The notes under the pieces were generated by a model that was not told where the DNA came from, ran no database searches, and worked only from the letters and a program-made list of their open reading frames with translations. DNA of 64,000 nucleotides. Source: Nitrospira sp. (lineage in GTDB: Bacteria; Nitrospirota; Nitrospiria; Nitrospirales; Nitrospiraceae). Numbering within the stretch: the stretch's first letter is position 1; every line of letters starts with the position of its first letter. Shown one piece after another: positions 1 to 64,000 of this stretch. A program made the translations under genes and the position numbers. The DNA is taken from the NCBI GenBank assembly GCA_023248215.1, contig JAHFEW010000004.1:35739-99738 (forward strand), read 5' to 3'.

Positions 1-211
1 AATGATCGCATGCGCCTGGGATGTTGATAGAGCTGAAGAGGGTTTGTCTCTTGATTCTGAACATTGTCGAGGTACGGGCTATGATCAATCGGCTGTGAGA
101 GACCGATGGAGGCGGGGTCTGAGAAGACCGAGGGTCAGCGAGGGCGGGATTGGTGGCATCCAAAGTCCGATATGGCCCGAGAAGCCGGTGAGCCAGAAAG
201 GAGAATGCATC

Positions 212-793
212 ATGATCAGGAAAGGCCTTGCGTTGGGAACCGTATCAATACTTATCGCAGTATTCGTGTATTGGGGGACATCGTTTGGAGCAAAGGACTG
301 CGGCGGAATTCCTGCAGAGAGAGTGGCCGACATGGTGCATGCCGTGATCCAGTCACACCGCACCTTTTACACCATCCATGTCGTGGAGCGGATGCAGGCG
401 AAGGGCATCGCCGTCGCTGCGGAAAATTGGCAGTCCACAAGCGCACTTCCCCTCCCAGTCCAGTTCTTGCAAGAGTCAGCCCGTTTGGCAGTGAACACGC
501 AGGCCAAGATTGGATACAAGCTCATCAGCCTCTGGCCTATCAACAAACAGAATGGGCCCAAAACCGAATTCGAGCAAAAAGGGCTTTTGGAAACCCTGCA
601 GCATCCGGAACGTCCCTACACCGAAGTGGTCATGCATGGGGGGGACTCGTATCTCCAGGCCATTTATGCCGACAGGGCTGTTTCTCAGGCCTGCATCGGC
701 TGCCACAACGCACACCAGGACAGTCCGAAGCGGAATTTCAAGCAGAATGACGTAATGGGCGCAATTATGGTCACGGTCCCGCTCGGTCAGTAG
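212..793 (+). CDS. DUF3365/Tll0287-like domain protein with single CXXCH haem motif
   Basis: Internal ATG after GGAGAA RBS; signal-like N-terminus; CIGCHNAH motif near the C-terminus. Confidence 0.75.
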   Translation: MIRKGLALGTVSILIAVFVYWGTSFGAKDCGGIPAERVADMVHAVIQSHRTFYTIHVVERMQAKGIAVAAENWQSTSALPLPVQFLQESARLAVNTQAKIGYKLISLWPINKQNGPKTEFEQKGLLETLQHPERPYTEVVMHGGDSYLQAIYADRAVSQACIGCHNAHQDSPKRNFKQNDVMGAIMVTVPLGQ

Positions 794-884
794 CAGTCTA
801 GTTTCATGACATTGTGAGAGATGATGACTGTGCACAGTCAATACGGTAGGGTCTCTCGGAACAATCAACGGAAGGGATGGCTCC

Positions 885-1060
885 ATGACCGACCATACCA
901 ATGGTCGTACGGAGGTGCAGTAACGGAAGCACATGCGGCAGAGTCGTGGTCCCTATCTGGTGCAAGCCCAGCAGTTGTGCGTCACTGTTGCGACGATCGC
1001 CAAATGGAAGCGCCGCGCCATTCCTGCGGATCGCAACACCGAAGCTGCCGTTCCCCATGC
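885..1060 (+). pseudogene. IS481-type transposase N-terminal relic (in-frame stop)
   Basis: Reading ATG ACC GAC CAT... gives NGRTEVQ*RKHMRQSRGPYLVQAQQLCVTVATIAKWKRR, resembling the IS481 N-terminal HTH (..RRAIQHSQESLRALAKRYGINQKTVAKWKKR); stop after EVQ, no DDE domain follows. Confidence 0.45.
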
Positions 1061-1069
1061 TCGCCATAG

Positions 1070-1193
1070 ACCGATATCTCGACGGCCGACGGGAAGACGG
1101 GCTGAGGAACTTGAGCTGCTTGGAGTACCGGACTGTCTGGATGTTGACGCCGACCGCGTTCGCGAGTTGCCCAACCGTTCGCCCCGCTGTCAC
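1070..1193 (-). pseudogene. MerR-family regulator N-terminal remnant
   Basis: TVGQLANAVGVNIQTVRYSKQLKFLSPSSRRPSRYR matches the MerR HTH pattern (..AGVNVQTVRYYERLGLLxPxxRxxxGYR); homology stops abruptly at ~1070 where the transposase relic begins. Confidence 0.6.
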
Positions 1194-1481
1194 CTTCTCT
1201 CATCCGATGAGACTCCAGACCCTGCACGAGGGTACCGGGCACAGCGGAGAGTTCTTTTTTCCCACTCTTCCCAACTGTAAGAACTCTCTCGACCAAGCGA
1301 CTCCTCTCCGCCAGTTGAACTATGAAAAGGCCTGGTCCGTCGTCACTGTAAGCCGGCTTACAGAAGTCCTCTGCCCTTCGCTGTACGCTCCCATGGAAAC
1401 ATCTACCGATCTACAGAAACGAGATTGACCTGGAAAGGGAGGGGTTGATACATAGACGCATCTCGATAGGTACATTGAACG

Positions 1482-2681
1482 ATGAGGGAGGCCATGCCGA
1501 TCGACGATATTACCCAGAAAGTCAGCGACCGATATGCCCGGGCGGCAGCAACGGGCGAACAGATGTGCTGCCCGACAGGATACGACTTTACCGACCTCAA
1601 ATCGTTCGTCCCCGAGGAGGTGCTAAAGATCTCCTATGGCTGCGGCACCCCGGCCGGGCTGAACACCGTCCAGCCTGGCGAAACCGTGCTGGACATCGGC
1701 TCCGGCGGCGGCATCGATTGTTTTGAAGCCGCCCGTCGCGTCGGCCCCACCGGAAAGGTGATCGGCATCGACATGACCGACACCATGCTGGAAATTGCCC
1801 GCCGCAATGCCCCCATCGTCGCCGCGAACTTGGGCTACGCGACCCCGAATATCGAATTCCGCAAAGGCATGGCTGAGGCCATGCCGGTCGAGGATGCGAG
1901 CGTCGATCTCATTATTTCCAATTGTGTGATCAATCTGGCGCCCGACAAGCGGAAGGTGTTCCATGACATGTATCGCGTCCTGAAGCCGGGGGGCCGGTTC
2001 ACGATTTCCGATATTGTGGCCGATCAGGTCGTACCGCAATATCTGGTCCACGATTCGGTCAGGTGGGGAGACTGCCTGTCCGGCGCCTTGCAAGTGCAGG
2101 ATTACATCGGCGGCATGGTGGATGCCGGCTTTCAGGCCGTGCACCAGATGAAGTCCACGCCCTGGCAATCGATCGATGGTATCCATTTTCTGTCGGTCAC
2201 GCTCACCGGGTACAAATTCCCTCCCGTCACCGACGATGCGGCCCCTCTCTATGCAACCCTTCGAGGGCCCTTCTCTACTGCGACGGATGAACTCGGTCAG
2301 CAATATCGACGGGGCATCCCGCAATCCATCGATTCCCGCACTGCACAACTCTTGCAAAGCCCGCCGCTACAGTCGCTGTTCCTCATTGACCAGACGCCCG
2401 TCTTCATTGAGGCGACAGACCCGCGATGGTGCGCCGTGCTTCCGGAGGAAACGCCCTGTGTGTGGAAGGGAGACTATGCGATTCTCACCGGCCCGGTCAT
2501 CAATGCGGAAGATGACGATCACCACCAGTACTACCGCGGCGTTCCCCTTGAGATCTGTTCGAAAACGCTCCAGGTCCTGACGCAGGATACCTATCGCCCC
2601 CACTTCACGATCTACAACCGGGCCTCGACAGGCGTGAACGGCACCGAAGTGGCCTGCAGCCCAACCGGCGGCTGTTGCTGA
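1482..2681 (+). CDS. arsM: Arsenite methyltransferase with extended C-terminus
   Basis: MCCPTGYDF, SAM motif VLDIGSGGGIDCFEAARRVGPTGKVIGIDMT, ISNCVINLAPDK; C-terminal GGCC; directly upstream of arsS. Confidence 0.9.
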   Translation: MREAMPIDDITQKVSDRYARAAATGEQMCCPTGYDFTDLKSFVPEEVLKISYGCGTPAGLNTVQPGETVLDIGSGGGIDCFEAARRVGPTGKVIGIDMTDTMLEIARRNAPIVAANLGYATPNIEFRKGMAEAMPVEDASVDLIISNCVINLAPDKRKVFHDMYRVLKPGGRFTISDIVADQVVPQYLVHDSVRWGDCLSGALQVQDYIGGMVDAGFQAVHQMKSTPWQSIDGIHFLSVTLTGYKFPPVTDDAAPLYATLRGPFSTATDELGQQYRRGIPQSIDSRTAQLLQSPPLQSLFLIDQTPVFIEATDPRWCAVLPEETPCVWKGDYAILTGPVINAEDDDHHQYYRGVPLEICSKTLQVLTQDTYRPHFTIYNRASTGVNGTEVACSPTGGCC

Positions 2682-2715
2682 GCATCGAACCGGCGATGAG
2701 GAAAGGATCGATTCG

Positions 2716-3756
2716 ATGGGTCTAAGCCTGCTCGCGCGACGGGACCCGCTCGCGGCACCTTCGGAACAGCTGCGCCTGCTGGCGCAGCCCACGGCCTGTC
2801 CGCCGTTCGAGCAGGCGCTCAATCATGCGGGGCTCTATCCTCTTGGGGCAACCGGCATCACGACGCTCCAACTCAATGTCGGGAAGCTCTGCAATCAAAC
2901 CTGCCGGCATTGCCATGTGGATGCCGGGCCAGATCGAACCGAGGTGATGTCGAAAGACACGATTGACCTCTGCCTGCAGGCCCTTGCTCGCACCGATATT
3001 CCCACGGTGGACATCACGGGCGGCGCCCCGGAACTCAGTCCTCATTTCCGGTGGCTCGTCGAGCAGGCAAAGTCCTTAGGCCGGCAGGTGCTGGATCGGT
3101 GCAATCTATCCGTGCTTCTCCTACCTTCGCAGGCCGACCTGGGGGAGTTTCTCGCGCAACATCGCGTGGAGGTGATTGCCTCGTTGCCCTCCTATCAGGC
3201 GTCGCAGACAGATGCTCAGCGTGGTGAGGGGGTTTTCAACAAATCGATGGAGGCCCTCCGGCTGTTGAACCGGCTGGGCTACGGCAAAGAAGGAACGGGT
3301 CTCACGCTGAATCTGGTGTACAACCCGGTCGGCGCCTTTCTCCCGCCGAAGCAAGAAGGGATCGAGGCACAGTTCCGGAAAGAGCTGGCGACGCGCCACG
3401 GCATCAGTTTCACGCACCTCTATACCATCACCAACATGCCCATCAGTCGCTTCTTGGAATTCCTCCTGGAGAGCGGCAACTACGAGGGCTACATGGAACG
3501 GATCGCGAACGCCTTCAACCCGGTGGCTGCGGCAGGGGTCATGTGCCGCTATACGCTGTCGGTGGGGTGGGATGGCACCCTCTACGATTGCGACTTCAAT
3601 CAGATGCTGGAGTTGCCGGTCTCGCAGGGGACACCCCGGCACATTCGAGATTTCGATCCGGCCCAACTGCAGCGCCGCCGGATCGTCACCGGGAATCACT
3701 GCTACGGCTGTACGGCTGGGTCCGGCTCGTCCTGTGGCGGTGCCGTGACGCCTTGA
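2716..3756 (+). CDS. arsS: Arsenosugar biosynthesis radical SAM protein ArsS (DUF3641-type)
   Basis: CNQTCRHCHVDAGPDRTE radical SAM motif; C-terminal cysteines (MCRYTLSVGWDGTLYDCDFNQML, HCYGCTAGSGSSCGG). Confidence 0.88.
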   Translation: MGLSLLARRDPLAAPSEQLRLLAQPTACPPFEQALNHAGLYPLGATGITTLQLNVGKLCNQTCRHCHVDAGPDRTEVMSKDTIDLCLQALARTDIPTVDITGGAPELSPHFRWLVEQAKSLGRQVLDRCNLSVLLLPSQADLGEFLAQHRVEVIASLPSYQASQTDAQRGEGVFNKSMEALRLLNRLGYGKEGTGLTLNLVYNPVGAFLPPKQEGIEAQFRKELATRHGISFTHLYTITNMPISRFLEFLLESGNYEGYMERIANAFNPVAAAGVMCRYTLSVGWDGTLYDCDFNQMLELPVSQGTPRHIRDFDPAQLQRRRIVTGNHCYGCTAGSGSSCGGAVTP

Positions 3757-3765
3757 GTCCTATCC

Positions 3766-4899
3766 ATGGAACTTTCCGCACTCGCCTTCGCACTGGTGCT
3801 CGCCTTGGCATTCGCCAACGGGACGAACGATGTCTCGAAGGCCATCGCGACCCTGGTCGGCAGCGGTGTGACGGATTATCGGACGGCGATCACCTGGGGA
3901 ACACTTTGGACCATCGCCGGTGCGGGAACATCCGCGTTTGTTGCGAGTGCGATGGTTAAAACGTTTAGCCATGGCCTCATCCCATCGAACAGGGTCCTCC
4001 ACCCGGCCGTCGCCCTGGCCGTCTTGATTGGAACGATGGCATGGGTCTTCATTGCGTCCCGCACCGGCTTCCCCGTCTCGACAACCCATGCCCTCACCGG
4101 CGCCATCGTGGGTTCCGGATTCGTTGCTTTTGCGGGAGAGGGATTGATCTGGCCTGCAATTGGACAGAAGATCGCTTTTCCCTTGTTGCTCAGCCCGTTT
4201 CTCGCCTTCGCTGTCTCGCTCCTCATCCATCCGGCCGTGCGCGTGCTGGCCGCGAGGTGGGAAGGAGCCTGCGTGTGCGTGATACCCGCGTCGCGCGCGC
4301 TCGTCGCAATCGACGCGCGCGGCAGCACGCGAACTCTCTTCCAGACTGAGCGCTTCGGACAGCCGGTCATGGCAGTGCCATCTCAATGCGATCGGGCCGG
4401 CCTACAGGGATTGGTCATGGGGCTCGATACGATTCACTGGCTCTCCAGCGGCCTCGCTTCTTTTGCCCGCGGCACGAACGACGCGCCAAAGATCGTGGCG
4501 ATGCTGTTGCTCGGCAGTGCGACCGCTGTGTGGCCAAGCACCTCGTTCCAGCTCGCCGCCTTCGGGGGAGTCTCCCTGGCAATGGGGCTCGGCAGTTATT
4601 TCGGTGGACTCCGCGTAACGGAAGTGCTCGCTGAGAAAGTCACGAAGATGAATCATGCGGAAGGACTGTCTGCCAACCTGACGACCTCCTTCCTCGTGCT
4701 CGTCTCCGGAACGCTGGGGCTGCCTGTCTCGACCACGCATGTCAGCAGCTCTGCGATTATCGGCATCGGTCTGCTCAAGGGGCTTCACACGGTCCGATGG
4801 ACAACGGTCCGCGACATGGTCCTAGCCTGGGTCGTGACGCTTCCCGCAGCAGCACTCCTCGCCTGTGTCGCCTATCTGATTCTCGCCAGAATTCTCTAG
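3766..4899 (+). CDS. pit: Inorganic phosphate transporter, PiT family
   Basis: Repeated signature FANGTNDVSKAIATLVGSG and FARGTNDAPKIVAMLLLG, GLPVSTTHVSSSAIIG. Confidence 0.9.
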   Translation: MELSALAFALVLALAFANGTNDVSKAIATLVGSGVTDYRTAITWGTLWTIAGAGTSAFVASAMVKTFSHGLIPSNRVLHPAVALAVLIGTMAWVFIASRTGFPVSTTHALTGAIVGSGFVAFAGEGLIWPAIGQKIAFPLLLSPFLAFAVSLLIHPAVRVLAARWEGACVCVIPASRALVAIDARGSTRTLFQTERFGQPVMAVPSQCDRAGLQGLVMGLDTIHWLSSGLASFARGTNDAPKIVAMLLLGSATAVWPSTSFQLAAFGGVSLAMGLGSYFGGLRVTEVLAEKVTKMNHAEGLSANLTTSFLVLVSGTLGLPVSTTHVSSSAIIGIGLLKGLHTVRWTTVRDMVLAWVVTLPAAALLACVAYLILARIL

Positions 4900-5084
4900 C
4901 CCGCATTATTCATGAGGGTTCGTCACGAGACCGCGGAGACGCCATGCGAGACGAGCGGCGAGCCCGCCCGCCTGGCCGCGTGCAACCGGCGGCCAGGCTT
5001 GTCGCAGCAGCGTCTCGGCGGTTGCAGTAGAAGCTCTCAGTAGAGTCGAACATGGGCGCTAACCTGGAGCCGCTCTCGATGGTT

Positions 5085-5538
5085 TCGATGCACGCATCTA
5101 CCGCCAACCACAGCGGTCAGGGGTTTCCCACATCCGCTCATCGAACCGGACGTGCGGTTTTCCCGCATCCGGCTCTCGGACGAGTGTCACACCGAGCGCA
5201 GGATCTCCCGTGTTGCCCTGTGTGCTGTGCTGACGTGCCACGCCCCTTACCCCGGCGAGCGACTCCATGGTCATCGGTCGGGTGCTCCCATGGACTCCAG
5301 CGGCCTTCCCGGTTATTCAGGCCGGTCGGCCCCTCGCGACTTCACTTTCGAGGCCTGCTCAGGCTTCACGCGTGTTGCGGCCCGTCGGCTCGCTGACCCA
5401 CCCATGGTGGGCCTCTGTCCCGAGGGCTTCAGTCGGTCGGTTACCCTTGCGACTGCCTCGGTAGCTACTGGGGTGTCCCGACAACTCCCCAGACAGGACT
5501 TGCACCTGTGAGACACACAGCGCCTTTTCACGGCGCAC
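5085..5538 (-). mobile_element. ORF-less (or ORF-deleted) group II intron
   Basis: Minus strand starts GTGCGCCGTGAAAAGGCGC...CACAGGTGCAAGTCCTGTC (5' boundary/domain I style) and carries a 34-nt domain V GAGCCGGATGCGGGAAAACCGCACGTCCGGTTCG at 5142-5175; no reverse transcriptase ORF; 3' boundary approximate. Confidence 0.75.
5142..5175 (-). ncRNA. Group II intron domain V hairpin
   Basis: GAGCCGGAT-GCGG-GAAAA-CCGC-ACGTCCGGTTC fold with AGC-type catalytic stem. Confidence 0.8.
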
Positions 5539-5612
5539 TGAATAAGGCGGGCTAACGTTCTCCTTGATGTAAAAGGATTCGATCCCATCCTCGACTCATA
5601 GAAATCACACAG

Positions 5613-6734
5613 ATGCAGCGATCTCTATTCATCAATACCGATTCTGGAGGAACCAATGGGCCTCATTCCGGCCATGATTCATCTTGGCTGCCACTGCCGG
5701 TTGGTGTCCTTGCATTACTCGTTGCAATTGCCATGCTATCTTTGCTCATAGCCCCCATGACGCAGGCCTGGGACTGGGTCCCGACCGACGAGGAGATCCA
5801 ACAATATCGGAAGAGTTGGAACCCGCTCTCCAACGGTCCCATTTTCTTGAGCGGTGTGGATATTCACCCTCAAGGGCAATTCACGGCACACCCATTCATT
5901 TTTTCACAGATCAGCGAAAAGCGATTCGGCAATCAGTTAACCGACAATCGAATGGCGGCTTCGGTTCATTCGTACCAAGTCGCTCCCGTCGTCACAATGG
6001 CCTATGGCCTGACAAACCATCTGGAGTTGAACGTGGGCCTGTCCGGTTCAGCCTTTTGGGCCAACAGTTCGGATCAGTTCAACAGAGGGAAGGGTGGCCC
6101 TTGGACCACCGACACCGGGCTCGGTGACACACAGATCTATTTCAAGTATCGGCCGGTCGTGCAGGACCCCGACGGTTGGCGTCCCTCCGTGACCACCTTC
6201 AACATGATCGTGTTGCCAACCAGCCGGTGGGTTACCGGGACCGAGAGTCCGCCCGGCGGATTCGCTCCACTGGGACGATTACCGGCCTCGCGATTCGGCG
6301 CGTTGACCTGGACAGAAGGAATTCTGGTGCGAAAAAATCTTGAGCCTTTTCGAATCAGCGCAGGTGTCTTCTACTCCTACCACCTGCCGGGCAGCGATGG
6401 CGGCCAAAACACCTATGCATCCGATATCGTCAATACCCGAGTGGTCATTGAACATATTCTCGACGACAAGCGGGGCTTTGGGTACAACCTCGAATTCGTC
6501 GGCTTTCACGGTCTGCCGTTTCGGACCGATGGGCATCAGATCAACGTGGGTGGTCGACATGGATTCACCTCCCTCGGAGTCCAACCGACGATTCAATACC
6601 GGCTTGGCGAACATTTTGTCGGAGCGGTTGGATGCCTATTCACCGTGGCTGGACAAAACACGCAGGATGCGATCTATCCCAATTTTTCGCTCTACTACTA
6701 CTGGAGCAAGAGCGGCAGCGTCATCATGCGGTAG
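5613..6734 (+). CDS. Putative outer-membrane beta-barrel/transporter protein
   Basis: N-terminal hydrophobic segment, alternating strand pattern (GLTNHLELNVGLSG, DTQIYFKYRP, GFGYNLEFVGFHG), terminal YYYWSKSG. Confidence 0.6.
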   Translation: MQRSLFINTDSGGTNGPHSGHDSSWLPLPVGVLALLVAIAMLSLLIAPMTQAWDWVPTDEEIQQYRKSWNPLSNGPIFLSGVDIHPQGQFTAHPFIFSQISEKRFGNQLTDNRMAASVHSYQVAPVVTMAYGLTNHLELNVGLSGSAFWANSSDQFNRGKGGPWTTDTGLGDTQIYFKYRPVVQDPDGWRPSVTTFNMIVLPTSRWVTGTESPPGGFAPLGRLPASRFGALTWTEGILVRKNLEPFRISAGVFYSYHLPGSDGGQNTYASDIVNTRVVIEHILDDKRGFGYNLEFVGFHGLPFRTDGHQINVGGRHGFTSLGVQPTIQYRLGEHFVGAVGCLFTVAGQNTQDAIYPNFSLYYYWSKSGSVIMR

Positions 6735-7140
6735 TCGTACGAAGGAAGGCTTCGATCCGTCTCGCAATCTCGTCGCGCACGCGGCGGAAGGTCTGTCGGC
6801 GTCCGTCGTCATCGGTCACTGCCGCAGGGTCATCGAAACTCCAGTGGATCAATCGCGTGGGGCCCGGCCACAGCGGACACGTCTCCTTGGCGCGATCACA
6901 CACCGTCACGACATAGTCGAACGACTGATGCGTCAATTCACCCACGCCCTTCGAACGATGTTGCGAGATGTCGATTCCGACTTCGGCCATCGCATCCACT
7001 GAACCCGGATTGAGCCCGACCGGATGCGTGCCCGCGCTGAACACCTCGAACCGATCGCCCGCCAGATGCCGTAACCATCCCTCCGCCATCTGACTGCGTG
7101 CGGAGTTTCCGGTGCAGAGGAATAACAGGCGCGACTTCAT
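6724..7140 (-). CDS. arsC: Arsenate reductase, LMW-PTP/thioredoxin-coupled type
   Basis: MKSRLLFLCTGNSARSQMAEGWLRHLAG P-loop and YVVTVCDRAKETCP. Confidence 0.92.
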   Translation of the reverse strand: MKSRLLFLCTGNSARSQMAEGWLRHLAGDRFEVFSAGTHPVGLNPGSVDAMAEVGIDISQHRSKGVGELTHQSFDYVVTVCDRAKETCPLWPGPTRLIHWSFDDPAAVTDDDGRRQTFRRVRDEIARRIEAFLRTTTA

Positions 7141-8231
7141 GTGCCGACCTCCTGTCCGAACCAATGCCTGGTTCTGTTGCACAGGCTGCAGACGGACAAC
7201 ATGACCGGCACTTCCACCAAGACCCCCACGACCGTCGCCAAGGCTGCGCCGGATTCCGGGCCAAACAACGCAATGGCCGTGGCGACGGCCAGCTCAAAGA
7301 AGTTGCTGGCGCCGATGAGCGCACCCGGGGCAGCGATCGCATGGGGCACCTGCCATCGATGCATCAGCCCATAGGTCAGCGCCGCATTCATATAGACCTG
7401 CAACACAATCGGCACGGCAATCAAGACGACATGAATGGTCTTGCCCATGATGTTCTGTGCCTGAAAGGCAAAGATGAACACTAAAGTGATGAGCAAGGCC
7501 GCGATCGTGACCGGAGCGAACCGGGGCAACAACACCTCTTCCACCCATCGCCGCCCATGGCGCCGGACGAGCCATAGCCGGAGACCGGCGCCGATCATCA
7601 ATGGAATCACGATAAAGATCGCCACCGAGTACAGGAGGACATCGAAGGGAACGGCCAGCGACGAGGCGCCGCTTACCAGCAACCCGACAATCGGCGCAAA
7701 CAGCACCAGCATGATGAGATCGTTCACCGCCACCTGGACAAGCGTGTAGGCGGGATCACCGTCCGTCAGGTAGCTCCAGACGAACACCATGGCCGTACAG
7801 GGAGCGGCAGCCAGAATGATGGCTCCCGCAATGTATTGATCGGCCTCCGCGGGTGTGATCCATGCGGAGAATGCATACCGGAAAAACACCCAGGCCAAGG
7901 AGGCCATGGAGAACGGCTTGACTACCCAATTGACGAACAGCGTGATCAGCAGTCCGACCGGTCGCTTTCCCACATCACGAATCGAGGCAAACTCAACCTT
8001 CATCATCATCGGCACGATCATCAGCCAGATCAGGACGGCGATCGGTAGATTGATATGGCTGTCCTGCCCGAACTCCGCCCCTCGAAAATTCGAGACCAGA
8101 CCCGGGGCCATCTGGCCGATCAGGACGCCCGCCACCATGCACAACGCCACCCAGAGCGTCAGGTACCGCTCGAAGAGCGAGAGCCGCTTCTCCGCCACCT
8201 GCGGCGCACCGACCGACAACGCGACTTCCAT
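7137..8231 (-). CDS. acr3: ACR3-family arsenite efflux transporter
   Basis: LWVALCMVAGVLIGQMAPG, AAPCTAMVFVWSYLTDGDPAYTLVQVAVNDLIML, ten-TM hydrophobicity; overlaps arsC start. Confidence 0.92.
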   Translation of the reverse strand: MEVALSVGAPQVAEKRLSLFERYLTLWVALCMVAGVLIGQMAPGLVSNFRGAEFGQDSHINLPIAVLIWLMIVPMMMKVEFASIRDVGKRPVGLLITLFVNWVVKPFSMASLAWVFFRYAFSAWITPAEADQYIAGAIILAAAPCTAMVFVWSYLTDGDPAYTLVQVAVNDLIMLVLFAPIVGLLVSGASSLAVPFDVLLYSVAIFIVIPLMIGAGLRLWLVRRHGRRWVEEVLLPRFAPVTIAALLITLVFIFAFQAQNIMGKTIHVVLIAVPIVLQVYMNAALTYGLMHRWQVPHAIAAPGALIGASNFFELAVATAIALFGPESGAALATVVGVLVEVPVMLSVCSLCNRTRHWFGQEVGT

Positions 8232-8257
8232 AGATTGAGCTCCTTAGGCTTTGACGC

Positions 8258-9094
8258 TTATCTGCCGGCTCGGGCGGAGACTGCCGGTTTTTTCGCTCGG
8301 ATAAACGCGCTCATGAACTTCCCCTCGACCTGGGACAAGAGCAGATCACTCGTCAACTCCGTCCCGACCAGAAATTCTTTCACGTCGTCGGCGTGGTAGA
8401 TTCGCGTAGGCTCGATCTCGATGTCGACAAATCCCGCCTGACTCAGCAAGTCTCGATATTCCGTCTCTTCGAGCGCACCGGCGACGCAACCTGCCCAGAG
8501 TTCGAGATTCTGGCGGATTTCCGTGGGAACCGCCCCCCTCACCACGATGTCGGACAGCGCCAGCCGGCCTCCGGGGCGCGAGACGCGGAAGGCTTCCGCG
8601 AGCACACGTTCCTTCTCGCCGGACAGATTGACGACACAATTGCTGATGATCACGTCCACCGAGTGATCGGGCAGCGGGATTTGTTCGATTTCGCCCTTCA
8701 AAAATTCGACGTTCTCCACACCGGCCTTGCGCTGGTTCTCCCTGGCCAACGCCAACATTTCATCGGTCATGTCCAACCCGTAGGCTTTGCCCGTCGGGCC
8801 GACTCGTTTGGCGGAAAGCAGCACATCGATACCTCCGCCGGACCCCAGATCCAGCACCGTCTCACCAGCATGGAGTTCGGCCAGAGCGGTCGGATTTCCA
8901 CAACCCAGAGAGGCAGCGACCGCATCGGCGGGCAGCCCCTCTCGGTCCTGGTCCGAATAGAGATTTGAGGTGATCGGATCGACATTTGCCAGCGGCGGCG
9001 AGGCCCCGCAGCAGGAACTGCCTCCGCTCTTGGCTCTCACGGCAGCTTCTCCGTACTTTTCCTTGACTAGGTTTCGAATAGCCTTTGCGTCCAT
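8258..9094 (-). CDS. arsM: Arsenite methyltransferase (short form)
   Basis: GGSSCCG N-terminal Cys pair, [45 protein letters not shown]. Confidence 0.92.
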
Positions 9095-9116
9095 TGCGGT
9101 TCCTCCCATACTATCC

Positions 9117-9132
9117 ATCAATATTTATTGAT
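9117..9132. promoter_or_regulatory. ArsR-type operator upstream of arsM (perfect 16-bp palindrome)
   Basis: ATCAATATTTATTGAT, flanked by the same ATACGTC as the arsR-promoter palindrome. Confidence 0.6.
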
Positions 9133-9150
9133 ACGTCTGGCCCAAAAAAA

Positions 9151-9459
9151 TCAACAACAGCCCGTGGCTCGGCGCGCCTTCCTGGCCTGCTTGAAAGAAT
9201 CCACGAGTTCGTCTAGCTCATTGAAGGCTTCGGCATTCACGCTATAGTACATCCATCGACCATCCCGGCGATCCTGGATCAGACCCGCTTCCTTGAGCAC
9301 CTTCAGGTGAAATGAGAGACGCGACTGCCCGGCTTGGAGTGTGTCTGTCAATTCGCAGACACAACACTCGCCCTCCTTCAGCTCATCAAGGATCTCCAAT
9401 CGGGTCTGCTCCGCAAGCGCATGAAATAACTCCGCCGCCCGCGCTGAATTTTTCACCAT
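9151..9459 (-). CDS. arsR: ArsR-family metalloregulator
   Basis: GECCVCELTDTLQAGQSRLSFHLKVLKEAGLIQDRRDGRWMYYSV; start assigned downstream of the promoter at 9478-9507. Confidence 0.9.
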   Translation of the reverse strand: MVKNSARAAELFHALAEQTRLEILDELKEGECCVCELTDTLQAGQSRLSFHLKVLKEAGLIQDRRDGRWMYYSVNAEAFNELDELVDSFKQARKARRATGCC

Positions 9460-9477
9460 GCTTCCCTTCATGCAAAA

Positions 9478-9507
9478 ATTATATATCAACAAATGTTGAT
9501 ACGTCAA
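9478..9507 (-). promoter_or_regulatory. Sigma70-type promoter of arsR operon with operator in spacer
   Basis: Minus strand TTGACG-[TATCAACATTTGTTGATA]-TATAAT; the 18-nt spacer is a perfect palindrome. Confidence 0.75.
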
Positions 9508-9622
9508 TCGCCGCGCTCTCCCGATAAGTCAATCGCTGCCATCTTATGTGTTGCTCGCAGGTGCTCACTTTGTTAAGGTGCATCGTTGGCGTCTTTGCCA
9601 CTTCACTGAATTGAGCCACGGC

Positions 9623-10660
9623 ATGGTCTGGGACCCTAAAGATCCCTGGAGCAAAAAGGGCGATGACCTGGACCAGGCCTTTAAACAGGCCCAAGGCCAG
9701 CTTCGCAATCTGTTACCCTCCGGCGGATTCCGCAATCTCTTGGTCGTCGCGTTCGCCGTCTTCCTCATCTGGCAGAGCGCATTCATTGTGGCGCCGGACG
9801 AAGAAGGCGTCGTCAAACGCTTCGGCATCCCGGTTCGAGTGGTTGATCCCGGCCCGCACATGAAGATTCCCATCGTCGAAAGCGTGTTGCAACCGAAGGT
9901 CGCCAAGCTCCACCGGGTGGAAATCGGGTTTCGAACCGATCGTCAAGCGCGCCAGCAGATGGTGCCACAAGAAGCCTTGATGCTGACCGGCGATATGAAC
10001 ATTCTGGCGATTGAATTCATCGTCCAATACAAGATCAAAAGTTCCCGCGAGTACCTGTTCAATGTGGCGGATATCGACGATACCATCGGGAAAGCGGCGG
10101 AAGCCTCGATGCGGGAAGTCATCGGCAAAAGCAAGATCGACGAAGCCCTCACCACCGGCAAAGCGCAGATCCAGCATGACACCCAGGAACTCCTACAACA
10201 CATCCTGGACGACTATAAGACCGGCGTGCAGATTGCCGCGGTACAACTGCAGGATGTCGATCCCCCCGAAGCGGTGGCTGCAGCGTTCAAGGACGTGACC
10301 AACGCCAAGGAAGACCGTGAAAAACTGATCAACCAGGCCCAGGGATACCGCAACGATATTACTCCCAAAGCCAAGGGTGAAGCGGCGCAGTTGGTCAATC
10401 AGGCAAAAGGTTATGCGCAAGCGCGACTCAATCGAGCCCAGGGCGAAGCGAATCGATTCGTGGCGACGCTGAAGGAATACAACCAGTCCAAGGATATTAT
10501 CAGTAAGCGGATTTACATCGAGACGCTTGAAGACGTGCTGCCCCACATCGACAAATTTATTCTTGACGGCAAGGGCGGAGACCGCACCCTTCCCTATCTA
10601 CCGCTCGACCGGTTCTCCAAACCAGCCCCATCCGGCGCTACGCAGGAACGGACGCCATGA
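9623..10660 (+). CDS. hflK: FtsH protease modulator HflK
   Basis: SPFH/band-7 pattern (APDEEGVVKRFG, VVDPGPHMKIP), VQLQDVDPPEAVAAAFKDV; followed by hflC. Confidence 0.9.
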   Translation: MVWDPKDPWSKKGDDLDQAFKQAQGQLRNLLPSGGFRNLLVVAFAVFLIWQSAFIVAPDEEGVVKRFGIPVRVVDPGPHMKIPIVESVLQPKVAKLHRVEIGFRTDRQARQQMVPQEALMLTGDMNILAIEFIVQYKIKSSREYLFNVADIDDTIGKAAEASMREVIGKSKIDEALTTGKAQIQHDTQELLQHILDDYKTGVQIAAVQLQDVDPPEAVAAAFKDVTNAKEDREKLINQAQGYRNDITPKAKGEAAQLVNQAKGYAQARLNRAQGEANRFVATLKEYNQSKDIISKRIYIETLEDVLPHIDKFILDGKGGDRTLPYLPLDRFSKPAPSGATQERTP

Positions 10661-11517
10661 GTAAACAAGGATTTATCCTGGCATTTGCCGGCATTGTCCT
10701 CGGCCTCCTCATCCTAGGTGCGTCCCCCTTCTACATTGTCGATGTGACCCAAAATGCCATCGTGGTCCAACTGGGCAAGCCTGTTCGTAATGTGACCGAG
10801 GGTGGCCTCTACTTGAAAATGCCGTTCATCGAAGAAGTCACCTACTTCGACAAGCGACTCTTGGACTACGACTCCAATGCGCAAGACGTCATTACGCAAG
10901 ATAAGAAGACGCTGCTCCTCGACAACTTTGCCAAATGGCGAATTACCGACCCACTAAAGGTGTATCAGGCGTTCCAGAGCCAACGTGGCGCCCTTCAGCG
11001 ATTGCACGACATTATTTACTCGGAACTGCGCGTTGAATTGGGGCGGCACGATCTGGCAGAGATCGTCTCGTCGGCCCGAGCTGAACTCATGGCCGTGGTC
11101 ACGCAGCGAGCTAATGAAAAAGCGTCGGCCTATGGAATCGAGATCCAGGACGTCCGCATCAAGCGAGCCGACTTGCCTGAACAGAATGAAAAGGCCGTGT
11201 TTTCCAGGATGCAAGCCGAACGGGAGCGGCAGGCGAAGCAATACCGTGCGGAAGGCGCGGAGGAGTCTCAAAAAATAAAATCCGAGGCCGAAAAAGATCG
11301 GGAAATTATTCTCGCGGAGGCATATCGAGAGTCAGAAGAACTCCGTGGGGGCGGCGACGCGAAGGCGTTCCGGATCTATGCCGAAGCCTATCGCCAGGAC
11401 CCGCATTTTTTTGAATTTACCCGCACGATGGAAGCTTATCGCAAAACCCTCAAAGACAAGACGACCATCCTCGTCAGCCCCGACTCTGAATTCTTCCGGT
11501 TCCTTAAGCAGCGCTAG
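10657..11517 (+). CDS. hflC: FtsH protease modulator HflC
   Basis: FYIVDVTQNAIVVQLGKPV, KWRITDPLKVYQAF, IRVELGRHDLAEI-like segment; 4-bp overlap with hflK. Confidence 0.9.
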   Translation: MSKQGFILAFAGIVLGLLILGASPFYIVDVTQNAIVVQLGKPVRNVTEGGLYLKMPFIEEVTYFDKRLLDYDSNAQDVITQDKKTLLLDNFAKWRITDPLKVYQAFQSQRGALQRLHDIIYSELRVELGRHDLAEIVSSARAELMAVVTQRANEKASAYGIEIQDVRIKRADLPEQNEKAVFSRMQAERERQAKQYRAEGAEESQKIKSEAEKDREIILAEAYRESEELRGGGDAKAFRIYAEAYRQDPHFFEFTRTMEAYRKTLKDKTTILVSPDSEFFRFLKQR

Positions 11518-11524
11518 CGCTCAG

Positions 11525-13207
11525 CTACGCAAGCCCCACAATCTCTCCCGACTGTGGATCCACGTCAATTCGTTCCCCAGCAGGCCTCTTCGGCAAGCCC
11601 GGCATCAGCTGGATACCGGAGCACACGGCAGTCAGGAACCCCGCCCCTGCCAGGATCCGCAGTTCCTGAATAGGCACGGTAAAGCCGGATGGTCGTCCCT
11701 TGAGTGCGGGATCATGGGAGAGCGATAGCGGCGTCTTCGCCATACAAATGGGGAGGTGATCGAATCCCATTCTGGTCGCGAGCTCGATATCTCGTTCCGC
11801 TTGAGGCAGAAAAGAAACACCGGCCGCTCCATACATCGTGGTCGCAATGGTCTCGATCTTCTTCTTGATAGGCCAGGTCACGTCATAGAGATGCCTGAAT
11901 TGCGCCTCTTGCGCCGCCACCTTGACGACAGCCCGTGCAAGCTCCTCCGCCCCTCGCCCCCCATCGGCCCAATGCGTCGACACAACTGCCGCCTCTGCAC
12001 CCGCAGCCTTTGCCCGTTCGCACACCCAATTCAGTTCATCGGACAAATCATCTTTGAAGGCATTCACGGCCACCACCACCGGCACTCCATGGGACCGCAC
12101 ATTAGCAATATGCTGTTCGAGATTGGCACATCCTTTCTCCAGGGCCATCTGATTCGGTCTCGTCAACCCGGCAGGCAATGGAGTCCCAGCTTTCGCTGTT
12201 CCGCCGCCTCCGTGAAGTTTAAGGGCCCGAAGTGTTGCCACAACCACCCCGACATCCGGGCGAAGGCCGGACGTGCGGCACTTAATATTGAAGAATTTCT
12301 CAGCGCCTAAGTCACTGCCGAACCCAGCCTCCGTGACCACATACTCGGCGCAGCGCAACGCCAACCTGTCCGATACAATTGAGCAATTTCCATGGGCGAT
12401 ATTGCCGAACGGCCCGGCATGGACGAATGCTGGTGTCCCTTCAAGCGTCTGCACTAAATTCGGCCACAACGCGTCCTTCAGCAGCACGGCCATGGAACCG
12501 GCGCAGCCGAATGCCTCCGCCCTGGTCAATTGTCCTCCCTCTGTCAGGCCGACCAGAATTCTACCGAGGCGTTGACGAAGGTCCGCATGATCAGTCGCCA
12601 GGGCCAGCACCGCCATGATCTCCGAGGCCTCAGTAATCACGAATTGTCCGGCCCTCCTATCAGGTCCTGTACCAATTATGACTTCACGAAGTGCGCGATC
12701 ACTCACGCCGAGAGTGCGAGGCCACCTGATCCCTTGGGGGTCGAGCTTGAGGGCATTTCCATGAAAGAGATGGTTATCCACAAATGCCGAGAGAAGATTA
12801 TGGCTCGCAGATACGGCATGAGCATCACCCGTGAAATGCAGATTGATATCCTCCATAGGGCATACCTGCGCTCGCCCGCCTCCGGTGCCTCCCCCCTTAA
12901 GTCCAAAGACAGGCCCCAGGGAAGGCTGTCTCAGTGTGACAACAGACCTGTAACCCAAACGGCACAGCCCCATGCTCAGCCCGATAGAGGTGGTCGTTTT
13001 CCCTTCCCCAAGGGGCGTCGGATTAATGGCCGTGACCAGAACATACCGTCCCAACGGTCTGGCGTTGAGCCGCTCTTCCAAGTTATGGGTCACCTTTGCC
13101 TTGTAACGGCCAAAAGGGATGAGATCTTCCGAATGAATGCCTAAAGTTTGCGCGACTTCGAATATATGCTTGGGGATGATAGACCGGGCAATTTCCAGAT
13201 CAGTCAT
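11525..13207 (-). CDS. fhs: Formate--tetrahydrofolate ligase
   Basis: YVLVTAINPTPLGEGKTTTSIGLSMGL, SLGPVFGLKGGGTGGGRAQV, EDINLHFTGDAHAVSASHNLLSAFVDNHL. Confidence 0.95.
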   Translation of the reverse strand: MTDLEIARSIIPKHIFEVAQTLGIHSEDLIPFGRYKAKVTHNLEERLNARPLGRYVLVTAINPTPLGEGKTTTSIGLSMGLCRLGYRSVVTLRQPSLGPVFGLKGGGTGGGRAQVCPMEDINLHFTGDAHAVSASHNLLSAFVDNHLFHGNALKLDPQGIRWPRTLGVSDRALREVIIGTGPDRRAGQFVITEASEIMAVLALATDHADLRQRLGRILVGLTEGGQLTRAEAFGCAGSMAVLLKDALWPNLVQTLEGTPAFVHAGPFGNIAHGNCSIVSDRLALRCAEYVVTEAGFGSDLGAEKFFNIKCRTSGLRPDVGVVVATLRALKLHGGGGTAKAGTPLPAGLTRPNQMALEKGCANLEQHIANVRSHGVPVVVAVNAFKDDLSDELNWVCERAKAAGAEAAVVSTHWADGGRGAEELARAVVKVAAQEAQFRHLYDVTWPIKKKIETIATTMYGAAGVSFLPQAERDIELATRMGFDHLPICMAKTPLSLSHDPALKGRPSGFTVPIQELRILAGAGFLTAVCSGIQLMPGLPKRPAGERIDVDPQSGEIVGLA

Positions 13208-13421
13208 GGGTATCCTCGTCGCATCAAGAGTTTCGCGAAAACGCGGAGTATATCAAGGCACTCGTCGTAGGCATGCGCCCAGGCGGCATCCCCGAAGGTG
13301 ACAGAGTGCGTTGACAACAGAACAACACGATGATGTGGCGGAGTAGACTCGAGATTCCGAAGTATATATTGGGAGGGGAAAAAGTCGGTCTCGTTCAGAA
13401 TTTTGAGATGAGGCGAGACGA

Positions 13422-14441
13422 CTAATCGAGAATGAATTTGGTCGGATCAAGCGACTGGCCGTTCTTCTTCACCATATAATGAAGATGCGGACCTGTTGAA
13501 AGACCGGTGCTCCCGACGAGAGCCACGACATCACCACGCCTTACACGTTGACCTTCCTTCACCAAAGATTTGGCAAGGTGTCCATACACGGTTTCGATGC
13601 CGTACCCGTGATCAAGCTTGACCATATTACCCATTTTCGAATCAAACGCCACGGTAACCACACGTCCGAGCGCCGGGGCTTGGACCGGAGCATTCGGCGA
13701 AGCACCGATGTCAAGGCCATCATGCCAGGCTGGCTTCTCGGTAAATGGCGAGACCCGCGGACCAAAGGCGGAGGTCACCCATCCACGCACCGGCCAAATA
13801 GAAGGGGTTGAGGCCCACTGAGTTGAGCGCAGCTCGGCAATTTGGGTAAGACTCTGCAGCGCCTCTTCTTGCTGGGTGGCTTCACGCACGAGGGCATCAA
13901 TGCTTTCGCGAACCTGTTGGGCAATCTCCTCGATATTTTCTGTCGTGAAATCGATCTCCACCTGGTTGGTATCATGCACTTCCGAAACCTGCTGGCGCTG
14001 TTCTGTCCCCGATGCGGCCGGACTCGTCCCCTGCCCACCTTCCTTGCCATCCGGCATGGGACCGTCGTCACCGCCCCGACCGTTCGCCAAATCACCGGTT
14101 GGCTTAGTCGTATCAATCCCCAGCATGACCCGAAGTCGCTGATTGACCTCTCCCATAACTGACAGGCGTTTTTTTAGATCATCAATCGCGGAGGAAAAGG
14201 CAGCAGTTTGTTCACGTGCCCCCATTGCCTCAGCCCGAAAAGCGGATAGTTGCCACACCTCTCCAGTTCGAATCACGTAATGCGAGATCACGAGCAAGTC
14301 CGCTACAATCAAGATCGCGGCCAAGATCAAGAGCTTACGCAGGAACTTCCGGGGAAAACTAAACCGAAGCGGCTTTGAGGATGACCCTCGAAAGACGACG
14401 ATGGTGTAGGCATCACTTGTTTCGGCCGTTTGCTGACTCAT
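13422..14441 (-). CDS. M23-family murein peptidase
   Basis: AWHDGLDIGASPNAPVQAPALGRVV and GPHLHYMVKKNGQSLDPTKFI; N-terminal TM and coiled coil. Confidence 0.85.
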   Translation of the reverse strand: MSQQTAETSDAYTIVVFRGSSSKPLRFSFPRKFLRKLLILAAILIVADLLVISHYVIRTGEVWQLSAFRAEAMGAREQTAAFSSAIDDLKKRLSVMGEVNQRLRVMLGIDTTKPTGDLANGRGGDDGPMPDGKEGGQGTSPAASGTEQRQQVSEVHDTNQVEIDFTTENIEEIAQQVRESIDALVREATQQEEALQSLTQIAELRSTQWASTPSIWPVRGWVTSAFGPRVSPFTEKPAWHDGLDIGASPNAPVQAPALGRVVTVAFDSKMGNMVKLDHGYGIETVYGHLAKSLVKEGQRVRRGDVVALVGSTGLSTGPHLHYMVKKNGQSLDPTKFILD

Positions 14442-14561
14442 AGGACGGTCTCCCCTTCACGAATTCATCTAATGACTTCAGGCCAACCCATTTTTGCAGT
14501 GTACTGATCTCAGACTTGATGGTCAACCCCTTGTTTTCAAATATTCATTTATTAGAATCAA

Positions 14562-14891
14562 CTACTTGCGAGTTTCATCCTTGATCCATTCCAAGTACGG
14601 AGCCGACCCCCTGATGATGGGGAGGGCGATGATCTCGGGAACACTATAACTGTGGTGCCCCCTAATAGCCGTTTCGAGCTCCGAGAATCGATCCAAGGTG
14701 GTTTTGATGATAATCAGGCATTCATTTTCCACATTAACCTTATTATCCCACCGAAAGATTGATTGAATGTCTTTCACGACATTGGCACAAGCGGCCAACC
14801 TGGAACATACAACCATCTTCCCTAGTAGCTCGGCCTCTTCAGCTGATGAAGCGGTCACGAGCACGACGACCTCAGAGCCACTCGTTTCCAC
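14562..14891 (-). CDS. cutA: CutA1-like divalent cation tolerance protein
   Basis: LAACANVVKDIQSIFRWDNKV, HSYSVPEIIALPI. Confidence 0.88.
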   Translation of the reverse strand: METSGSEVVVLVTASSAEEAELLGKMVVCSRLAACANVVKDIQSIFRWDNKVNVENECLIIIKTTLDRFSELETAIRGHHSYSVPEIIALPIIRGSAPYLEWIKDETRK

Positions 14892-15243
14892 AGCTCACCC
14901 TAGCGTAAGCAAATTGCGTGCCTTCCACACCCAATGAAAGCCTGCGAAATAATAGATATCAATGTCTTATAAATTATTTTGCCTTCATTTCCATCCCCAG
15001 ATCTGTAATGAACCGGGCAGGATTTGCACACTTCGACAAAAAACGACCACTTCCCCTATGAGATCCATTCCATTCACTCACGCGTAACATTTCTAGATTC
15101 CTTCACTCTTCCACACCATTATCTTTCGGTTCGACACCCTCTGGCCTTGAGAGCCTACTCGTATGGCATATTGTTGAATGCGCCAGAGTTGACACCCCTT
15201 TTCTGGCTCCCTTATGATCCGGTCATACAATGGAGGTGCACTG

Positions 15244-15564
15244 ATGAGCTTTACAATTACCCCTAAGGATTTGAAATCGAGGCTGGATAAAGGCGAAAAA
15301 CTTGTGCTCGTCGATGTTCGGGAACCGTGGGAATACGCGCTCGCCAAGCTGGAAGGATCCATTTTGGTCCCCTTGGCGACCCTCCAACAATCCCTCGGCA
15401 AGCTCGATCGCAATGCTGAGATTATCGCCTATTGCCACCATGGAATGAGAAGTGCGGATGCGACGGGATTTCTACTACAACAAGGGTTTGGAAACGTGAA
15501 GAACCTGATCGGAGGCATCGATGCCTGGTCTACCCAAGTAGACCCATCCGTCCCCCGTTACTAA
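15244..15564 (+). CDS. Rhodanese-like domain protein
   Basis: LVLVDVREPWEYALAKLEGSILVPL, IIAYCHHGMRSADATGFL. Confidence 0.88.
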   Translation: MSFTITPKDLKSRLDKGEKLVLVDVREPWEYALAKLEGSILVPLATLQQSLGKLDRNAEIIAYCHHGMRSADATGFLLQQGFGNVKNLIGGIDAWSTQVDPSVPRY

Positions 15565-15573
15565 TTCAAGGTT

Positions 15574-16497
15574 CTACCCGAGCCGTTCGCGGAAATACTC
15601 GACCGTCCGCCGCAGCCCTTCACGCAAGTCTACCTTGGGTTCCCACCCTAAGTCATGGTGGAGTTTCGTGGAATCGATGACGCTCCTGGCTTGCTCACCT
15701 CTCTTCGCTGGCCCGTGCACTTCCTTGAATTCGACCTTGGTAAGATCGACGACAATTCGAAATAAGTCGTTGATGGAGGTCTCAATGCCCGTGCCGACGT
15801 TGTACACGCCTTCAACGTCAGGACCCATCGCCATCAAATTCCCCTCAACGACATCCTCGACAAACACGAAGTCGCGGGTCTGGCGTCCATTTCCGTTTAC
15901 CACCGCCTGTTCCCCATGCAGCATTTTTTGAATAAAAATTGCGACGACCCCGGCCTCTCCTTCGGGATCCTGCCGCGGCCCATACACATTGGCGTATCGA
16001 AGACTCACCACCTGGATACCGCTCAACCGATGGTAATAGGACAAGTAATGCTCACCGCACAACTTGCTGATGCCGTAGGGGGAAAGTGGCTGGGTGATGT
16101 GGCTTTCAGGCGCAGGGAATGCTAACTGCTCGCCGTAGATGGCCCCACCAGACGATGAAAAGATGACCTTCCGCGCGCCATGCTTGGAGGCCTGTTCGAG
16201 AACATTCAGCGTCCCGAGGACATTGACCTGCGCATCGAACATCGGATCTTCTACCGAGCGCCGCACGTTCATTTGTGCAGCCAGATGAAAGACGACCGAC
16301 GGCCGTTCATTGCGAAAGATCCGTTCCAGCTTGGGATTTTCGATATCAAGCTTGTAGAATTGTGCCGCCTTGGGGACGTTTTTCCGCTTCCCCGTGACAA
16401 GGTTATCGACCACCACCACATCGTGCCCCTCTTGGAGCAAGCGATCTACCACATGTGACCCGATAAACCCTGCCCCTCCGGTAACCAAGACTTTCAT
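15574..16497 (-). CDS. NAD-dependent epimerase/dehydratase (UDP-glucose 4-epimerase-like)
   Basis: MKVLVTGGAGFIGSHVVDRLLQEGHDVVVVDNL, SSSGGAIYGE, SPYGISKLCGE. Confidence 0.88.
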   Translation of the reverse strand: MKVLVTGGAGFIGSHVVDRLLQEGHDVVVVDNLVTGKRKNVPKAAQFYKLDIENPKLERIFRNERPSVVFHLAAQMNVRRSVEDPMFDAQVNVLGTLNVLEQASKHGARKVIFSSSGGAIYGEQLAFPAPESHITQPLSPYGISKLCGEHYLSYYHRLSGIQVVSLRYANVYGPRQDPEGEAGVVAIFIQKMLHGEQAVVNGNGRQTRDFVFVEDVVEGNLMAMGPDVEGVYNVGTGIETSINDLFRIVVDLTKVEFKEVHGPAKRGEQARSVIDSTKLHHDLGWEPKVDLREGLRRTVEYFRERLG

Positions 16498-16671
16498 ACG
16501 TGCCCTCGCCTCTCCTTCATCTGCAAAGCTGACGGTACCCCGACCGAATAATCGAGGGTCAGCGTACACCTTCTGCACACTTCCGCAAAGCGTTTTCGTC
16601 TTGCCCTTGCGGCTGGGGGTTCTGTCCGCCCTCCAAGCCGGACCATCCACTTTTGCATCCCCGTGGAACCC

Positions 16672-17427
16672 TCACCTGCGGCGCCGAAACCACGCCAGAA
16701 TTTCCCGATTGCCTTTGCGTCCCTCTATGGGCGACTCCATGCGGCCTGCCAACTCCAGGCCAAGGTGACCTGCACAGACCACCACTTTCTCAGCCACCGC
16801 CTGCCGCAACCCATCGTCTCGAACGATCCCCCCACGCCCGACAAGACCTTTTCCCACCTCAAATTGCGGTTTGATCAGGGTGATGACGAATCCGGAATTT
16901 GCCAGGTACGGCACCACGCAAGGCAGCACGAGAGTGAGTGAAATGAACGAGACATCGATGACGACCAGGTTGATCGAATCCTGGATAACGCCCGGCTCAA
17001 GATACCGAATGTTGGTCCGCTCCATGAGCAGGACACGCGGATCCTGCCGAAGACGCCAGTCGAACTGCCCATACCCAACATCCACGGCATAGACTCGAGC
17101 CGCGCCGCGTTGCAGGAGACAGTCGGTGAATCCCCCGGTGGAACAGCCCACATCCAAGCAGACCATCCCCTTCGGATCGACCTGAAATTGATCCAGCGCG
17201 GCAGCCAGCTTTTCCCCGCCGCGCCCGACATAGGGCGATGCACGCCCGACTACCACCACCTCCGCATCCGGCAGAATCGGCTTCGCAGCCTTATCAACCA
17301 CTACTCCGTCCACGCGAACGAGGCCGGCAAGAATGAGTCGGGCCGCATCTTCGCGACTGACAACCAACCCTCGGCTGACAAGCATACGATCGAGCCGTTC
17401 CCGCTCTGGGCGCATTTTTTGGATCAT
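16672..17427 (-). CDS. tlyA: TlyA-family rRNA (cytidine-2'-O)-methyltransferase
   Basis: S4-like N-terminus (RLDRMLVSRGLVVSREDAARLILAG), CLDVGCSTGGFTDCLLQRGAARVYAVDVGYGQ. Confidence 0.88.
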   Translation of the reverse strand: MIQKMRPERERLDRMLVSRGLVVSREDAARLILAGLVRVDGVVVDKAAKPILPDAEVVVVGRASPYVGRGGEKLAAALDQFQVDPKGMVCLDVGCSTGGFTDCLLQRGAARVYAVDVGYGQFDWRLRQDPRVLLMERTNIRYLEPGVIQDSINLVVIDVSFISLTLVLPCVVPYLANSGFVITLIKPQFEVGKGLVGRGGIVRDDGLRQAVAEKVVVCAGHLGLELAGRMESPIEGRKGNREILAWFRRRR

Positions 17428-17492
17428 ATCAACAATGGAGGTTGAGGCGCTGAGGGAAGTGGCAGACCCAGACTTGGGCGTCGGCCAGAATG

Positions 17493-17741
17493 TTACTGAG
17501 GACGCTCGGGCTCATCGTCACCAAGAGAAAACGCTTGAATCCGCTTCTTACCATCCTTTTCTTGCACCAGAATCTCAACCTTCCGTTCGGCGTCCTCCAG
17601 CATCTTGAGACAGGTCTTCGACAGTCGAATCCCTTCCTCGAAAATCTTCAGCGAGTCATCGAGAGGCAGATCGCCCTTCTCAAGTTCAGCGACGATTGTT
17701 TCCAACCTCGCCATCGCGTACTCAAACTTAATCGCGGCCAC
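17493..17741 (-). CDS. xseB: Exodeoxyribonuclease VII small subunit
   Basis: FEYAMARLETIVAELEKGDLPLDDSLKIFEEGIRLSKTC. Confidence 0.92.
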   Translation of the reverse strand: MAAIKFEYAMARLETIVAELEKGDLPLDDSLKIFEEGIRLSKTCLKMLEDAERKVEILVQEKDGKKRIQAFSLGDDEPERPQ

Positions 17742-17798
17742 AGCAACTCCCTTGCAGGTTCATGAGCCAACGCATTATTGCCCGCCCCTTCGGTGAGG

Positions 17799-19157
17799 TC
17801 AAGACACCGGCTGCGGCAAAACCTCTTTGACGAGACACAACAGCCGCCCCTCAGCAAGTCGAGCGTGAAGCACCTCTCCGACCGCCACCTCGGATGCACG
17901 CCGCACGATCTGTCCGGACGGGACGGTTTGGATGACACTATACCCTCGCTTCAAGATATCCAATGGACTGAGAGCATCAAGCGCCGTCATGTACGCCTCT
18001 ACCGATTGCCTGCGGTGAATGAGCCCTCGACGAGCCTCCTGCTCCAGCCGCTTACAAAGCTGCGGGAGCAACACGAACGACGTCCGAATCCTGCTTTGCG
18101 GACTCCGAGTCAGCAGGGCATGATGACGTTCCGCCATGCCACGATGTAGCAGAGTCAGACGCTCTGTGAGCGACCGCAGCAAGGCATCACTCAATTCATC
18201 CAGCCGCTGGGCTTGCGCTTGCATTCGAAACCGCGTTTCGCCAAGGACTCTAAGCGACGTGTCCAAGCGATAGCGTTGCATCACGACGAATGTCTGCATC
18301 GTGCGTTGCAGGCGAACGCCCATTTGGGCCAACCGCTCCACAAGTTCCTCCAACACAGGCACAACCGCCTCTGCCGCCGCAGAGGGAGTCGGAGCGCGGT
18401 AATCGGCGGCAAAATCCGAGAGTGTCACATCAATTTCATGCCCTACAGCGGAGACGACCGGCACCCTGGACTGGACGATTGCGCGAACCACCACTTCTTC
18501 GTTAAAGGCCCACAGATCCTCCAAGGCTCCCCCACCACGGCCGACAATCATGACCTCCACCTCTGGCATCGTACTTAACGCCGTTATCGCCGCTGCAATG
18601 CGCTCGGCAGCCCCCTCCCCCTGAACCGGAACCGGCGCAATCAAGACATGGACGAGAGGACAGCGACGACGAAGCACGGCAACAATATCGCGGATTGCTG
18701 CCCCGGTGACGGAGGTCACAATACCGACCGTTCTCGGGAATGCGGGCAAGGGACGTTTGCGCGCCTCATCAAACAGCCCCTCGCGCGCCAACCGTTCCTT
18801 GAGTTGCTCGAACGCCAATTGGAACGCCCCGATTCCCTTGGGTTCGACCGAATCGACCACGAGTTGATACTCGCCGCGAGGCTCGTACACCGAGATGCGC
18901 CCGCGCGCAATGATCGCCATGCCTTCCTGGAGTGCGAACCGAAGCCGCGAAACCCCGGACCGAAAGAGCACGCCGCGAAGCTGGCTCTGCTCGTCTTTTA
19001 GCGTGAAGTACAGGTGTCCGGAGGTCGGCGCGCGAAGATTGGAGACTTCTCCTTCAATCCAGATATCCTGAAATTGATCTTCAAGGGAATCTCGAATGAG
19101 CCGCGTCACGTCGGACACGGAGAGGAGAAGTTGGAGAGAGGGGTTACGCCCGGTCAT
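17799..19157 (-). CDS. xseA: Exodeoxyribonuclease VII large subunit
   Basis: DIWIEGEVSNLRAPTSGHLYFTLKD, VSAVGHEIDVTLSDFAADYRAPTPSAAAE. Confidence 0.93.
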   Translation of the reverse strand: MTGRNPSLQLLLSVSDVTRLIRDSLEDQFQDIWIEGEVSNLRAPTSGHLYFTLKDEQSQLRGVLFRSGVSRLRFALQEGMAIIARGRISVYEPRGEYQLVVDSVEPKGIGAFQLAFEQLKERLAREGLFDEARKRPLPAFPRTVGIVTSVTGAAIRDIVAVLRRRCPLVHVLIAPVPVQGEGAAERIAAAITALSTMPEVEVMIVGRGGGALEDLWAFNEEVVVRAIVQSRVPVVSAVGHEIDVTLSDFAADYRAPTPSAAAEAVVPVLEELVERLAQMGVRLQRTMQTFVVMQRYRLDTSLRVLGETRFRMQAQAQRLDELSDALLRSLTERLTLLHRGMAERHHALLTRSPQSRIRTSFVLLPQLCKRLEQEARRGLIHRRQSVEAYMTALDALSPLDILKRGYSVIQTVPSGQIVRRASEVAVGEVLHARLAEGRLLCLVKEVLPQPVS

Positions 19158-19197
19158 GCCTCACCGAGCCAGACAGAAGAGCCACACGCACAAACGA

Positions 19198-19977
19198 TCA
19201 ATCCACCACTCGTATCCGCTCAATAGACAGAGCCTTGCCGAGCGTGGCATCCAGGTCGAGCAAGACCGCGCAGAAGACGGTCGGCCCCGATGCCACCTCA
19301 AAACGGCGTGGCATCCCCGTGAGAAACTTTTCGATTGCCAACTCTTTTTTAATCCCGATGACCGAATGGAGCGGGCCGGTCATTCCAATATCGGTGATAT
19401 ACGCCGTTCCTTTTGGAAGGATCTGCTCATCGGCCGTCTGCACGTGGGTATGGGTCCCCGCCACGGCCGTCACCAAGCCATCCAGGTAATGCGCCATCGC
19501 CATCTTTTCAGACGTCGCCTCGGCATGCATATCGACCACGATCGCGGCGACCTGTGCCTTCAGACGCTCGACCTCTCTCTTCCCGACCTGGAATGGGCAA
19601 TCAATCGTCGGCATGAAGGCCCGTCCCATCAGATGAAGGATCCCTAGGGACTCGCCACCCGGTGTTGTGAACACATAACTGCCTCGCCCAGGCACTCCAG
19701 TCGGGTAATTGGCAGGACGCAGGAGACGCGGTTCACGTGGAAACACGTCTAGAATTTCTTTCTTATCCCACGCGTGATTCCCGGTGGTGATTACCGACAC
19801 GCCGAGATCGAAAAGGTCATCAACCAGGTCGGGAGTAATCCCGAACCCGCCCGCCACATTCTCTCCATTTCCAACCACGACATCGATTTCGTGCTTGGCA
19901 ATGAGTTTGGGCAGCAGGCGAGCCACGGCCCGTCGCCCTGGCTCGCCCATGATATCGCCGATCATGAGAACCTTCAT
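19198..19977 (-). CDS. TIGR00282/YmdB-type metallophosphoesterase
   Basis: MKVLMIGDIMGEPGRRAV, VVGNGENVAGGFGI, TTGNHAWDKKEI, VAGTHTHVQTADEQIL; adjacent to rny. Confidence 0.87.
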   Translation of the reverse strand: MKVLMIGDIMGEPGRRAVARLLPKLIAKHEIDVVVGNGENVAGGFGITPDLVDDLFDLGVSVITTGNHAWDKKEILDVFPREPRLLRPANYPTGVPGRGSYVFTTPGGESLGILHLMGRAFMPTIDCPFQVGKREVERLKAQVAAIVVDMHAEATSEKMAMAHYLDGLVTAVAGTHTHVQTADEQILPKGTAYITDIGMTGPLHSVIGIKKELAIEKFLTGMPRRFEVASGPTVFCAVLLDLDATLGKALSIERIRVVD

Positions 19978-19987
19978 GACCACTCAC

Positions 19988-21598
19988 TCATTTCGCAAAA
20001 TCGACAAACCGACTCTCCCGGATAACCGTGACCTTGATTTGGCCCGGATAGGTCAGCTCCTGCTCAATCTTCTTCGCCAAGTCCCGAGAGAGTTGGAAAC
20101 ATTCAGGGTCCGTCAAATCTTCCTGCTTCACAATCACACGAATTTCGCGTCCAGCTTGAATCGCATAGGCCTTCAGCACGCCCTTATGGACAGTCGCCAG
20201 CGACTCCAACTTTTCCAGCCGCTTCACATAGGACTCCAACGCCTCACGGCGGGCACCGGGGCGCGCAGCCGACAGCGCCTCCGCCGCCGCCACCAGCACC
20301 GTTTCCGGACAAATCGGCTCAACTTGCTCGTGATGCGCCGCAATGGCATTCACCACTTTGGGATGTTCGCCGTATTTCTTAGCAATCTCCGCACCCAACA
20401 TGGCATGCGGCCCCTCTTCTTCGTGGCTCACGGCCTTTCCGATGTCGTGCAACAAGGCGCCTCGCTTGGCGAGCTTGACATCGAGTTTCAGCTCAGATGC
20501 CATGATGCCGCAGATGTAGGCCGCTTCCCGAGCATGGTACAGATTGTTCTGTCCGTAGCTGGTTCGATACTTGAGCCGCCCTAGCACCTTGACCAACTCG
20601 GGATGGAAATCGGACAAACCGACTTCGAAGATGACCTTCTCGGCCTCTTCGATCATCAGCTTCTCGACATCCGTTTTGACCTTTTCGACGATCTCTTCAA
20701 TGCGGGTCGGATGGATTCGGCCGTCGTGCATGAGCCGCTCGAGTGACACCTTGGCGATCTCACGACGAAGCGGATCGAACCCTGAAATAATGACCGCTTC
20801 GGGCGTCTCATCGATAATGAGATCGATCCCCGTGGCCGCTTCGATCGCGCGAATGTTTCGTCCCTCTCGACCGATGATCCGGCCCTTCATCGCATCATTG
20901 GCAATCGGCACGACCGAAATCGTCGCTTCATTCACATAGTCGCGGGTCACCCGCTGAATGGAACAGGCAATGATCTCCCGCGCTTCTCGATCGGCATTTT
21001 CCTTCGCCTCTTCCAGCATGCGCTTCGCAAGACCGGCCGCTTCCAAACGCGCCTGGCTTTCCATCTCCTGAATCAGTTGCCGTTTGGCCTCCTCAGCGGT
21101 CAAACTCGCCACCCGCTCGAGTGCCTCGCGATGCTGTTTCACGGCCTGCGCACAGGCCGCTTCCTTCTGGGACAATCCCTCTTCCCGTTTGAGAAGTTCT
21201 TGCTCACGCTTCAGGGCTTCCTGATCGCGCTTTTCGAGAGCATTCACTTTCTTATCAAGACTTTCCTCTCGTTGCGACACTCGACGTTCCGTATTGGACA
21301 CCTCCGCGAGCTTTGCTTTCTGGTCTTTCTCCAGTTCAATTTTTGCCTGGAAGATCAGATCCTTGGCTTCTAACTTGGCCTCTTTGACGAGATTCTCTGC
21401 TTCGCGCTGGGCCGATTGGACGATCTGCGTCGACTGATCCTCAGCCCCCGCTCGGCGCGCTAATGCTGACCGGCGACGTAGCACTTCGTAGACGCCGGCG
21501 CCTAACACCGCTCCCAACAACCCGATCATGATGTACGCAACGACGCTGAGAGAAATGGGAACCACCTCCCTTACGGCAGCGGGACAGCACGCTGTCAC
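19988..21598 (-). CDS. rny: Ribonuclease Y (start may be further downstream)
   Basis: N-terminal TM, coiled coil, KH (GRIIGREGRNIRAIEAATGIDLIIDETPEAVIISGFDPLRREIA), HD motif LLHDIGKAVSHE. Confidence 0.93.
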   Translation of the reverse strand: MTACCPAAVREVVPISLSVVAYIMIGLLGAVLGAGVYEVLRRRSALARRAGAEDQSTQIVQSAQREAENLVKEAKLEAKDLIFQAKIELEKDQKAKLAEVSNTERRVSQREESLDKKVNALEKRDQEALKREQELLKREEGLSQKEAACAQAVKQHREALERVASLTAEEAKRQLIQEMESQARLEAAGLAKRMLEEAKENADREAREIIACSIQRVTRDYVNEATISVVPIANDAMKGRIIGREGRNIRAIEAATGIDLIIDETPEAVIISGFDPLRREIAKVSLERLMHDGRIHPTRIEEIVEKVKTDVEKLMIEEAEKVIFEVGLSDFHPELVKVLGRLKYRTSYGQNNLYHAREAAYICGIMASELKLDVKLAKRGALLHDIGKAVSHEEEGPHAMLGAEIAKKYGEHPKVVNAIAAHHEQVEPICPETVLVAAAEALSAARPGARREALESYVKRLEKLESLATVHKGVLKAYAIQAGREIRVIVKQEDLTDPECFQLSRDLAKKIEQELTYPGQIKVTVIRESRFVDFAK

Positions 21599-21699
21599 CC
21601 TGCGAATGATCGTAACCAGTGTTTTAGGGGAGCACGGAGCCTGGAAAGGATTGCGTAAACGAGAAGGGGAAAAACCCTGACCTCTTGAGCCAGTGGAAA

Positions 21700-21880
21700 C
21701 GAGCCGTGGAATCGCTGTCCCTAATTCAAGTAGAGGGGTGGTCGGCCTCGACCCGAATCAATTCTCCTGTCACCTCGCAAGCGGATAACGTGAGACCGCT
21801 TAGTGGTGACAGAAATCCGAACCGAGCAGAGGGCACCCAAAGACATTCCTGTGCTAGTCTGCTCTCTACCCAACCATACC
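21700..21880 (-). ncRNA. Candidate 6S RNA (ssrS) or other structured RNA
   Basis: Between zapA and rny; minus strand folds CTGTCACC-act-AAGCGG-tctcacgttat-CCGCTT-gcga-GGTGACAG, with outer complementarity GGGTG/CACCC and GGAAT/ATTCC; no credible coding sequence. Confidence 0.4.
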
Positions 21881-22121
21881 CAGTTTTGTCTCACCAATGG
21901 CACAGACCCATATACATGGGCTATTCGGCCAACCCATGCAACCACGACCACACTGAACAGCAGCACGAAATCCAGCGATTCCATATGTTTAGCGCTCAAA
22001 GACTGTCTTCAGATTTTCCGTCCTTATTCGAAGCTTCCTTTCCTCTCCTGCCCTTGTTGACCCTCAGGTCAATACAACACGGAAACGATAACAAAGGAGT
22101 GATATGAAAGCAAGGTGAAAC

Positions 22122-22418
22122 TCACCGGGACAACATGGAAGGCATTTGTTGGTCGATCGACTCCATCAGGGACGCCATGCGGCGATCCGCGTCGGCCTCG
22201 CCCTGGCGGCTCTTGCGCTCCGATTCCATCAATTCGTGGGCGATATTGATCGCTGCGAGAACCGCCAATTTGGCCGGGGTGGCGGACCGCAGCCCGGCCG
22301 CCACATGCTTCATTTGCCTATCGACGAGTTCGGCAAGTTTCTTCACGTAGGATTCGTCCGCCTCACCGGTGATGCTGTAGCGCTGGCCGTAGATCTCCAC
22401 GTCAATGGTCTTAGTCAA
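22122..22418 (-). CDS. zapA: Cell division protein ZapA (TTG start)
   Basis: TKTIDVEIYGQRYSITGEADESYVKKLAELVDRQMKHVA; AAGGAGG 6 nt before TTG at 22418; ORF track start is too far upstream. Confidence 0.85.
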   Translation of the reverse strand: MTKTIDVEIYGQRYSITGEADESYVKKLAELVDRQMKHVAAGLRSATPAKLAVLAAINIAHELMESERKSRQGEADADRRMASLMESIDQQMPSMLSR

Positions 22419-22665
22419 AAGCCACCTCCTTGGGTTCATCCAGGCATTCCAACAGATCGATTTCGCCGAGGACCTTTTCGATGCGTGAGCGGATATCCAC
22501 CCGCTCCTGCTCCCATCGTCGATTCTCATCGTCACGAACCGCGACCCGTTCCCGCGCCAGTCGCAACTCATCCTCCAAAGACACATTCTTTCGCTTGAGG
22601 TCCTGAACAAGTTTCACCAAATCGCGAATCCGAATTTCAAGGGCGTCGAGACGATCTAAAGTCAT
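22411..22665 (-). CDS. Small coiled-coil protein (ZapB-like)
   Basis: MTLDRLDALEIRIRDLVKLVQDLKRKNVSLEDELRLARERV; overlaps zapA start by 8 bp. Confidence 0.65.
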   Translation of the reverse strand: MTLDRLDALEIRIRDLVKLVQDLKRKNVSLEDELRLARERVAVRDDENRRWEQERVDIRSRIEKVLGEIDLLECLDEPKEVAFD

Positions 22666-22717
22666 GGCATTTCCTCATGTCAAAGTGGATGGTTCAACAC
22701 AATAGTGATGGAGGCGA

Positions 22718-22746
22718 AATATAGGAAGTTCGCTCCGGCTTGTCAA
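22718..22746 (-). promoter_or_regulatory. Strong sigma70-type promoter for zapB-like/zapA unit
   Basis: Minus strand TTGACA-17-TATATT (AGCCGGAGCGAACTTCC spacer). Confidence 0.75.
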
Positions 22747-22760
22747 GAAAACGGCTCCCA

Positions 22761-24998
22761 CTATGACGTGCCGTGATTGAGGCGCCGATATTCCCCATAA
22801 CTGCGCAGGACTCGCTTCACGTACAACCGGGTTTCCTGATAGGGAATGAGCTCAACGAACTCATCTTGATCCCGTCCATGGTGCACCGCGATCCAATTGT
22901 TGACGGCAATCGGGCCGGCATTATAGGCCGCAACTGCATACGCGAGATTCCCGCCATATTGGTCGAGCAACTGGCCGAGGTAACGCACCCCGAGCCGAAT
23001 ATTGGTTTCCCGATCAAACAATTCTTCCCGCCCGACGGTCGGGAACCCATAACGCTGAGCCACCGCATTCGCCGTGACCGGCATAAGCTGCATCAACCCC
23101 ACCGCCCCCACGACCGAGAGGGCCTTCTCATCATATTGGCTCTCCTCACGGATGATCGCGGCGGCCAGGTAAGGATCGACCGCAACAACACCCTGCGCGG
23201 CAATTGTCGGAAGAAGACCGGTCGGATAGGCCACGGTCCAAAGAGCTGGCGCCGTCGGCAGCCCGCTACGCTCCAGTTTCTCTCGAAAATGCACCTTGGC
23301 CACGCGTAACGCCGGATGGTACGCCCCCACTTCGCTGAGCAACGTCGAAAAGGCCAGCAGCACGTCCTGATCCCGGCTGTATTGTTCCGTTAGAACCCCC
23401 AGTTCACGGGCTGCATCCTGGGAGAACCCCAGGGTCTTGAGTTCAATCCCCCGTTGATAGACCGCATGTCGTTCGATTTCAGGCCGCCGATTTTCAGGCA
23501 AGCGCTCACCGGCCTCGCCCACCGGACTCTCAACTGCCGCAACAACCGGAATAGCCAGCGGCAAGGAGGCCCGTCGCGCGGCCAACTGGCAATAGTAGCT
23601 ATACGCGTATCGCTGACAGACTCGCGCGTACTGCTCGGCAGCAGCAGTATTTTTTTCGCGTTCATCGGCTCGCGCCGCCCAATACATCGCCTGGGGTTCG
23701 AATCCGTTGACATGCAACTCGACCACGGCACGAAACGTCTCCGCTGCCTCCCGATACCGCGCGGTCCGGTATTGCACCCATCCAGCACGCCACAGGCCTT
23801 CCGCACGCTGGCTCGCCGAATCTCCGAGTTTCGCGACCTGCCGGAACATGCCGATCGCCTCATCGAATTGCCCCTGATCCTCCAACCACACTCCGGCAAA
23901 AAGGTGCACCAGCGCCCGCTGGTCACCACCCAGGGAACCCTGGGCCACCGATCTCGCCAACTCGATGAGTTTGTCGCCCTGATTCTGCCGCAGATAGACC
24001 CGTGCCAGCCAGACCGTGGCTTCCGAGGACTCTTGCACACGGTCGGCAACCAGCCCGCGAAAGGTCTCCCGCGCCTGGTCATATTGCTTGAGCCGAACAT
24101 AGGCCACACCCAACTTGAGCCGGGCGTCAAACCGTCGAGGATGCACCGGGCTCAGGGTCAGGAAGCGGCGCAGCTCTTCGACTGCCTCACCTTGCATGGC
24201 CGACGCCAGAAAGGCTTGCGCACGGATAGAGTGGTCTTCAGCCGTCGGCGTCCATGCTTCCCCTCCCACAGCCGTATCCAGTCGCGCTTTCGCATCGCGC
24301 GCCTCGGGTGCATGCGGATACCGTAACCAGAGCTGCTTCAAGGCGGCGCGCGCTTCCGGAAATCGATTCTCTCGAGTGTGGCACTCGGCCTGATGCCACA
24401 GCGCCAGCGGAGCAGCCGTATCCTTGTCCCCGAGGGCCACAGCCCGCTCTAACCATTCCACGGCCCGAAAACAGACATTCGCGCTATACCAGGCCTCGCC
24501 CGTGCGGTAGGCTGCCTTGGCGATCAGGTTCGAATCCGGCACAAGCTTCGGGATCGTCTCCAGCAACTCAGCGGCCTGGATGGGTTCGTTCAGCTTCAGG
24601 AGCGATTCCCCGATCCAGAGCCGAAGGTAATCGTCCAGGACCGGCATGTCCGGTTGGGCAGCGCGGAGGAGTTTCACCGCTTCGGCAGGCTCCCGCTCGA
24701 TCAAGAGGACTCCGAGCACCACCCCGGCCCGTTTCGCCCAGATCGTCGAAGGATACAGGTCCATGACCGACCGCAATTGGTCGATTTTCAGCATCATCGT
24801 TTGGTCGCGTTGAGCTGGGGGACCTGAGCGCTCGTTGATCGCCACAGCCGAACGGAAACAGTCTTCAGCGGAGACACAGGGAGCAGGGAGAGCGGGCAGG
24901 GGGGGCGGTGGTTCGGCCGTGGCCGTCGACAGCGCACACGACAACAGAAACCACATTGTAAGAGCCGTCGAAATGGTCCGCCAAGGCAATGCCGTCAC
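22761..24998 (-). CDS. Soluble lytic murein transglycosylase with TPR repeats (Slt70-like)
   Basis: C-terminal AAIIREESQYDEKALSVVGAVGLMQLMPVTANAVA, GGNLAYAVAAYNAGP; TPR-rich N-terminus. Confidence 0.9.
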   Translation of the reverse strand: MTALPWRTISTALTMWFLLSCALSTATAEPPPPLPALPAPCVSAEDCFRSAVAINERSGPPAQRDQTMMLKIDQLRSVMDLYPSTIWAKRAGVVLGVLLIEREPAEAVKLLRAAQPDMPVLDDYLRLWIGESLLKLNEPIQAAELLETIPKLVPDSNLIAKAAYRTGEAWYSANVCFRAVEWLERAVALGDKDTAAPLALWHQAECHTRENRFPEARAALKQLWLRYPHAPEARDAKARLDTAVGGEAWTPTAEDHSIRAQAFLASAMQGEAVEELRRFLTLSPVHPRRFDARLKLGVAYVRLKQYDQARETFRGLVADRVQESSEATVWLARVYLRQNQGDKLIELARSVAQGSLGGDQRALVHLFAGVWLEDQGQFDEAIGMFRQVAKLGDSASQRAEGLWRAGWVQYRTARYREAAETFRAVVELHVNGFEPQAMYWAARADEREKNTAAAEQYARVCQRYAYSYYCQLAARRASLPLAIPVVAAVESPVGEAGERLPENRRPEIERHAVYQRGIELKTLGFSQDAARELGVLTEQYSRDQDVLLAFSTLLSEVGAYHPALRVAKVHFREKLERSGLPTAPALWTVAYPTGLLPTIAAQGVVAVDPYLAAAIIREESQYDEKALSVVGAVGLMQLMPVTANAVAQRYGFPTVGREELFDRETNIRLGVRYLGQLLDQYGGNLAYAVAAYNAGPIAVNNWIAVHHGRDQDEFVELIPYQETRLYVKRVLRSYGEYRRLNHGTS

Positions 24999-25110
24999 AA
25001 TCTCGTCCTGAGCAGAGGGTGAACCGAGCCTATTATATCGTAACGCGGTGCAAACGCGACCACGTTCGCCTTGCTTGTCACAAGTTTTTTCCCTGTGCTA
25101 GGCTCCAGCC

Positions 25111-26199
25111 ATGAACCAGGAGGCCGACATACATACCAATCTCCTAGCCTTGACCGAAAACGGGATGGCCGCGTTCGTCGCCCCACTCGGGTGGCCAGCC
25201 TATCGCGCGTCACAAATCTTGCGCTGGCTCTACCAGAAACGTGTCCGCACCTTCGCCGACATGACGAATCTCTCGCAGCGGGAGCGTTCGCACCTGACGG
25301 CCTGCTGCACGATCGAACGAACCTCGGACGTCCAAATTTTTTCGTCACAGGATGGAACGAAGAAATTTGTGCTGACGCTGGCTGATGGCCATCAGGTGGA
25401 ATGCGTCCTCATCCCGGACGAGGACCGGCTCACCCTCTGCCTGTCCACGCAGGTGGGCTGTACACTCGATTGCGGGTTTTGCCTGACCGGCACGCTCGGG
25501 CTTCAACGCAATCTCCGCGCCCATGAGATCATCGACCAGGTACTCCTCGCCCAAGACCACGTGGGTAAGGGCGAGCGATTGACGAACCTGGTGTTTATGG
25601 GCATGGGTGAACCACTGGCCAACCTCGACGCGGTTGCTGACGCCGTCGCACGCCTCACCAATCAAACCTGGGGACTGGGGTTTTCGCCTCGCCGTATCAC
25701 GATCTCCACGGCGGGACTCGCCTCACGGATCAAAGACGTGGCCCCCCTGAAAGTGAACCTGGCCATTTCGCTGAATGCGACCACCGACGAGCTCCGACGC
25801 CAAATCATGCCGGCCGCCAACCGGCTCCATTCCCTCCAAGCCCTGCTCGCCGCCTGTCGTGCGTATCCGCTGGCAGAACGCGATCGTCTGACCTTTGAAT
25901 ATGTTCTCCTCGCGGATGTCAACGATCATGCCGACGATGCCACCCGACTGATCAAATTACTCCGTGGCCTCCGCTGCAAGGTCAACCTCATTGCCTTCAA
26001 CCCCTTTCCGGGCAGTCCCTATAGACGCCCCTCGGACGGGGCGATCGAAACCTTTCAGGACACCCTTCGCAAGGGCCATGTGGACGTGTACCTCCGCCGC
26101 AGCCGCGGCCGCGATGTGTTGGGCGCCTGCGGGCAACTTGGTCGCATCGAGGGAGCTAAGGCCTCGGTTGCCTTGACACAGATTGAAACCCGTTGTTAG
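25111..26199 (+). CDS. rlmN: 23S rRNA (adenine-2503-C2)-methyltransferase
   Basis: LCLSTQVGCTLDCGFCLTGTLGLQRNL, VFMGMGEPLANLD, NLIAFNPFPGSPYRRP. Confidence 0.95.
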   Translation: MNQEADIHTNLLALTENGMAAFVAPLGWPAYRASQILRWLYQKRVRTFADMTNLSQRERSHLTACCTIERTSDVQIFSSQDGTKKFVLTLADGHQVECVLIPDEDRLTLCLSTQVGCTLDCGFCLTGTLGLQRNLRAHEIIDQVLLAQDHVGKGERLTNLVFMGMGEPLANLDAVADAVARLTNQTWGLGFSPRRITISTAGLASRIKDVAPLKVNLAISLNATTDELRRQIMPAANRLHSLQALLAACRAYPLAERDRLTFEYVLLADVNDHADDATRLIKLLRGLRCKVNLIAFNPFPGSPYRRPSDGAIETFQDTLRKGHVDVYLRRSRGRDVLGACGQLGRIEGAKASVALTQIETRC

Positions 26200-26213
26200 C
26201 ATGTTCTTCGTAC

Positions 26214-27608
26214 ATGCCTAGACAGAGCACAGCCCCCAGTTCGTTGCGCACCGGTTGGTCCGTTTTAGCCTTTTCACTCCTCATTATTCTCGTCATTTCC
26301 ATTTGCCAGACCCCTTCGGCCCATGCCATCGAGCCCAGAGAGTTCACCCTGTCGAATGACATGAAGGTGATCCTGGTGGAAGTCCCGAAGGCTCCTGTCG
26401 CCACCGTACAGGTCTGGTACAAGGTAGGTTCACGGAATGAGGTCATGGGGCGAGCCGGGTTGTCGCACATGCTGGAACATATGATGTTCAAAGGCACCGC
26501 AAAGTATCCCAAGGGCACCTTCTCCCGCCTCGTTCGCAAGAACGGCGGATTGGACAATGCCTTCACCAGTCAGGACTTTACCGCGTACTTTGAAAACCTG
26601 GCCGCCGATCGTGTCATGCTGGCCCTCGAACTCGAAGCCGACCGGATGCAGGGGCTGATCCTCGACGCCAACGAATTCAAGACCGAACGGGAAGTCGTCA
26701 AGGAGGAGCGGCGGCTCCGCAACGAAGATGATCCGCAAGGCGCGCTGGTCGAAGCGCTGTTCGCGCAGGCCTTCATGAGCCACCCGTACCACTGGCCGGT
26801 GATCGGATGGTTCTCCGACCTCGACGCGATGAATCTTGACGATCTCCAGCGCCACTACGATACCTACTATTCACCGAACAACGCCACCTTGCTCGTCGTC
26901 GGCGACATCAAGGCGGACACATTGCTCCCGACAATCGCCAAACTCTTCGAGCCGATTCCCAAAGGCCCGTCACCCAAACCGCTGGCCGTCACGGAAGCTC
27001 AACAGCGCGGCGAGCGCCGCTTCCTCTTGAAGCGTGAAGCGCAAGTGCCCTTCGTCATGATGGGGTACCGCGTTCCCAACTATTTCAGCGACGATTCCTA
27101 TGCCTTGAACGTGCTCGAGTCGATTTTTTCCCATGGCAAGAGCGCCCGGCTCTACCAGAGTCTTGTCTACGAACAAAAAACCGCCCTGGCAGTGGGCGCT
27201 GACTACGGACTGATGCAGGCCGACCCGGGACTGTTTTACTTCTATGCGGTGGTAAAACCGGGCGAGAAAGTCGAAGCCGTCGAAGAGGCGGTGATCAAGG
27301 AGATCCACCGGCTGCAAACCGAGCCCCCAAGCGAGCTAGAACTCCAGCGCGCCAAAAATCAGATCGAGGCGGCCCACATTTTCGAGCAGGATTCGAATTT
27401 CCGCCAGGCCATGCTGCTGGGGGAAGCCGAGACAATAGGCGCAGGATGGCGCAAAGTCAGCCAGTTTGTGGAGCGCACCCGCGCCGTCACGGCACAAGAC
27501 GTCCAGCGTGTCGCATCGCAATACCTGACTGCCGATATGCGCACCACGGGAACGCTGATTCCCCAACCTCCGCAAGCACAGGCGGCTTCACCGACCCAAT
27601 CCCACTAG
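26214..27608 (+). CDS. M16-family zinc peptidase (catalytic)
   Basis: LSHMLEHMMFKGTAKYPKGTFS (HXXEH) and distal EREVVKEE. Confidence 0.9.
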   Translation: MPRQSTAPSSLRTGWSVLAFSLLIILVISICQTPSAHAIEPREFTLSNDMKVILVEVPKAPVATVQVWYKVGSRNEVMGRAGLSHMLEHMMFKGTAKYPKGTFSRLVRKNGGLDNAFTSQDFTAYFENLAADRVMLALELEADRMQGLILDANEFKTEREVVKEERRLRNEDDPQGALVEALFAQAFMSHPYHWPVIGWFSDLDAMNLDDLQRHYDTYYSPNNATLLVVGDIKADTLLPTIAKLFEPIPKGPSPKPLAVTEAQQRGERRFLLKREAQVPFVMMGYRVPNYFSDDSYALNVLESIFSHGKSARLYQSLVYEQKTALAVGADYGLMQADPGLFYFYAVVKPGEKVEAVEEAVIKEIHRLQTEPPSELELQRAKNQIEAAHIFEQDSNFRQAMLLGEAETIGAGWRKVSQFVERTRAVTAQDVQRVASQYLTADMRTTGTLIPQPPQAQAASPTQSH

Positions 27609-27621
27609 TGAGCGGATCCTG

Positions 27622-29004
27622 ATGACTCGACCACAGACCACGTCTCTGCCACACCGCCCAAAAGGATACCAGCCCACAGGCCTGCTCCTGCTGGGGATAC
27701 TCTGCACCACGGTCTGCGCTCCCTTTGCATCTGCGCGGGCCGCCGAGATCGTTCCCACCCGATCTGTCACCGCGAATGGCATCACTGTCTTGTTTCTCGA
27801 ACAACATTTCATCCCTACAGTGGAAATTCACGCGCTCGTAAAGGTGGGGTCGGCACAGGACCCACCGGACAAAGCCGGCCTGGCGAATCTCACCGCCAGC
27901 CTGTTGGACGAAGGCACCGTCACCCGGACCTCTCGACAAATCGCCGAACAGATCGATTTCGTGGGGGGCTCGCTCGAAGCCCACGCAGCAGAGGATTTCA
28001 CTACCGCCTCAGCCCGCGTGCTTAAGAAGGATGCGGACCTGGGCTTTGCGCTCCTGGCCGACATGCTTCAGCACCCGGCGTTCCACAAGCAGGAGTTCGA
28101 GCGGGTCCGCACGCAGATCCTCGGCGAAATCATCAGCGATGACGACGATCCCGGCAACGTGGCTATGAAGGCCTTCCATCAATTGATTTTTCACGGCCAT
28201 CCCTACAGCTGGCCGGCCCATGGCACAGAAGAGACGCTGAACAAGATCACGGTGGCCGATATCCAGCAATTTCATGCCAGGGAGTATTTGCCCAATCAGA
28301 CGATCCTCGTCATTGTCGGGGACCTGACTCAGGAACAGGCGACGACACTCGCCCAGAATCACTTTGGAGCATGGAGGAAAGGGCCTCCCTCTCCCTACGT
28401 GCTCAAGAAGCCAGCGCCGATTGAACGCAAGATGGTTCAGCTCATCGAGAAGGATTTGACGCAGTCGACGATCGTCTTGGGGCACACGGGCATAAGTCGG
28501 ACAAATCCTGACTACTACGCCGTCACGGTGATGAACTATATTTTAGGCGCCGGTGGTTTCTCATCCCGCCTCATGGACTCGATTCGGGACAAGCAAGGAC
28601 TCGCCTACGGCATCATGAGCCACTTCGATACCCGATTGATGCCGGGCGCGTTTTTCATCAACCTGCAGACGAGAACCGACGTCACCAATCAGGCCATTGC
28701 CGGAGTGCTGACTGAGGTGAAGGGGATTCGCGACACGCCGGTCACGGACCAGGAACTCAGCGAAGCCAAGTCGTTTATCATCGGGAGTTTTCCGCTGCGT
28801 GTCGATTCCAGCGCGAAGCTGGCGAACGTCCTGGCTCAAGTGGAGTTTTACAATCTGGGTTTGGACTACTTCACGCACTACCCCAAAGCCATCGAGAAAG
28901 TTACCAAAGACGATGTCCTGCGCGTAGCCAAACAGTATCTTGATCCCCAGCATTACGCCTTAGTGGTCGTCGGATCAATCGCGAAAGCCAAAGTCAAACA
29001 GTAG
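27622..29004 (+). CDS. M16-family peptidase-like subunit lacking HXXEH
   Basis: M16 fold segments (VKVGSAQDPPDKAGLANLTASLLDEGT; GAGGFSSRLMDSIRDKQGLAYGI) but no HXXEH. Confidence 0.87.
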   Translation: MTRPQTTSLPHRPKGYQPTGLLLLGILCTTVCAPFASARAAEIVPTRSVTANGITVLFLEQHFIPTVEIHALVKVGSAQDPPDKAGLANLTASLLDEGTVTRTSRQIAEQIDFVGGSLEAHAAEDFTTASARVLKKDADLGFALLADMLQHPAFHKQEFERVRTQILGEIISDDDDPGNVAMKAFHQLIFHGHPYSWPAHGTEETLNKITVADIQQFHAREYLPNQTILVIVGDLTQEQATTLAQNHFGAWRKGPPSPYVLKKPAPIERKMVQLIEKDLTQSTIVLGHTGISRTNPDYYAVTVMNYILGAGGFSSRLMDSIRDKQGLAYGIMSHFDTRLMPGAFFINLQTRTDVTNQAIAGVLTEVKGIRDTPVTDQELSEAKSFIIGSFPLRVDSSAKLANVLAQVEFYNLGLDYFTHYPKAIEKVTKDDVLRVAKQYLDPQHYALVVVGSIAKAKVKQ

Positions 29005-29051
29005 TCAGTAGCCGGCAGGCCGACAGCCGGTCCACGCTAGGCTGAATCCCC

Positions 29052-29873
29052 ATGGTTTCCACGACTCCACTGATCGACAAACTCTCCCGAGCACGACACA
29101 TCCTTCGAGAGATGGGGTCGGTCGTCGTCGCCTTCTCCGGCGGCATCGACAGTTCACTGGTCCTCAAATTGGCCCATGACGAACTGGGAGCACGAGCCGT
29201 CGCGGTCACCGCCGTCTCTCCGACGTTTCCCGCTGCTGAACTCGAGGCGACGCGGCGAATCGCCGCGGAGATCGGCGCCGACCACCGCATCGTTGAAACC
29301 GATCAATTGGAGATTCCAGAATTCATCCGCAATGACGCCACACGCTGTTACCACTGCAAAACGGACTTGTATTCGCTCTTGGGGAAGCTTCGCGATGAAT
29401 ATGCGGCGAGTTGCATTGTCGACGGCACGAACGTGGACGATCTGGGAGACGACCGCCCTGGCCTCAAGGCCGCTCGCGAATGGGGCGTTCGCAGCCCGTT
29501 ACTTGAGGCCGATTTCTCGAAGGCCGATATCCGTGAGGTGGCGAAAGAGTTGCGGCTGTCCAATTGGGAGAAGCCGGCGGCGGCCTGTCTCTCCTCACGT
29601 GTGCCACGCGGGATCACCATCACGAGGGGCATCCTGTCACGCGTCGAGCGCGCAGAAGCAGCCCTGGCGCAGGAAGGCTTCCGCCAATATCGCGTACGCG
29701 ATCACGGAGACATTGCAAGGATTGAACTTACAATTGAAGAGCTGCCGGACTTGATGCGTCCCGGTCGGCGTGAACGGTTGGCCACAGCCCTGAAACAATT
29801 GGGCTATCGCTTCGTCACATTGGATTTGGAAGGGTACCGCCAGGGAGGTGTGAGTCTCACCCCCCCGGCGTGA
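29052..29873 (+). CDS. larE: ATP-dependent sacrificial sulfur transferase LarE
   Basis: VVVAFSGGIDSSLVLKLAHDELG PP-loop, RCYHCKTDLYSLL, ACLSSRVPRGITI. Confidence 0.9.
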   Translation: MVSTTPLIDKLSRARHILREMGSVVVAFSGGIDSSLVLKLAHDELGARAVAVTAVSPTFPAAELEATRRIAAEIGADHRIVETDQLEIPEFIRNDATRCYHCKTDLYSLLGKLRDEYAASCIVDGTNVDDLGDDRPGLKAAREWGVRSPLLEADFSKADIREVAKELRLSNWEKPAAACLSSRVPRGITITRGILSRVERAEAALAQEGFRQYRVRDHGDIARIELTIEELPDLMRPGRRERLATALKQLGYRFVTLDLEGYRQGGVSLTPPA

Positions 29874-29877
29874 AACA

Positions 29878-30390
29878 CTAATTTCGGCTTTGGTAGGTCT
29901 TGGAGAGGGCGTCCAGGGCTTCGTCTGCCAGGCGGCGATGATCAGCTTCCGTCAATGCCCGTCCCACGACTTTCTCAGCCACCATCAACGCCAGGTCAGT
30001 CGTCTGCGAACGGATGTCCTGAACGGCCTTGCGGCGTTCGTGCTCGATCTCGCGAGTCGCATCACCCTTGATCCGCTCGGCATCCACGGTCATGCGCTGC
30101 TCGTTCTCTTCCATCAACCGCTGGGCCCGCTCTTTCGCCTGCGTCAGTAACGCTTCCGCGTCCTTGGCGGCCGTCGCCAGCTTGGCTTCATATTCCCTCA
30201 GCTTGCGCTCGGCTTCGGAGCGGTGCCGTTCGGCCTGATCGAGACTGTCCTTGATCTTTTTCTCACGCTCTTCCAGCATGCCCAACAGGCTTGGGAACGC
30301 GTACTTGTAGAGCAGGAAAAATAAAACCCCGAAGGAGAGAATCTCCCAGAAGATCAGCGACGAAAAGAAATGTGATTCAAATTGAGGCAT
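29878..30390 (-). CDS. atpF: F0F1 ATP synthase subunit b
   Basis: N-terminal TM, ALLTQAKERAQRLMEENEQRM, terminal EADHRRLADEALDAL. Confidence 0.88.
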   Translation of the reverse strand: MPQFESHFFSSLIFWEILSFGVLFFLLYKYAFPSLLGMLEEREKKIKDSLDQAERHRSEAERKLREYEAKLATAAKDAEALLTQAKERAQRLMEENEQRMTVDAERIKGDATREIEHERRKAVQDIRSQTTDLALMVAEKVVGRALTEADHRRLADEALDALSKTYQSRN

Positions 30391-30466
30391 AGTCTATGTA
30401 CCCAAATGAGTTGAGGGTTCTGAGCCGGGAATAGGTCCCAGCACCAGGGCGCGCCCGTCGATGCGA

Positions 30467-30697
30467 CTACTTGCGCAAGCCCATGATGATGAACGCAATG
30501 ACCAGCCCGTACAGAGCGATCGCCTCGACCAGCGCGAATCCGATCCACATGTACTTGCCGACGCGGCCTTCCGCTTCCGGCTGCCGAGCCACGGCCTCAA
30601 TCATTTTCCCGAAGATGTACCCGATTCCCACACCGGCTCCGGCGAATCCCGCGGCCGCCAATCCCATACCCACCAACGCTGCTGCTGCTGCATCCAT
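30467..30697 (-). CDS. atpE: F0F1 ATP synthase subunit c
   Basis: AAGFAGAGVGIGYIFGKMIEAVARQPEAEGRV...FALVEAIALYGLVIAFI. Confidence 0.94.
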   Translation of the reverse strand: MDAAAAALVGMGLAAAGFAGAGVGIGYIFGKMIEAVARQPEAEGRVGKYMWIGFALVEAIALYGLVIAFIIMGLRK

Positions 30698-30732
30698 TGT
30701 TTGTCCTTCCTCCCTTATGTAAACAACGCGAC

Positions 30733-31482
30733 TTAGTGTGCGTGCTCGCTATGACCGTGCAGGGTTACCGCGTCCCCTAGATACACACAGCTCAGCACGG
30801 TAAAAATATAGGCTTGAATAAACGCAATGCCGACTTCGAGTCCATTCATCGCAATCGTAAAGGCGAACGGCAGCCATCCGATCAGTAACCCGCCGCTGAT
30901 CGCCAACCCGAACAACACGCCGAGAATGACGTGGCCGGCGGTCATGTTCGCAAACAAACGCACGGCCAGCGAGATGGGCCGGGCCAACTGGCTGATCAAT
31001 TCGATCGGAATCATCAACGGCAAGAGCCAGCCCGGCGTTCCAGGCGGCACAAGGATGCCGAGGAATTTCACCCCGTGAAGGGAAAAACCGAGCACAATAC
31101 TCAGCCCGTACATTCCCACGGCAAACACCGCTGTCACAATGATTTGGCTGGTGACAGTATACGACCCGGGAATCAACCCGATCAGATTGGCAAAGAGAAT
31201 AAAGAGGAACAACGTGGCGATCAGCGGGAAATATTTCATGCCCGGCTCGCCCATCGTATCCAAGATAATCCCGCGAATGAACTCGACGATCAGTTCGGCC
31301 AAGTTCTGCAACTTGCCGGGAACTAACTTGCGAGCCGCTGCCGCGGAGATCATCAGAAAGGCCACCAAGCCCACCACCACCCACATGAGGATAACGGCCT
31401 TGTTGATGGAAATATCGATCCCGGCCGGAACCAGCGGAATCAGCTCGTGCAATTCAAAGGCATGTAGGGGACTTTCTTCCAC
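30733..31482 (-). CDS. atpB: F0F1 ATP synthase subunit a
   Basis: FANLIGLIPGSYTVTSQ, ISLAVRLFANMTAGHVILGV. Confidence 0.94.
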   Translation of the reverse strand: MEESPLHAFELHELIPLVPAGIDISINKAVILMWVVVGLVAFLMISAAAARKLVPGKLQNLAELIVEFIRGIILDTMGEPGMKYFPLIATLFLFILFANLIGLIPGSYTVTSQIIVTAVFAVGMYGLSIVLGFSLHGVKFLGILVPPGTPGWLLPLMIPIELISQLARPISLAVRLFANMTAGHVILGVLFGLAISGGLLIGWLPFAFTIAMNGLEVGIAFIQAYIFTVLSCVYLGDAVTLHGHSEHAH

Positions 31483-31512
31483 GATGATCCTTTTTCGCTC
31501 AGGCGATTCTGG

Positions 31513-31731
31513 TTAACTCTGCCATCGCTGTGCCGATCGATAGGCATTCCGAACACCGGCTGCAGCCCCCAACGCCAACCCCATCACCATTCCCCATGGA
31601 TTGGAATCCAGCAGGTAGGTGTCGATGACCCAGCCCAGGCCTCCCCCGACAATCAACGCAGCAAGCAGTTCTGTCCCAATCCGGACAGCCTGTCCGAGCC
31701 CCGCATATAACGGATCCTGAGAGGGGGGCAT
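31513..31731 (-). CDS. AtpZ/AtpI-family protein
   Basis: MPPSQDPLYAGLGQAVRIGTELLAALIVGGGLGWVIDTYLLDSNPWGMVMGLALGAAAGVRNAYR; start revised because a promoter overlaps 31797. Confidence 0.8.
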   Translation of the reverse strand: MPPSQDPLYAGLGQAVRIGTELLAALIVGGGLGWVIDTYLLDSNPWGMVMGLALGAAAGVRNAYRSAQRWQS

Positions 31732-31795
31732 CACATGCTCACGCGCGGCACCCTTCAGCACAATGTGAGAGGGTGCACCCATCGGCGGGCGCGCC

Positions 31796-31825
31796 ATTCA
31801 AGCAAATTCGCTGGGGGCTTGTCAA
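31796..31825 (-). promoter_or_regulatory. Probable promoter of atpI-B-E-F unit
   Basis: Minus strand TTGACA-18-TTGAAT. Confidence 0.5.
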
Positions 31826-31905
31826 GAAGTTGGCCACCTATGACCCAGCCGCTCGATGCGGTATAGTCTTTTCCTCGGGTGCCACACCCCGTGAAACATA
31901 GGGTC

Positions 31906-33390
31906 ATGACTTCTTCCTCCAACAGAGCATTTCTCAGCGGGTCTCCGCAACCGTTGGTAGTGGTGCGACCGCAACCGAACGCCGACGTGTTCGAGCTGTA
32001 TCGGCAACTGACGAGGCCGGGCCGTCCTTCCTTCCTGTTGGAAAGCGGCAACGGCACCGGCGCGACCGCGCGTTATTCATTTTTCGGAAGCGATCCGTAT
32101 CTCACGCTGTCGGGTCGCGCGCTGGAATACCAGATCGAGAGTGCCGACCAAGTCCGAACCTACAACGGCTCCGCCTTTCAAGCCCTCCAACGGGCACTGG
32201 CCGATTCGACCATAGCAAAACCTGACTGCCTGCCGCCGTTTTTTGGAGGCGCCGTCGGATACCTGGGGTACGATCTCGTCCGCTCGTTCGAATCGCTTCC
32301 CACTTTGGCCGCCGACGATCTCCACCATCCAGACCTGCACATGATCTTCCTGGATATCGTGGCCGCCGTCGATCATCAGACTCGCCTCCTGTACCTGATG
32401 TACTGCCCGCCCTTGTCACGATTCCAGGCAGAGCCTCGGGAAAAACTGTATCGCGAAGGCTGCGACCGGTTGGCCGAATTGGAGGCGCGCTTGACGAGTC
32501 CGGTCGTTCCCCGTGCCTCGTCACCCTGGCCTGAGCAAACGACCTTTATCCCCGGCCAATCACGTGACGCCTATAAGGCTCGCGTCCGGCGGTGCCAAGA
32601 GTACATCGCAGCCGGCGACATCTATCAGGCGAACCTTTCTCACCGCTTTACCCTCGATCTGGGGAACGCGGCTTCGAATCCGGAATCCGACGGGTACGCA
32701 GCTGAGCTCTATAGCCGCCTTCGCCGCGTGAATCCCTCTCCGTTCGCTGGACTCGTGCGATTCAATGACATCACCCTCGTCAGCTGCTCCCCCGAACGGC
32801 TCGTGCAGCTGACTGGCTCAGAGGCTAGCATCAGGCCCATTGCAGGCACCAGGCCGCGAGGTATTGGTCAGGAGCAAGACCAACAGCTATGCGCGGAGTT
32901 GCTCGCAAGTCCCAAAGAACGCGCTGAACATGTGATGTTGGTGGATCTTGAACGCAACGACCTCGGGAAGGTCTGCCGGTACGGCTCGGTTCGGGTCGAG
33001 GAGTTCATGACCATCGAACAATATTCTCACGTCAGCCACCTTGTGTCCGACGTGACCGGCACCCTACAACCTGGCACGTTGCCGCTTGACCTCGTGAAAG
33101 CCGTGTTTCCCGGCGGCACCATCACCGGCGTTCCAAAACTCCGCTGCATGGAGATCATCGAAGAGCTGGAACCGGTGCGACGCGGACTCTATACAGGGTC
33201 GTTGGGGTACTTCAGTTGGAGCGGCGATCTGGATCTGAACATCTTGATTCGGACTCTTGTTCTGACCAAGAAGGGCGGGTACCTGCAAGTCGGCGCCGGC
33301 ATTGTGGCGGACTCAGACCCCGACCGTGAGTATGACGAAACGCTCGCCAAAGCTGGTGCGTTTTTCAAAATATTGGAGGCTGGCTGCTGA
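31906..33390 (+). CDS. pabB: Aminodeoxychorismate synthase component I
   Basis: SIRPIAGTRPRGIGQEQDQQL, EHVMLVDLERNDLGKVCRYGSV, FPGGTITGVPKLRCMEIIEELEP. Confidence 0.9.
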   Translation: MTSSSNRAFLSGSPQPLVVVRPQPNADVFELYRQLTRPGRPSFLLESGNGTGATARYSFFGSDPYLTLSGRALEYQIESADQVRTYNGSAFQALQRALADSTIAKPDCLPPFFGGAVGYLGYDLVRSFESLPTLAADDLHHPDLHMIFLDIVAAVDHQTRLLYLMYCPPLSRFQAEPREKLYREGCDRLAELEARLTSPVVPRASSPWPEQTTFIPGQSRDAYKARVRRCQEYIAAGDIYQANLSHRFTLDLGNAASNPESDGYAAELYSRLRRVNPSPFAGLVRFNDITLVSCSPERLVQLTGSEASIRPIAGTRPRGIGQEQDQQLCAELLASPKERAEHVMLVDLERNDLGKVCRYGSVRVEEFMTIEQYSHVSHLVSDVTGTLQPGTLPLDLVKAVFPGGTITGVPKLRCMEIIEELEPVRRGLYTGSLGYFSWSGDLDLNILIRTLVLTKKGGYLQVGAGIVADSDPDREYDETLAKAGAFFKILEAGC

Positions 33391-34271
33391 TGTGGGTGTT
33401 TCTGAACGATCGTTTCGTGCGCAAAGAAGAAGCCGTCGTGTCGGTGTTCGACCACGGATTCCTGTACGGTGACGGAGTCTACGAAACCATCCGCTCCTAC
33501 GGAGCCCGCATCTTCATGCGCGACCAACACCTCACGAGGCTTCGACGCTCCGCCGAGGCCATCGGGCTGGAGATCCCAATTCCGCACTCGCAGTGGCCGG
33601 GTCTGCTCCATGAGGCCATGCGCCGCAACGAGGTCGGCAACGATCGTGTGGATGCCTATCTCCGCATCACCGTCTCACGTGGTGAAGGGGAGATCGGGTT
33701 GGACCCTGGTCTCTGCCCGCGCCCCACGGTGGTCATCATGACGAAGGCTCTCCAACCTTTTCCGTCCGCCCTCTCGCGCGACGGAGTGTCCCTGACTGTG
33801 GCAAAGACCAGACGGAATCTGCCCGAAGCGCTGTCCCCACAGATCAAAGCCACGAATTTTCTCAACAACATTCTCGCGAAACGCGAGTCGATCGCGGCCG
33901 GCACCTTCGACAGTCTCCTCCTGAATTGGAGGGACGATTTGACCGAGTGCACGATCAGCAACCTCTTTTTCGTGTCAGGCCGAACGCTACACACCCCGGC
34001 CCTGGACTGCGGCATTTTGGACGGCATCACGCGGAGCATTGTCATGACCCTGGCTCAAGAGGAGGGACTGCCCGTCGAAGAGGGCCGCTATCAGATCGCC
34101 GCCCTTCGCCAGGCCGATGAATGTTTCTTGACCAATACCAGCATGGAAATCATGCCGGTCAGCCGGGTTGATTCCTTCCCCATCGGCAATGGCCTGCCAG
34201 GTCCCCTGACGCGTCGGCTTCAGGCACGCTTTACCGCAAGCCGAACGCGATTTCTCGAATCGGTTTCGTAG
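33390..34271 (+). CDS. Class IV aminotransferase (aminodeoxychorismate lyase/BCAT-like)
   Basis: VFDHGFLYGDGVYETIRSYGARIF, IKATNFLNNILAKRES; overlaps pabB stop. Confidence 0.88.
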   Translation: MWVFLNDRFVRKEEAVVSVFDHGFLYGDGVYETIRSYGARIFMRDQHLTRLRRSAEAIGLEIPIPHSQWPGLLHEAMRRNEVGNDRVDAYLRITVSRGEGEIGLDPGLCPRPTVVIMTKALQPFPSALSRDGVSLTVAKTRRNLPEALSPQIKATNFLNNILAKRESIAAGTFDSLLLNWRDDLTECTISNLFFVSGRTLHTPALDCGILDGITRSIVMTLAQEEGLPVEEGRYQIAALRQADECFLTNTSMEIMPVSRVDSFPIGNGLPGPLTRRLQARFTASRTRFLESVS

Positions 34272-34421
34272 CACCACCGTCCACTAACATCATTTTATTG
34301 GGCAGTTACATGCCAGGATCAGTTACGACCAGAGGCCGAGGTTTTTGACAGGTAGGGGGTCAGATGCTACGGTTAAACCATCGGAACTGGAAGATAAGCC
34401 CTCACCGAGACCCCAAACCAG

Positions 34422-35087
34422 ATGGCCCATTTCAGCCGCACAACACCGATAGTCTGGGTCGCGACAACCCTTCTCCTGACCGTACTTCCGGCCTGGGCGG
34501 ACGTGTACCAGTACATTGATGCCAACGGCACCATCTCTCTCACCAATGTCCCGAATGATCCGCGGTACCAACGAGTCATTTCAGGACTGCCTCGCTCGCG
34601 CAGTGTCATCTCCGACGGTGAATTGGAACCGGTCATTGCCCGACATTCCCGAGCCCATCGCCTCCACCCAGCCCTGATTCGTGCCGTGATCAAGACAGAA
34701 TCCGACTTTGACCCGTTGGCGGTCTCACGCGCCGGGGCCATCGGGTTGATGCAGCTGATGCCGCAGACCGCTGTGCGTTTGGAGGTCCGGGATTCGTACA
34801 ATCCGGATGAGAATATCGGAGGCGGAACGAAGTATTTGCGGCAGCTGCTAGACCGCTTTAACGGAAATCTACCTCTGGCCTTGGCCGCCTACAATGCGGG
34901 AGAACGTGCCGTGGAGCGCTATCAGGGGCTTCCTCCGATTGCAGAAACCCGGCAGTATGTCAAAAAGGTCCTTCGATACTATCGAACCTTCCTTACGAAC
35001 GACCGGGTTTCTTCTTCCCGGTCCTACCGCTCACAGGCACTTGAGGCGCAAGCACGAGGTCTCGCTCCCTCGGTTGCCTCCCGCTAG
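34422..35087 (+). CDS. Lytic transglycosylase with DUF4124-like N-terminus
   Basis: VYQYIDANGTISLTNVP; IRAVIKTESDFDPLAVSRAGAIGLMQLMPQTA, GNLPLALAAYNAGERAV. Confidence 0.9.
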   Translation: MAHFSRTTPIVWVATTLLLTVLPAWADVYQYIDANGTISLTNVPNDPRYQRVISGLPRSRSVISDGELEPVIARHSRAHRLHPALIRAVIKTESDFDPLAVSRAGAIGLMQLMPQTAVRLEVRDSYNPDENIGGGTKYLRQLLDRFNGNLPLALAAYNAGERAVERYQGLPPIAETRQYVKKVLRYYRTFLTNDRVSSSRSYRSQALEAQARGLAPSVASR

Positions 35088-36669
35088 CCCGAGCGGACAG
35101 CAACAACAATTGACTGTGCTCCCGCCATCCCGGGCGGTTCGCCTCCGCAAAATCTGACCGGTAGTGGGCCCCGACACTATTCTCTCTCCATAAGGCCGCA
35201 TCCGTGATACAGCGTGCGACTTGCACCATATTTTTCACCTCAAGGGCCGCCCGTGAGGTGAACGGCTTCGTCAGCAGGCGCATCCAGCGCACGAGTTGTG
35301 CGGAGGCACTGATCAACGAATCCCCTGAACGCACCAGCCCCACCTTTCCCCACATCAGTCGGCGAAGTGAACTCCTGAGCTTCTCCGGATCATCGAAATC
35401 CGTCGGCCGTCCTTGTTCCAGCTCTTCAACGGAAGGCATATGGGACGGCCCGGCAAATCGTCCCGCATGGGCCACCGCAGCCTGGGCCGCGCGCATCCCA
35501 AAGACCAATCCCTCGAGCAACGAGTTGCTGGCCAAGCGGTTCGCGCCATGAACTCCGCTGCAGGCGACCTCGCCCGCTGCAAACAGACCAGGCAGGGTCG
35601 TCGCGCCCTTCACATCCGTCCATACACCACCCATCATGTAATGCGCGCTGGGTGACACCGGAATCCACTCTTCCGTCATGTCGATGTCGTACCGCAGGCA
35701 GGTCGCGTAGATGGTAGGAAATCGCCGTTTCACAAAGGCCGCACCCAGATGCGTCACATCCAGATACACATGGCGCGCCCGGGTTGCCGCCATCTCGGAC
35801 CAAATTGCCCGTGACACCACATCACGCGGCGCCAGCGCGCCGTCCGGATGGTACCGCTGCATGAACAACTCGCCCTTGATGTTCCGAAGCTGGCCGCCTT
35901 CCCCACGAATGGCTTCCGACAACAGGAACGGCGGACTCGACGGTAGATACAGGGACGTGGGATGAAACTGCACGAACTCCATATCCATCAACAACGCTCC
36001 GGCCCGAAGCGCCATCGCCATCCCATCACCCGTCGCGTTGCCCGGATTTGTCGTCCGTGCATAGACCTGCCCGGCCCCGCCGGTCGACAGCACCACGGCG
36101 CTGGCCGGCAATACCGTGCGTTCGCCCGACAGCTCATTCAGGACGATGGCGCCGCAGCAGCGTCCGTCGATGACCGGCAAGTCTACGGTGAACCGCCGAT
36201 CCAGTCGCTGAATGCGCGGCTGCCTGGCCGCGTGGGCCATGAGCGCGCGCACCATCTCGTTTCCCGTAGCGTCGCCGCGAGCGCGCAGGATGCGGCTCCG
36301 GCTGTGCGCCGCTTCACGCGTGAATGCAAACCGCTTCCCGATCTTATCGAACTTCGCACCCCACGCGATCAACTCTTGAATCCGTTCCGGCCCTTCCCCA
36401 ACCAACACCCGCACGGCTTCACGACGACAGAGCCCGTGGCCGGCCTTGAGGGTATCGGTCAGATGGCTGCCGACATCATCTTCCTCACTCAGCGCCACCG
36501 CGACCCCGCCCTGGGCATACATTGAATTGCTTTCCAAGGGATGTCCCTTGGTCAACATCAACACACGACCGGCGCGGCTGAGCTCGATCGCCGCCCGCAA
36601 CCCTGCCACGCCGCTACCGACGACAAGAAAATCTGTTTCAATTTTTTGAGAAGACAATCGAGCAGACAT
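34993..36669 (-). CDS. nadB: L-aspartate oxidase
   Basis: DFLVVGSGVAGLRAAIELSRAG, SMYAQGGVAVALSEEDDVGSHLTDTLKAG, HYMMGGVWTDVKGATTLPGLFAAGEVACSGVHGANRLASNSLLEGLVFG. Confidence 0.94.
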   Translation of the reverse strand: MSARLSSQKIETDFLVVGSGVAGLRAAIELSRAGRVLMLTKGHPLESNSMYAQGGVAVALSEEDDVGSHLTDTLKAGHGLCRREAVRVLVGEGPERIQELIAWGAKFDKIGKRFAFTREAAHSRSRILRARGDATGNEMVRALMAHAARQPRIQRLDRRFTVDLPVIDGRCCGAIVLNELSGERTVLPASAVVLSTGGAGQVYARTTNPGNATGDGMAMALRAGALLMDMEFVQFHPTSLYLPSSPPFLLSEAIRGEGGQLRNIKGELFMQRYHPDGALAPRDVVSRAIWSEMAATRARHVYLDVTHLGAAFVKRRFPTIYATCLRYDIDMTEEWIPVSPSAHYMMGGVWTDVKGATTLPGLFAAGEVACSGVHGANRLASNSLLEGLVFGMRAAQAAVAHAGRFAGPSHMPSVEELEQGRPTDFDDPEKLRSSLRRLMWGKVGLVRSGDSLISASAQLVRWMRLLTKPFTSRAALEVKNMVQVARCITDAALWRENSVGAHYRSDFAEANRPGWREHSQLLLLSARASGRQPRERDLVLAPQVPVSGRTGKKKPGRS

Positions 36670-36671
36670 GG

Positions 36672-37187
36672 CTAGGGCTTGGCTTGACCGCGTGCCGGGT
36701 CTTCGCCCAAACTCGCTCGCGTGCCCATGCCGAACGGCAGATCGCCCTGGGCTTCTCGCAGGAGAATCGATTGCGTCCCCACCCAGGCCAACCGCGCATG
36801 GCCACGCTGGCGCGTGCCCGCCTCACCGGGATCCCGCTTCCACTGGCCTTGCCAATGGACAAAGACGTCAATGTTGTCACCCTCGATGAGGATGCGCTCG
36901 ATCGCAAACTCCAATTGAATGTCGCGAAACGCATCGAAGTCGCTGTGAATCTCTCGTTGAACCTGGTCCAAATTCCCCGACGGTAAGAAGAGCGCCTCCA
37001 CGCCACCGCGGTCCCGCTCTACGTAGGCTTTCCGCAGTGATTCGACCGCCTTGTCGATACGGAGGATACGGTCGTGATCCTCTTTGTACTGAATGGTTTT
37101 CCCCGCACAGCCAACGACCAACGTCAGCATGAGGCCTAACAGGAGGCGACTAAAAAGAACGGTGCGCGACGAGCAGAATCCGAGCAT
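36672..37187 (-). CDS. Hypothetical lipoprotein, NTF2-like
   Basis: Lipobox LTLVVGCAG; KAYVERDRGGVEALF. Confidence 0.55.
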   Translation of the reverse strand: MLGFCSSRTVLFSRLLLGLMLTLVVGCAGKTIQYKEDHDRILRIDKAVESLRKAYVERDRGGVEALFLPSGNLDQVQREIHSDFDAFRDIQLEFAIERILIEGDNIDVFVHWQGQWKRDPGEAGTRQRGHARLAWVGTQSILLREAQGDLPFGMGTRASLGEDPARGQAKP

Positions 37188-37305
37188 GGCGCAGTATAGG
37201 AATCTTGACGGAAAGAGGTCAAGCTGAGCGCATCAGACCAGCCGTCATCACCGACTGAGTACCCCGCGGGCGACATCCCGACAAACAAAACGGCGCAATC
37301 TTGGC

Positions 37306-37334
37306 TTGCTTTTTGGAACGAAACGCACTAGACT
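37306..37334 (+). promoter_or_regulatory. Putative promoter upstream of bS22-like gene
   Basis: TTGCTT-17-TAGACT. Confidence 0.5.
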
Positions 37335-37363
37335 CCCGCGCCTAGCAGTTGGAGATTGAACGT

Positions 37364-37459
37364 ATGGCGAGTGTCCTCAAGAAACGCCGGAAGAAGATGC
37401 GCAAGCACAAGTACAAGAAGTTGCGCCGGCGTCAGAAATTCTTGCGTCGCAAGAGCTGA
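37364..37459 (+). CDS. AURKAIP1/COX24-domain small basic protein (bS22-like)
   Basis: MASVLKKRRKKMRKHKYKKLRRRQKFLRRKS*, 31 codons; resembles mycobacterial bS22 ([30 protein letters not shown]); absent from the ORF track. Confidence 0.85.
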   Translation: MASVLKKRRKKMRKHKYKKLRRRQKFLRRKS

Positions 37460-37490
37460 GCCCATCACGACATAATGGACGGAGGGATCC

Positions 37491-37709
37491 GTGCCCGAGG
37501 GAAAAAAAGTTCGCATCCGCGTTCGAACGGTGAACTGTATCTATGTCGGGGATTTTCTCATCCCGCCCATGCGTAATCGCGTGTCGGACGCGATCAACGA
37601 AGAGCAGCGGCTGTTCATCAGCCTGACTGACGTGTTGATCAACGACAAGGATCGGTCCGACTTCGTGGCGATCAACAAGAACTTGATCGAGTCGATCGCC
37701 CAGCTCTAG
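37491..37709 (+). CDS. Conserved small hypothetical protein (GTG start)
   Basis: GGAGGG RBS before GTG; VRIRVRTVNCIYVGDFLIPPMRNRVSDAINEEQRLFISLTDVLIND. Confidence 0.65.
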   Translation: MPEGKKVRIRVRTVNCIYVGDFLIPPMRNRVSDAINEEQRLFISLTDVLINDKDRSDFVAINKNLIESIAQL

Positions 37710-37810
37710 CAGGATCCCACCTCATCGCGAAAGGCGTATCGTATTCGTGCACCGCAGACCACGCGGTACGCTCCGCACGTGACCCCGCTGAACCGGTTGT
37801 CGTAACATCC

Positions 37811-39541
37811 ATGTTTTCGTTTAAACGATTCTTCCCATTTCTCAAACCATACTTCCCCCGAATGGTCGCCGCCGCCATGATGGTGATGGCTGTCGCAGCC
37901 GTCAACCTAGCCCTGCTTCGCCTGGCGGGATCGCTCTGGGATGTCATCACCGTTCAGCATGATGCCGCGCGCATGACGGAGATGATCCTGCTGTTTTTAG
38001 GCTTGGTGCTGCTGCAGGGATTCTGTTCGATGGGACACAGTTACCTGACGGCCTGGGTGTCGCAACGCGTGATGGCGGACTTCCGGACGCATCTCTTCGC
38101 CCATCTCCAAACCCTGTCCGTGAACTTCTTCTCGAAGCGGCGGACGGGAGAACTGATGTCCCGCCTCATGAACGATGTCACCGTGATTCAAAACGTCGTG
38201 ACTGATACCCCGATCGATGCGGCCAAACAAGTCGTCACCTTCATCGGCGGCGCGGGCTTTCTGTTCGCGATGAACTGGCGCCTCTGCCTGTTGATTCTGG
38301 TCTTGCTCCCGCTGCTGGTCGTTGTGGCGAAGCTCTTCGGGCGCCGCCTGCGAGCACTGTCGACCACCATTCAGGACCAAACCGCCTCCGTCAGCACGCT
38401 GGTGGAGGAAGTGATCGCGGGGATCCGCGTGGTGAAATCCTTCGTCCAAGGCAAGCGAGAAGAGCAGCGATTTGTCACCCAAGTGCAGTCCGCCATGCAA
38501 CTGGCGCTCCGCCGCGCCACTATTATGGCGCTGTTCGTGCCCACGATTACCTTCGTGACGTTTGCCGCCGCCGCGGCCGTGTTGTGGTATGGCGGACGGC
38601 AGGTCATCGACGGAAGCGTGTCACCCGGCGACCTCTTTGCCTTCGTCCTGTTTGCAGGCATTCTGATCGGACCGTTCGGATCGGCAGCCCGCGTGTTTGC
38701 GCAGATCAAGGAAGCCCAGGGCGCGATGCAACGCGTCTTCGAAATTCTGGACACCCATGCCGAAATAGCCGATGCACCGGGAGCCGTTGAACTGCCGCCT
38801 GTCCATGGGCACGTGCGCGCGGAGGGAATCAGCTTCGCCTACGATGCCCGACAGCCTGTGCTCTCGGATGTCTCCTTCGAAGCCAAACCGGGCGAACTCA
38901 TTGCCATCGTGGGGCCCACCGGCTCGGGCAAGACGACGATCATCAATCTCCTCCATCGATTCTATGACCCGACGGCCGGACGGCTCACGCTTGATGGCCA
39001 TGATGTGCGAGACGTTCGCCTCGACAGCCTGTACCGGCAAATCGCGCTGGTGCCCCAGGAAACGATCTTGTTCGGCGGGTCCATCCGCGACAACATTCGT
39101 TACGGGCGGGAGGACGCTTCCGAAGAAGAGATCGTCGCCGCAAGCCAGGCGGCACATGCCCATGAATTCATCGTGGGATTCCCGGACGGCTATCAAACGA
39201 TCGTCGGCGAGAAAGGCATCAATTTATCGGGCGGCCAACGACAACGCGTGGCGATTGCGCGGGCCATTCTGAAGAACCCGCGGATTCTCTTACTCGACGA
39301 GGCCACCTCGGCCCTGGATACCGAATCGGAACGGCTGGTCCAGCAGGCGCTGGAGCGCCTCATGGTCAACCGCACGACCTTCGTCGTCGCACATCGGCTG
39401 AGCACTATTCAGCGCGCTGACCGCATCCTCGTCCTGAATAAGGGCAAGATTGTGGAGGAAGGAACTCATGCCGCGCTCCTGGAACATCAGGGACTCTACC
39501 ATTACCTCTACACCCTGCGACTGAGCGAGGTGCCGGTTTAA
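37811..39541 (+). CDS. ABC transporter, fused permease/ATPase (MsbA-like)
   Basis: Six-TM N-terminus; GPTGSGKTTIINLLHRFYDP, LSGGQRQRVAIARAILKNPRILLLDEATSALD. Confidence 0.92.
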   Translation: MFSFKRFFPFLKPYFPRMVAAAMMVMAVAAVNLALLRLAGSLWDVITVQHDAARMTEMILLFLGLVLLQGFCSMGHSYLTAWVSQRVMADFRTHLFAHLQTLSVNFFSKRRTGELMSRLMNDVTVIQNVVTDTPIDAAKQVVTFIGGAGFLFAMNWRLCLLILVLLPLLVVVAKLFGRRLRALSTTIQDQTASVSTLVEEVIAGIRVVKSFVQGKREEQRFVTQVQSAMQLALRRATIMALFVPTITFVTFAAAAAVLWYGGRQVIDGSVSPGDLFAFVLFAGILIGPFGSAARVFAQIKEAQGAMQRVFEILDTHAEIADAPGAVELPPVHGHVRAEGISFAYDARQPVLSDVSFEAKPGELIAIVGPTGSGKTTIINLLHRFYDPTAGRLTLDGHDVRDVRLDSLYRQIALVPQETILFGGSIRDNIRYGREDASEEEIVAASQAAHAHEFIVGFPDGYQTIVGEKGINLSGGQRQRVAIARAILKNPRILLLDEATSALDTESERLVQQALERLMVNRTTFVVAHRLSTIQRADRILVLNKGKIVEEGTHAALLEHQGLYHYLYTLRLSEVPV

Positions 39542-39545
39542 CCTC

Positions 39546-40433
39546 ATGGCGTCCCTGATGACGACACGTTTCGCGGCAATACTCATCCTGTGGGCGACGC
39601 TGCTCCTCCAGCCCGGCTTTCTCTCCGCCCAGACGCCGTTGCCTCGGCCTGACCACATCGTGATCGTGATCGAGGAGAACCATTCGTTCGCCCAGATCAT
39701 CGATTCGCCGGCAGCCCCTTACTTCAACGCGCTGGCTCAAAAGGGCGCACTGCTGACCAACTCCTACGGCATCACCCATCCCAGTCAACCTAACTATATC
39801 GCACTGTTCGCCGGCTCCACCGAAGGCATTATCGCCAACAATTGTCCGCTCGCGTTGACGGCCCCGAATCTTCGCAGCACCTTGTCCCAGGTCGGACGAT
39901 CCTTCGTCGGCTATTCGGAAGACCTGCCTGCCGTCGGCTCGACGGACTGCATCGTCGCCTCGTACGTGCGCAAACATAATCCCTGGGTCAACTGGCAGTC
40001 GTCCCCCATCAACCAGGTTCCATCAAGCGAAAATCGCCCCTTTTCGGACTTCCCGACGGACTTCAGCACACTGCCGACTCTCAGCATCATCGTTCCCAAT
40101 CAACAGAATGATATGCACGATGGGAAAGACCCCGACCGCATCCAACGGGCGGACCAGTGGCTTAAGGCGCATCTCAACCGCTATGTAGAATGGGCGGAGA
40201 CCCACAACAGCCTGTTGATTGTGACCTGGGATGAGGACGATGGAAAGTCCGACAACCATATCCCGACGCTCATCGTGGGACCGATGGTGCGTCGCGGCCG
40301 TTACGATGAGAAAATCGATCACTATGGATTAGTCCGCACGATCGAAGAGATGTACGGAGCGCAACCGGTAGGACTGAGTCGGCAGGCCCGCCCGCTTACC
40401 ACTATTTGGAACGCGCCTTCCCCCACACGCTAG
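39546..40433 (+). CDS. Secreted acid phosphatase/phosphoesterase (AcpA-like)
   Basis: HIVIVIEENHSFAQIID, YGITHPSQPNYIALFAGS, LLIVTWDEDDGKSDNHIPTLIVGP. Confidence 0.82.
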   Translation: MASLMTTRFAAILILWATLLLQPGFLSAQTPLPRPDHIVIVIEENHSFAQIIDSPAAPYFNALAQKGALLTNSYGITHPSQPNYIALFAGSTEGIIANNCPLALTAPNLRSTLSQVGRSFVGYSEDLPAVGSTDCIVASYVRKHNPWVNWQSSPINQVPSSENRPFSDFPTDFSTLPTLSIIVPNQQNDMHDGKDPDRIQRADQWLKAHLNRYVEWAETHNSLLIVTWDEDDGKSDNHIPTLIVGPMVRRGRYDEKIDHYGLVRTIEEMYGAQPVGLSRQARPLTTIWNAPSPTR

Positions 40434-40439
40434 CACGAA

Positions 40440-43142
40440 TCATTCACACGTCCGCATCCGGCCCCACGCCTTCCACAATTCCATCACCAGGAAGGGCAAG
40501 ACTCCAAGCCCTACCATCAACCACCATTCGTCGGCTCGCAGCGGAACGACTTTGAAGATCTCCTGTCCCCAGGGACTCAACAGAATCCCCGCTTGCAAGA
40601 GGGCGGAGAGCAACACCGCCCCCACCAGCGCCCGATTGGTCATCACCCCGATCTGAAACAAAGAATACCGTTCGTGGCGGCAGCTGAACGCGTGCAGGAG
40701 CTGCACCAGCACGAGTGTCGTAAAGGTCATGGTCCGCGCGAAGGGCACCTCATCCTTCAAGATCGACAGGGAGACACCAAATACGGCAAGGGTCGCGACG
40801 GCCATCACCGTGCCCTGGAGACACACCGCCAGGAATCGTTCACGATCCAGCAGCCGGGCATGAGGATCTCGTGGCGGCCGCTTCATCACATCAGGGTCCT
40901 TCGGATCAACGGCGAGGGCCAAGGCCGGAAACCCGTCGGTGACTAAATTGATCCACAGAATGTGGATCGGGAGGAGCGGCAGGGGCCAACCCAACAGCGT
41001 GCTTCCCAGCATCACCAGCACCTCGCTCAGATTGCACGACAACAGGTAGTGTACGGCTTTGCGGATATTATCGTAGATGCAGCGGCCTTCCTCGACCGCT
41101 GCGGCAATCGACGCGAAGTTGTCGTCGGTCACGACCATGTCCGACGCTTCCTTCGTCACATCCGTCCCCGTCAGGCCCATGGCAATGCCGATATCCGCTT
41201 CCCGCACCGCCGGCGCATCATTCACCCCGTCGCCGGTCATGGCCACGACTGCTCCTCGCGCACGCCAGGTCTTGACGATTCGAAGTTTGTGCTCCGCCGA
41301 CACCCGCGCATAGACGGAGATGTCGCGAACCCGTGCCGCCAACTCGGCGTCGGTCAGCGCATTCAACTCGAGACCGGACAGGGCCTGGGTCGGTCCGCTC
41401 GGAAAACCCGCCTCGCGAGCGATCGCCAGGGCCGTCTCCTTATGGTCGCCTGTAATCATCACCGTGACGATCCCCGCCGCACGGCAGAGGCCCACGGCGA
41501 TCTTGGCTTCGGGACGCAAGGGATCTTTCATGGCGGCCAATCCGATAAAGACCAGCTGCGTTTCGATCGCCTCTGCCTGAAATGTGGTCGGCTCCGGATC
41601 CAGCCGCCGCTGCGCCAGACCGACGACACGAAGCGCCTGCCGAGCGAACTGCTGATTCGCCGAGAGAATCGCCTCACGAGCCGAGTCAGTGAGCGGTCGC
41701 GACTTCCCTGAAATCGTCGCATAGTCGCCACAGCGACTGAGTAAGATATCCGGCGCACCCTTCACATAAGCCACGACCTGTCCAGCCGATCGGCGCACCA
41801 CCGTCATCATCTTGCGTTCAGAGTCGAAGGGAATTTCCTCCACGAACGGATGTGCACGCTCGAGGTCTTCCTTCCGCAATCCAGCCTTGGTCCCCGCCAC
41901 GAGCAAGGCGCCCTCCGTGGGATCGCCCACCACCGTCCAGCTTCCATCGACTTCTTTGAGTGAGGCACCGTTGCACAACAGCGCGCTCATCAGAAGATCT
42001 CGCAAGCCTCCCTCGTGGGGGTCACCTCCGAGGATCTCGCCCTCCGGCGCATACCCTTCCCCTGTCACGTCGTACACCAGCCCATCGACGTAGAGGTGCG
42101 TGACCGTCATTTCGTTCTTCGTGAGGGTCCCGGTCTTGTCGGTACAGATCACCGTGGCAGCACCTAGCGTCTCAACGGCCGGCAATCGGCGGATCAGGGC
42201 ATGCCGCTTCACCATGCGCATCACGCCAAGCGCAAGCGTCGTCGTCACGATCGCCGGCAGACCTTCCGGAATCGCCGCCACCGCAAGGCTGACGGCAGTG
42301 AGAAACATGTCGAAGACCGGCTCGCCCCGCCACAATCCCAACGCAAACACGACGGCGACAATCCCGAGCGAGAGCAGTAGGAGCACCTGGCCGAATTGCT
42401 CCAACCGCCGCTGCAACGGTGTCGGTTCGACCGGCACGGTCGTCATCAGCGTCGCGATCCGACCCAACTCTGTCTTGATGCCGGTCGCGACGACCAGCGC
42501 GCGGCCTTTGCCTCCCGTAACCGTCGTCCCCAGAAACAACATGTTTCGCTGATCGGCAAAGGGAAGGTCGCCCTCGGCCAGCGTCTCGCCGGACTTTTCG
42601 ACCGGAGTGGATTCGCCGGTCAGCGCCGCTTCCTGCGTACGCAACGATGTGGCCTGAATGAGTCGCGCATCGGCAGGGACACGATCTCCGGCCTCCACAT
42701 CGATGATGTCGCCTGGCACCAGCTCGCGAGAAGACAGGGTACGCCGCGCGCCATCTCGAACCACCCGCGCAGAGGTAACGGCCAGTGTTTTCAATGCCGC
42801 CAGCGACTGCTCGGCTCGATACTCCTGGATAAATCCCAGGAGCCCGTTCAACAGGACAATGGCGAGGATAGCCCCGGTATCGATCCATTCGCCGAGGAAT
42901 CCGGAAATGATGGCGGCGCCGATAAGGACCCACACGATCAGGCTGGTGAATTGCGCCCCCAGGATGCTCCAGGGAGAAGGCGGTGGGGCTTCGGGAAGTT
43001 CATTGGGGCCAAGGGCCGACAGACGGCGCGCGGCTTCGGCTTCGGCCAGTCCTTCGGTCAGGACGACGCTAAACTCATGCCCGAGTCCTTCAACTGAACG
43101 CGCATACCACCGATTCTGGCTTTTCTGCCCCTGTTCGGCCAT
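40440..43142 (-). CDS. Cation-transporting P-type ATPase (P2A, Ca-type)
   Basis: [46 protein letters not shown], terminal six TM; start at MAEQGQK. Confidence 0.92.
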
Positions 43143-43381
43143 ATCCCTCCGGCCTCCGCTTACTTGTCTCGATCCATGATGAGACCCTGCTTCCTGCCTA
43201 TGGCCTGCCGCCATTCGTCACAGAAATTCTTACTCTCCACGGGCGTAGGGCTCAATCCTGGCCGAAACTCGCCGATACAGTATCCACGAAGGACGGCGCA
43301 ACCGGCCCTGGAGAGGGGCTTCAGTCCCGTGGTGGGAACACCCGTCGCTTCATGCTATGGATCTGCTAAGATTGGTGATGT

Positions 43382-43825
43382 ATGACACGTTCTTCCTGGT
43401 CGGCTCCGAATCCGATTCCGGACAGTCTGCGCCGCAGCCTGAAGGCCCTTCGCCACGGCCTGCTCGGTCTGCACAAATCCCTGATCGTCTCCGAACAGCT
43501 CACCTATGAACGCATCTACGGACGCGTCTCCTCGGCAGGGCAGCTGCTGCAGCTCGTCATGAACGATCCGTGGTTCGCCTGGCTGCACCCGCTGTCACAC
43601 CTCGTCGTGCGCATCGATGTCGTCCTGGAAGATCAAGACGACACCACGATCGAAGCTGCGCAGGAACTGCTGTCGGAAGCTCGCTCCATGCTTCGTCCTT
43701 CGGAAGAAGGTGATGGCTTCGAACGCAGTTACTACGAAGCCCTCCAACGGACGCCGGATGTCGTCCTTGCCCACGCCAGCGTGAAAAAACTGCTCAGCAC
43801 AGCATGCACCGCAGCCGCTGCCTGA
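43382..43825 (+). CDS. Hypothetical protein
   Basis: Uninterrupted ORF RSLKALRHGLLGLHKSLIVSEQLTYERIYGRVSSAGQLLQLVMNDPWFAWLHPLSHLVVRIDVVL. Confidence 0.6.
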   Translation: MTRSSWSAPNPIPDSLRRSLKALRHGLLGLHKSLIVSEQLTYERIYGRVSSAGQLLQLVMNDPWFAWLHPLSHLVVRIDVVLEDQDDTTIEAAQELLSEARSMLRPSEEGDGFERSYYEALQRTPDVVLAHASVKKLLSTACTAAAA

Positions 43826-43849
43826 CCATCGGCCTCGTCGCACGCTCGA

Positions 43850-44467
43850 TCAAAATAGAGGGTGATGCGGGGACGACGAGAACGGCGCCGAGCGCGGCAC
43901 GTCACCTCTATTCCCGAGAAACCGCCAACCGCTCTTATCTCGAACCAGATAGTGGACCTCCTGAAACCAACTATCCAGCGTGATGCGAGTACCCGATTGC
44001 GCCTCGGTGCCATAGAGGCCTCCGGTGCAGGTCAACTCAACCCGTGCGCCTTCAGTGGTCTGCACGACCTTCATCTCGGAGAAGAGATGCGTCGAGGACA
44101 ACTCCCGATAATGCTCGAACACCTCGCGCCAAATTCGCTCTACCTCCGTCACATGCAATCCATGATAATTGTAAGCAGCCGCATAAAACTGCATCATCGC
44201 CGCGAGATCCTGTTTCTGTAAGGCCCTCTCCGCACGATCGAATGCCAGCAGGATCTCCGTCACGGCGGGATCGGCCCGAATCGCTTTGGCACCGGTGACG
44301 ATCTGTCCCTCGCGCTTCAACACCATCTCAGGGAGCACCTGCACCGTGGCATGAGCCGATGGTCCCAACAAGAGCGTCAGGCTCACTGCCATGGATCCTA
44401 CTACCCGCATCCCTCGCCGCGACACTCGTCGCCGGGATCGGGGGACGTCCATGAATCGCTGCTGCAT
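43850..44467 (-). CDS. Hypothetical secreted NTF2/SnoaL-like protein
   Basis: Signal peptide; FDRAERALQKQDLAAMMQFYAAAYNYHGLHVTEVERIWREVFEHYREL. Confidence 0.6.
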   Translation of the reverse strand: MQQRFMDVPRSRRRVSRRGMRVVGSMAVSLTLLLGPSAHATVQVLPEMVLKREGQIVTGAKAIRADPAVTEILLAFDRAERALQKQDLAAMMQFYAAAYNYHGLHVTEVERIWREVFEHYRELSSTHLFSEMKVVQTTEGARVELTCTGGLYGTEAQSGTRITLDSWFQEVHYLVRDKSGWRFLGNRGDVPRSAPFSSSPHHPLF

Positions 44468-44775
44468 TTTCGCTCCTCTCTTTCGGTTGGCGGCACAAGG
44501 CAAGCCACAAGACAAATAGGGCCCTCTACCAGATCATGCAAAGCCAGTACCCAAGCGCTCAATGGTGGCCGCCATCTCACCTGCCTATCAAACCACCACC
44601 AGATTAGGGGACTGGGAAGAACCACCCAACTGCCTGGCTCTATCGAGTGCGACCGCTGAAGGGAAATACCCCACGCCCGTTTCCACACTGTTGCAAGAGG
44701 CGACAGCTCGACGTCGTCGCTGCTTGAACGATCGTACCTGAGCCATCTCACCGCTGACAGCCGCTCACGGAGACG

Positions 44776-44800
44776 AAGCACGCTCGATTCGTGCTTTTCC
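44776..44800 (+). terminator. Rho-independent-like terminator
   Basis: AAGCACG-CTCGATT-CGTGCTT followed by TTCC TTT. Confidence 0.45.
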
Positions 44801-44880
44801 TTTGGCCGATGGGGCGTGCGCGCTAGACTGCAGCGAGCGCACACTGTTCATGTCGAAGGGTGCACGACAAGGAGCCCCCT

Positions 44881-45870
44881 ATGCCTTCGTCAACGAGATC
44901 TGTCCTGCTTGGAGCGCTCGGCTTCACTGTCCTATCCGTCAGCATGGCCCCTGCGGAACAGGCACGACATGTCGCAACCATTGCCTTCGTCGAAAAGCCC
45001 TGGGGGGTGGCCCTGGATATCACTGGATACAGCATTCACATCAATGGGGTGAAACCGGACGGACGACGCTACTTCTTTGCGACCAATGCCGCAACATCAA
45101 TGAATCTCTCAGTCACGCTGGAGATGGTGACCGGCCAGGCGACGGGGCAAGGCTGCCTCGCCCACCTAGAACACATTGCACAGACCTCAGCGGCAAACAT
45201 CGGCCAGGGCATTACCCGATACGAAGTCCGGCACATGCCCGTGATCGAGTATCTGGGTCCGGCGGTGCGCGTGGAGAACGTGGATCAATTCCATTTGTTC
45301 GCCTGTGCCGGGAAAGAGAACGTCTACGCCGACATTCATATTTCAAAAAAAGGCTTCAAAACTGGAGATGAGTCGCTGCTGCGTGACGTGCTGGCCAGCC
45401 TCGACATCGTCGCCGCTGCCGCTGCCAGCAGCCTCGATCACTTTCGGGCGGGGAGTGCACCCTACCTCCAGGGAAACTATGCGCAAGCCATCCCGTACTA
45501 TGAACAGGCGCTCGCACTCGAACAATCCAATCCCACCCTCGACAAGTCCATCTGGCGTCTCCTCATCCAGAACTTGGGAATGGCGTACCGCGTGACTGGA
45601 GACCTCCAGCAGGCCAGAACCATCTTCGAATATGGCGTCGCGCAAGACCCTGCCAATCCCCTGTTTCACTACAATCTCGCTCGTACCTACGCCGGGATGA
45701 ACGACCGGGACAAAGCGATGCAATCCCTCCACGCCGCCTTCCACAACCACCGTCACCGGAACGTGGGCGAGAGTCTGCCGGACCCTCGGCAGGATGTCTC
45801 CTTCAGGCGGTTCATGCTGGATCCAGGATTCAGAACCTTGGCGGAGTCACTCATGCAGCCGGCCATTTGA
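44881..45870 (+). CDS. TPR-containing secreted protein
   Basis: Signal peptide; APYLQGNYAQAIPYYEQALALEQ and NLGMAYRVTGDLQQARTIFEYGVAQDPANPLFHYNLARTYAGM. Confidence 0.75.
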   Translation: MPSSTRSVLLGALGFTVLSVSMAPAEQARHVATIAFVEKPWGVALDITGYSIHINGVKPDGRRYFFATNAATSMNLSVTLEMVTGQATGQGCLAHLEHIAQTSAANIGQGITRYEVRHMPVIEYLGPAVRVENVDQFHLFACAGKENVYADIHISKKGFKTGDESLLRDVLASLDIVAAAAASSLDHFRAGSAPYLQGNYAQAIPYYEQALALEQSNPTLDKSIWRLLIQNLGMAYRVTGDLQQARTIFEYGVAQDPANPLFHYNLARTYAGMNDRDKAMQSLHAAFHNHRHRNVGESLPDPRQDVSFRRFMLDPGFRTLAESLMQPAI

Positions 45871-45989
45871 GCAGAGGCCTCGAGCAGGCCGCACGTTGCT
45901 CTCTCCTCCGGGGTACGGCCTCAGGCGCTGAGAGGAACGACACGGTCTTCGCATGGTTACACACAGGCGCATCAGGGAAAGGAACGTGG

Positions 45990-46358
45990 ATGTCGAAACG
46001 TAAGAACAGCCGAGTTGAGATGAATCGCCCCATCGAGGTTCAGGGGACGCGCGGAGCCAGTCAAGGCGTCGTGCGGGATTTCTCCCCGGGCGGGTGCCGG
46101 ATCGAACAGCCTGATGCCAAGGTGCATTGCGGGATGCGCTTGACGCTGCGGATCTCACTGCCGGATCGCCTGCAACCCATCGAAATCAAGCCTGCGGTCG
46201 TCACCTGGACAGGTAAGGATTCGTTCGGTGTCGAGTTCCTCTCGCTCTCTCAGGAGGCAAGAGCTCGTGTGAAAATTGTGCACGATCTGCTCCTGGAGGC
46301 GCAGACAACCGCGGAGACCGAGCGAGTCATCTCCCTCCCTTCCGTCGCCTGGAAATAA
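45990..46358 (+). CDS. PilZ-domain protein
   Basis: MSKRKNSRVEMNRPIEVQGTRGASQGVVRDFSPGGCRIEQPD; VVTWTGKDSFGVEFL. Confidence 0.8.
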   Translation: MSKRKNSRVEMNRPIEVQGTRGASQGVVRDFSPGGCRIEQPDAKVHCGMRLTLRISLPDRLQPIEIKPAVVTWTGKDSFGVEFLSLSQEARARVKIVHDLLLEAQTTAETERVISLPSVAWK

Positions 46359-46411
46359 GCGCCGACATACTCGCCGTTGCTGCACGAAGCCCTAATGGAG
46401 GAATCCGGCTG

Positions 46412-47425
46412 TCACCGAAACAAGAGCCAGAGACCCAACAGATACCCAAGGATCATCACGAGACTATCCGGCTCAATGAGCAAATACCGCTTCTCCACTC
46501 GATACACAATCCCCATCAGTCCCACATTCATCATCACGATGCCCCAGAGAGCCGTCAGCGCATGAGTGGACTCGATCGCGCTGAGCAATGGCCCCCCGCC
46601 GTACGCCAGATCGGCAAAAAAGAACGCCGCCATGTTGAAGGCATTACTACCGAAGAGATTGCCCACCGCGAGATCGAACGCCCCGAGACGGACAGCGGCC
46701 AGAGAGGTGACCAGCTCAGGCAGCGTCGTCACCACCGCAACGAGCGACGTACCGACGAAGGTCGTACTCACTCCCGATTGATCCGCAATATCCTTGGCTG
46801 ACTTCGCAAGCAAGGGAGCGGCGATGATCAAAACGAGCGTGGCTGCACCGAATCCTATGGCAGCGCGACGCAATCCGTCACGCCGGACTGCGTCTCTCGT
46901 GAGGCCGTCAGCCTCGGCCTCGGCAAGGAGCTGCTGTGCCCGCTGACGCCGCTTGACGTCTTCCTGCCGAAACACCACCCGCATGCCGAACACATATACC
47001 AGGAATAGAAGGGCGCTTCCCCCTCCGATTGCAGCGTGGCCTACCTCACTCCGAAACAACACAAGAAACGCAGCTAATGCGGTGAGCACCATCGCCAGTG
47101 CAGCCACCAGGGTATGCTCGAAAGCAGCCTGCTCCCAGACGCGCTTGTCGCGATGGAGAAGGTCGATGAGGCCGAGCGTGAACATGTTGGCGAGAACGGC
47201 GCCAAAGAGGTCCCCGGCGGCCAGGTCCGGCGCATCGAGCAAGCCGGCGCTGACAGTCGTCAACACCTCCGGCAATGACGTCGCGGCCGCCATCAGCACC
47301 ACGCCGACCCACAGGCGCCCGAGCCCTGTCAGGGCAGCGAGCTGATCGCCGTAGCGCGAGAGTCTTGTCCCCGCCATGACGATCATGGCTCCACTCAGCA
47401 CGAGTATGATCCATGACGTGAACAC
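46412..47425 (-). CDS. Sodium/calcium exchanger family protein
   Basis: Two inverted alpha repeats: SLPEVLTTVSAGLLDAPDLAAGDLFGAVLANMF and TLPELVTSLAAVRLGAFDLAVGNLFGSNAFNM. Confidence 0.88.
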   Translation of the reverse strand: MFTSWIILVLSGAMIVMAGTRLSRYGDQLAALTGLGRLWVGVVLMAAATSLPEVLTTVSAGLLDAPDLAAGDLFGAVLANMFTLGLIDLLHRDKRVWEQAAFEHTLVAALAMVLTALAAFLVLFRSEVGHAAIGGGSALLFLVYVFGMRVVFRQEDVKRRQRAQQLLAEAEADGLTRDAVRRDGLRRAAIGFGAATLVLIIAAPLLAKSAKDIADQSGVSTTFVGTSLVAVVTTLPELVTSLAAVRLGAFDLAVGNLFGSNAFNMAAFFFADLAYGGGPLLSAIESTHALTALWGIVMMNVGLMGIVYRVEKRYLLIEPDSLVMILGYLLGLWLLFR

Positions 47426-47658
47426 CCGTTACTCCTTAGGACGCCCTCAGCGCGATGAACCGGGAGCCGCAATCGCGGCGAGTGTGCCGACTCTCTCCTC
47501 CGGCGTCAAGCAATCGCAAGCTCGTCATCGGCCGGAAAGCTGCACAGCAATCGGCTGTGTGTACCGGATTCGTGGCTGAAATAAGATGGGCGTTCGGAAG
47601 CAGAGATCCCGGATGCGACAGTCTCGGGCGGATTGGCCGTTTAACCTATCGAGTTCCA

Positions 47659-49188
47659 CTACAATGGGCGCGCAGGCAGGAGAATTTCACCAACCTTTTC
47701 GATGAGCGTTTGGGGGAGGAACGGCTTCTGAAGATAGGCGGCCTGAGCATCTACCCCGTGCGACACCAGCATATCCCCGGCATACCCGGAGATGTAGAGC
47801 ACCTTGATCAGGGGAAACATCGTCTTCGCCCCTTGCACCAGCACGGCTGCTTTCATTCTCGGCAAGATCACATCCGTGATCAGCAAATCGCATCCGCTTT
47901 TTCGAACTTGCAGCATTTGCAAGGCCTCGACGCCGTCGGCCGCCGCCAACACCTCATACCCCTGATCCCGGAGCACCGCTGCCACAAGGCGTCGAATGCC
48001 CTCGTCGTCTTCCACGAGGAGGATGGTCGCACAGGTCGCCGGCACGGAGTGAGCAGCAGCCACCGCTTCAACCTCCGATAGCTGACTGAGAGCCCGCGGC
48101 AACATCACGGTAAACCGGGTACCGCGAGCCGGCTGACTCGTCACCTCGATATAGCCCCGGCTCTCTTTTACGATGCCATAGACCGTGGCCAATCCCAAGC
48201 CGGTTCCCTGGCCGGATTCCTTCGTGCTGAAAAACGGTTCGAAGATATGTGCGAGGGTCTCGGCATCGATCCCGCATCCGGTGTCCTCCACGACCAGCTT
48301 GACATAGGGGCCGGGAACCGCCCCAGAGTGAGCACGAGCATAGGCTTGGTCCAGATCGACGTTGCCCGTCTCGATCGTCAGAATGCCTCCCTCCGCCATG
48401 GCATCACGTGCATTGAGCGCCAGGTTGAGGAGCACCTGTTCAATCTGCACGGAATCGCCCAGCACATGCCCGGCCTGGGGATCGAGGACAATGACGGTCT
48501 GGATCTGCTCGCCGATCAGACGGCGCAGAATATCTTCCATCTCACGAATCAACGTATTGAGCGGCACGTCGCGCTGCTCCAGCACCTGACGGCGGCTGAA
48601 GGTGAGCAACTTCTTCGTCAGAGCCGCTGCCCGGGAGCCGGCCTGCCCGATCATCTCTACTTCATGGTGGCACGGATGAGCCCCGAGCTGCTGCGCGACC
48701 CGCTGCGCATGGCCGATCACGACCATGAGCAGATTGTTGAAATCATGCGCGATGCCGGCCGCCAGACGCCCGAGCGCTTCCATCTTCTGTGACTGCCGCA
48801 GACTCTGCTCGTCTTGCTTGCGTTTCGTCAGATCCACGATCGTTTCAATGACATGCACCGGCCCGTCCGTCGTCGACGCCTTGGCCCAGTGGATCAGGAG
48901 ATGTCGACCATTCGGCATCTCCACCTCCTCAGACACCACTTCCTCGCGGGTCAAGGCCTCAGGCATGCGGCAGAATTCACATGGGCCGGCCTGCCCCGCA
49001 ATCTTCTCGTGACAGCTGGCGCCCGCAATATCGCCGAATGCGACCAGACAGGTCCTGTTTTGAAACTGTACGGTATAGTCGGCGGGATTGATCACCGATA
49101 CGATCACCGGCTGAGAGTTGAGCAGCACCTGCGGATCGTAAGAAGGGCGGTTGGACGACTGCGTGGAACCAGCCATGGACGTCCTCAT
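47659..49188 (-). CDS. PAS hybrid histidine kinase with C-terminal receiver
   Basis: AAGIAHDFNNLLMVVIGHAQ H-box, VEDTGCGIDAETLAHIFEPFFSTKESGQGTGLGLATVYGIV, LVEDDEGIRRLVAAVL receiver. Confidence 0.92.
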   Translation of the reverse strand: MRTSMAGSTQSSNRPSYDPQVLLNSQPVIVSVINPADYTVQFQNRTCLVAFGDIAGASCHEKIAGQAGPCEFCRMPEALTREEVVSEEVEMPNGRHLLIHWAKASTTDGPVHVIETIVDLTKRKQDEQSLRQSQKMEALGRLAAGIAHDFNNLLMVVIGHAQRVAQQLGAHPCHHEVEMIGQAGSRAAALTKKLLTFSRRQVLEQRDVPLNTLIREMEDILRRLIGEQIQTVIVLDPQAGHVLGDSVQIEQVLLNLALNARDAMAEGGILTIETGNVDLDQAYARAHSGAVPGPYVKLVVEDTGCGIDAETLAHIFEPFFSTKESGQGTGLGLATVYGIVKESRGYIEVTSQPARGTRFTVMLPRALSQLSEVEAVAAAHSVPATCATILLVEDDEGIRRLVAAVLRDQGYEVLAAADGVEALQMLQVRKSGCDLLITDVILPRMKAAVLVQGAKTMFPLIKVLYISGYAGDMLVSHGVDAQAAYLQKPFLPQTLIEKVGEILLPARPL

Positions 49189-49339
49189 GCGAAGGGGAAG
49201 AATGGAAGAAAGCGGTATCCTCCTACTGGTTTTACTACATCACCACTGACAGTCAAGGAGATGATGGATTGCATGAAGCAGGAGCGGGCCGATCGGCACC
49301 TATCCCCGACCGACGCGTGAAAAATTGTTGCGCGCCTCC

Positions 49340-51865
49340 TCAGCCGCCATTGTCCACTCGCTTGTAAAATTGCTTCTTCGCCAGTTCTGCCGCAACGACA
49401 TAGGCAAAGAGAATCCCCATCAGCGCCAACCAGAAAATCGGCGGCAGCGGTTCGAATCCCAAGAACGTTCCAATCGGCGTCACCGGCAACAGCATGGTCA
49501 CACATCCCGTCAGGAGGGTCGTGATCAACAAGGCAGCAGATGGCCGGCTGGTATAGCAGGGCCGGCGCGTGCGGATGACGAGCACGATCAACGACGCCGA
49601 AAGAACGGACTCGACAAACCAGCCGGTGCGAAACTGGCCGGTCGTCGAGTGCAACACCAGCAGTAACACCCCGAATGTGAGGTAGTCGAAGATGGAACTC
49701 ACAAAACCGAACGTGAGCATGAAGCGTCGAATGAACGGAATGTCCCACCGGCGGGGCCGATCGATCAACTCACGGTCTACCCGATCAGTTGCAATCGTCA
49801 TTTCGGGAAGGTCCGTCAGGACGTTGGTCAGCAAGATCTGTTTCGGCAATAACGGGAGAAAGGGCAAAAACAGCGAGGCACCGGCCATGCTGAACATGTT
49901 GCCGAAGTTCGCGCTGGTGGCCATAAACACATATTTCAACGTATTGGCAAATGTGGTGCGCCCCTCACGGACTCCTTGCACCAGCACGCCCAAGTCGTGC
50001 TCCAGCAGCACGAGATCGGCCGCTTCTTTGGCGACATCGACGGCACTATCGACGGAAATGCCGACATCAGCGGCGTGGAGCGCCGGGGCGTCGTTGATGC
50101 CGTCACCGAGGTACCCGACCACATTCCCCGACGCGCGAAGCGCAAGAATGATGCGGTCTTTTTGATTGGGTTCGATTTCTGCGAAGATGTCCACGCCGTT
50201 GGCGCGCGTGCGGAGCGCATCGTCACTCATGCCGCGCAGGTCACTTCCGGTGAGCAGGCGCGGATTCGCCAGCCCGACCTGTCGCCCCACATAGGCCGCC
50301 ACCAGCGCCTGATCCCCCGTCACCATTTTCAAGGAGACCCCTAGCCCCTTGAGCGTCGCTATGGTGTCGGCGATACCGGGCTTCGGGGGATCGGCAAAGA
50401 CGAGAAGGCCCAGAAACGTCATCGCTGCTTCCTGCTCCTTGGAGACGCGATCGATAGCTCCCATGTCTCGGCAGGCCAGCCCAAGTGTGCGGAAACCTTG
50501 CGCGCTCAATTCGCGAACCTGCTGTCGGACTCGCGACTGAACCTGATCGATTGGCACGACGGTGCCGTCCGTCTGCTCCGCATCCAGACAGACCGCCAAC
50601 AAGCTCTCGACAGCGCCTTTGGTGATCAACAAATGGGTCTGCGGGGTCGCCACCAAAATCGAGAGCCGCTTGCGAACGAAGTCGTACGGTTCTTCTTCCA
50701 GCTTGCGATAGGCGGTGAGATCGAACGACCGATGCCGGCGCAGGGCTTCATCCAACGGATTCGGAAATCCGGTTTCGAACATCGCGTTCAGATAGGCGAG
50801 AAACAATACCTTCTCGCTCGGCTGGCCCTCGAGATTCAGGGCGGCATGCAGCCCCATCGAACCTTCGGTCAAGGTGCCGGTCTTGTCGGAGCACAGGACA
50901 TTCATGCTGCCGAAATTTTCGATCGATGCGAGGCGTTTGACGACGACCTTCTGTTGCGCCATCCGTTTGGCCCCGTGCGAGAGATTGACGCTGATAATGG
51001 CCGGCAACAGCTGCGGCGTCAGACCCACCGCCAACGCCATGGAAAAGAGAAAGGATTCGAGGACCGGCCGCTGCAGATAGACATTGACGGCAAAAATAGA
51101 GAGCACGAGGAGCAGCGTGACTTCGAGTAACAGGTAGCCGAATCGCCGCACACCCCGTTCAAAATCTGTTTCGGGCGCCCGTAACCGCATCCGATGGGCG
51201 ATGCGACCGAATTCCGTGTCCTTCCCTACGAACACGACCACCGCACGCGCTCGCCCGCTCACCACATGGGTTCCCAGAAAAAGACTGTTCGTTCTCTTCT
51301 GGAGAGGGGCATCGGCCGTGAGCGTGGCCGCCGATTTCTCAACCGGATAGGTTTCCCCCGTCAACGTCGCCTCATCAACGAACAGATCCTTCGCATCGAG
51401 CAGACGCGCATCACCGGGAAGACTGGATCCCGCAGAGAGCTCCACGACATCGCCGGGCACAATTTCATCGGCCGGGACATCACACAGCACACCGTCTCGC
51501 CAGGTTTGAGATGTAATCTGAACCAGAGCCAGGAGTCCGGCCACCGCTTGAGCCGCGCCGTATTCCTGCCAGAAACTCAAGAGCGCGCTGGCCAGGATGA
51601 TGCTCAGAATAATCAGCGCATCACTGCGCTCTGCGAGAAAGAACGACACGCCGGAGGCAAACAGTAGAATGAGAATGATGGGACTTCTGAACTGAGCCAG
51701 CAGAAGTCTGAATGGTTGGCTATCTCGCTGCGGTTTCAGTCTGGCTGGCGCATAGGTTGCCTCCCGTTCTTCAGCATCGGCAGTGCTCACTCCCTCTCGC
51801 GTGGTACGTAACTCGCGGAGCAGATCATCCGGTGGAACAGCCCAGAAGGATCGTCCGTTCACCAT
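49340..51865 (-). CDS. mgtA: Magnesium-translocating P-type ATPase
   Basis: NVLCSDKTGTLTEGSMGLHAALN, YLGDGINDAPALHAADVGISVDSAVDVAKEAADLVLLE; start at MVNGRSFW after AAGGGAAAGCC. Confidence 0.9.
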   Translation of the reverse strand: MVNGRSFWAVPPDDLLRELRTTREGVSTADAEEREATYAPARLKPQRDSQPFRLLLAQFRSPIILILLFASGVSFFLAERSDALIILSIILASALLSFWQEYGAAQAVAGLLALVQITSQTWRDGVLCDVPADEIVPGDVVELSAGSSLPGDARLLDAKDLFVDEATLTGETYPVEKSAATLTADAPLQKRTNSLFLGTHVVSGRARAVVVFVGKDTEFGRIAHRMRLRAPETDFERGVRRFGYLLLEVTLLLVLSIFAVNVYLQRPVLESFLFSMALAVGLTPQLLPAIISVNLSHGAKRMAQQKVVVKRLASIENFGSMNVLCSDKTGTLTEGSMGLHAALNLEGQPSEKVLFLAYLNAMFETGFPNPLDEALRRHRSFDLTAYRKLEEEPYDFVRKRLSILVATPQTHLLITKGAVESLLAVCLDAEQTDGTVVPIDQVQSRVRQQVRELSAQGFRTLGLACRDMGAIDRVSKEQEAAMTFLGLLVFADPPKPGIADTIATLKGLGVSLKMVTGDQALVAAYVGRQVGLANPRLLTGSDLRGMSDDALRTRANGVDIFAEIEPNQKDRIILALRASGNVVGYLGDGINDAPALHAADVGISVDSAVDVAKEAADLVLLEHDLGVLVQGVREGRTTFANTLKYVFMATSANFGNMFSMAGASLFLPFLPLLPKQILLTNVLTDLPEMTIATDRVDRELIDRPRRWDIPFIRRFMLTFGFVSSIFDYLTFGVLLLVLHSTTGQFRTGWFVESVLSASLIVLVIRTRRPCYTSRPSAALLITTLLTGCVTMLLPVTPIGTFLGFEPLPPIFWLALMGILFAYVVAAELAKKQFYKRVDNGG

Positions 51866-52018
51866 AGGCTTTCCCTTATACAGGGTGGGCTCGTTGGTCC
51901 TCCACTGCACGCGTCCAACGAGGGCTTTCTCAGGCCGCGCGTTGCGCGAACACAAGAAATCAACAGGCTCCTGCCCCTTCCTTCTGAGGGCGCGCGCTCC
52001 GGGAACACCTAGCCTAAT

Positions 52019-52046
52019 GCTCCTTCCAAGCTTGCTGCCTTCCAGC
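52019..52046 (-). other. Twin mini-hairpins with GGAAGG loops upstream of mgtA
   Basis: Minus strand GCTG-GAAGG-CAGC AA GCT-TGGAAGG-AGC. Confidence 0.5.
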
Positions 52047-52053
52047 ACCGGGA

Positions 52054-52147
52054 GGGTGGCGTGGGGTGATCCCTAACCGCGCGTATGAAGGGTGCACATT
52101 CTGATCCTGCGGCCTCTGCGAGCGAACGGGATCACCCCACGCCACCC
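52054..52147. repeat. 20-bp perfect inverted repeat flanking 54 nt
   Basis: GGGTGGCGTGGGGTGATCCC (52054-52073) and GGGATCACCCCACGCCACCC (52128-52147). Confidence 0.9.
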
Positions 52148-52154
52148 TTCCCTT

Positions 52155-55100
52155 TCACACCCACTCCGGCGCATGCTCCTCCACCATATCTTGTTCGGCA
52201 AAGCTCCGATACAAGGCCGGCAGCACCACCAGCGTCAACGAGGTCGAGGTGAACAGGCCGCCCACGACGACCGTGGCCAGCGGCCGCTGCACTTCCGCGC
52301 CGATTCCTTGAGCCAACGCCAGCGGCAACAAACCAAGCAACGTGGTCATCATGGTCATGACCACGGGACGAAGCCGCAAGACACAGCCCGTCATGATCGC
52401 CTCCTCCGTCGGCTGTCCTCCGTTTCGCAGCTGATTGATGTACGACACGAGCATGATGCCGTTCCCGACGGCCAACCCGAACAGCTCGATAAATCCGATG
52501 GAGGCAGGGACACTCAGGTACTGGCCGCTCAGCCACAGCGAGACCAGGCCTCCGATCAAAGCGAACGGCAGGTTTAGAATGATCAACGCCGCATACCGCA
52601 GGGAATGGAACGCCCAAAAGAGCAGAAAAAACACCAACCCGAGTGTGACCGGCACCACGAGCAACAACCGCGCATTGGCCCGTTCCATGTTCTCAAAGGC
52701 GCCACCCCACGTCACTGTATAACCATGCGGCAGTCGAATCTGTTCAACCAACTTCTTCTGGCCTTCGTCAACCACACTGCCGATGTCGCGCCCCACCACG
52801 TTGAAGCCGATATAGATACGGCGCTTCGCCTGTTCGCGGCTGATCCGCGCCGGGCCTTCCCGCATGTCGATCGCCGCCAGTTCGCTCAATGGGATCGGCG
52901 CGCCGGATGCCGACCGCACCTTAATGTCCCCGATGGCCCCGATGCTGTTCCGATAGGACTCGGGAAACCGGAGGATCAACTGAAACCGTCGCTCACCTTC
53001 GTAGACATAGGTCGCGGGTTTACCTCCCACCGCCGTCGTAATGATGTCCTGCACGTCCGACACGTTGATGCCGTACCGGGCGATTTTCTGTCGATCGATG
53101 TCGAGGGTCAGATAGGGCTGGCCGGCGACCTGTTCGACCTTGACGTCTTTCACCCCCTCCACGGTCCGCATCAGGTCCGCGATCGCCTCGGCATTCTGAT
53201 AGAGCAGCTCAAGGTCGTCGCCGAACAGCTTAATGGCGCACTCCGTCCGGATCCCCGAGATCAGTTCATCCACCCGCTCTTGAATCGGCTGGCTCATGAG
53301 GACGGAAATACCGGGAATCTCAGCCAGCCGCTGCCTGATGGCATCGACGAGGCCCGCTTGAGTCTGAGCGGTGGTCCAGGTGTTGCGCGGACGCAGCGCG
53401 ACGATCGGGTCACTCTCATTCGGTTCTTCCAGACTGATGGCGATGTCGGGACGTCCGATTTTGCTCACCGCGAGTTGCACTTCCGGGAACTCCAGCATGG
53501 CCTTCTGGGCCTGCTTCTCGATGTCGATCGACTCCGGCAACGACACGCTCGGCAGACGCACGATCTGAGGCGTCAACGCCCCTTCCTCCAAAATTGGAAT
53601 GAATTCCCGTCCTATGAACGGCAGGAGAGTCAGACTCACCAGCACAACGGCCGTCGATCCCAGCAGCACCGACACTCGATGAGCGAGCGTCCATCGCAGC
53701 ACCGGCTGATAGCGGGCCTTCATCCAGCGGGTGAGCCAGGTATCTTCCGGGTGGTCGCCGCGTAATACCAGAGACGCCAGCACCGGGGACAGCGTCAACG
53801 TCACGACGACCGAGACCAGCAGCGAAATCACCAGCGTATAGGCCAGCGGGGCGAACATTTTCCCCTCCATGCCATGCAGGGTCATCAAGGGCAGAAACAC
53901 GACGCTGATGATGAGGATGCCGAACAGGATGGGCCGCCCCACTTCGTTCGTCGCCTGCAGAATCACTTCAAGGCGGGATCGTTGATGGATCCGATTCTCG
54001 GACAGATGGCGGTAAACGTTTTCAACCACGACCAGCGACCCGTCGGCAATTTCGCCGATACCGATCGCCAACCCGCCCAGCGTCATGAGGTTGGCGGAGA
54101 GCCCGACCCGCTGCATCACCAGGAAGGTAATCAAAGGCGTGACCAACAGCGACGCCGTGACCACGATCGCGCTTCGCACATGACCGAGGAAAAGGAAAAA
54201 TACGAAGGTCACCAGGACAATCCCCTCGATCAACGCATCACGCACGGTATTAATGGCCGCCGTCACGAGTTCGATGCGGTCATAAAAAGGCACGATCTTC
54301 AGGCCCTCCGGCAGCACAGCGCCCTGATGGATCGACTCCACCCTACGCTTCACCGACTGGACGACTTCCCGCGCATTTCCCCCGCGCAGCATCAACACCG
54401 TGCCCGCCACCACCTCCCGCTCGCCGTTCAGCACCGCGGCCCCGTGACGGACCGCGTGCCCGATGCGCACCTCCGCCACGTCGCGGACAAACACGGGGGT
54501 GCCGCCCGCTTCTTTGACGATAATGCTCTCGATGTCTGGAATCGCCTTGATGAGCCCCAGGCCGCGGACGATGGCGCGCTCCGCATGTCGCTCCAACACG
54601 TTGCCGCCGGCATTCGCGTTGTTCTTTCCCACGGATTCATAGACGTCATGCAGGGTGAGTCCGTATTTCCGTAACTTGGCGGGATCAACCAGCACTTGAA
54701 ACTGCTTCACAAAGCCACCCAAGCCGTTCACATCGATCACGCCGGGCACACTCTTGAGCAAGGGACGGAGCACCCAATCCTGCACCGTACGCTGATTCGT
54801 CAGCTCCGTCTCCACCGACGCAGGATCAGTTGCGGCGGCCTGCGGCCCTTCGAGATAATATTGATAGATTTCCCCCAGCCCGGTCGTCACCGGTGCCATG
54901 ACCGGATCGAGCCCAGCCGGGAGCCGCTCCTTGACCGCCATCATCCGTTCCAATACCAGCTGGCGGGCAAAATAGACATCCACGTCGTCTTCGAAGACCA
55001 CCGTCAGCTGCGAGAGCGCGAACTTCGAGAGCGAGCGGATTTCCGCCAGCCCCGGCAACCCGGTCATCTGAAGTTCGATGGGATAGGTAATGAACCGTTC

Positions 55101-55283
55101 GACTTCGACCGGCGACAGGCCCGGCGCTTCCGTCAGCACCTGCACCTGCACGTTGGTCACATCAGGGTAGGCGTCGATGGGAATGGATTGAAAGGCCACA
55201 ATGCCTGCGACCGCACAGAAACAGGTCAGACCGAGGATCAAGATCCGTTGGCGCAGCGAGAATTCCAGCAGCGAGGCGATCAT
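52155..55283 (-). CDS. czcA: CusA/CzcA-family heavy-metal efflux RND pump
   Basis: SLLEFSLRQRILILGLTCFCAVAGIVAFQSIPIDAYPDVTNVQVQVLTEAPGLSPVEVERFITYPIE; 1042 aa. Confidence 0.94.
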   Translation of the reverse strand: MIASLLEFSLRQRILILGLTCFCAVAGIVAFQSIPIDAYPDVTNVQVQVLTEAPGLSPVEVERFITYPIELQMTGLPGLAEIRSLSKFALSQLTVVFEDDVDVYFARQLVLERMMAVKERLPAGLDPVMAPVTTGLGEIYQYYLEGPQAAATDPASVETELTNQRTVQDWVLRPLLKSVPGVIDVNGLGGFVKQFQVLVDPAKLRKYGLTLHDVYESVGKNNANAGGNVLERHAERAIVRGLGLIKAIPDIESIIVKEAGGTPVFVRDVAEVRIGHAVRHGAAVLNGEREVVAGTVLMLRGGNAREVVQSVKRRVESIHQGAVLPEGLKIVPFYDRIELVTAAINTVRDALIEGIVLVTFVFFLFLGHVRSAIVVTASLLVTPLITFLVMQRVGLSANLMTLGGLAIGIGEIADGSLVVVENVYRHLSENRIHQRSRLEVILQATNEVGRPILFGILIISVVFLPLMTLHGMEGKMFAPLAYTLVISLLVSVVVTLTLSPVLASLVLRGDHPEDTWLTRWMKARYQPVLRWTLAHRVSVLLGSTAVVLVSLTLLPFIGREFIPILEEGALTPQIVRLPSVSLPESIDIEKQAQKAMLEFPEVQLAVSKIGRPDIAISLEEPNESDPIVALRPRNTWTTAQTQAGLVDAIRQRLAEIPGISVLMSQPIQERVDELISGIRTECAIKLFGDDLELLYQNAEAIADLMRTVEGVKDVKVEQVAGQPYLTLDIDRQKIARYGINVSDVQDIITTAVGGKPATYVYEGERRFQLILRFPESYRNSIGAIGDIKVRSASGAPIPLSELAAIDMREGPARISREQAKRRIYIGFNVVGRDIGSVVDEGQKKLVEQIRLPHGYTVTWGGAFENMERANARLLLVVPVTLGLVFFLLFWAFHSLRYAALIILNLPFALIGGLVSLWLSGQYLSVPASIGFIELFGLAVGNGIMLVSYINQLRNGGQPTEEAIMTGCVLRLRPVVMTMMTTLLGLLPLALAQGIGAEVQRPLATVVVGGLFTSTSLTLVVLPALYRSFAEQDMVEEHAPEWV

Positions 55284-56518
55284 TGCGCGGGCTCGATCTT
55301 GTGGATGTCGACCTCCGACTTGAGGGCAAAGGACCCTTTCACCACCACCTCCTCACCCTCCCGCAATCCCTCCAGGACGACGATCTTCTCGCCCTGTTCA
55401 TCCCCCAGCGTCACCCGGCGCGGCTCAAATTGATCCTCCGCATTGCGCACGAAGACGACCTTGCCCGCCCCGCCGTTTTGCACGGCCGCCAGCGGCACAG
55501 TCAGGAGATCCTGGGGCCCCATGGCATAGACTTGGACCGTCGCGAACATCTCCGGCTTCAAGATCCGGTCGGGATTGCGCACCGTGACACGGAGGCGCAT
55601 GGTCCTGGTCGCCGGCTCGAGCACATCGCTGATATGGGTGATCTTGCCCGAGAAGAGCGCATGCGGGTAGGCCGCAACCAAAACCTTAACCGTCTGATCG
55701 GGACGAATAAAACGAACGTCTTTCTCCGGTACGCTTCCGATGACCCACACATCGGACAAGTCGGCGATGGTGAAACATTTCCGCGAGGTCTCCACCACTT
55801 CGCCGCGCGTGATGTTGCGCATGATCACCCGACCGGCGAAGGGTGCGCGAAGCGCCACGTCGGACTTGATGGTCTGCTCGCGATCGAGGCGCTGCACCTC
55901 ATGAGCCGGCACGCCAAGGAGCGCGAGACGACTCGATGCCTCCCGCACATCCGCCCGTGCGGTTTTCATCTCTGCTTCCCGGCGTTGCAGCTCCGCCAGG
56001 CTGATCGCCCGATGTTCGTGGAGATTCGCGGCACGCTCATACGCCAGCTGCGCTTCGTGCTGCCTCGCCGCCGCCTTCAGGTAGGCCCCTTCCGCCACGC
56101 CGAGGTCAGTGCTGTCGAGCAGCGCGAGCCGCTCTCCCTTTTTCACATCCTTGCCCACATCCACCGACACCTCGACCACCCGACCTCGGATGAGTGTCGT
56201 CACTTCCGCAAGTTCGTTTTCATTGGCTTGAACGGTCGCGGGAAACTCGCGATGAATGGTGAACGGCTCCTTCTTGACCGGCAGCACTTCGATACCGGCC
56301 CGGGCGATTTCATGCGTGGTGAGATGCACGATCCCCTCGACGGCCCTGCCCGCCGGCTTTTCCGCAGGCCGACCCGTCGCCGGGTCTCGCTCGCAGCCCG
56401 TCCCTGCCATGAGGGCTAGCCCGACAAGAAGGCCACGCGTCCAGCGACAGAGCGAAACATCGACCTGCCGCGGTTCCCCGCAGAGCCTCCCCTTCAGACC
56501 AGCGCCTGTTTGTTTCAT
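55280..56518 (-). CDS. czcB: Efflux RND periplasmic adaptor (CzcB-like)
   Basis: REFPATVQANENELAEVTTLIRGRVVEVSVDVGKDVKKGERLALLDS; 4-bp overlap with czcA. Confidence 0.9.
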   Translation of the reverse strand: MKQTGAGLKGRLCGEPRQVDVSLCRWTRGLLVGLALMAGTGCERDPATGRPAEKPAGRAVEGIVHLTTHEIARAGIEVLPVKKEPFTIHREFPATVQANENELAEVTTLIRGRVVEVSVDVGKDVKKGERLALLDSTDLGVAEGAYLKAAARQHEAQLAYERAANLHEHRAISLAELQRREAEMKTARADVREASSRLALLGVPAHEVQRLDREQTIKSDVALRAPFAGRVIMRNITRGEVVETSRKCFTIADLSDVWVIGSVPEKDVRFIRPDQTVKVLVAAYPHALFSGKITHISDVLEPATRTMRLRVTVRNPDRILKPEMFATVQVYAMGPQDLLTVPLAAVQNGGAGKVVFVRNAEDQFEPRRVTLGDEQGEKIVVLEGLREGEEVVVKGSFALKSEVDIHKIEPAQ

Positions 56519-56610
56519 GCTCTAACCATTCGAACGGCACAATCCCCGTTGTTTCTTAGAACAGCAGGGAGCATGCCGTGCGAGTGCAGTGATTTTGAAA
56601 GGAATGAGAC

Positions 56611-56636
56611 GACCGTAGCAGCCTTTTGCTACGGTC
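56611..56636. repeat. Perfect 10-bp hairpin
   Basis: GACCGTAGCA-GCCTTT-TGCTACGGTC. Confidence 0.8.
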
Positions 56637-56762
56637 CTGGCTGTGAGAGCGGGGTGAAATGCCACAGCCTGCCTAGTTCGCTCCAGCGGGCTACGGAAAA
56701 ACCATTTCGGCACAGGATAACTTCCATGGCCTGCACGTTCGGTCAAGAGGAAACCACCCCGC

Positions 56763-57617
56763 CTACCGGACCACGAGGACCGAGCAGGCGCTGTGCTGAA
56801 CCACCTTCGTCGAGATGCTGCCCAGCAAAAACCGGGCGACCGCGCCCATCCCTTTGGCTCCGGTCACAATGAGGTCGACTTTCTTTTTGGACGCCACCTT
56901 CAAGATCTCATCAGCCGGCTTGCCGAGCCGGACCACTTCATCGACCACGTACCCAGCCTTGAGCAGTTTATTCGCACATTGCTCGACTAGGCGGCCGCCG
57001 GCTTCCTTCAATTCTGGATAGTTGAGAAAGGGCATGGCGTGGGTCACCACGACGTCGATAGGCTCCAGGCCCTCGCGCGCGTCCGGCTGCAGTTTGGTCA
57101 AGAGGAACCGCAATGCCTTGTCCGACTCCTTGGAACCATCGGTCGCGAAAAGGATCCGACTCAGGGGGCGAGGCTCCTCCTTCACGATGAGGACCGAACA
57201 GGGCGCATGCAGCGCGACTTGGGTCGAGACGCTGCCGAGCAGGAACCGGTCGAGCGCATCCAAGCCCCGGCTGCCGATGGCCACCAGTCCGTCGCGTTTG
57301 GCTGCTCGTTTGAGAATCGTCGGACTGACCGGACCACGCTCCAAGACCAGCTTGGCCTTCATCTTGAGCGAGGCCATCTGCACCTTGGCCTCGGCCATCG
57401 TGCTCTTCCCGCGAGCCTCGATGCGTTTGATTTCTTCCTTGATAAACGGCTCATTGCCGATCACCACCGGCTGAAACATGAAGGGTGCGCGCAGCGCCTC
57501 AACATCCGTCACATGCAACAATGTAAAGTCAGGCTTGTCCGCGAACGGCAGCCGCGCCACCCATTCTGTCGCCCACTTGCCGTACTTCGATCCATCGGTC
57601 GCAATCAGCACTTTCAT
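56763..57617 (-). CDS. Tandem universal stress protein
   Basis: Two UspA units: MKVLIATDGSKYG...LVAIGSRGLDALDRFLLGSVSTQVALHAPCSVLIV and RILFATDGSKESDKAL...LIVTGAKGMGAVARFLLGSISTKVVQHSACSVLVV. Confidence 0.92.
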   Translation of the reverse strand: MKVLIATDGSKYGKWATEWVARLPFADKPDFTLLHVTDVEALRAPFMFQPVVIGNEPFIKEEIKRIEARGKSTMAEAKVQMASLKMKAKLVLERGPVSPTILKRAAKRDGLVAIGSRGLDALDRFLLGSVSTQVALHAPCSVLIVKEEPRPLSRILFATDGSKESDKALRFLLTKLQPDAREGLEPIDVVVTHAMPFLNYPELKEAGGRLVEQCANKLLKAGYVVDEVVRLGKPADEILKVASKKKVDLIVTGAKGMGAVARFLLGSISTKVVQHSACSVLVVR

Positions 57618-57800
57618 TGGTCGTCCCTCATCGTTGGGTCAGTTGCAGACTTGACCTGCAGACTCTGTGCCACGCCGCCGCATCTTCTCCTCAAGCGATC
57701 AGCGGGTCAATAGATTCTTTTGGGCTCGATGCGGGCCGGCCTCGAACCGATGGCAAACGGCGGAAATGAGAAATGTAGGAGGAGGTAGGAACTGCAGCGC

Positions 57801-60800
57801 TTAACTCCCGAGCGGCGTGGCGCGCTGCAGGAGTTCACAAATCGCCTGGTGCAATTGCTCCGCGGCCGATTCTTTGGTGAGATAGCCGGACGCGCCGGCC
57901 TGCCGCAGCGCTTCCTCGGCCTCCCGGTCGTTTCGAACCGACAGCCCGATGACCACGATCGACGGGGCGGACTGCTTGATACGACGCGTCGCTTCAATGC
58001 CATCCATAATCGGCATATTCAAATCCATCACCACCACGTGGGGTTTCAAGGACCCGGCGAGGTTCACTGCCTCCACGCCATTGCCGGCTTCACCGACGAT
58101 GGTGATGTCCTCATACGAATCCAGGATGCTGCGCAACCCCTGACGGACCATGGCATGGTCGTCGGCCAACAAGACGCGGACGACGCCCCCTTTGGCCTGG
58201 TTCGGACCAGCCGCACTTCGTGCGCCGGTCCCTGATCGACTTTCTGACAAATGAACAGGGTTCGAGGTCGCCTCCTCGCGTTTGTACGGAATCGCAATCG
58301 TGACGCTGGTTCCCTTCCCGGGAGCGGAATTCAACGTGAGGGCACCTCCCATGACCGCCATGCGTTCGCGGATGCTGAACAAGCCGTATCGGCTCGACAT
58401 CGGATCGCTGGTCATGGCGGCATCGGGATCGAACCCCCGCCCCTGATCGGCCACCAGGATGCGTAGCGCATCGTCTGACGTTACCTGCACGGCTATCGTG
58501 GCCCGATCGGACTGGGCGTGTTTCACCACATTCAATAGCAGTTCCCGCACCGACTGATACATGAGAATCGCCTGATCGTCCGGCAGCGCGAGCCATCGAT
58601 CTTCCGCCTGCACCTCCACCGTCAACCCATGCTGCTGCATCGTCTCGCCCAGCCAATGCAAGGCCTTGATCAGTCCGAATTCATGGAGAACCGGCGGGCT
58701 CAACTGCGCGACGAGTGATCGCGTATAGGTCAGGGATTGATCAAGCAATTGATCGAGATCATTCACCCATTTCTCCTGCGCGGGATTGGCATGCTTCCGG
58801 CCCTGCGTGAGCTTGATGCGTCCCAGAACCAACAATTGCGCCAGGTAATCGTGGAGTTCGGAAGCGATTCGGCGGCGTTCCTTTTGTTCCGTCAGGGTCA
58901 CTTCGGTCGCGAGAGCCCGCAGGCGTTCTTGTGAGCGCGTCAATTGCTCGGTGCGCTCTCGAACGCGCTCTTCCAGGTCCGCCGTCCATTGTCGCAGCTG
59001 CTCTTCCGCCGTTTTGCGTTCGGTGATATCGACGCAGGCACCGGTCATGTATTCGGGCCGGCCATCCTCCCCTAGGGCAATGGTCTTACCCCGGTCATAG
59101 AGCCATCGTATGGTCCCGTCAGGCAGAATGACTCGGAATTCCGCGTCGAAATCCAGGGCGGTGGCCCGACATCGTTCACACGCACGGAGCACCGAGTCGC
59201 GATCATCGGGGTGGACCATGCGGAGAAATTGTTCGAGAGACCGCGCCGTCTGTCCGGACGGAAGGCCGAACAGATGATCCAGCGCGTCATCCCACGTCAG
59301 TTCGTTGGTTCGGAGATTCCACCGGAAGGTCCCAGTGTGCGAGGCGTTGAGAGCGACGAGCAACCGCTCGGTTTTCTCCTGCAGATCTTCCTGAGCCTGT
59401 TTGAGGCCGCTGATATCGAGATTGATGCCGGCCCACCCCAGGATATGACCGCTGTCGTCGCGCACCGGCACGCCGCGGGCCAGGATCGGGTGATAGCGCC
59501 CGTCCACGCCGAGAAAGCGGTGCTCACAATCCCAGACCCCGCCGGTACACACACAGTCTTTCCAGGCCGAGATCGTAGACTCTATGTCATCGGGATGCAG
59601 GACTCGCCCCCAGCCGAATTCAGCGCACTGTTCCTGAGTCAATCCCACGAGCTCCAAGAATGATTCGCTGGCGTACGTATTTTGTCCTTCCGCATCACAC
59701 ACCCAAATGCCGTAGTCGATAGACTCTCCGATCGCCCGATACAGAGCCTCGCTGCGGCGGAGCGCGTTCTCCGCCTCGCGTTGCGCGGTGATATCGGTAT
59801 TCGTTCCGAACCATCGTAAGACCTTCCCGGCTTCATCGCGGATTGGCACTGCCCGCGACAGGAACCATCGATACTTGCCGTCACGGCCGCGCAAGGGAAA
59901 GGTATCTTCCCAAAATTCGCCCGCCTCCAGACATCGTCGAAACCGCGCCGTGACCCGTTCAACATGATCGGGATGATGCACCTTCTGCCAGCCCCACCCT
60001 TGCATCTCTTCCAACGTAGTGCCCGTGTATTCGAACCACCGCCGGTTGTACCAGAAGATCCATCCCTGATCGTCGGTCATCCAGGCGAACTGGGCGATGT
60101 GATCCGCCATCGTGCGGAATTTTTCCTCACTGGCGCGCAACGCATCTTCGATCCGCTTATGCTCCGCCAACTCCTTCTGCACGGCCGTATACAAATTGGC
60201 GTTGTCGATGGCGACGGCGGCTTGCGCGGCGATGCCCACAAGAACCTTTTCGGCCTCTTCCGTGAAGACCCCCGGCTGGCTATGGCCAAAAAATAATCCG
60301 CCGAGGACTTCACCCGAGCGGGACACCACCGGCACAGCCAGATAGCTGCGGACCGGGAGATGGCCTTTGGGCATCCCGTAGTGCGGGGACAGGGTCCCGT
60401 AGCGTGGATCCTGCAGGATGTCCGCGACACGGATGGGGGCCTCGCCGCGGAACGTTGGGCCGAATACCGGAGTGTTTCTCGGCATGCCGAACCCTGCGAA
60501 TGCCTCGCGCGGCACTCCGGAGAGGGTGAACAGCTGATAACTTTCTCCCTCGTCGTTCGTGACGTTGTAAAAAAACGCGCCGAACTCCGCGCCGCTCACT
60601 TCACGACCGGCATCGGTGACAACCTGGACCAGCTTGTTCAGGTCCAATTCAGCGGCGAGCGTGCTCCCGACCCGGTTCACAATTTCCAGCGAGCGGGTAT
60701 GTTCCTTGAGGGTCCTGGTGGTGCCCAGCCGGTCCAGGGCCACGGCCGTATATTGAGAAATGATCCGGAGAAACTCGATCTCATCGTCGTCGAATGCCGA

Positions 60801-63536
60801 ACGGGTGCGGCTCGCAAAGGACAAGGTGCCGAGCAGCCGTTCGCCGGCCATCAGCGGATGAGAGGCATAGGTCTGAATGCCGAAGGTCCGGACGAGATCT
60901 GCCTTGTCGTAGGCGGAGCGGAGAATATCGTTGGCGATGATCGGGGCGCGAATCTGGGCCACTGTTCCGCATATGGCCTGGCCGAATTCCAGTTTCCGCA
61001 TGGAATGGGCCATTTCCGCGGACACCCCGGCGCAGGAGTGGAGCCGCAGGGCCTGCCCCGTCTCGTCCACCATAAAATTGAAATAGGTGTCTACGTTGAG
61101 ATGCGCGGCCACCTTGGGAAAGAGCTCTCGGACGACGGTCTCGGGATCTTTGGCACTGAGCAGTTGCGCAAGCGTTTCAGAGAGCAAGCGCATCCGCTCG
61201 GTGCGTTTCGCCGCAGATGCTTCCGCCTGTTTACGACGCGTAATGTCGCGGATGGTGGCATACCCCTGCCCATGATCCAGCACGGTCACACTGACCTCCG
61301 CCTCGAAGAAGGAGCCATCCTTGCGGATCATCTTCCGTTCGAAGCGGAGGGCCTTCCCCTGCTTGGCCTCGGCAAATCGTTGGTCGAAGAGATGCCGCTT
61401 GTCGGGCTCATACGTGTCCCGAATGGACAGGCCGATGAGTTCTTCCCGACTGTAGCCGAGCAGACGACAGACCACATCATTGGCCATCACCAGCCGGCCG
61501 GTGGGGTCACAGACATAGATGCCGTCGTGGGCCTGCTCAAGGAGGGTGCGATAAATGCTCTCGCTGTTCCGGAGAGCCTCCTCCGCCCGCTTGCGATCGG
61601 TAATGTCGAACGTGGCTCCGACCATACGCACCGGCCGGTCCCCGTCGCGAAAGACCGATGCGTTGGTAAACAACCAGATCACTTCCCCGTTCGGCTTGAA
61701 CGCGCGAAATTCCAGCTCATAGGGAACGCCGGCGGTCAGCGTCGAGTGAATCGCCGCCCCCACCTTCGCGCGGTCGTCCGGATGGACCAACGAGGTGAAC
61801 CCTTCCACCGTGCCGTTGAACTGGTCCGGTCGCACACCGTGGATGCCGTAGAGGGAATCCGACCATGTGACCCGATTGGCGGCGAAATCCCATTCCCAGA
61901 CACCGAGCTTACCGGATTGCGTCGCCAAGCGAAACCGCTCCTCGCTGACGCGCAGCGCCGCTTCAGCCTCTCTGCGGGTGGTGATGTCATGATTGCTTTC
62001 CAACACCAACTGCTGCCCATCGGGCCGGCGGGAGAGCAGCAAGCGACTTTCGACGAGCACTTGCCTTCCCTCGCGCGTCGTGTGGAGCAACTCCCCCATC
62101 CACTGTCCATCACGTTCCAGGATGTCTTCGATCTGCCTGACACCGGAGGGATGCAGGGTCTTCAGCAAATCATGGTTCACCCGGCCGAGCGCTTCCCGTT
62201 CGGTGAAGCCATACAGCCGTTCCGCCCCCTGATTCCAGTAGGTAATGCCGCCTCCGAGTTTCCAGACGAAGATGGCATCGTGTGTCTGCTCGAGCAAGGC
62301 AGACTGGTCACGAATGAGGTCCTCCGCCTGCTTCCGCTCCGTAATGTCCACGAGCATATTGATCGCGCCCACAACCGCTCCCGTGGCATCTCTGCTCGGA
62401 TCCGGATAGGCCAACACGTAGCGACGGGTTCCATCCGGCCGCTCAATCACAATCTCCTCCTCACGCATCGAACGGCCTTCTTTCAACGCCACAGCCATCG
62501 GACACTCGTCAAGGCGGAGCAGCCCGCCGTCCGGGCGATAGATCCGGTACGATCCACACCATCGGTCATGGTCGAGATCGGGTGTGCGACCCCACAGCGA
62601 GACCGCCGCCTCATTGTACAGTTGGATGCGACCCTGAACGTCCGTTGTATACACGGCGGCCGGGAGGTGCTGGACCAGGCGGCGATACCGCTCTTCGCTC
62701 TCGCGAAGCGCAGATTCGAACTGGCGCCGCTCCGTGATATCTGTCACCACCGCCACCCAACCTCGGACTGATTCATCGGGGTTGCGGTCCGGCACATAGG
62801 TGCAGTGCATGAAATGGGAACCGATCGTTTGGTAGGGAATCTGGAGTTCGAATTCGACCGTCTCGCCGCTCAGCACCCGGTCGATGTATGGCTTCATACT
62901 GTCATACGCCGCCTGGCCCAAGACGTCCGCGATAGGCTTCCCGATGATATCAGCCGCCGTCAATCCGAACCGTGTGACATAGGTCTTATTGACGAACCGA
63001 TAGCGCCGATCGGAATCGCAATAGGCAATGAAGATGGGGGCATTGTCGGCGATCAGTTGAAGCTGATCCTGGCTGTGACGGAGCTCGTCCCGGATCCGGA
63101 GCTGCTCAGTGATGTCGATGGCCATGCCGCCGACGAGAAGTACCTCGCCGTCCCTGCCAAAAATCGGAAACTTGCTCACTAGCGAGCGATGGAGGCCATC
63201 TGCCTGTTCTAATTCCTCCACCGTCTGGATGGCGCTCTTGCCGGCAATGACTTTCTGATCATTGGCTCTGAACTGCGCCGCCGCCCGCGGAGGAAACAGC
63301 TCGTCATCGGTTTTCCCGACCAAGTCGGACCAGGCGGCACCGAAGACCTGCCGAGCCGCATCGTTGACATACACATACCGTCCCTGAAGGTCCTTGATCC
63401 AGGCCAAGCCGGGCAGGTTCTGCGTGAAATGGGTAAACTGTGGCTCGTTGTCGCCTAAGCTTGACCGATGAGAATCGCCGGGCCGCGCCGTTGCGAACAG
63501 GGTAAGATCTTCACCGGCACCCTCCCGTTCGTTCAT
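57801..63536 (-). CDS. 1911-aa multi-PAS/GAF NarX-type histidine kinase with C-terminal NarL-like receiver
   Basis: Repeated PAS cores, GAF segments, HisKA_3 motif RRRIASELHDYLAQLLVLGRIKL, HATPase VADQGRGFDPDA, receiver RVLLADDHAMVRQGLRSILDSYEDITIVGEAGNG. Confidence 0.92.
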   Translation of the reverse strand: MNEREGAGEDLTLFATARPGDSHRSSLGDNEPQFTHFTQNLPGLAWIKDLQGRYVYVNDAARQVFGAAWSDLVGKTDDELFPPRAAAQFRANDQKVIAGKSAIQTVEELEQADGLHRSLVSKFPIFGRDGEVLLVGGMAIDITEQLRIRDELRHSQDQLQLIADNAPIFIAYCDSDRRYRFVNKTYVTRFGLTAADIIGKPIADVLGQAAYDSMKPYIDRVLSGETVEFELQIPYQTIGSHFMHCTYVPDRNPDESVRGWVAVVTDITERRQFESALRESEERYRRLVQHLPAAVYTTDVQGRIQLYNEAAVSLWGRTPDLDHDRWCGSYRIYRPDGGLLRLDECPMAVALKEGRSMREEEIVIERPDGTRRYVLAYPDPSRDATGAVVGAINMLVDITERKQAEDLIRDQSALLEQTHDAIFVWKLGGGITYWNQGAERLYGFTEREALGRVNHDLLKTLHPSGVRQIEDILERDGQWMGELLHTTREGRQVLVESRLLLSRRPDGQQLVLESNHDITTRREAEAALRVSEERFRLATQSGKLGVWEWDFAANRVTWSDSLYGIHGVRPDQFNGTVEGFTSLVHPDDRAKVGAAIHSTLTAGVPYELEFRAFKPNGEVIWLFTNASVFRDGDRPVRMVGATFDITDRKRAEEALRNSESIYRTLLEQAHDGIYVCDPTGRLVMANDVVCRLLGYSREELIGLSIRDTYEPDKRHLFDQRFAEAKQGKALRFERKMIRKDGSFFEAEVSVTVLDHGQGYATIRDITRRKQAEASAAKRTERMRLLSETLAQLLSAKDPETVVRELFPKVAAHLNVDTYFNFMVDETGQALRLHSCAGVSAEMAHSMRKLEFGQAICGTVAQIRAPIIANDILRSAYDKADLVRTFGIQTYASHPLMAGERLLGTLSFASRTRSAFDDDEIEFLRIISQYTAVALDRLGTTRTLKEHTRSLEIVNRVGSTLAAELDLNKLVQVVTDAGREVSGAEFGAFFYNVTNDEGESYQLFTLSGVPREAFAGFGMPRNTPVFGPTFRGEAPIRVADILQDPRYGTLSPHYGMPKGHLPVRSYLAVPVVSRSGEVLGGLFFGHSQPGVFTEEAEKVLVGIAAQAAVAIDNANLYTAVQKELAEHKRIEDALRASEEKFRTMADHIAQFAWMTDDQGWIFWYNRRWFEYTGTTLEEMQGWGWQKVHHPDHVERVTARFRRCLEAGEFWEDTFPLRGRDGKYRWFLSRAVPIRDEAGKVLRWFGTNTDITAQREAENALRRSEALYRAIGESIDYGIWVCDAEGQNTYASESFLELVGLTQEQCAEFGWGRVLHPDDIESTISAWKDCVCTGGVWDCEHRFLGVDGRYHPILARGVPVRDDSGHILGWAGINLDISGLKQAQEDLQEKTERLLVALNASHTGTFRWNLRTNELTWDDALDHLFGLPSGQTARSLEQFLRMVHPDDRDSVLRACERCRATALDFDAEFRVILPDGTIRWLYDRGKTIALGEDGRPEYMTGACVDITERKTAEEQLRQWTADLEERVRERTEQLTRSQERLRALATEVTLTEQKERRRIASELHDYLAQLLVLGRIKLTQGRKHANPAQEKWVNDLDQLLDQSLTYTRSLVAQLSPPVLHEFGLIKALHWLGETMQQHGLTVEVQAEDRWLALPDDQAILMYQSVRELLLNVVKHAQSDRATIAVQVTSDDALRILVADQGRGFDPDAAMTSDPMSSRYGLFSIRERMAVMGGALTLNSAPGKGTSVTIAIPYKREEATSNPVHLSESRSGTGARSAAGPNQAKGGVVRVLLADDHAMVRQGLRSILDSYEDITIVGEAGNGVEAVNLAGSLKPHVVVMDLNMPIMDGIEATRRIKQSAPSIVVIGLSVRNDREAEEALRQAGASGYLTKESAAEQLHQAICELLQRATPLGS

Positions 63537-64000
63537 CGTCCCCCCGTGAACCGGATCAGCCTTTCATGCCTTCCATCACCGCAGGGCACTTCAACCGAAC
63601 GATGCGACGGCCTATTGGAATAATCACACGTGACACCTAGGGTCACAACAAGGACAGGGTTTCGAAGACGTGATGAGACTGAGCTTCAGCAGAAACCTTG
63701 GGCTCAGCGTCGCCCTCCGATTGGCCGTCACAGTCTATCTTGTTATGGCCAAACGGATCTCGATGAGCTACCTAAGGGCGTGCTTTTCCTCCGAGCCTGT
63801 CCCACTCGCCGGGAGTGCGGTCAACAATGCTAATCGGTTCGGGTTCGGCCCTCAAGCTAGGAAGAACCCTAGCCTGGTGGATTGTGGGCCGGCCGACATG
63901 CTGCTCTCATTTCGGTTGGCCAGTACAGTAGGTTTGCGTCAGGCAACGCGAGCTAGCTCTTCATGGAATATTACGATAGGGAATAGCGACCCCAGGACAT

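Follow-up and report, generated by a model that had tools for sequence, protein, structure and literature searches.

The window, that is, the whole 64,000-nucleotide stretch of a Nitrospira sp. contig (JAHFEW010000004.1) that was analysed, carries a group II intron lacking an open reading frame between two plus-strand genes, the first of which encodes a phosphate permease (PHO4; pit). The preliminary description spoke of convergence-free flanks: both neighbours do lie on the plus strand, but the intron is antisense to them. It also assigned the locus to an arsenic region, as is borne out by ArsR-like regulator, methyltransferase, SBF-type transporter and LMWPc-type genes at 6724–9507, and missed the 658-bp repeat element (4897–5554) that encloses the intron. 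The features are as follows.

4897–5554, no strand: host MITE, 658 bp with the intron and 159 bp without it; recognised from paired inward-facing ends, intron-free copies and a MITE-free site in a related genome (G077)
4897–4912, plus: right terminal inverted repeat of the MITE, TAGCCCGCATTATTCA
5040–5538, minus: ORF-less group II intron, 499 nt, GTGCGCC...TCGACTCTAC; delimited by Rfam matches, shared termini and a gapless empty-site alignment
5040–5139, minus: domain VI (long apical extension) together with the 3' terminus; the basal helix shows compensatory changes
5143–5175, minus: domain V, 33 nt, AGC triad, GAGCCGGATGCGGGAAAACCGCACGTCCGGTTC; from Rfam and alignment with relatives
5176–5204, minus: residual domain IV, 29 nt; from intron length against full-length relatives
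5205–5538, minus: domains I–III; RF02003 match at 5370–5511
5313–5319, minus: EBS1, TGAATAA, in a loop; Watson-Crick complementary to IBS1 at 7 of 7 positions
5539–5545, minus: IBS1, TTATTCA, directly upstream of the intron
5539–5554, minus: left terminal inverted repeat of the MITE, TAGCCCGCCTTATTCA, which is the 5' exon of the intron

Boundaries and structure of the intron

The intron was delimited in three ways: by covariance models, by the termini of its relatives and by alignment to copies of the MITE that lack it. Using cmscan with Rfam 15, group-II-D1D4-4 (RF02003) matched the minus strand at 5511–5370 (104.1 bits, E 3.5e-22) and Intron_gpII (RF00029; domains V and VI) matched it from 5177 to 5040 (48.3 bits), both above the gathering score, which for RF00029 is 40. 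No reverse transcriptase (RT) lies between the two matches. The 5' end is GTGCGCC at 5538 and the 3' AC occupies 5041–5040. Relatives with a readable 3' end terminate, after domains V and VI, in TCGACTC(T/G)AC (TCGACTCTAC); the terminus of one from the same bacterial family (L079) is TCGACTCGAC, and the window reads TTCGACTCTAC at 5050–5040. Excising 5538–5040 regenerates a 159-bp MITE, the junction of which aligns gap-free to intron-free copies in the same genome (L003, L005) and in related genomes of the genus (L160, L174, L185, L186). Taken together, the shared termini and this alignment fix both ends. The feature is a real, complete and compact group II intron ribozyme, running on the minus strand from 5538 to 5040.

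The preliminary description had rightly proposed a minus-strand group II intron with a GTGCG-type 5' end and no RT ORF. The RF02003 match provides the covariance hit outside domain V that it had set beforehand as a check, and the intron-free MITE copies of this and related genomes back the insertion boundaries against an empty site. Its 3' end at 5085 has to be moved 45 nt further, to 5040, on the evidence of the relatives' termini, the end of the cmscan match and the MITE restored on excision, and the length given as about 450 nt is corrected to 499 nt. A canonical domain V is present, but has 33 nt (5175–5143) and not 34.

Conservation of the fold was assessed with RNAalifold. In domains I–III (20 sequences: the window copy and 19 relatives) 46 of the 84 consensus pairs have at least one double-sided compensatory change, as have 13 of the 24 pairs of domains V and VI (15 sequences). 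The basal helix of domain VI pairs GGATGTGGG with CCCATGTTC in the window and GGGGACGGG with CCCGTCCTC in its alphaproteobacterial counterpart, the pairing being maintained through compensatory and wobble changes. The window copy keeps 74 of the 84 consensus pairs in domains I–III, and most of the misses are common to other copies in its bacterial family. A bulged, unpaired branch-point A is predicted from the sequence at 5046, 7 nt from the 3' end. No lesion private to the window copy was identified, relative to its relatives, in these pairs or in the catalytic landmarks, and the catalytic core (domains I–III, V and VI) is intact as judged from sequence. The domain V hairpin with its AGC triad, conserved among the relatives, the D1–D4 fold, the GUGYG/AY ends, the EBS1-IBS1 pairing and the precise insertion all mark the element as a group II intron; inspection by eye picked out no clear EBS2-IBS2 or EBS3 pairing. 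A IIC intron, of the kind that inserts after terminators, is ruled out by the AGC triad, the domain VI of about 100 nt and the transposon terminal-repeat target; a terminator artefact produced by the 5' GTGCGCC hairpin is ruled out by the full D1–D4 match and the covariation.

The host MITE and the targets of related introns

Thirty-six sites in the genome match TAGCCCGNNTTATTCA with at most one mismatch, whereas the reversed pattern, run as a control, matches nowhere; close-set pairs of these sites face each other. Among related complete genomes, three have 20, 63 and 43 such sites and one has none. The elements bounded by these ends are non-coding and mostly 130–320 bp long, which makes them MITEs. 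Another family of MITEs, about 183 bp in length (L016, L159, L168, L172), has similar ends (TAGCCCGGACTATTCAT...) and an interior different from that of the intron-hosting MITE. Elsewhere in the genome (L002; contig C163, 15155–15207) there is a perfect 53-bp palindrome consisting of a MITE end, the first 21 nt of an intron (GTGCGCCGTGAAAAGGCGCAC) and a MITE end again; its appearance suggests a hairpin-bounded deletion in which almost the whole of an intron and its MITE was lost.

In the window the insertion point of the MITE is a CTAG that supplies the phosphate-permease gene with its stop codon. The TAG stop consists of the first three bases of the MITE end (4897–4899), and the MITE-free G077 keeps the same stop. 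At the orthologous locus of G077, the flanks of which are 92–95% identical, there is neither MITE nor intron: the same CTAG closes the permease gene, and immediately after it comes the sequence that in the window flanks the far side of the MITE. Beside this empty site (L201, around 3198329–3198343) G077 has lost about 550 bp by deletion, including the beginning of its orthologue of the window gene at 5613–6734. In two more distant relatives (G098, G055) pit and the next gene are adjacent, again without MITE or intron. The MITE was thus either gained at, or lost from, the window site within the genus. Since the intron sits in a non-coding MITE and is antisense to its neighbours, its insertion probably costs the host little, spliced or not.

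The right end of the MITE (TAGCCCGCATTATTCA) resembles the terminal repeat (TAGCCCGCATTTCTCA) of an IS1380 element in Bradyrhizobium valentinum (L102). By this resemblance and by the target of the intron's relatives the MITE is provisionally labelled IS1380-type. Both of its ends are intact and its flanks suggest a TA target duplication, and dozens of MITE ends occur in several genomes of the genus. These observations would fit a MITE and intron that move as one unit through a transposase acting on the terminal repeats, a reading which we nevertheless hold to be quite unlikely: the genome has no second MITE-intron composite, and no IS1380 transposase (NF033539) was found in it or in four others of the genus, though one may lie outside these assemblies.

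Relatives of the intron were collected with a conserved D1 motif, for which 84,980 species genomes were scanned; this yielded 36 contigs, most of them alphaproteobacterial, one from a Nitrospirae MAG and a few from other sources. Several hold an RT/maturase of about 442 amino acids in domain IV, and the seven full-length relatives with readable ends (L100, L102, L103, L115, L118, L122, L123) measure 1911–1980 nt. The 442-amino-acid RT of the B. valentinum intron (TIGR04416, 348 bits) has RVT_1 and GIIM matches, and the domain search gave no match to an endonuclease domain. This intron lies 16 nt inside the left terminal repeat of its IS1380 element (NF033539, 397 bits), the right repeat of which is present. 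In L103 and L123, too, the intron is succeeded by IS1380 transposase sequence, and in L097 by a fragment of such sequence. On the Vaf10 plasmid of Rhizobium leguminosarum (L212; NZ_CP016288.1, 212500–218400) a single IS1380 has an intron copy in each terminal repeat, the two facing inward. Other members lie elsewhere, one of them (L210) adjoining an IS5-type gene. The lineage therefore homes to IS1380 ends often, not always.

The alphaproteobacterial ltrA introns in IS1380 terminal repeats (L102, L212) are of the same ribozyme type as the window intron, with the same 3' terminus and the same insertion point, and their 5' exon is a similar terminal repeat (TAGCCCGNNT...TCA). They differ in encoding the RT/maturase of about 442 amino acids within some 1.9 kb, whereas the window copy has no RT and lies in a MITE. 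An RT-bearing intron in another genome (G027) was considered as a parent and ruled out, its RT being about 49% identical to that of B. valentinum and its position outside any terminal repeat.

Target choice can be read from the EBS1-IBS1 pairing. Over 19 introns with different exons, 120 of 133 cognate positions pair, against a mean of 88 when the exons were shuffled; 120 was reached in none of 20,000 shuffles, a figure that is not a strict probability because related introns have common ancestry. Direct evidence of the pairing comes from exact co-changes of IBS1 and EBS1: TTATGCA/TGCATAA (L122), TCATTCA/TGAATGA (L123), TCTCTCA/TGAGAGA (L118) and AAAGACA/TGTCTTT (L094).

Loss of the reverse transcriptase

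With 499 nt in all and 29 nt between domains III and V, the window intron lacks about 1.4–1.5 kb of domain IV, including the RT ORF, relative to its full-length relatives. Pieces of the ORF occur in other copies of the same bacterial family, N-terminal in L074 and C-terminal in L080, from which it follows that RT-bearing copies once existed in this family. The suggestion in the preliminary description of a deletion derivative is upheld by these fragments and by the 442-amino-acid RT/maturase of relatives at the same kind of insertion point. Among 147 genomes of the family no match crosses the deletion junction; as far as sampled, the deletion is private and does not define an amplified ORF-less family.

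An IEP that might serve the intron was sought in its own genome, and no cognate one was found, though contig breaks at other introns could hide one. A PF00078 profile search gave one match, on contig C5, and GIIM, the group II maturase domain, gave none in any contig of the genome. The C5 RT (L012, 5576–7181) was rejected as the missing IEP: it has no maturase domain and stands between a small upstream ORF and a downstream frame with an FGE-like repeat, an arrangement that probably represents a diversity-generating retroelement. Contigs end at or close to two further intron 5' ends and two further copies of domain V, so an IEP may fall inside an assembly gap. The two 5' ends (L004 and L006, on C123 and C113) belong to copies of another group II subtype cut by the contig end; their 5' exon is TAGCCCGGATTCTTCC, which makes them a second lineage that uses this kind of repeat. 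As candidates for full-length copies of the window intron they were rejected for being of a different subtype (AGCGGGTGAGAGTCCCGC...), the like 5' exon notwithstanding. The two domain V copies (L127 and L128, on C40 and C190) are 3' ends of a third, IIC-like intron; that they might be the 3' halves of the C113 and C123 introns is unsupported, their 3' flanks not being MITE-like.

One explanation of an ORF-less copy is active mobilisation in trans, in which a related intron of the same cell supplies the RT for splicing and retrohoming, as happens in Thermosynechococcus elongatus (PMC2882425). The intact core structure and EBS1-IBS1 pairing are what such an intron should have, and an RT could hide at the contig breaks where the other intron ends lie. 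We think it unlikely in this case, given that the intron is single-copy in its genome, with no second copy found there, that its deletion junction went unmatched in the 147 genomes, and that no group II maturase domain was found in the genome, its one RT belonging by context to the retroelement-like cassette.

A dead remnant comparable to FRE652 of Sinorhizobium, no longer able to splice and kept in a silent MITE by drift, is a good deal easier to entertain, and we rate it a real possibility, somewhat short of an even chance. Several relatives from its bacterial family are broken (L074, L079, L080, L081, L082), RmInt1-type remnants without most of the IEP have been described (PMC5894124), and the genome yielded no cognate IEP. 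Against this, the 5' end, EBS1, the domain V triad, the domain VI branch A and the 3' end of the window copy are all intact, and it bears no identified lesion of its own.

Origin of the window copy and comparison with known systems

There is good support for identifying the element as a group II intron that is ORF-less by deletion and lies in an IS1380-like MITE. Its history is most probably, and we say so with considerable confidence, that of a deletion derivative of an RT-encoding lineage whose RNA targets IS1380-type and MITE ends by EBS1-IBS1 pairing. The RNA of this lineage would recognise the terminal inverted repeats of IS1380 type, and similar MITE ends, through that pairing. Either an RT-bearing ancestor or the window copy itself would have retrohomed into the MITE, 16 nt from its end, an entry route suggested by the anatomy of the insertion and by the relatives. 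The window copy would then have lost, or would already have lacked, the missing part of domain IV with its RT, and any further movement would need an RT in trans or transposition of the carrier MITE. On present sequence evidence the intron may be competent to splice and would at present be immobile. The genome yielded no IEP of the lineage, so the intron may fail to splice in vivo, and the ribozyme could be a fossil on which decay has yet to act.

ORF-less bacterial introns that arise by deletion of domain IV are documented (PMC2882425). TeI3 of T. elongatus became ORF-less, as did the window copy, through a domain IV deletion of about 1.5 kb; it proliferated to 17 copies in a genome that also encodes driver IEPs, in contrast to the single copy and absence of a detected IEP here (PMC2882425). 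C.te.I1 of Clostridium tetani is likewise ORF-less with no related IEP found in its genome, and is reported to self-splice robustly in vitro, while the window intron is intergenic and known from sequence (PMC4424553). A free-standing ORF-less ribozyme, splicing without a related maturase, using the MITE repeats as a multi-copy niche and forming a composite that moves by two mechanisms, seems to us very improbable in the window. A review (PMC5894124) reports that RmInt2 uses both inverted repeats of ISRm17. On that account homing to the ends of an insertion sequence is an already known strategy; as in the window lineage, terminal repeats are the homing site and both ends are usable, the difference being that RmInt2 encodes its IEP. 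ISRm17 is listed in PMC10194956 as ISNCY/ISDol1 and not IS1380, and RmInt2 is likened to the present intron by strategy and not by sequence.

The window copy is thus a well-delimited example with clear empty sites, which leaves knowledge of the mechanism unchanged. It is of moderate interest, since ORF-less introns are described as rare in bacteria and the target rule is clear. What makes it informative is the repeated invasion, by its relatives, of the ends of a single transposon family. The lineage is known from Nitrospirae and Alphaproteobacteria at the least; its EBS1 and its target change in step, and it offers a test set for the adaptation of introns to transposon ends and for any limit that introns may set to the spread of such ends.
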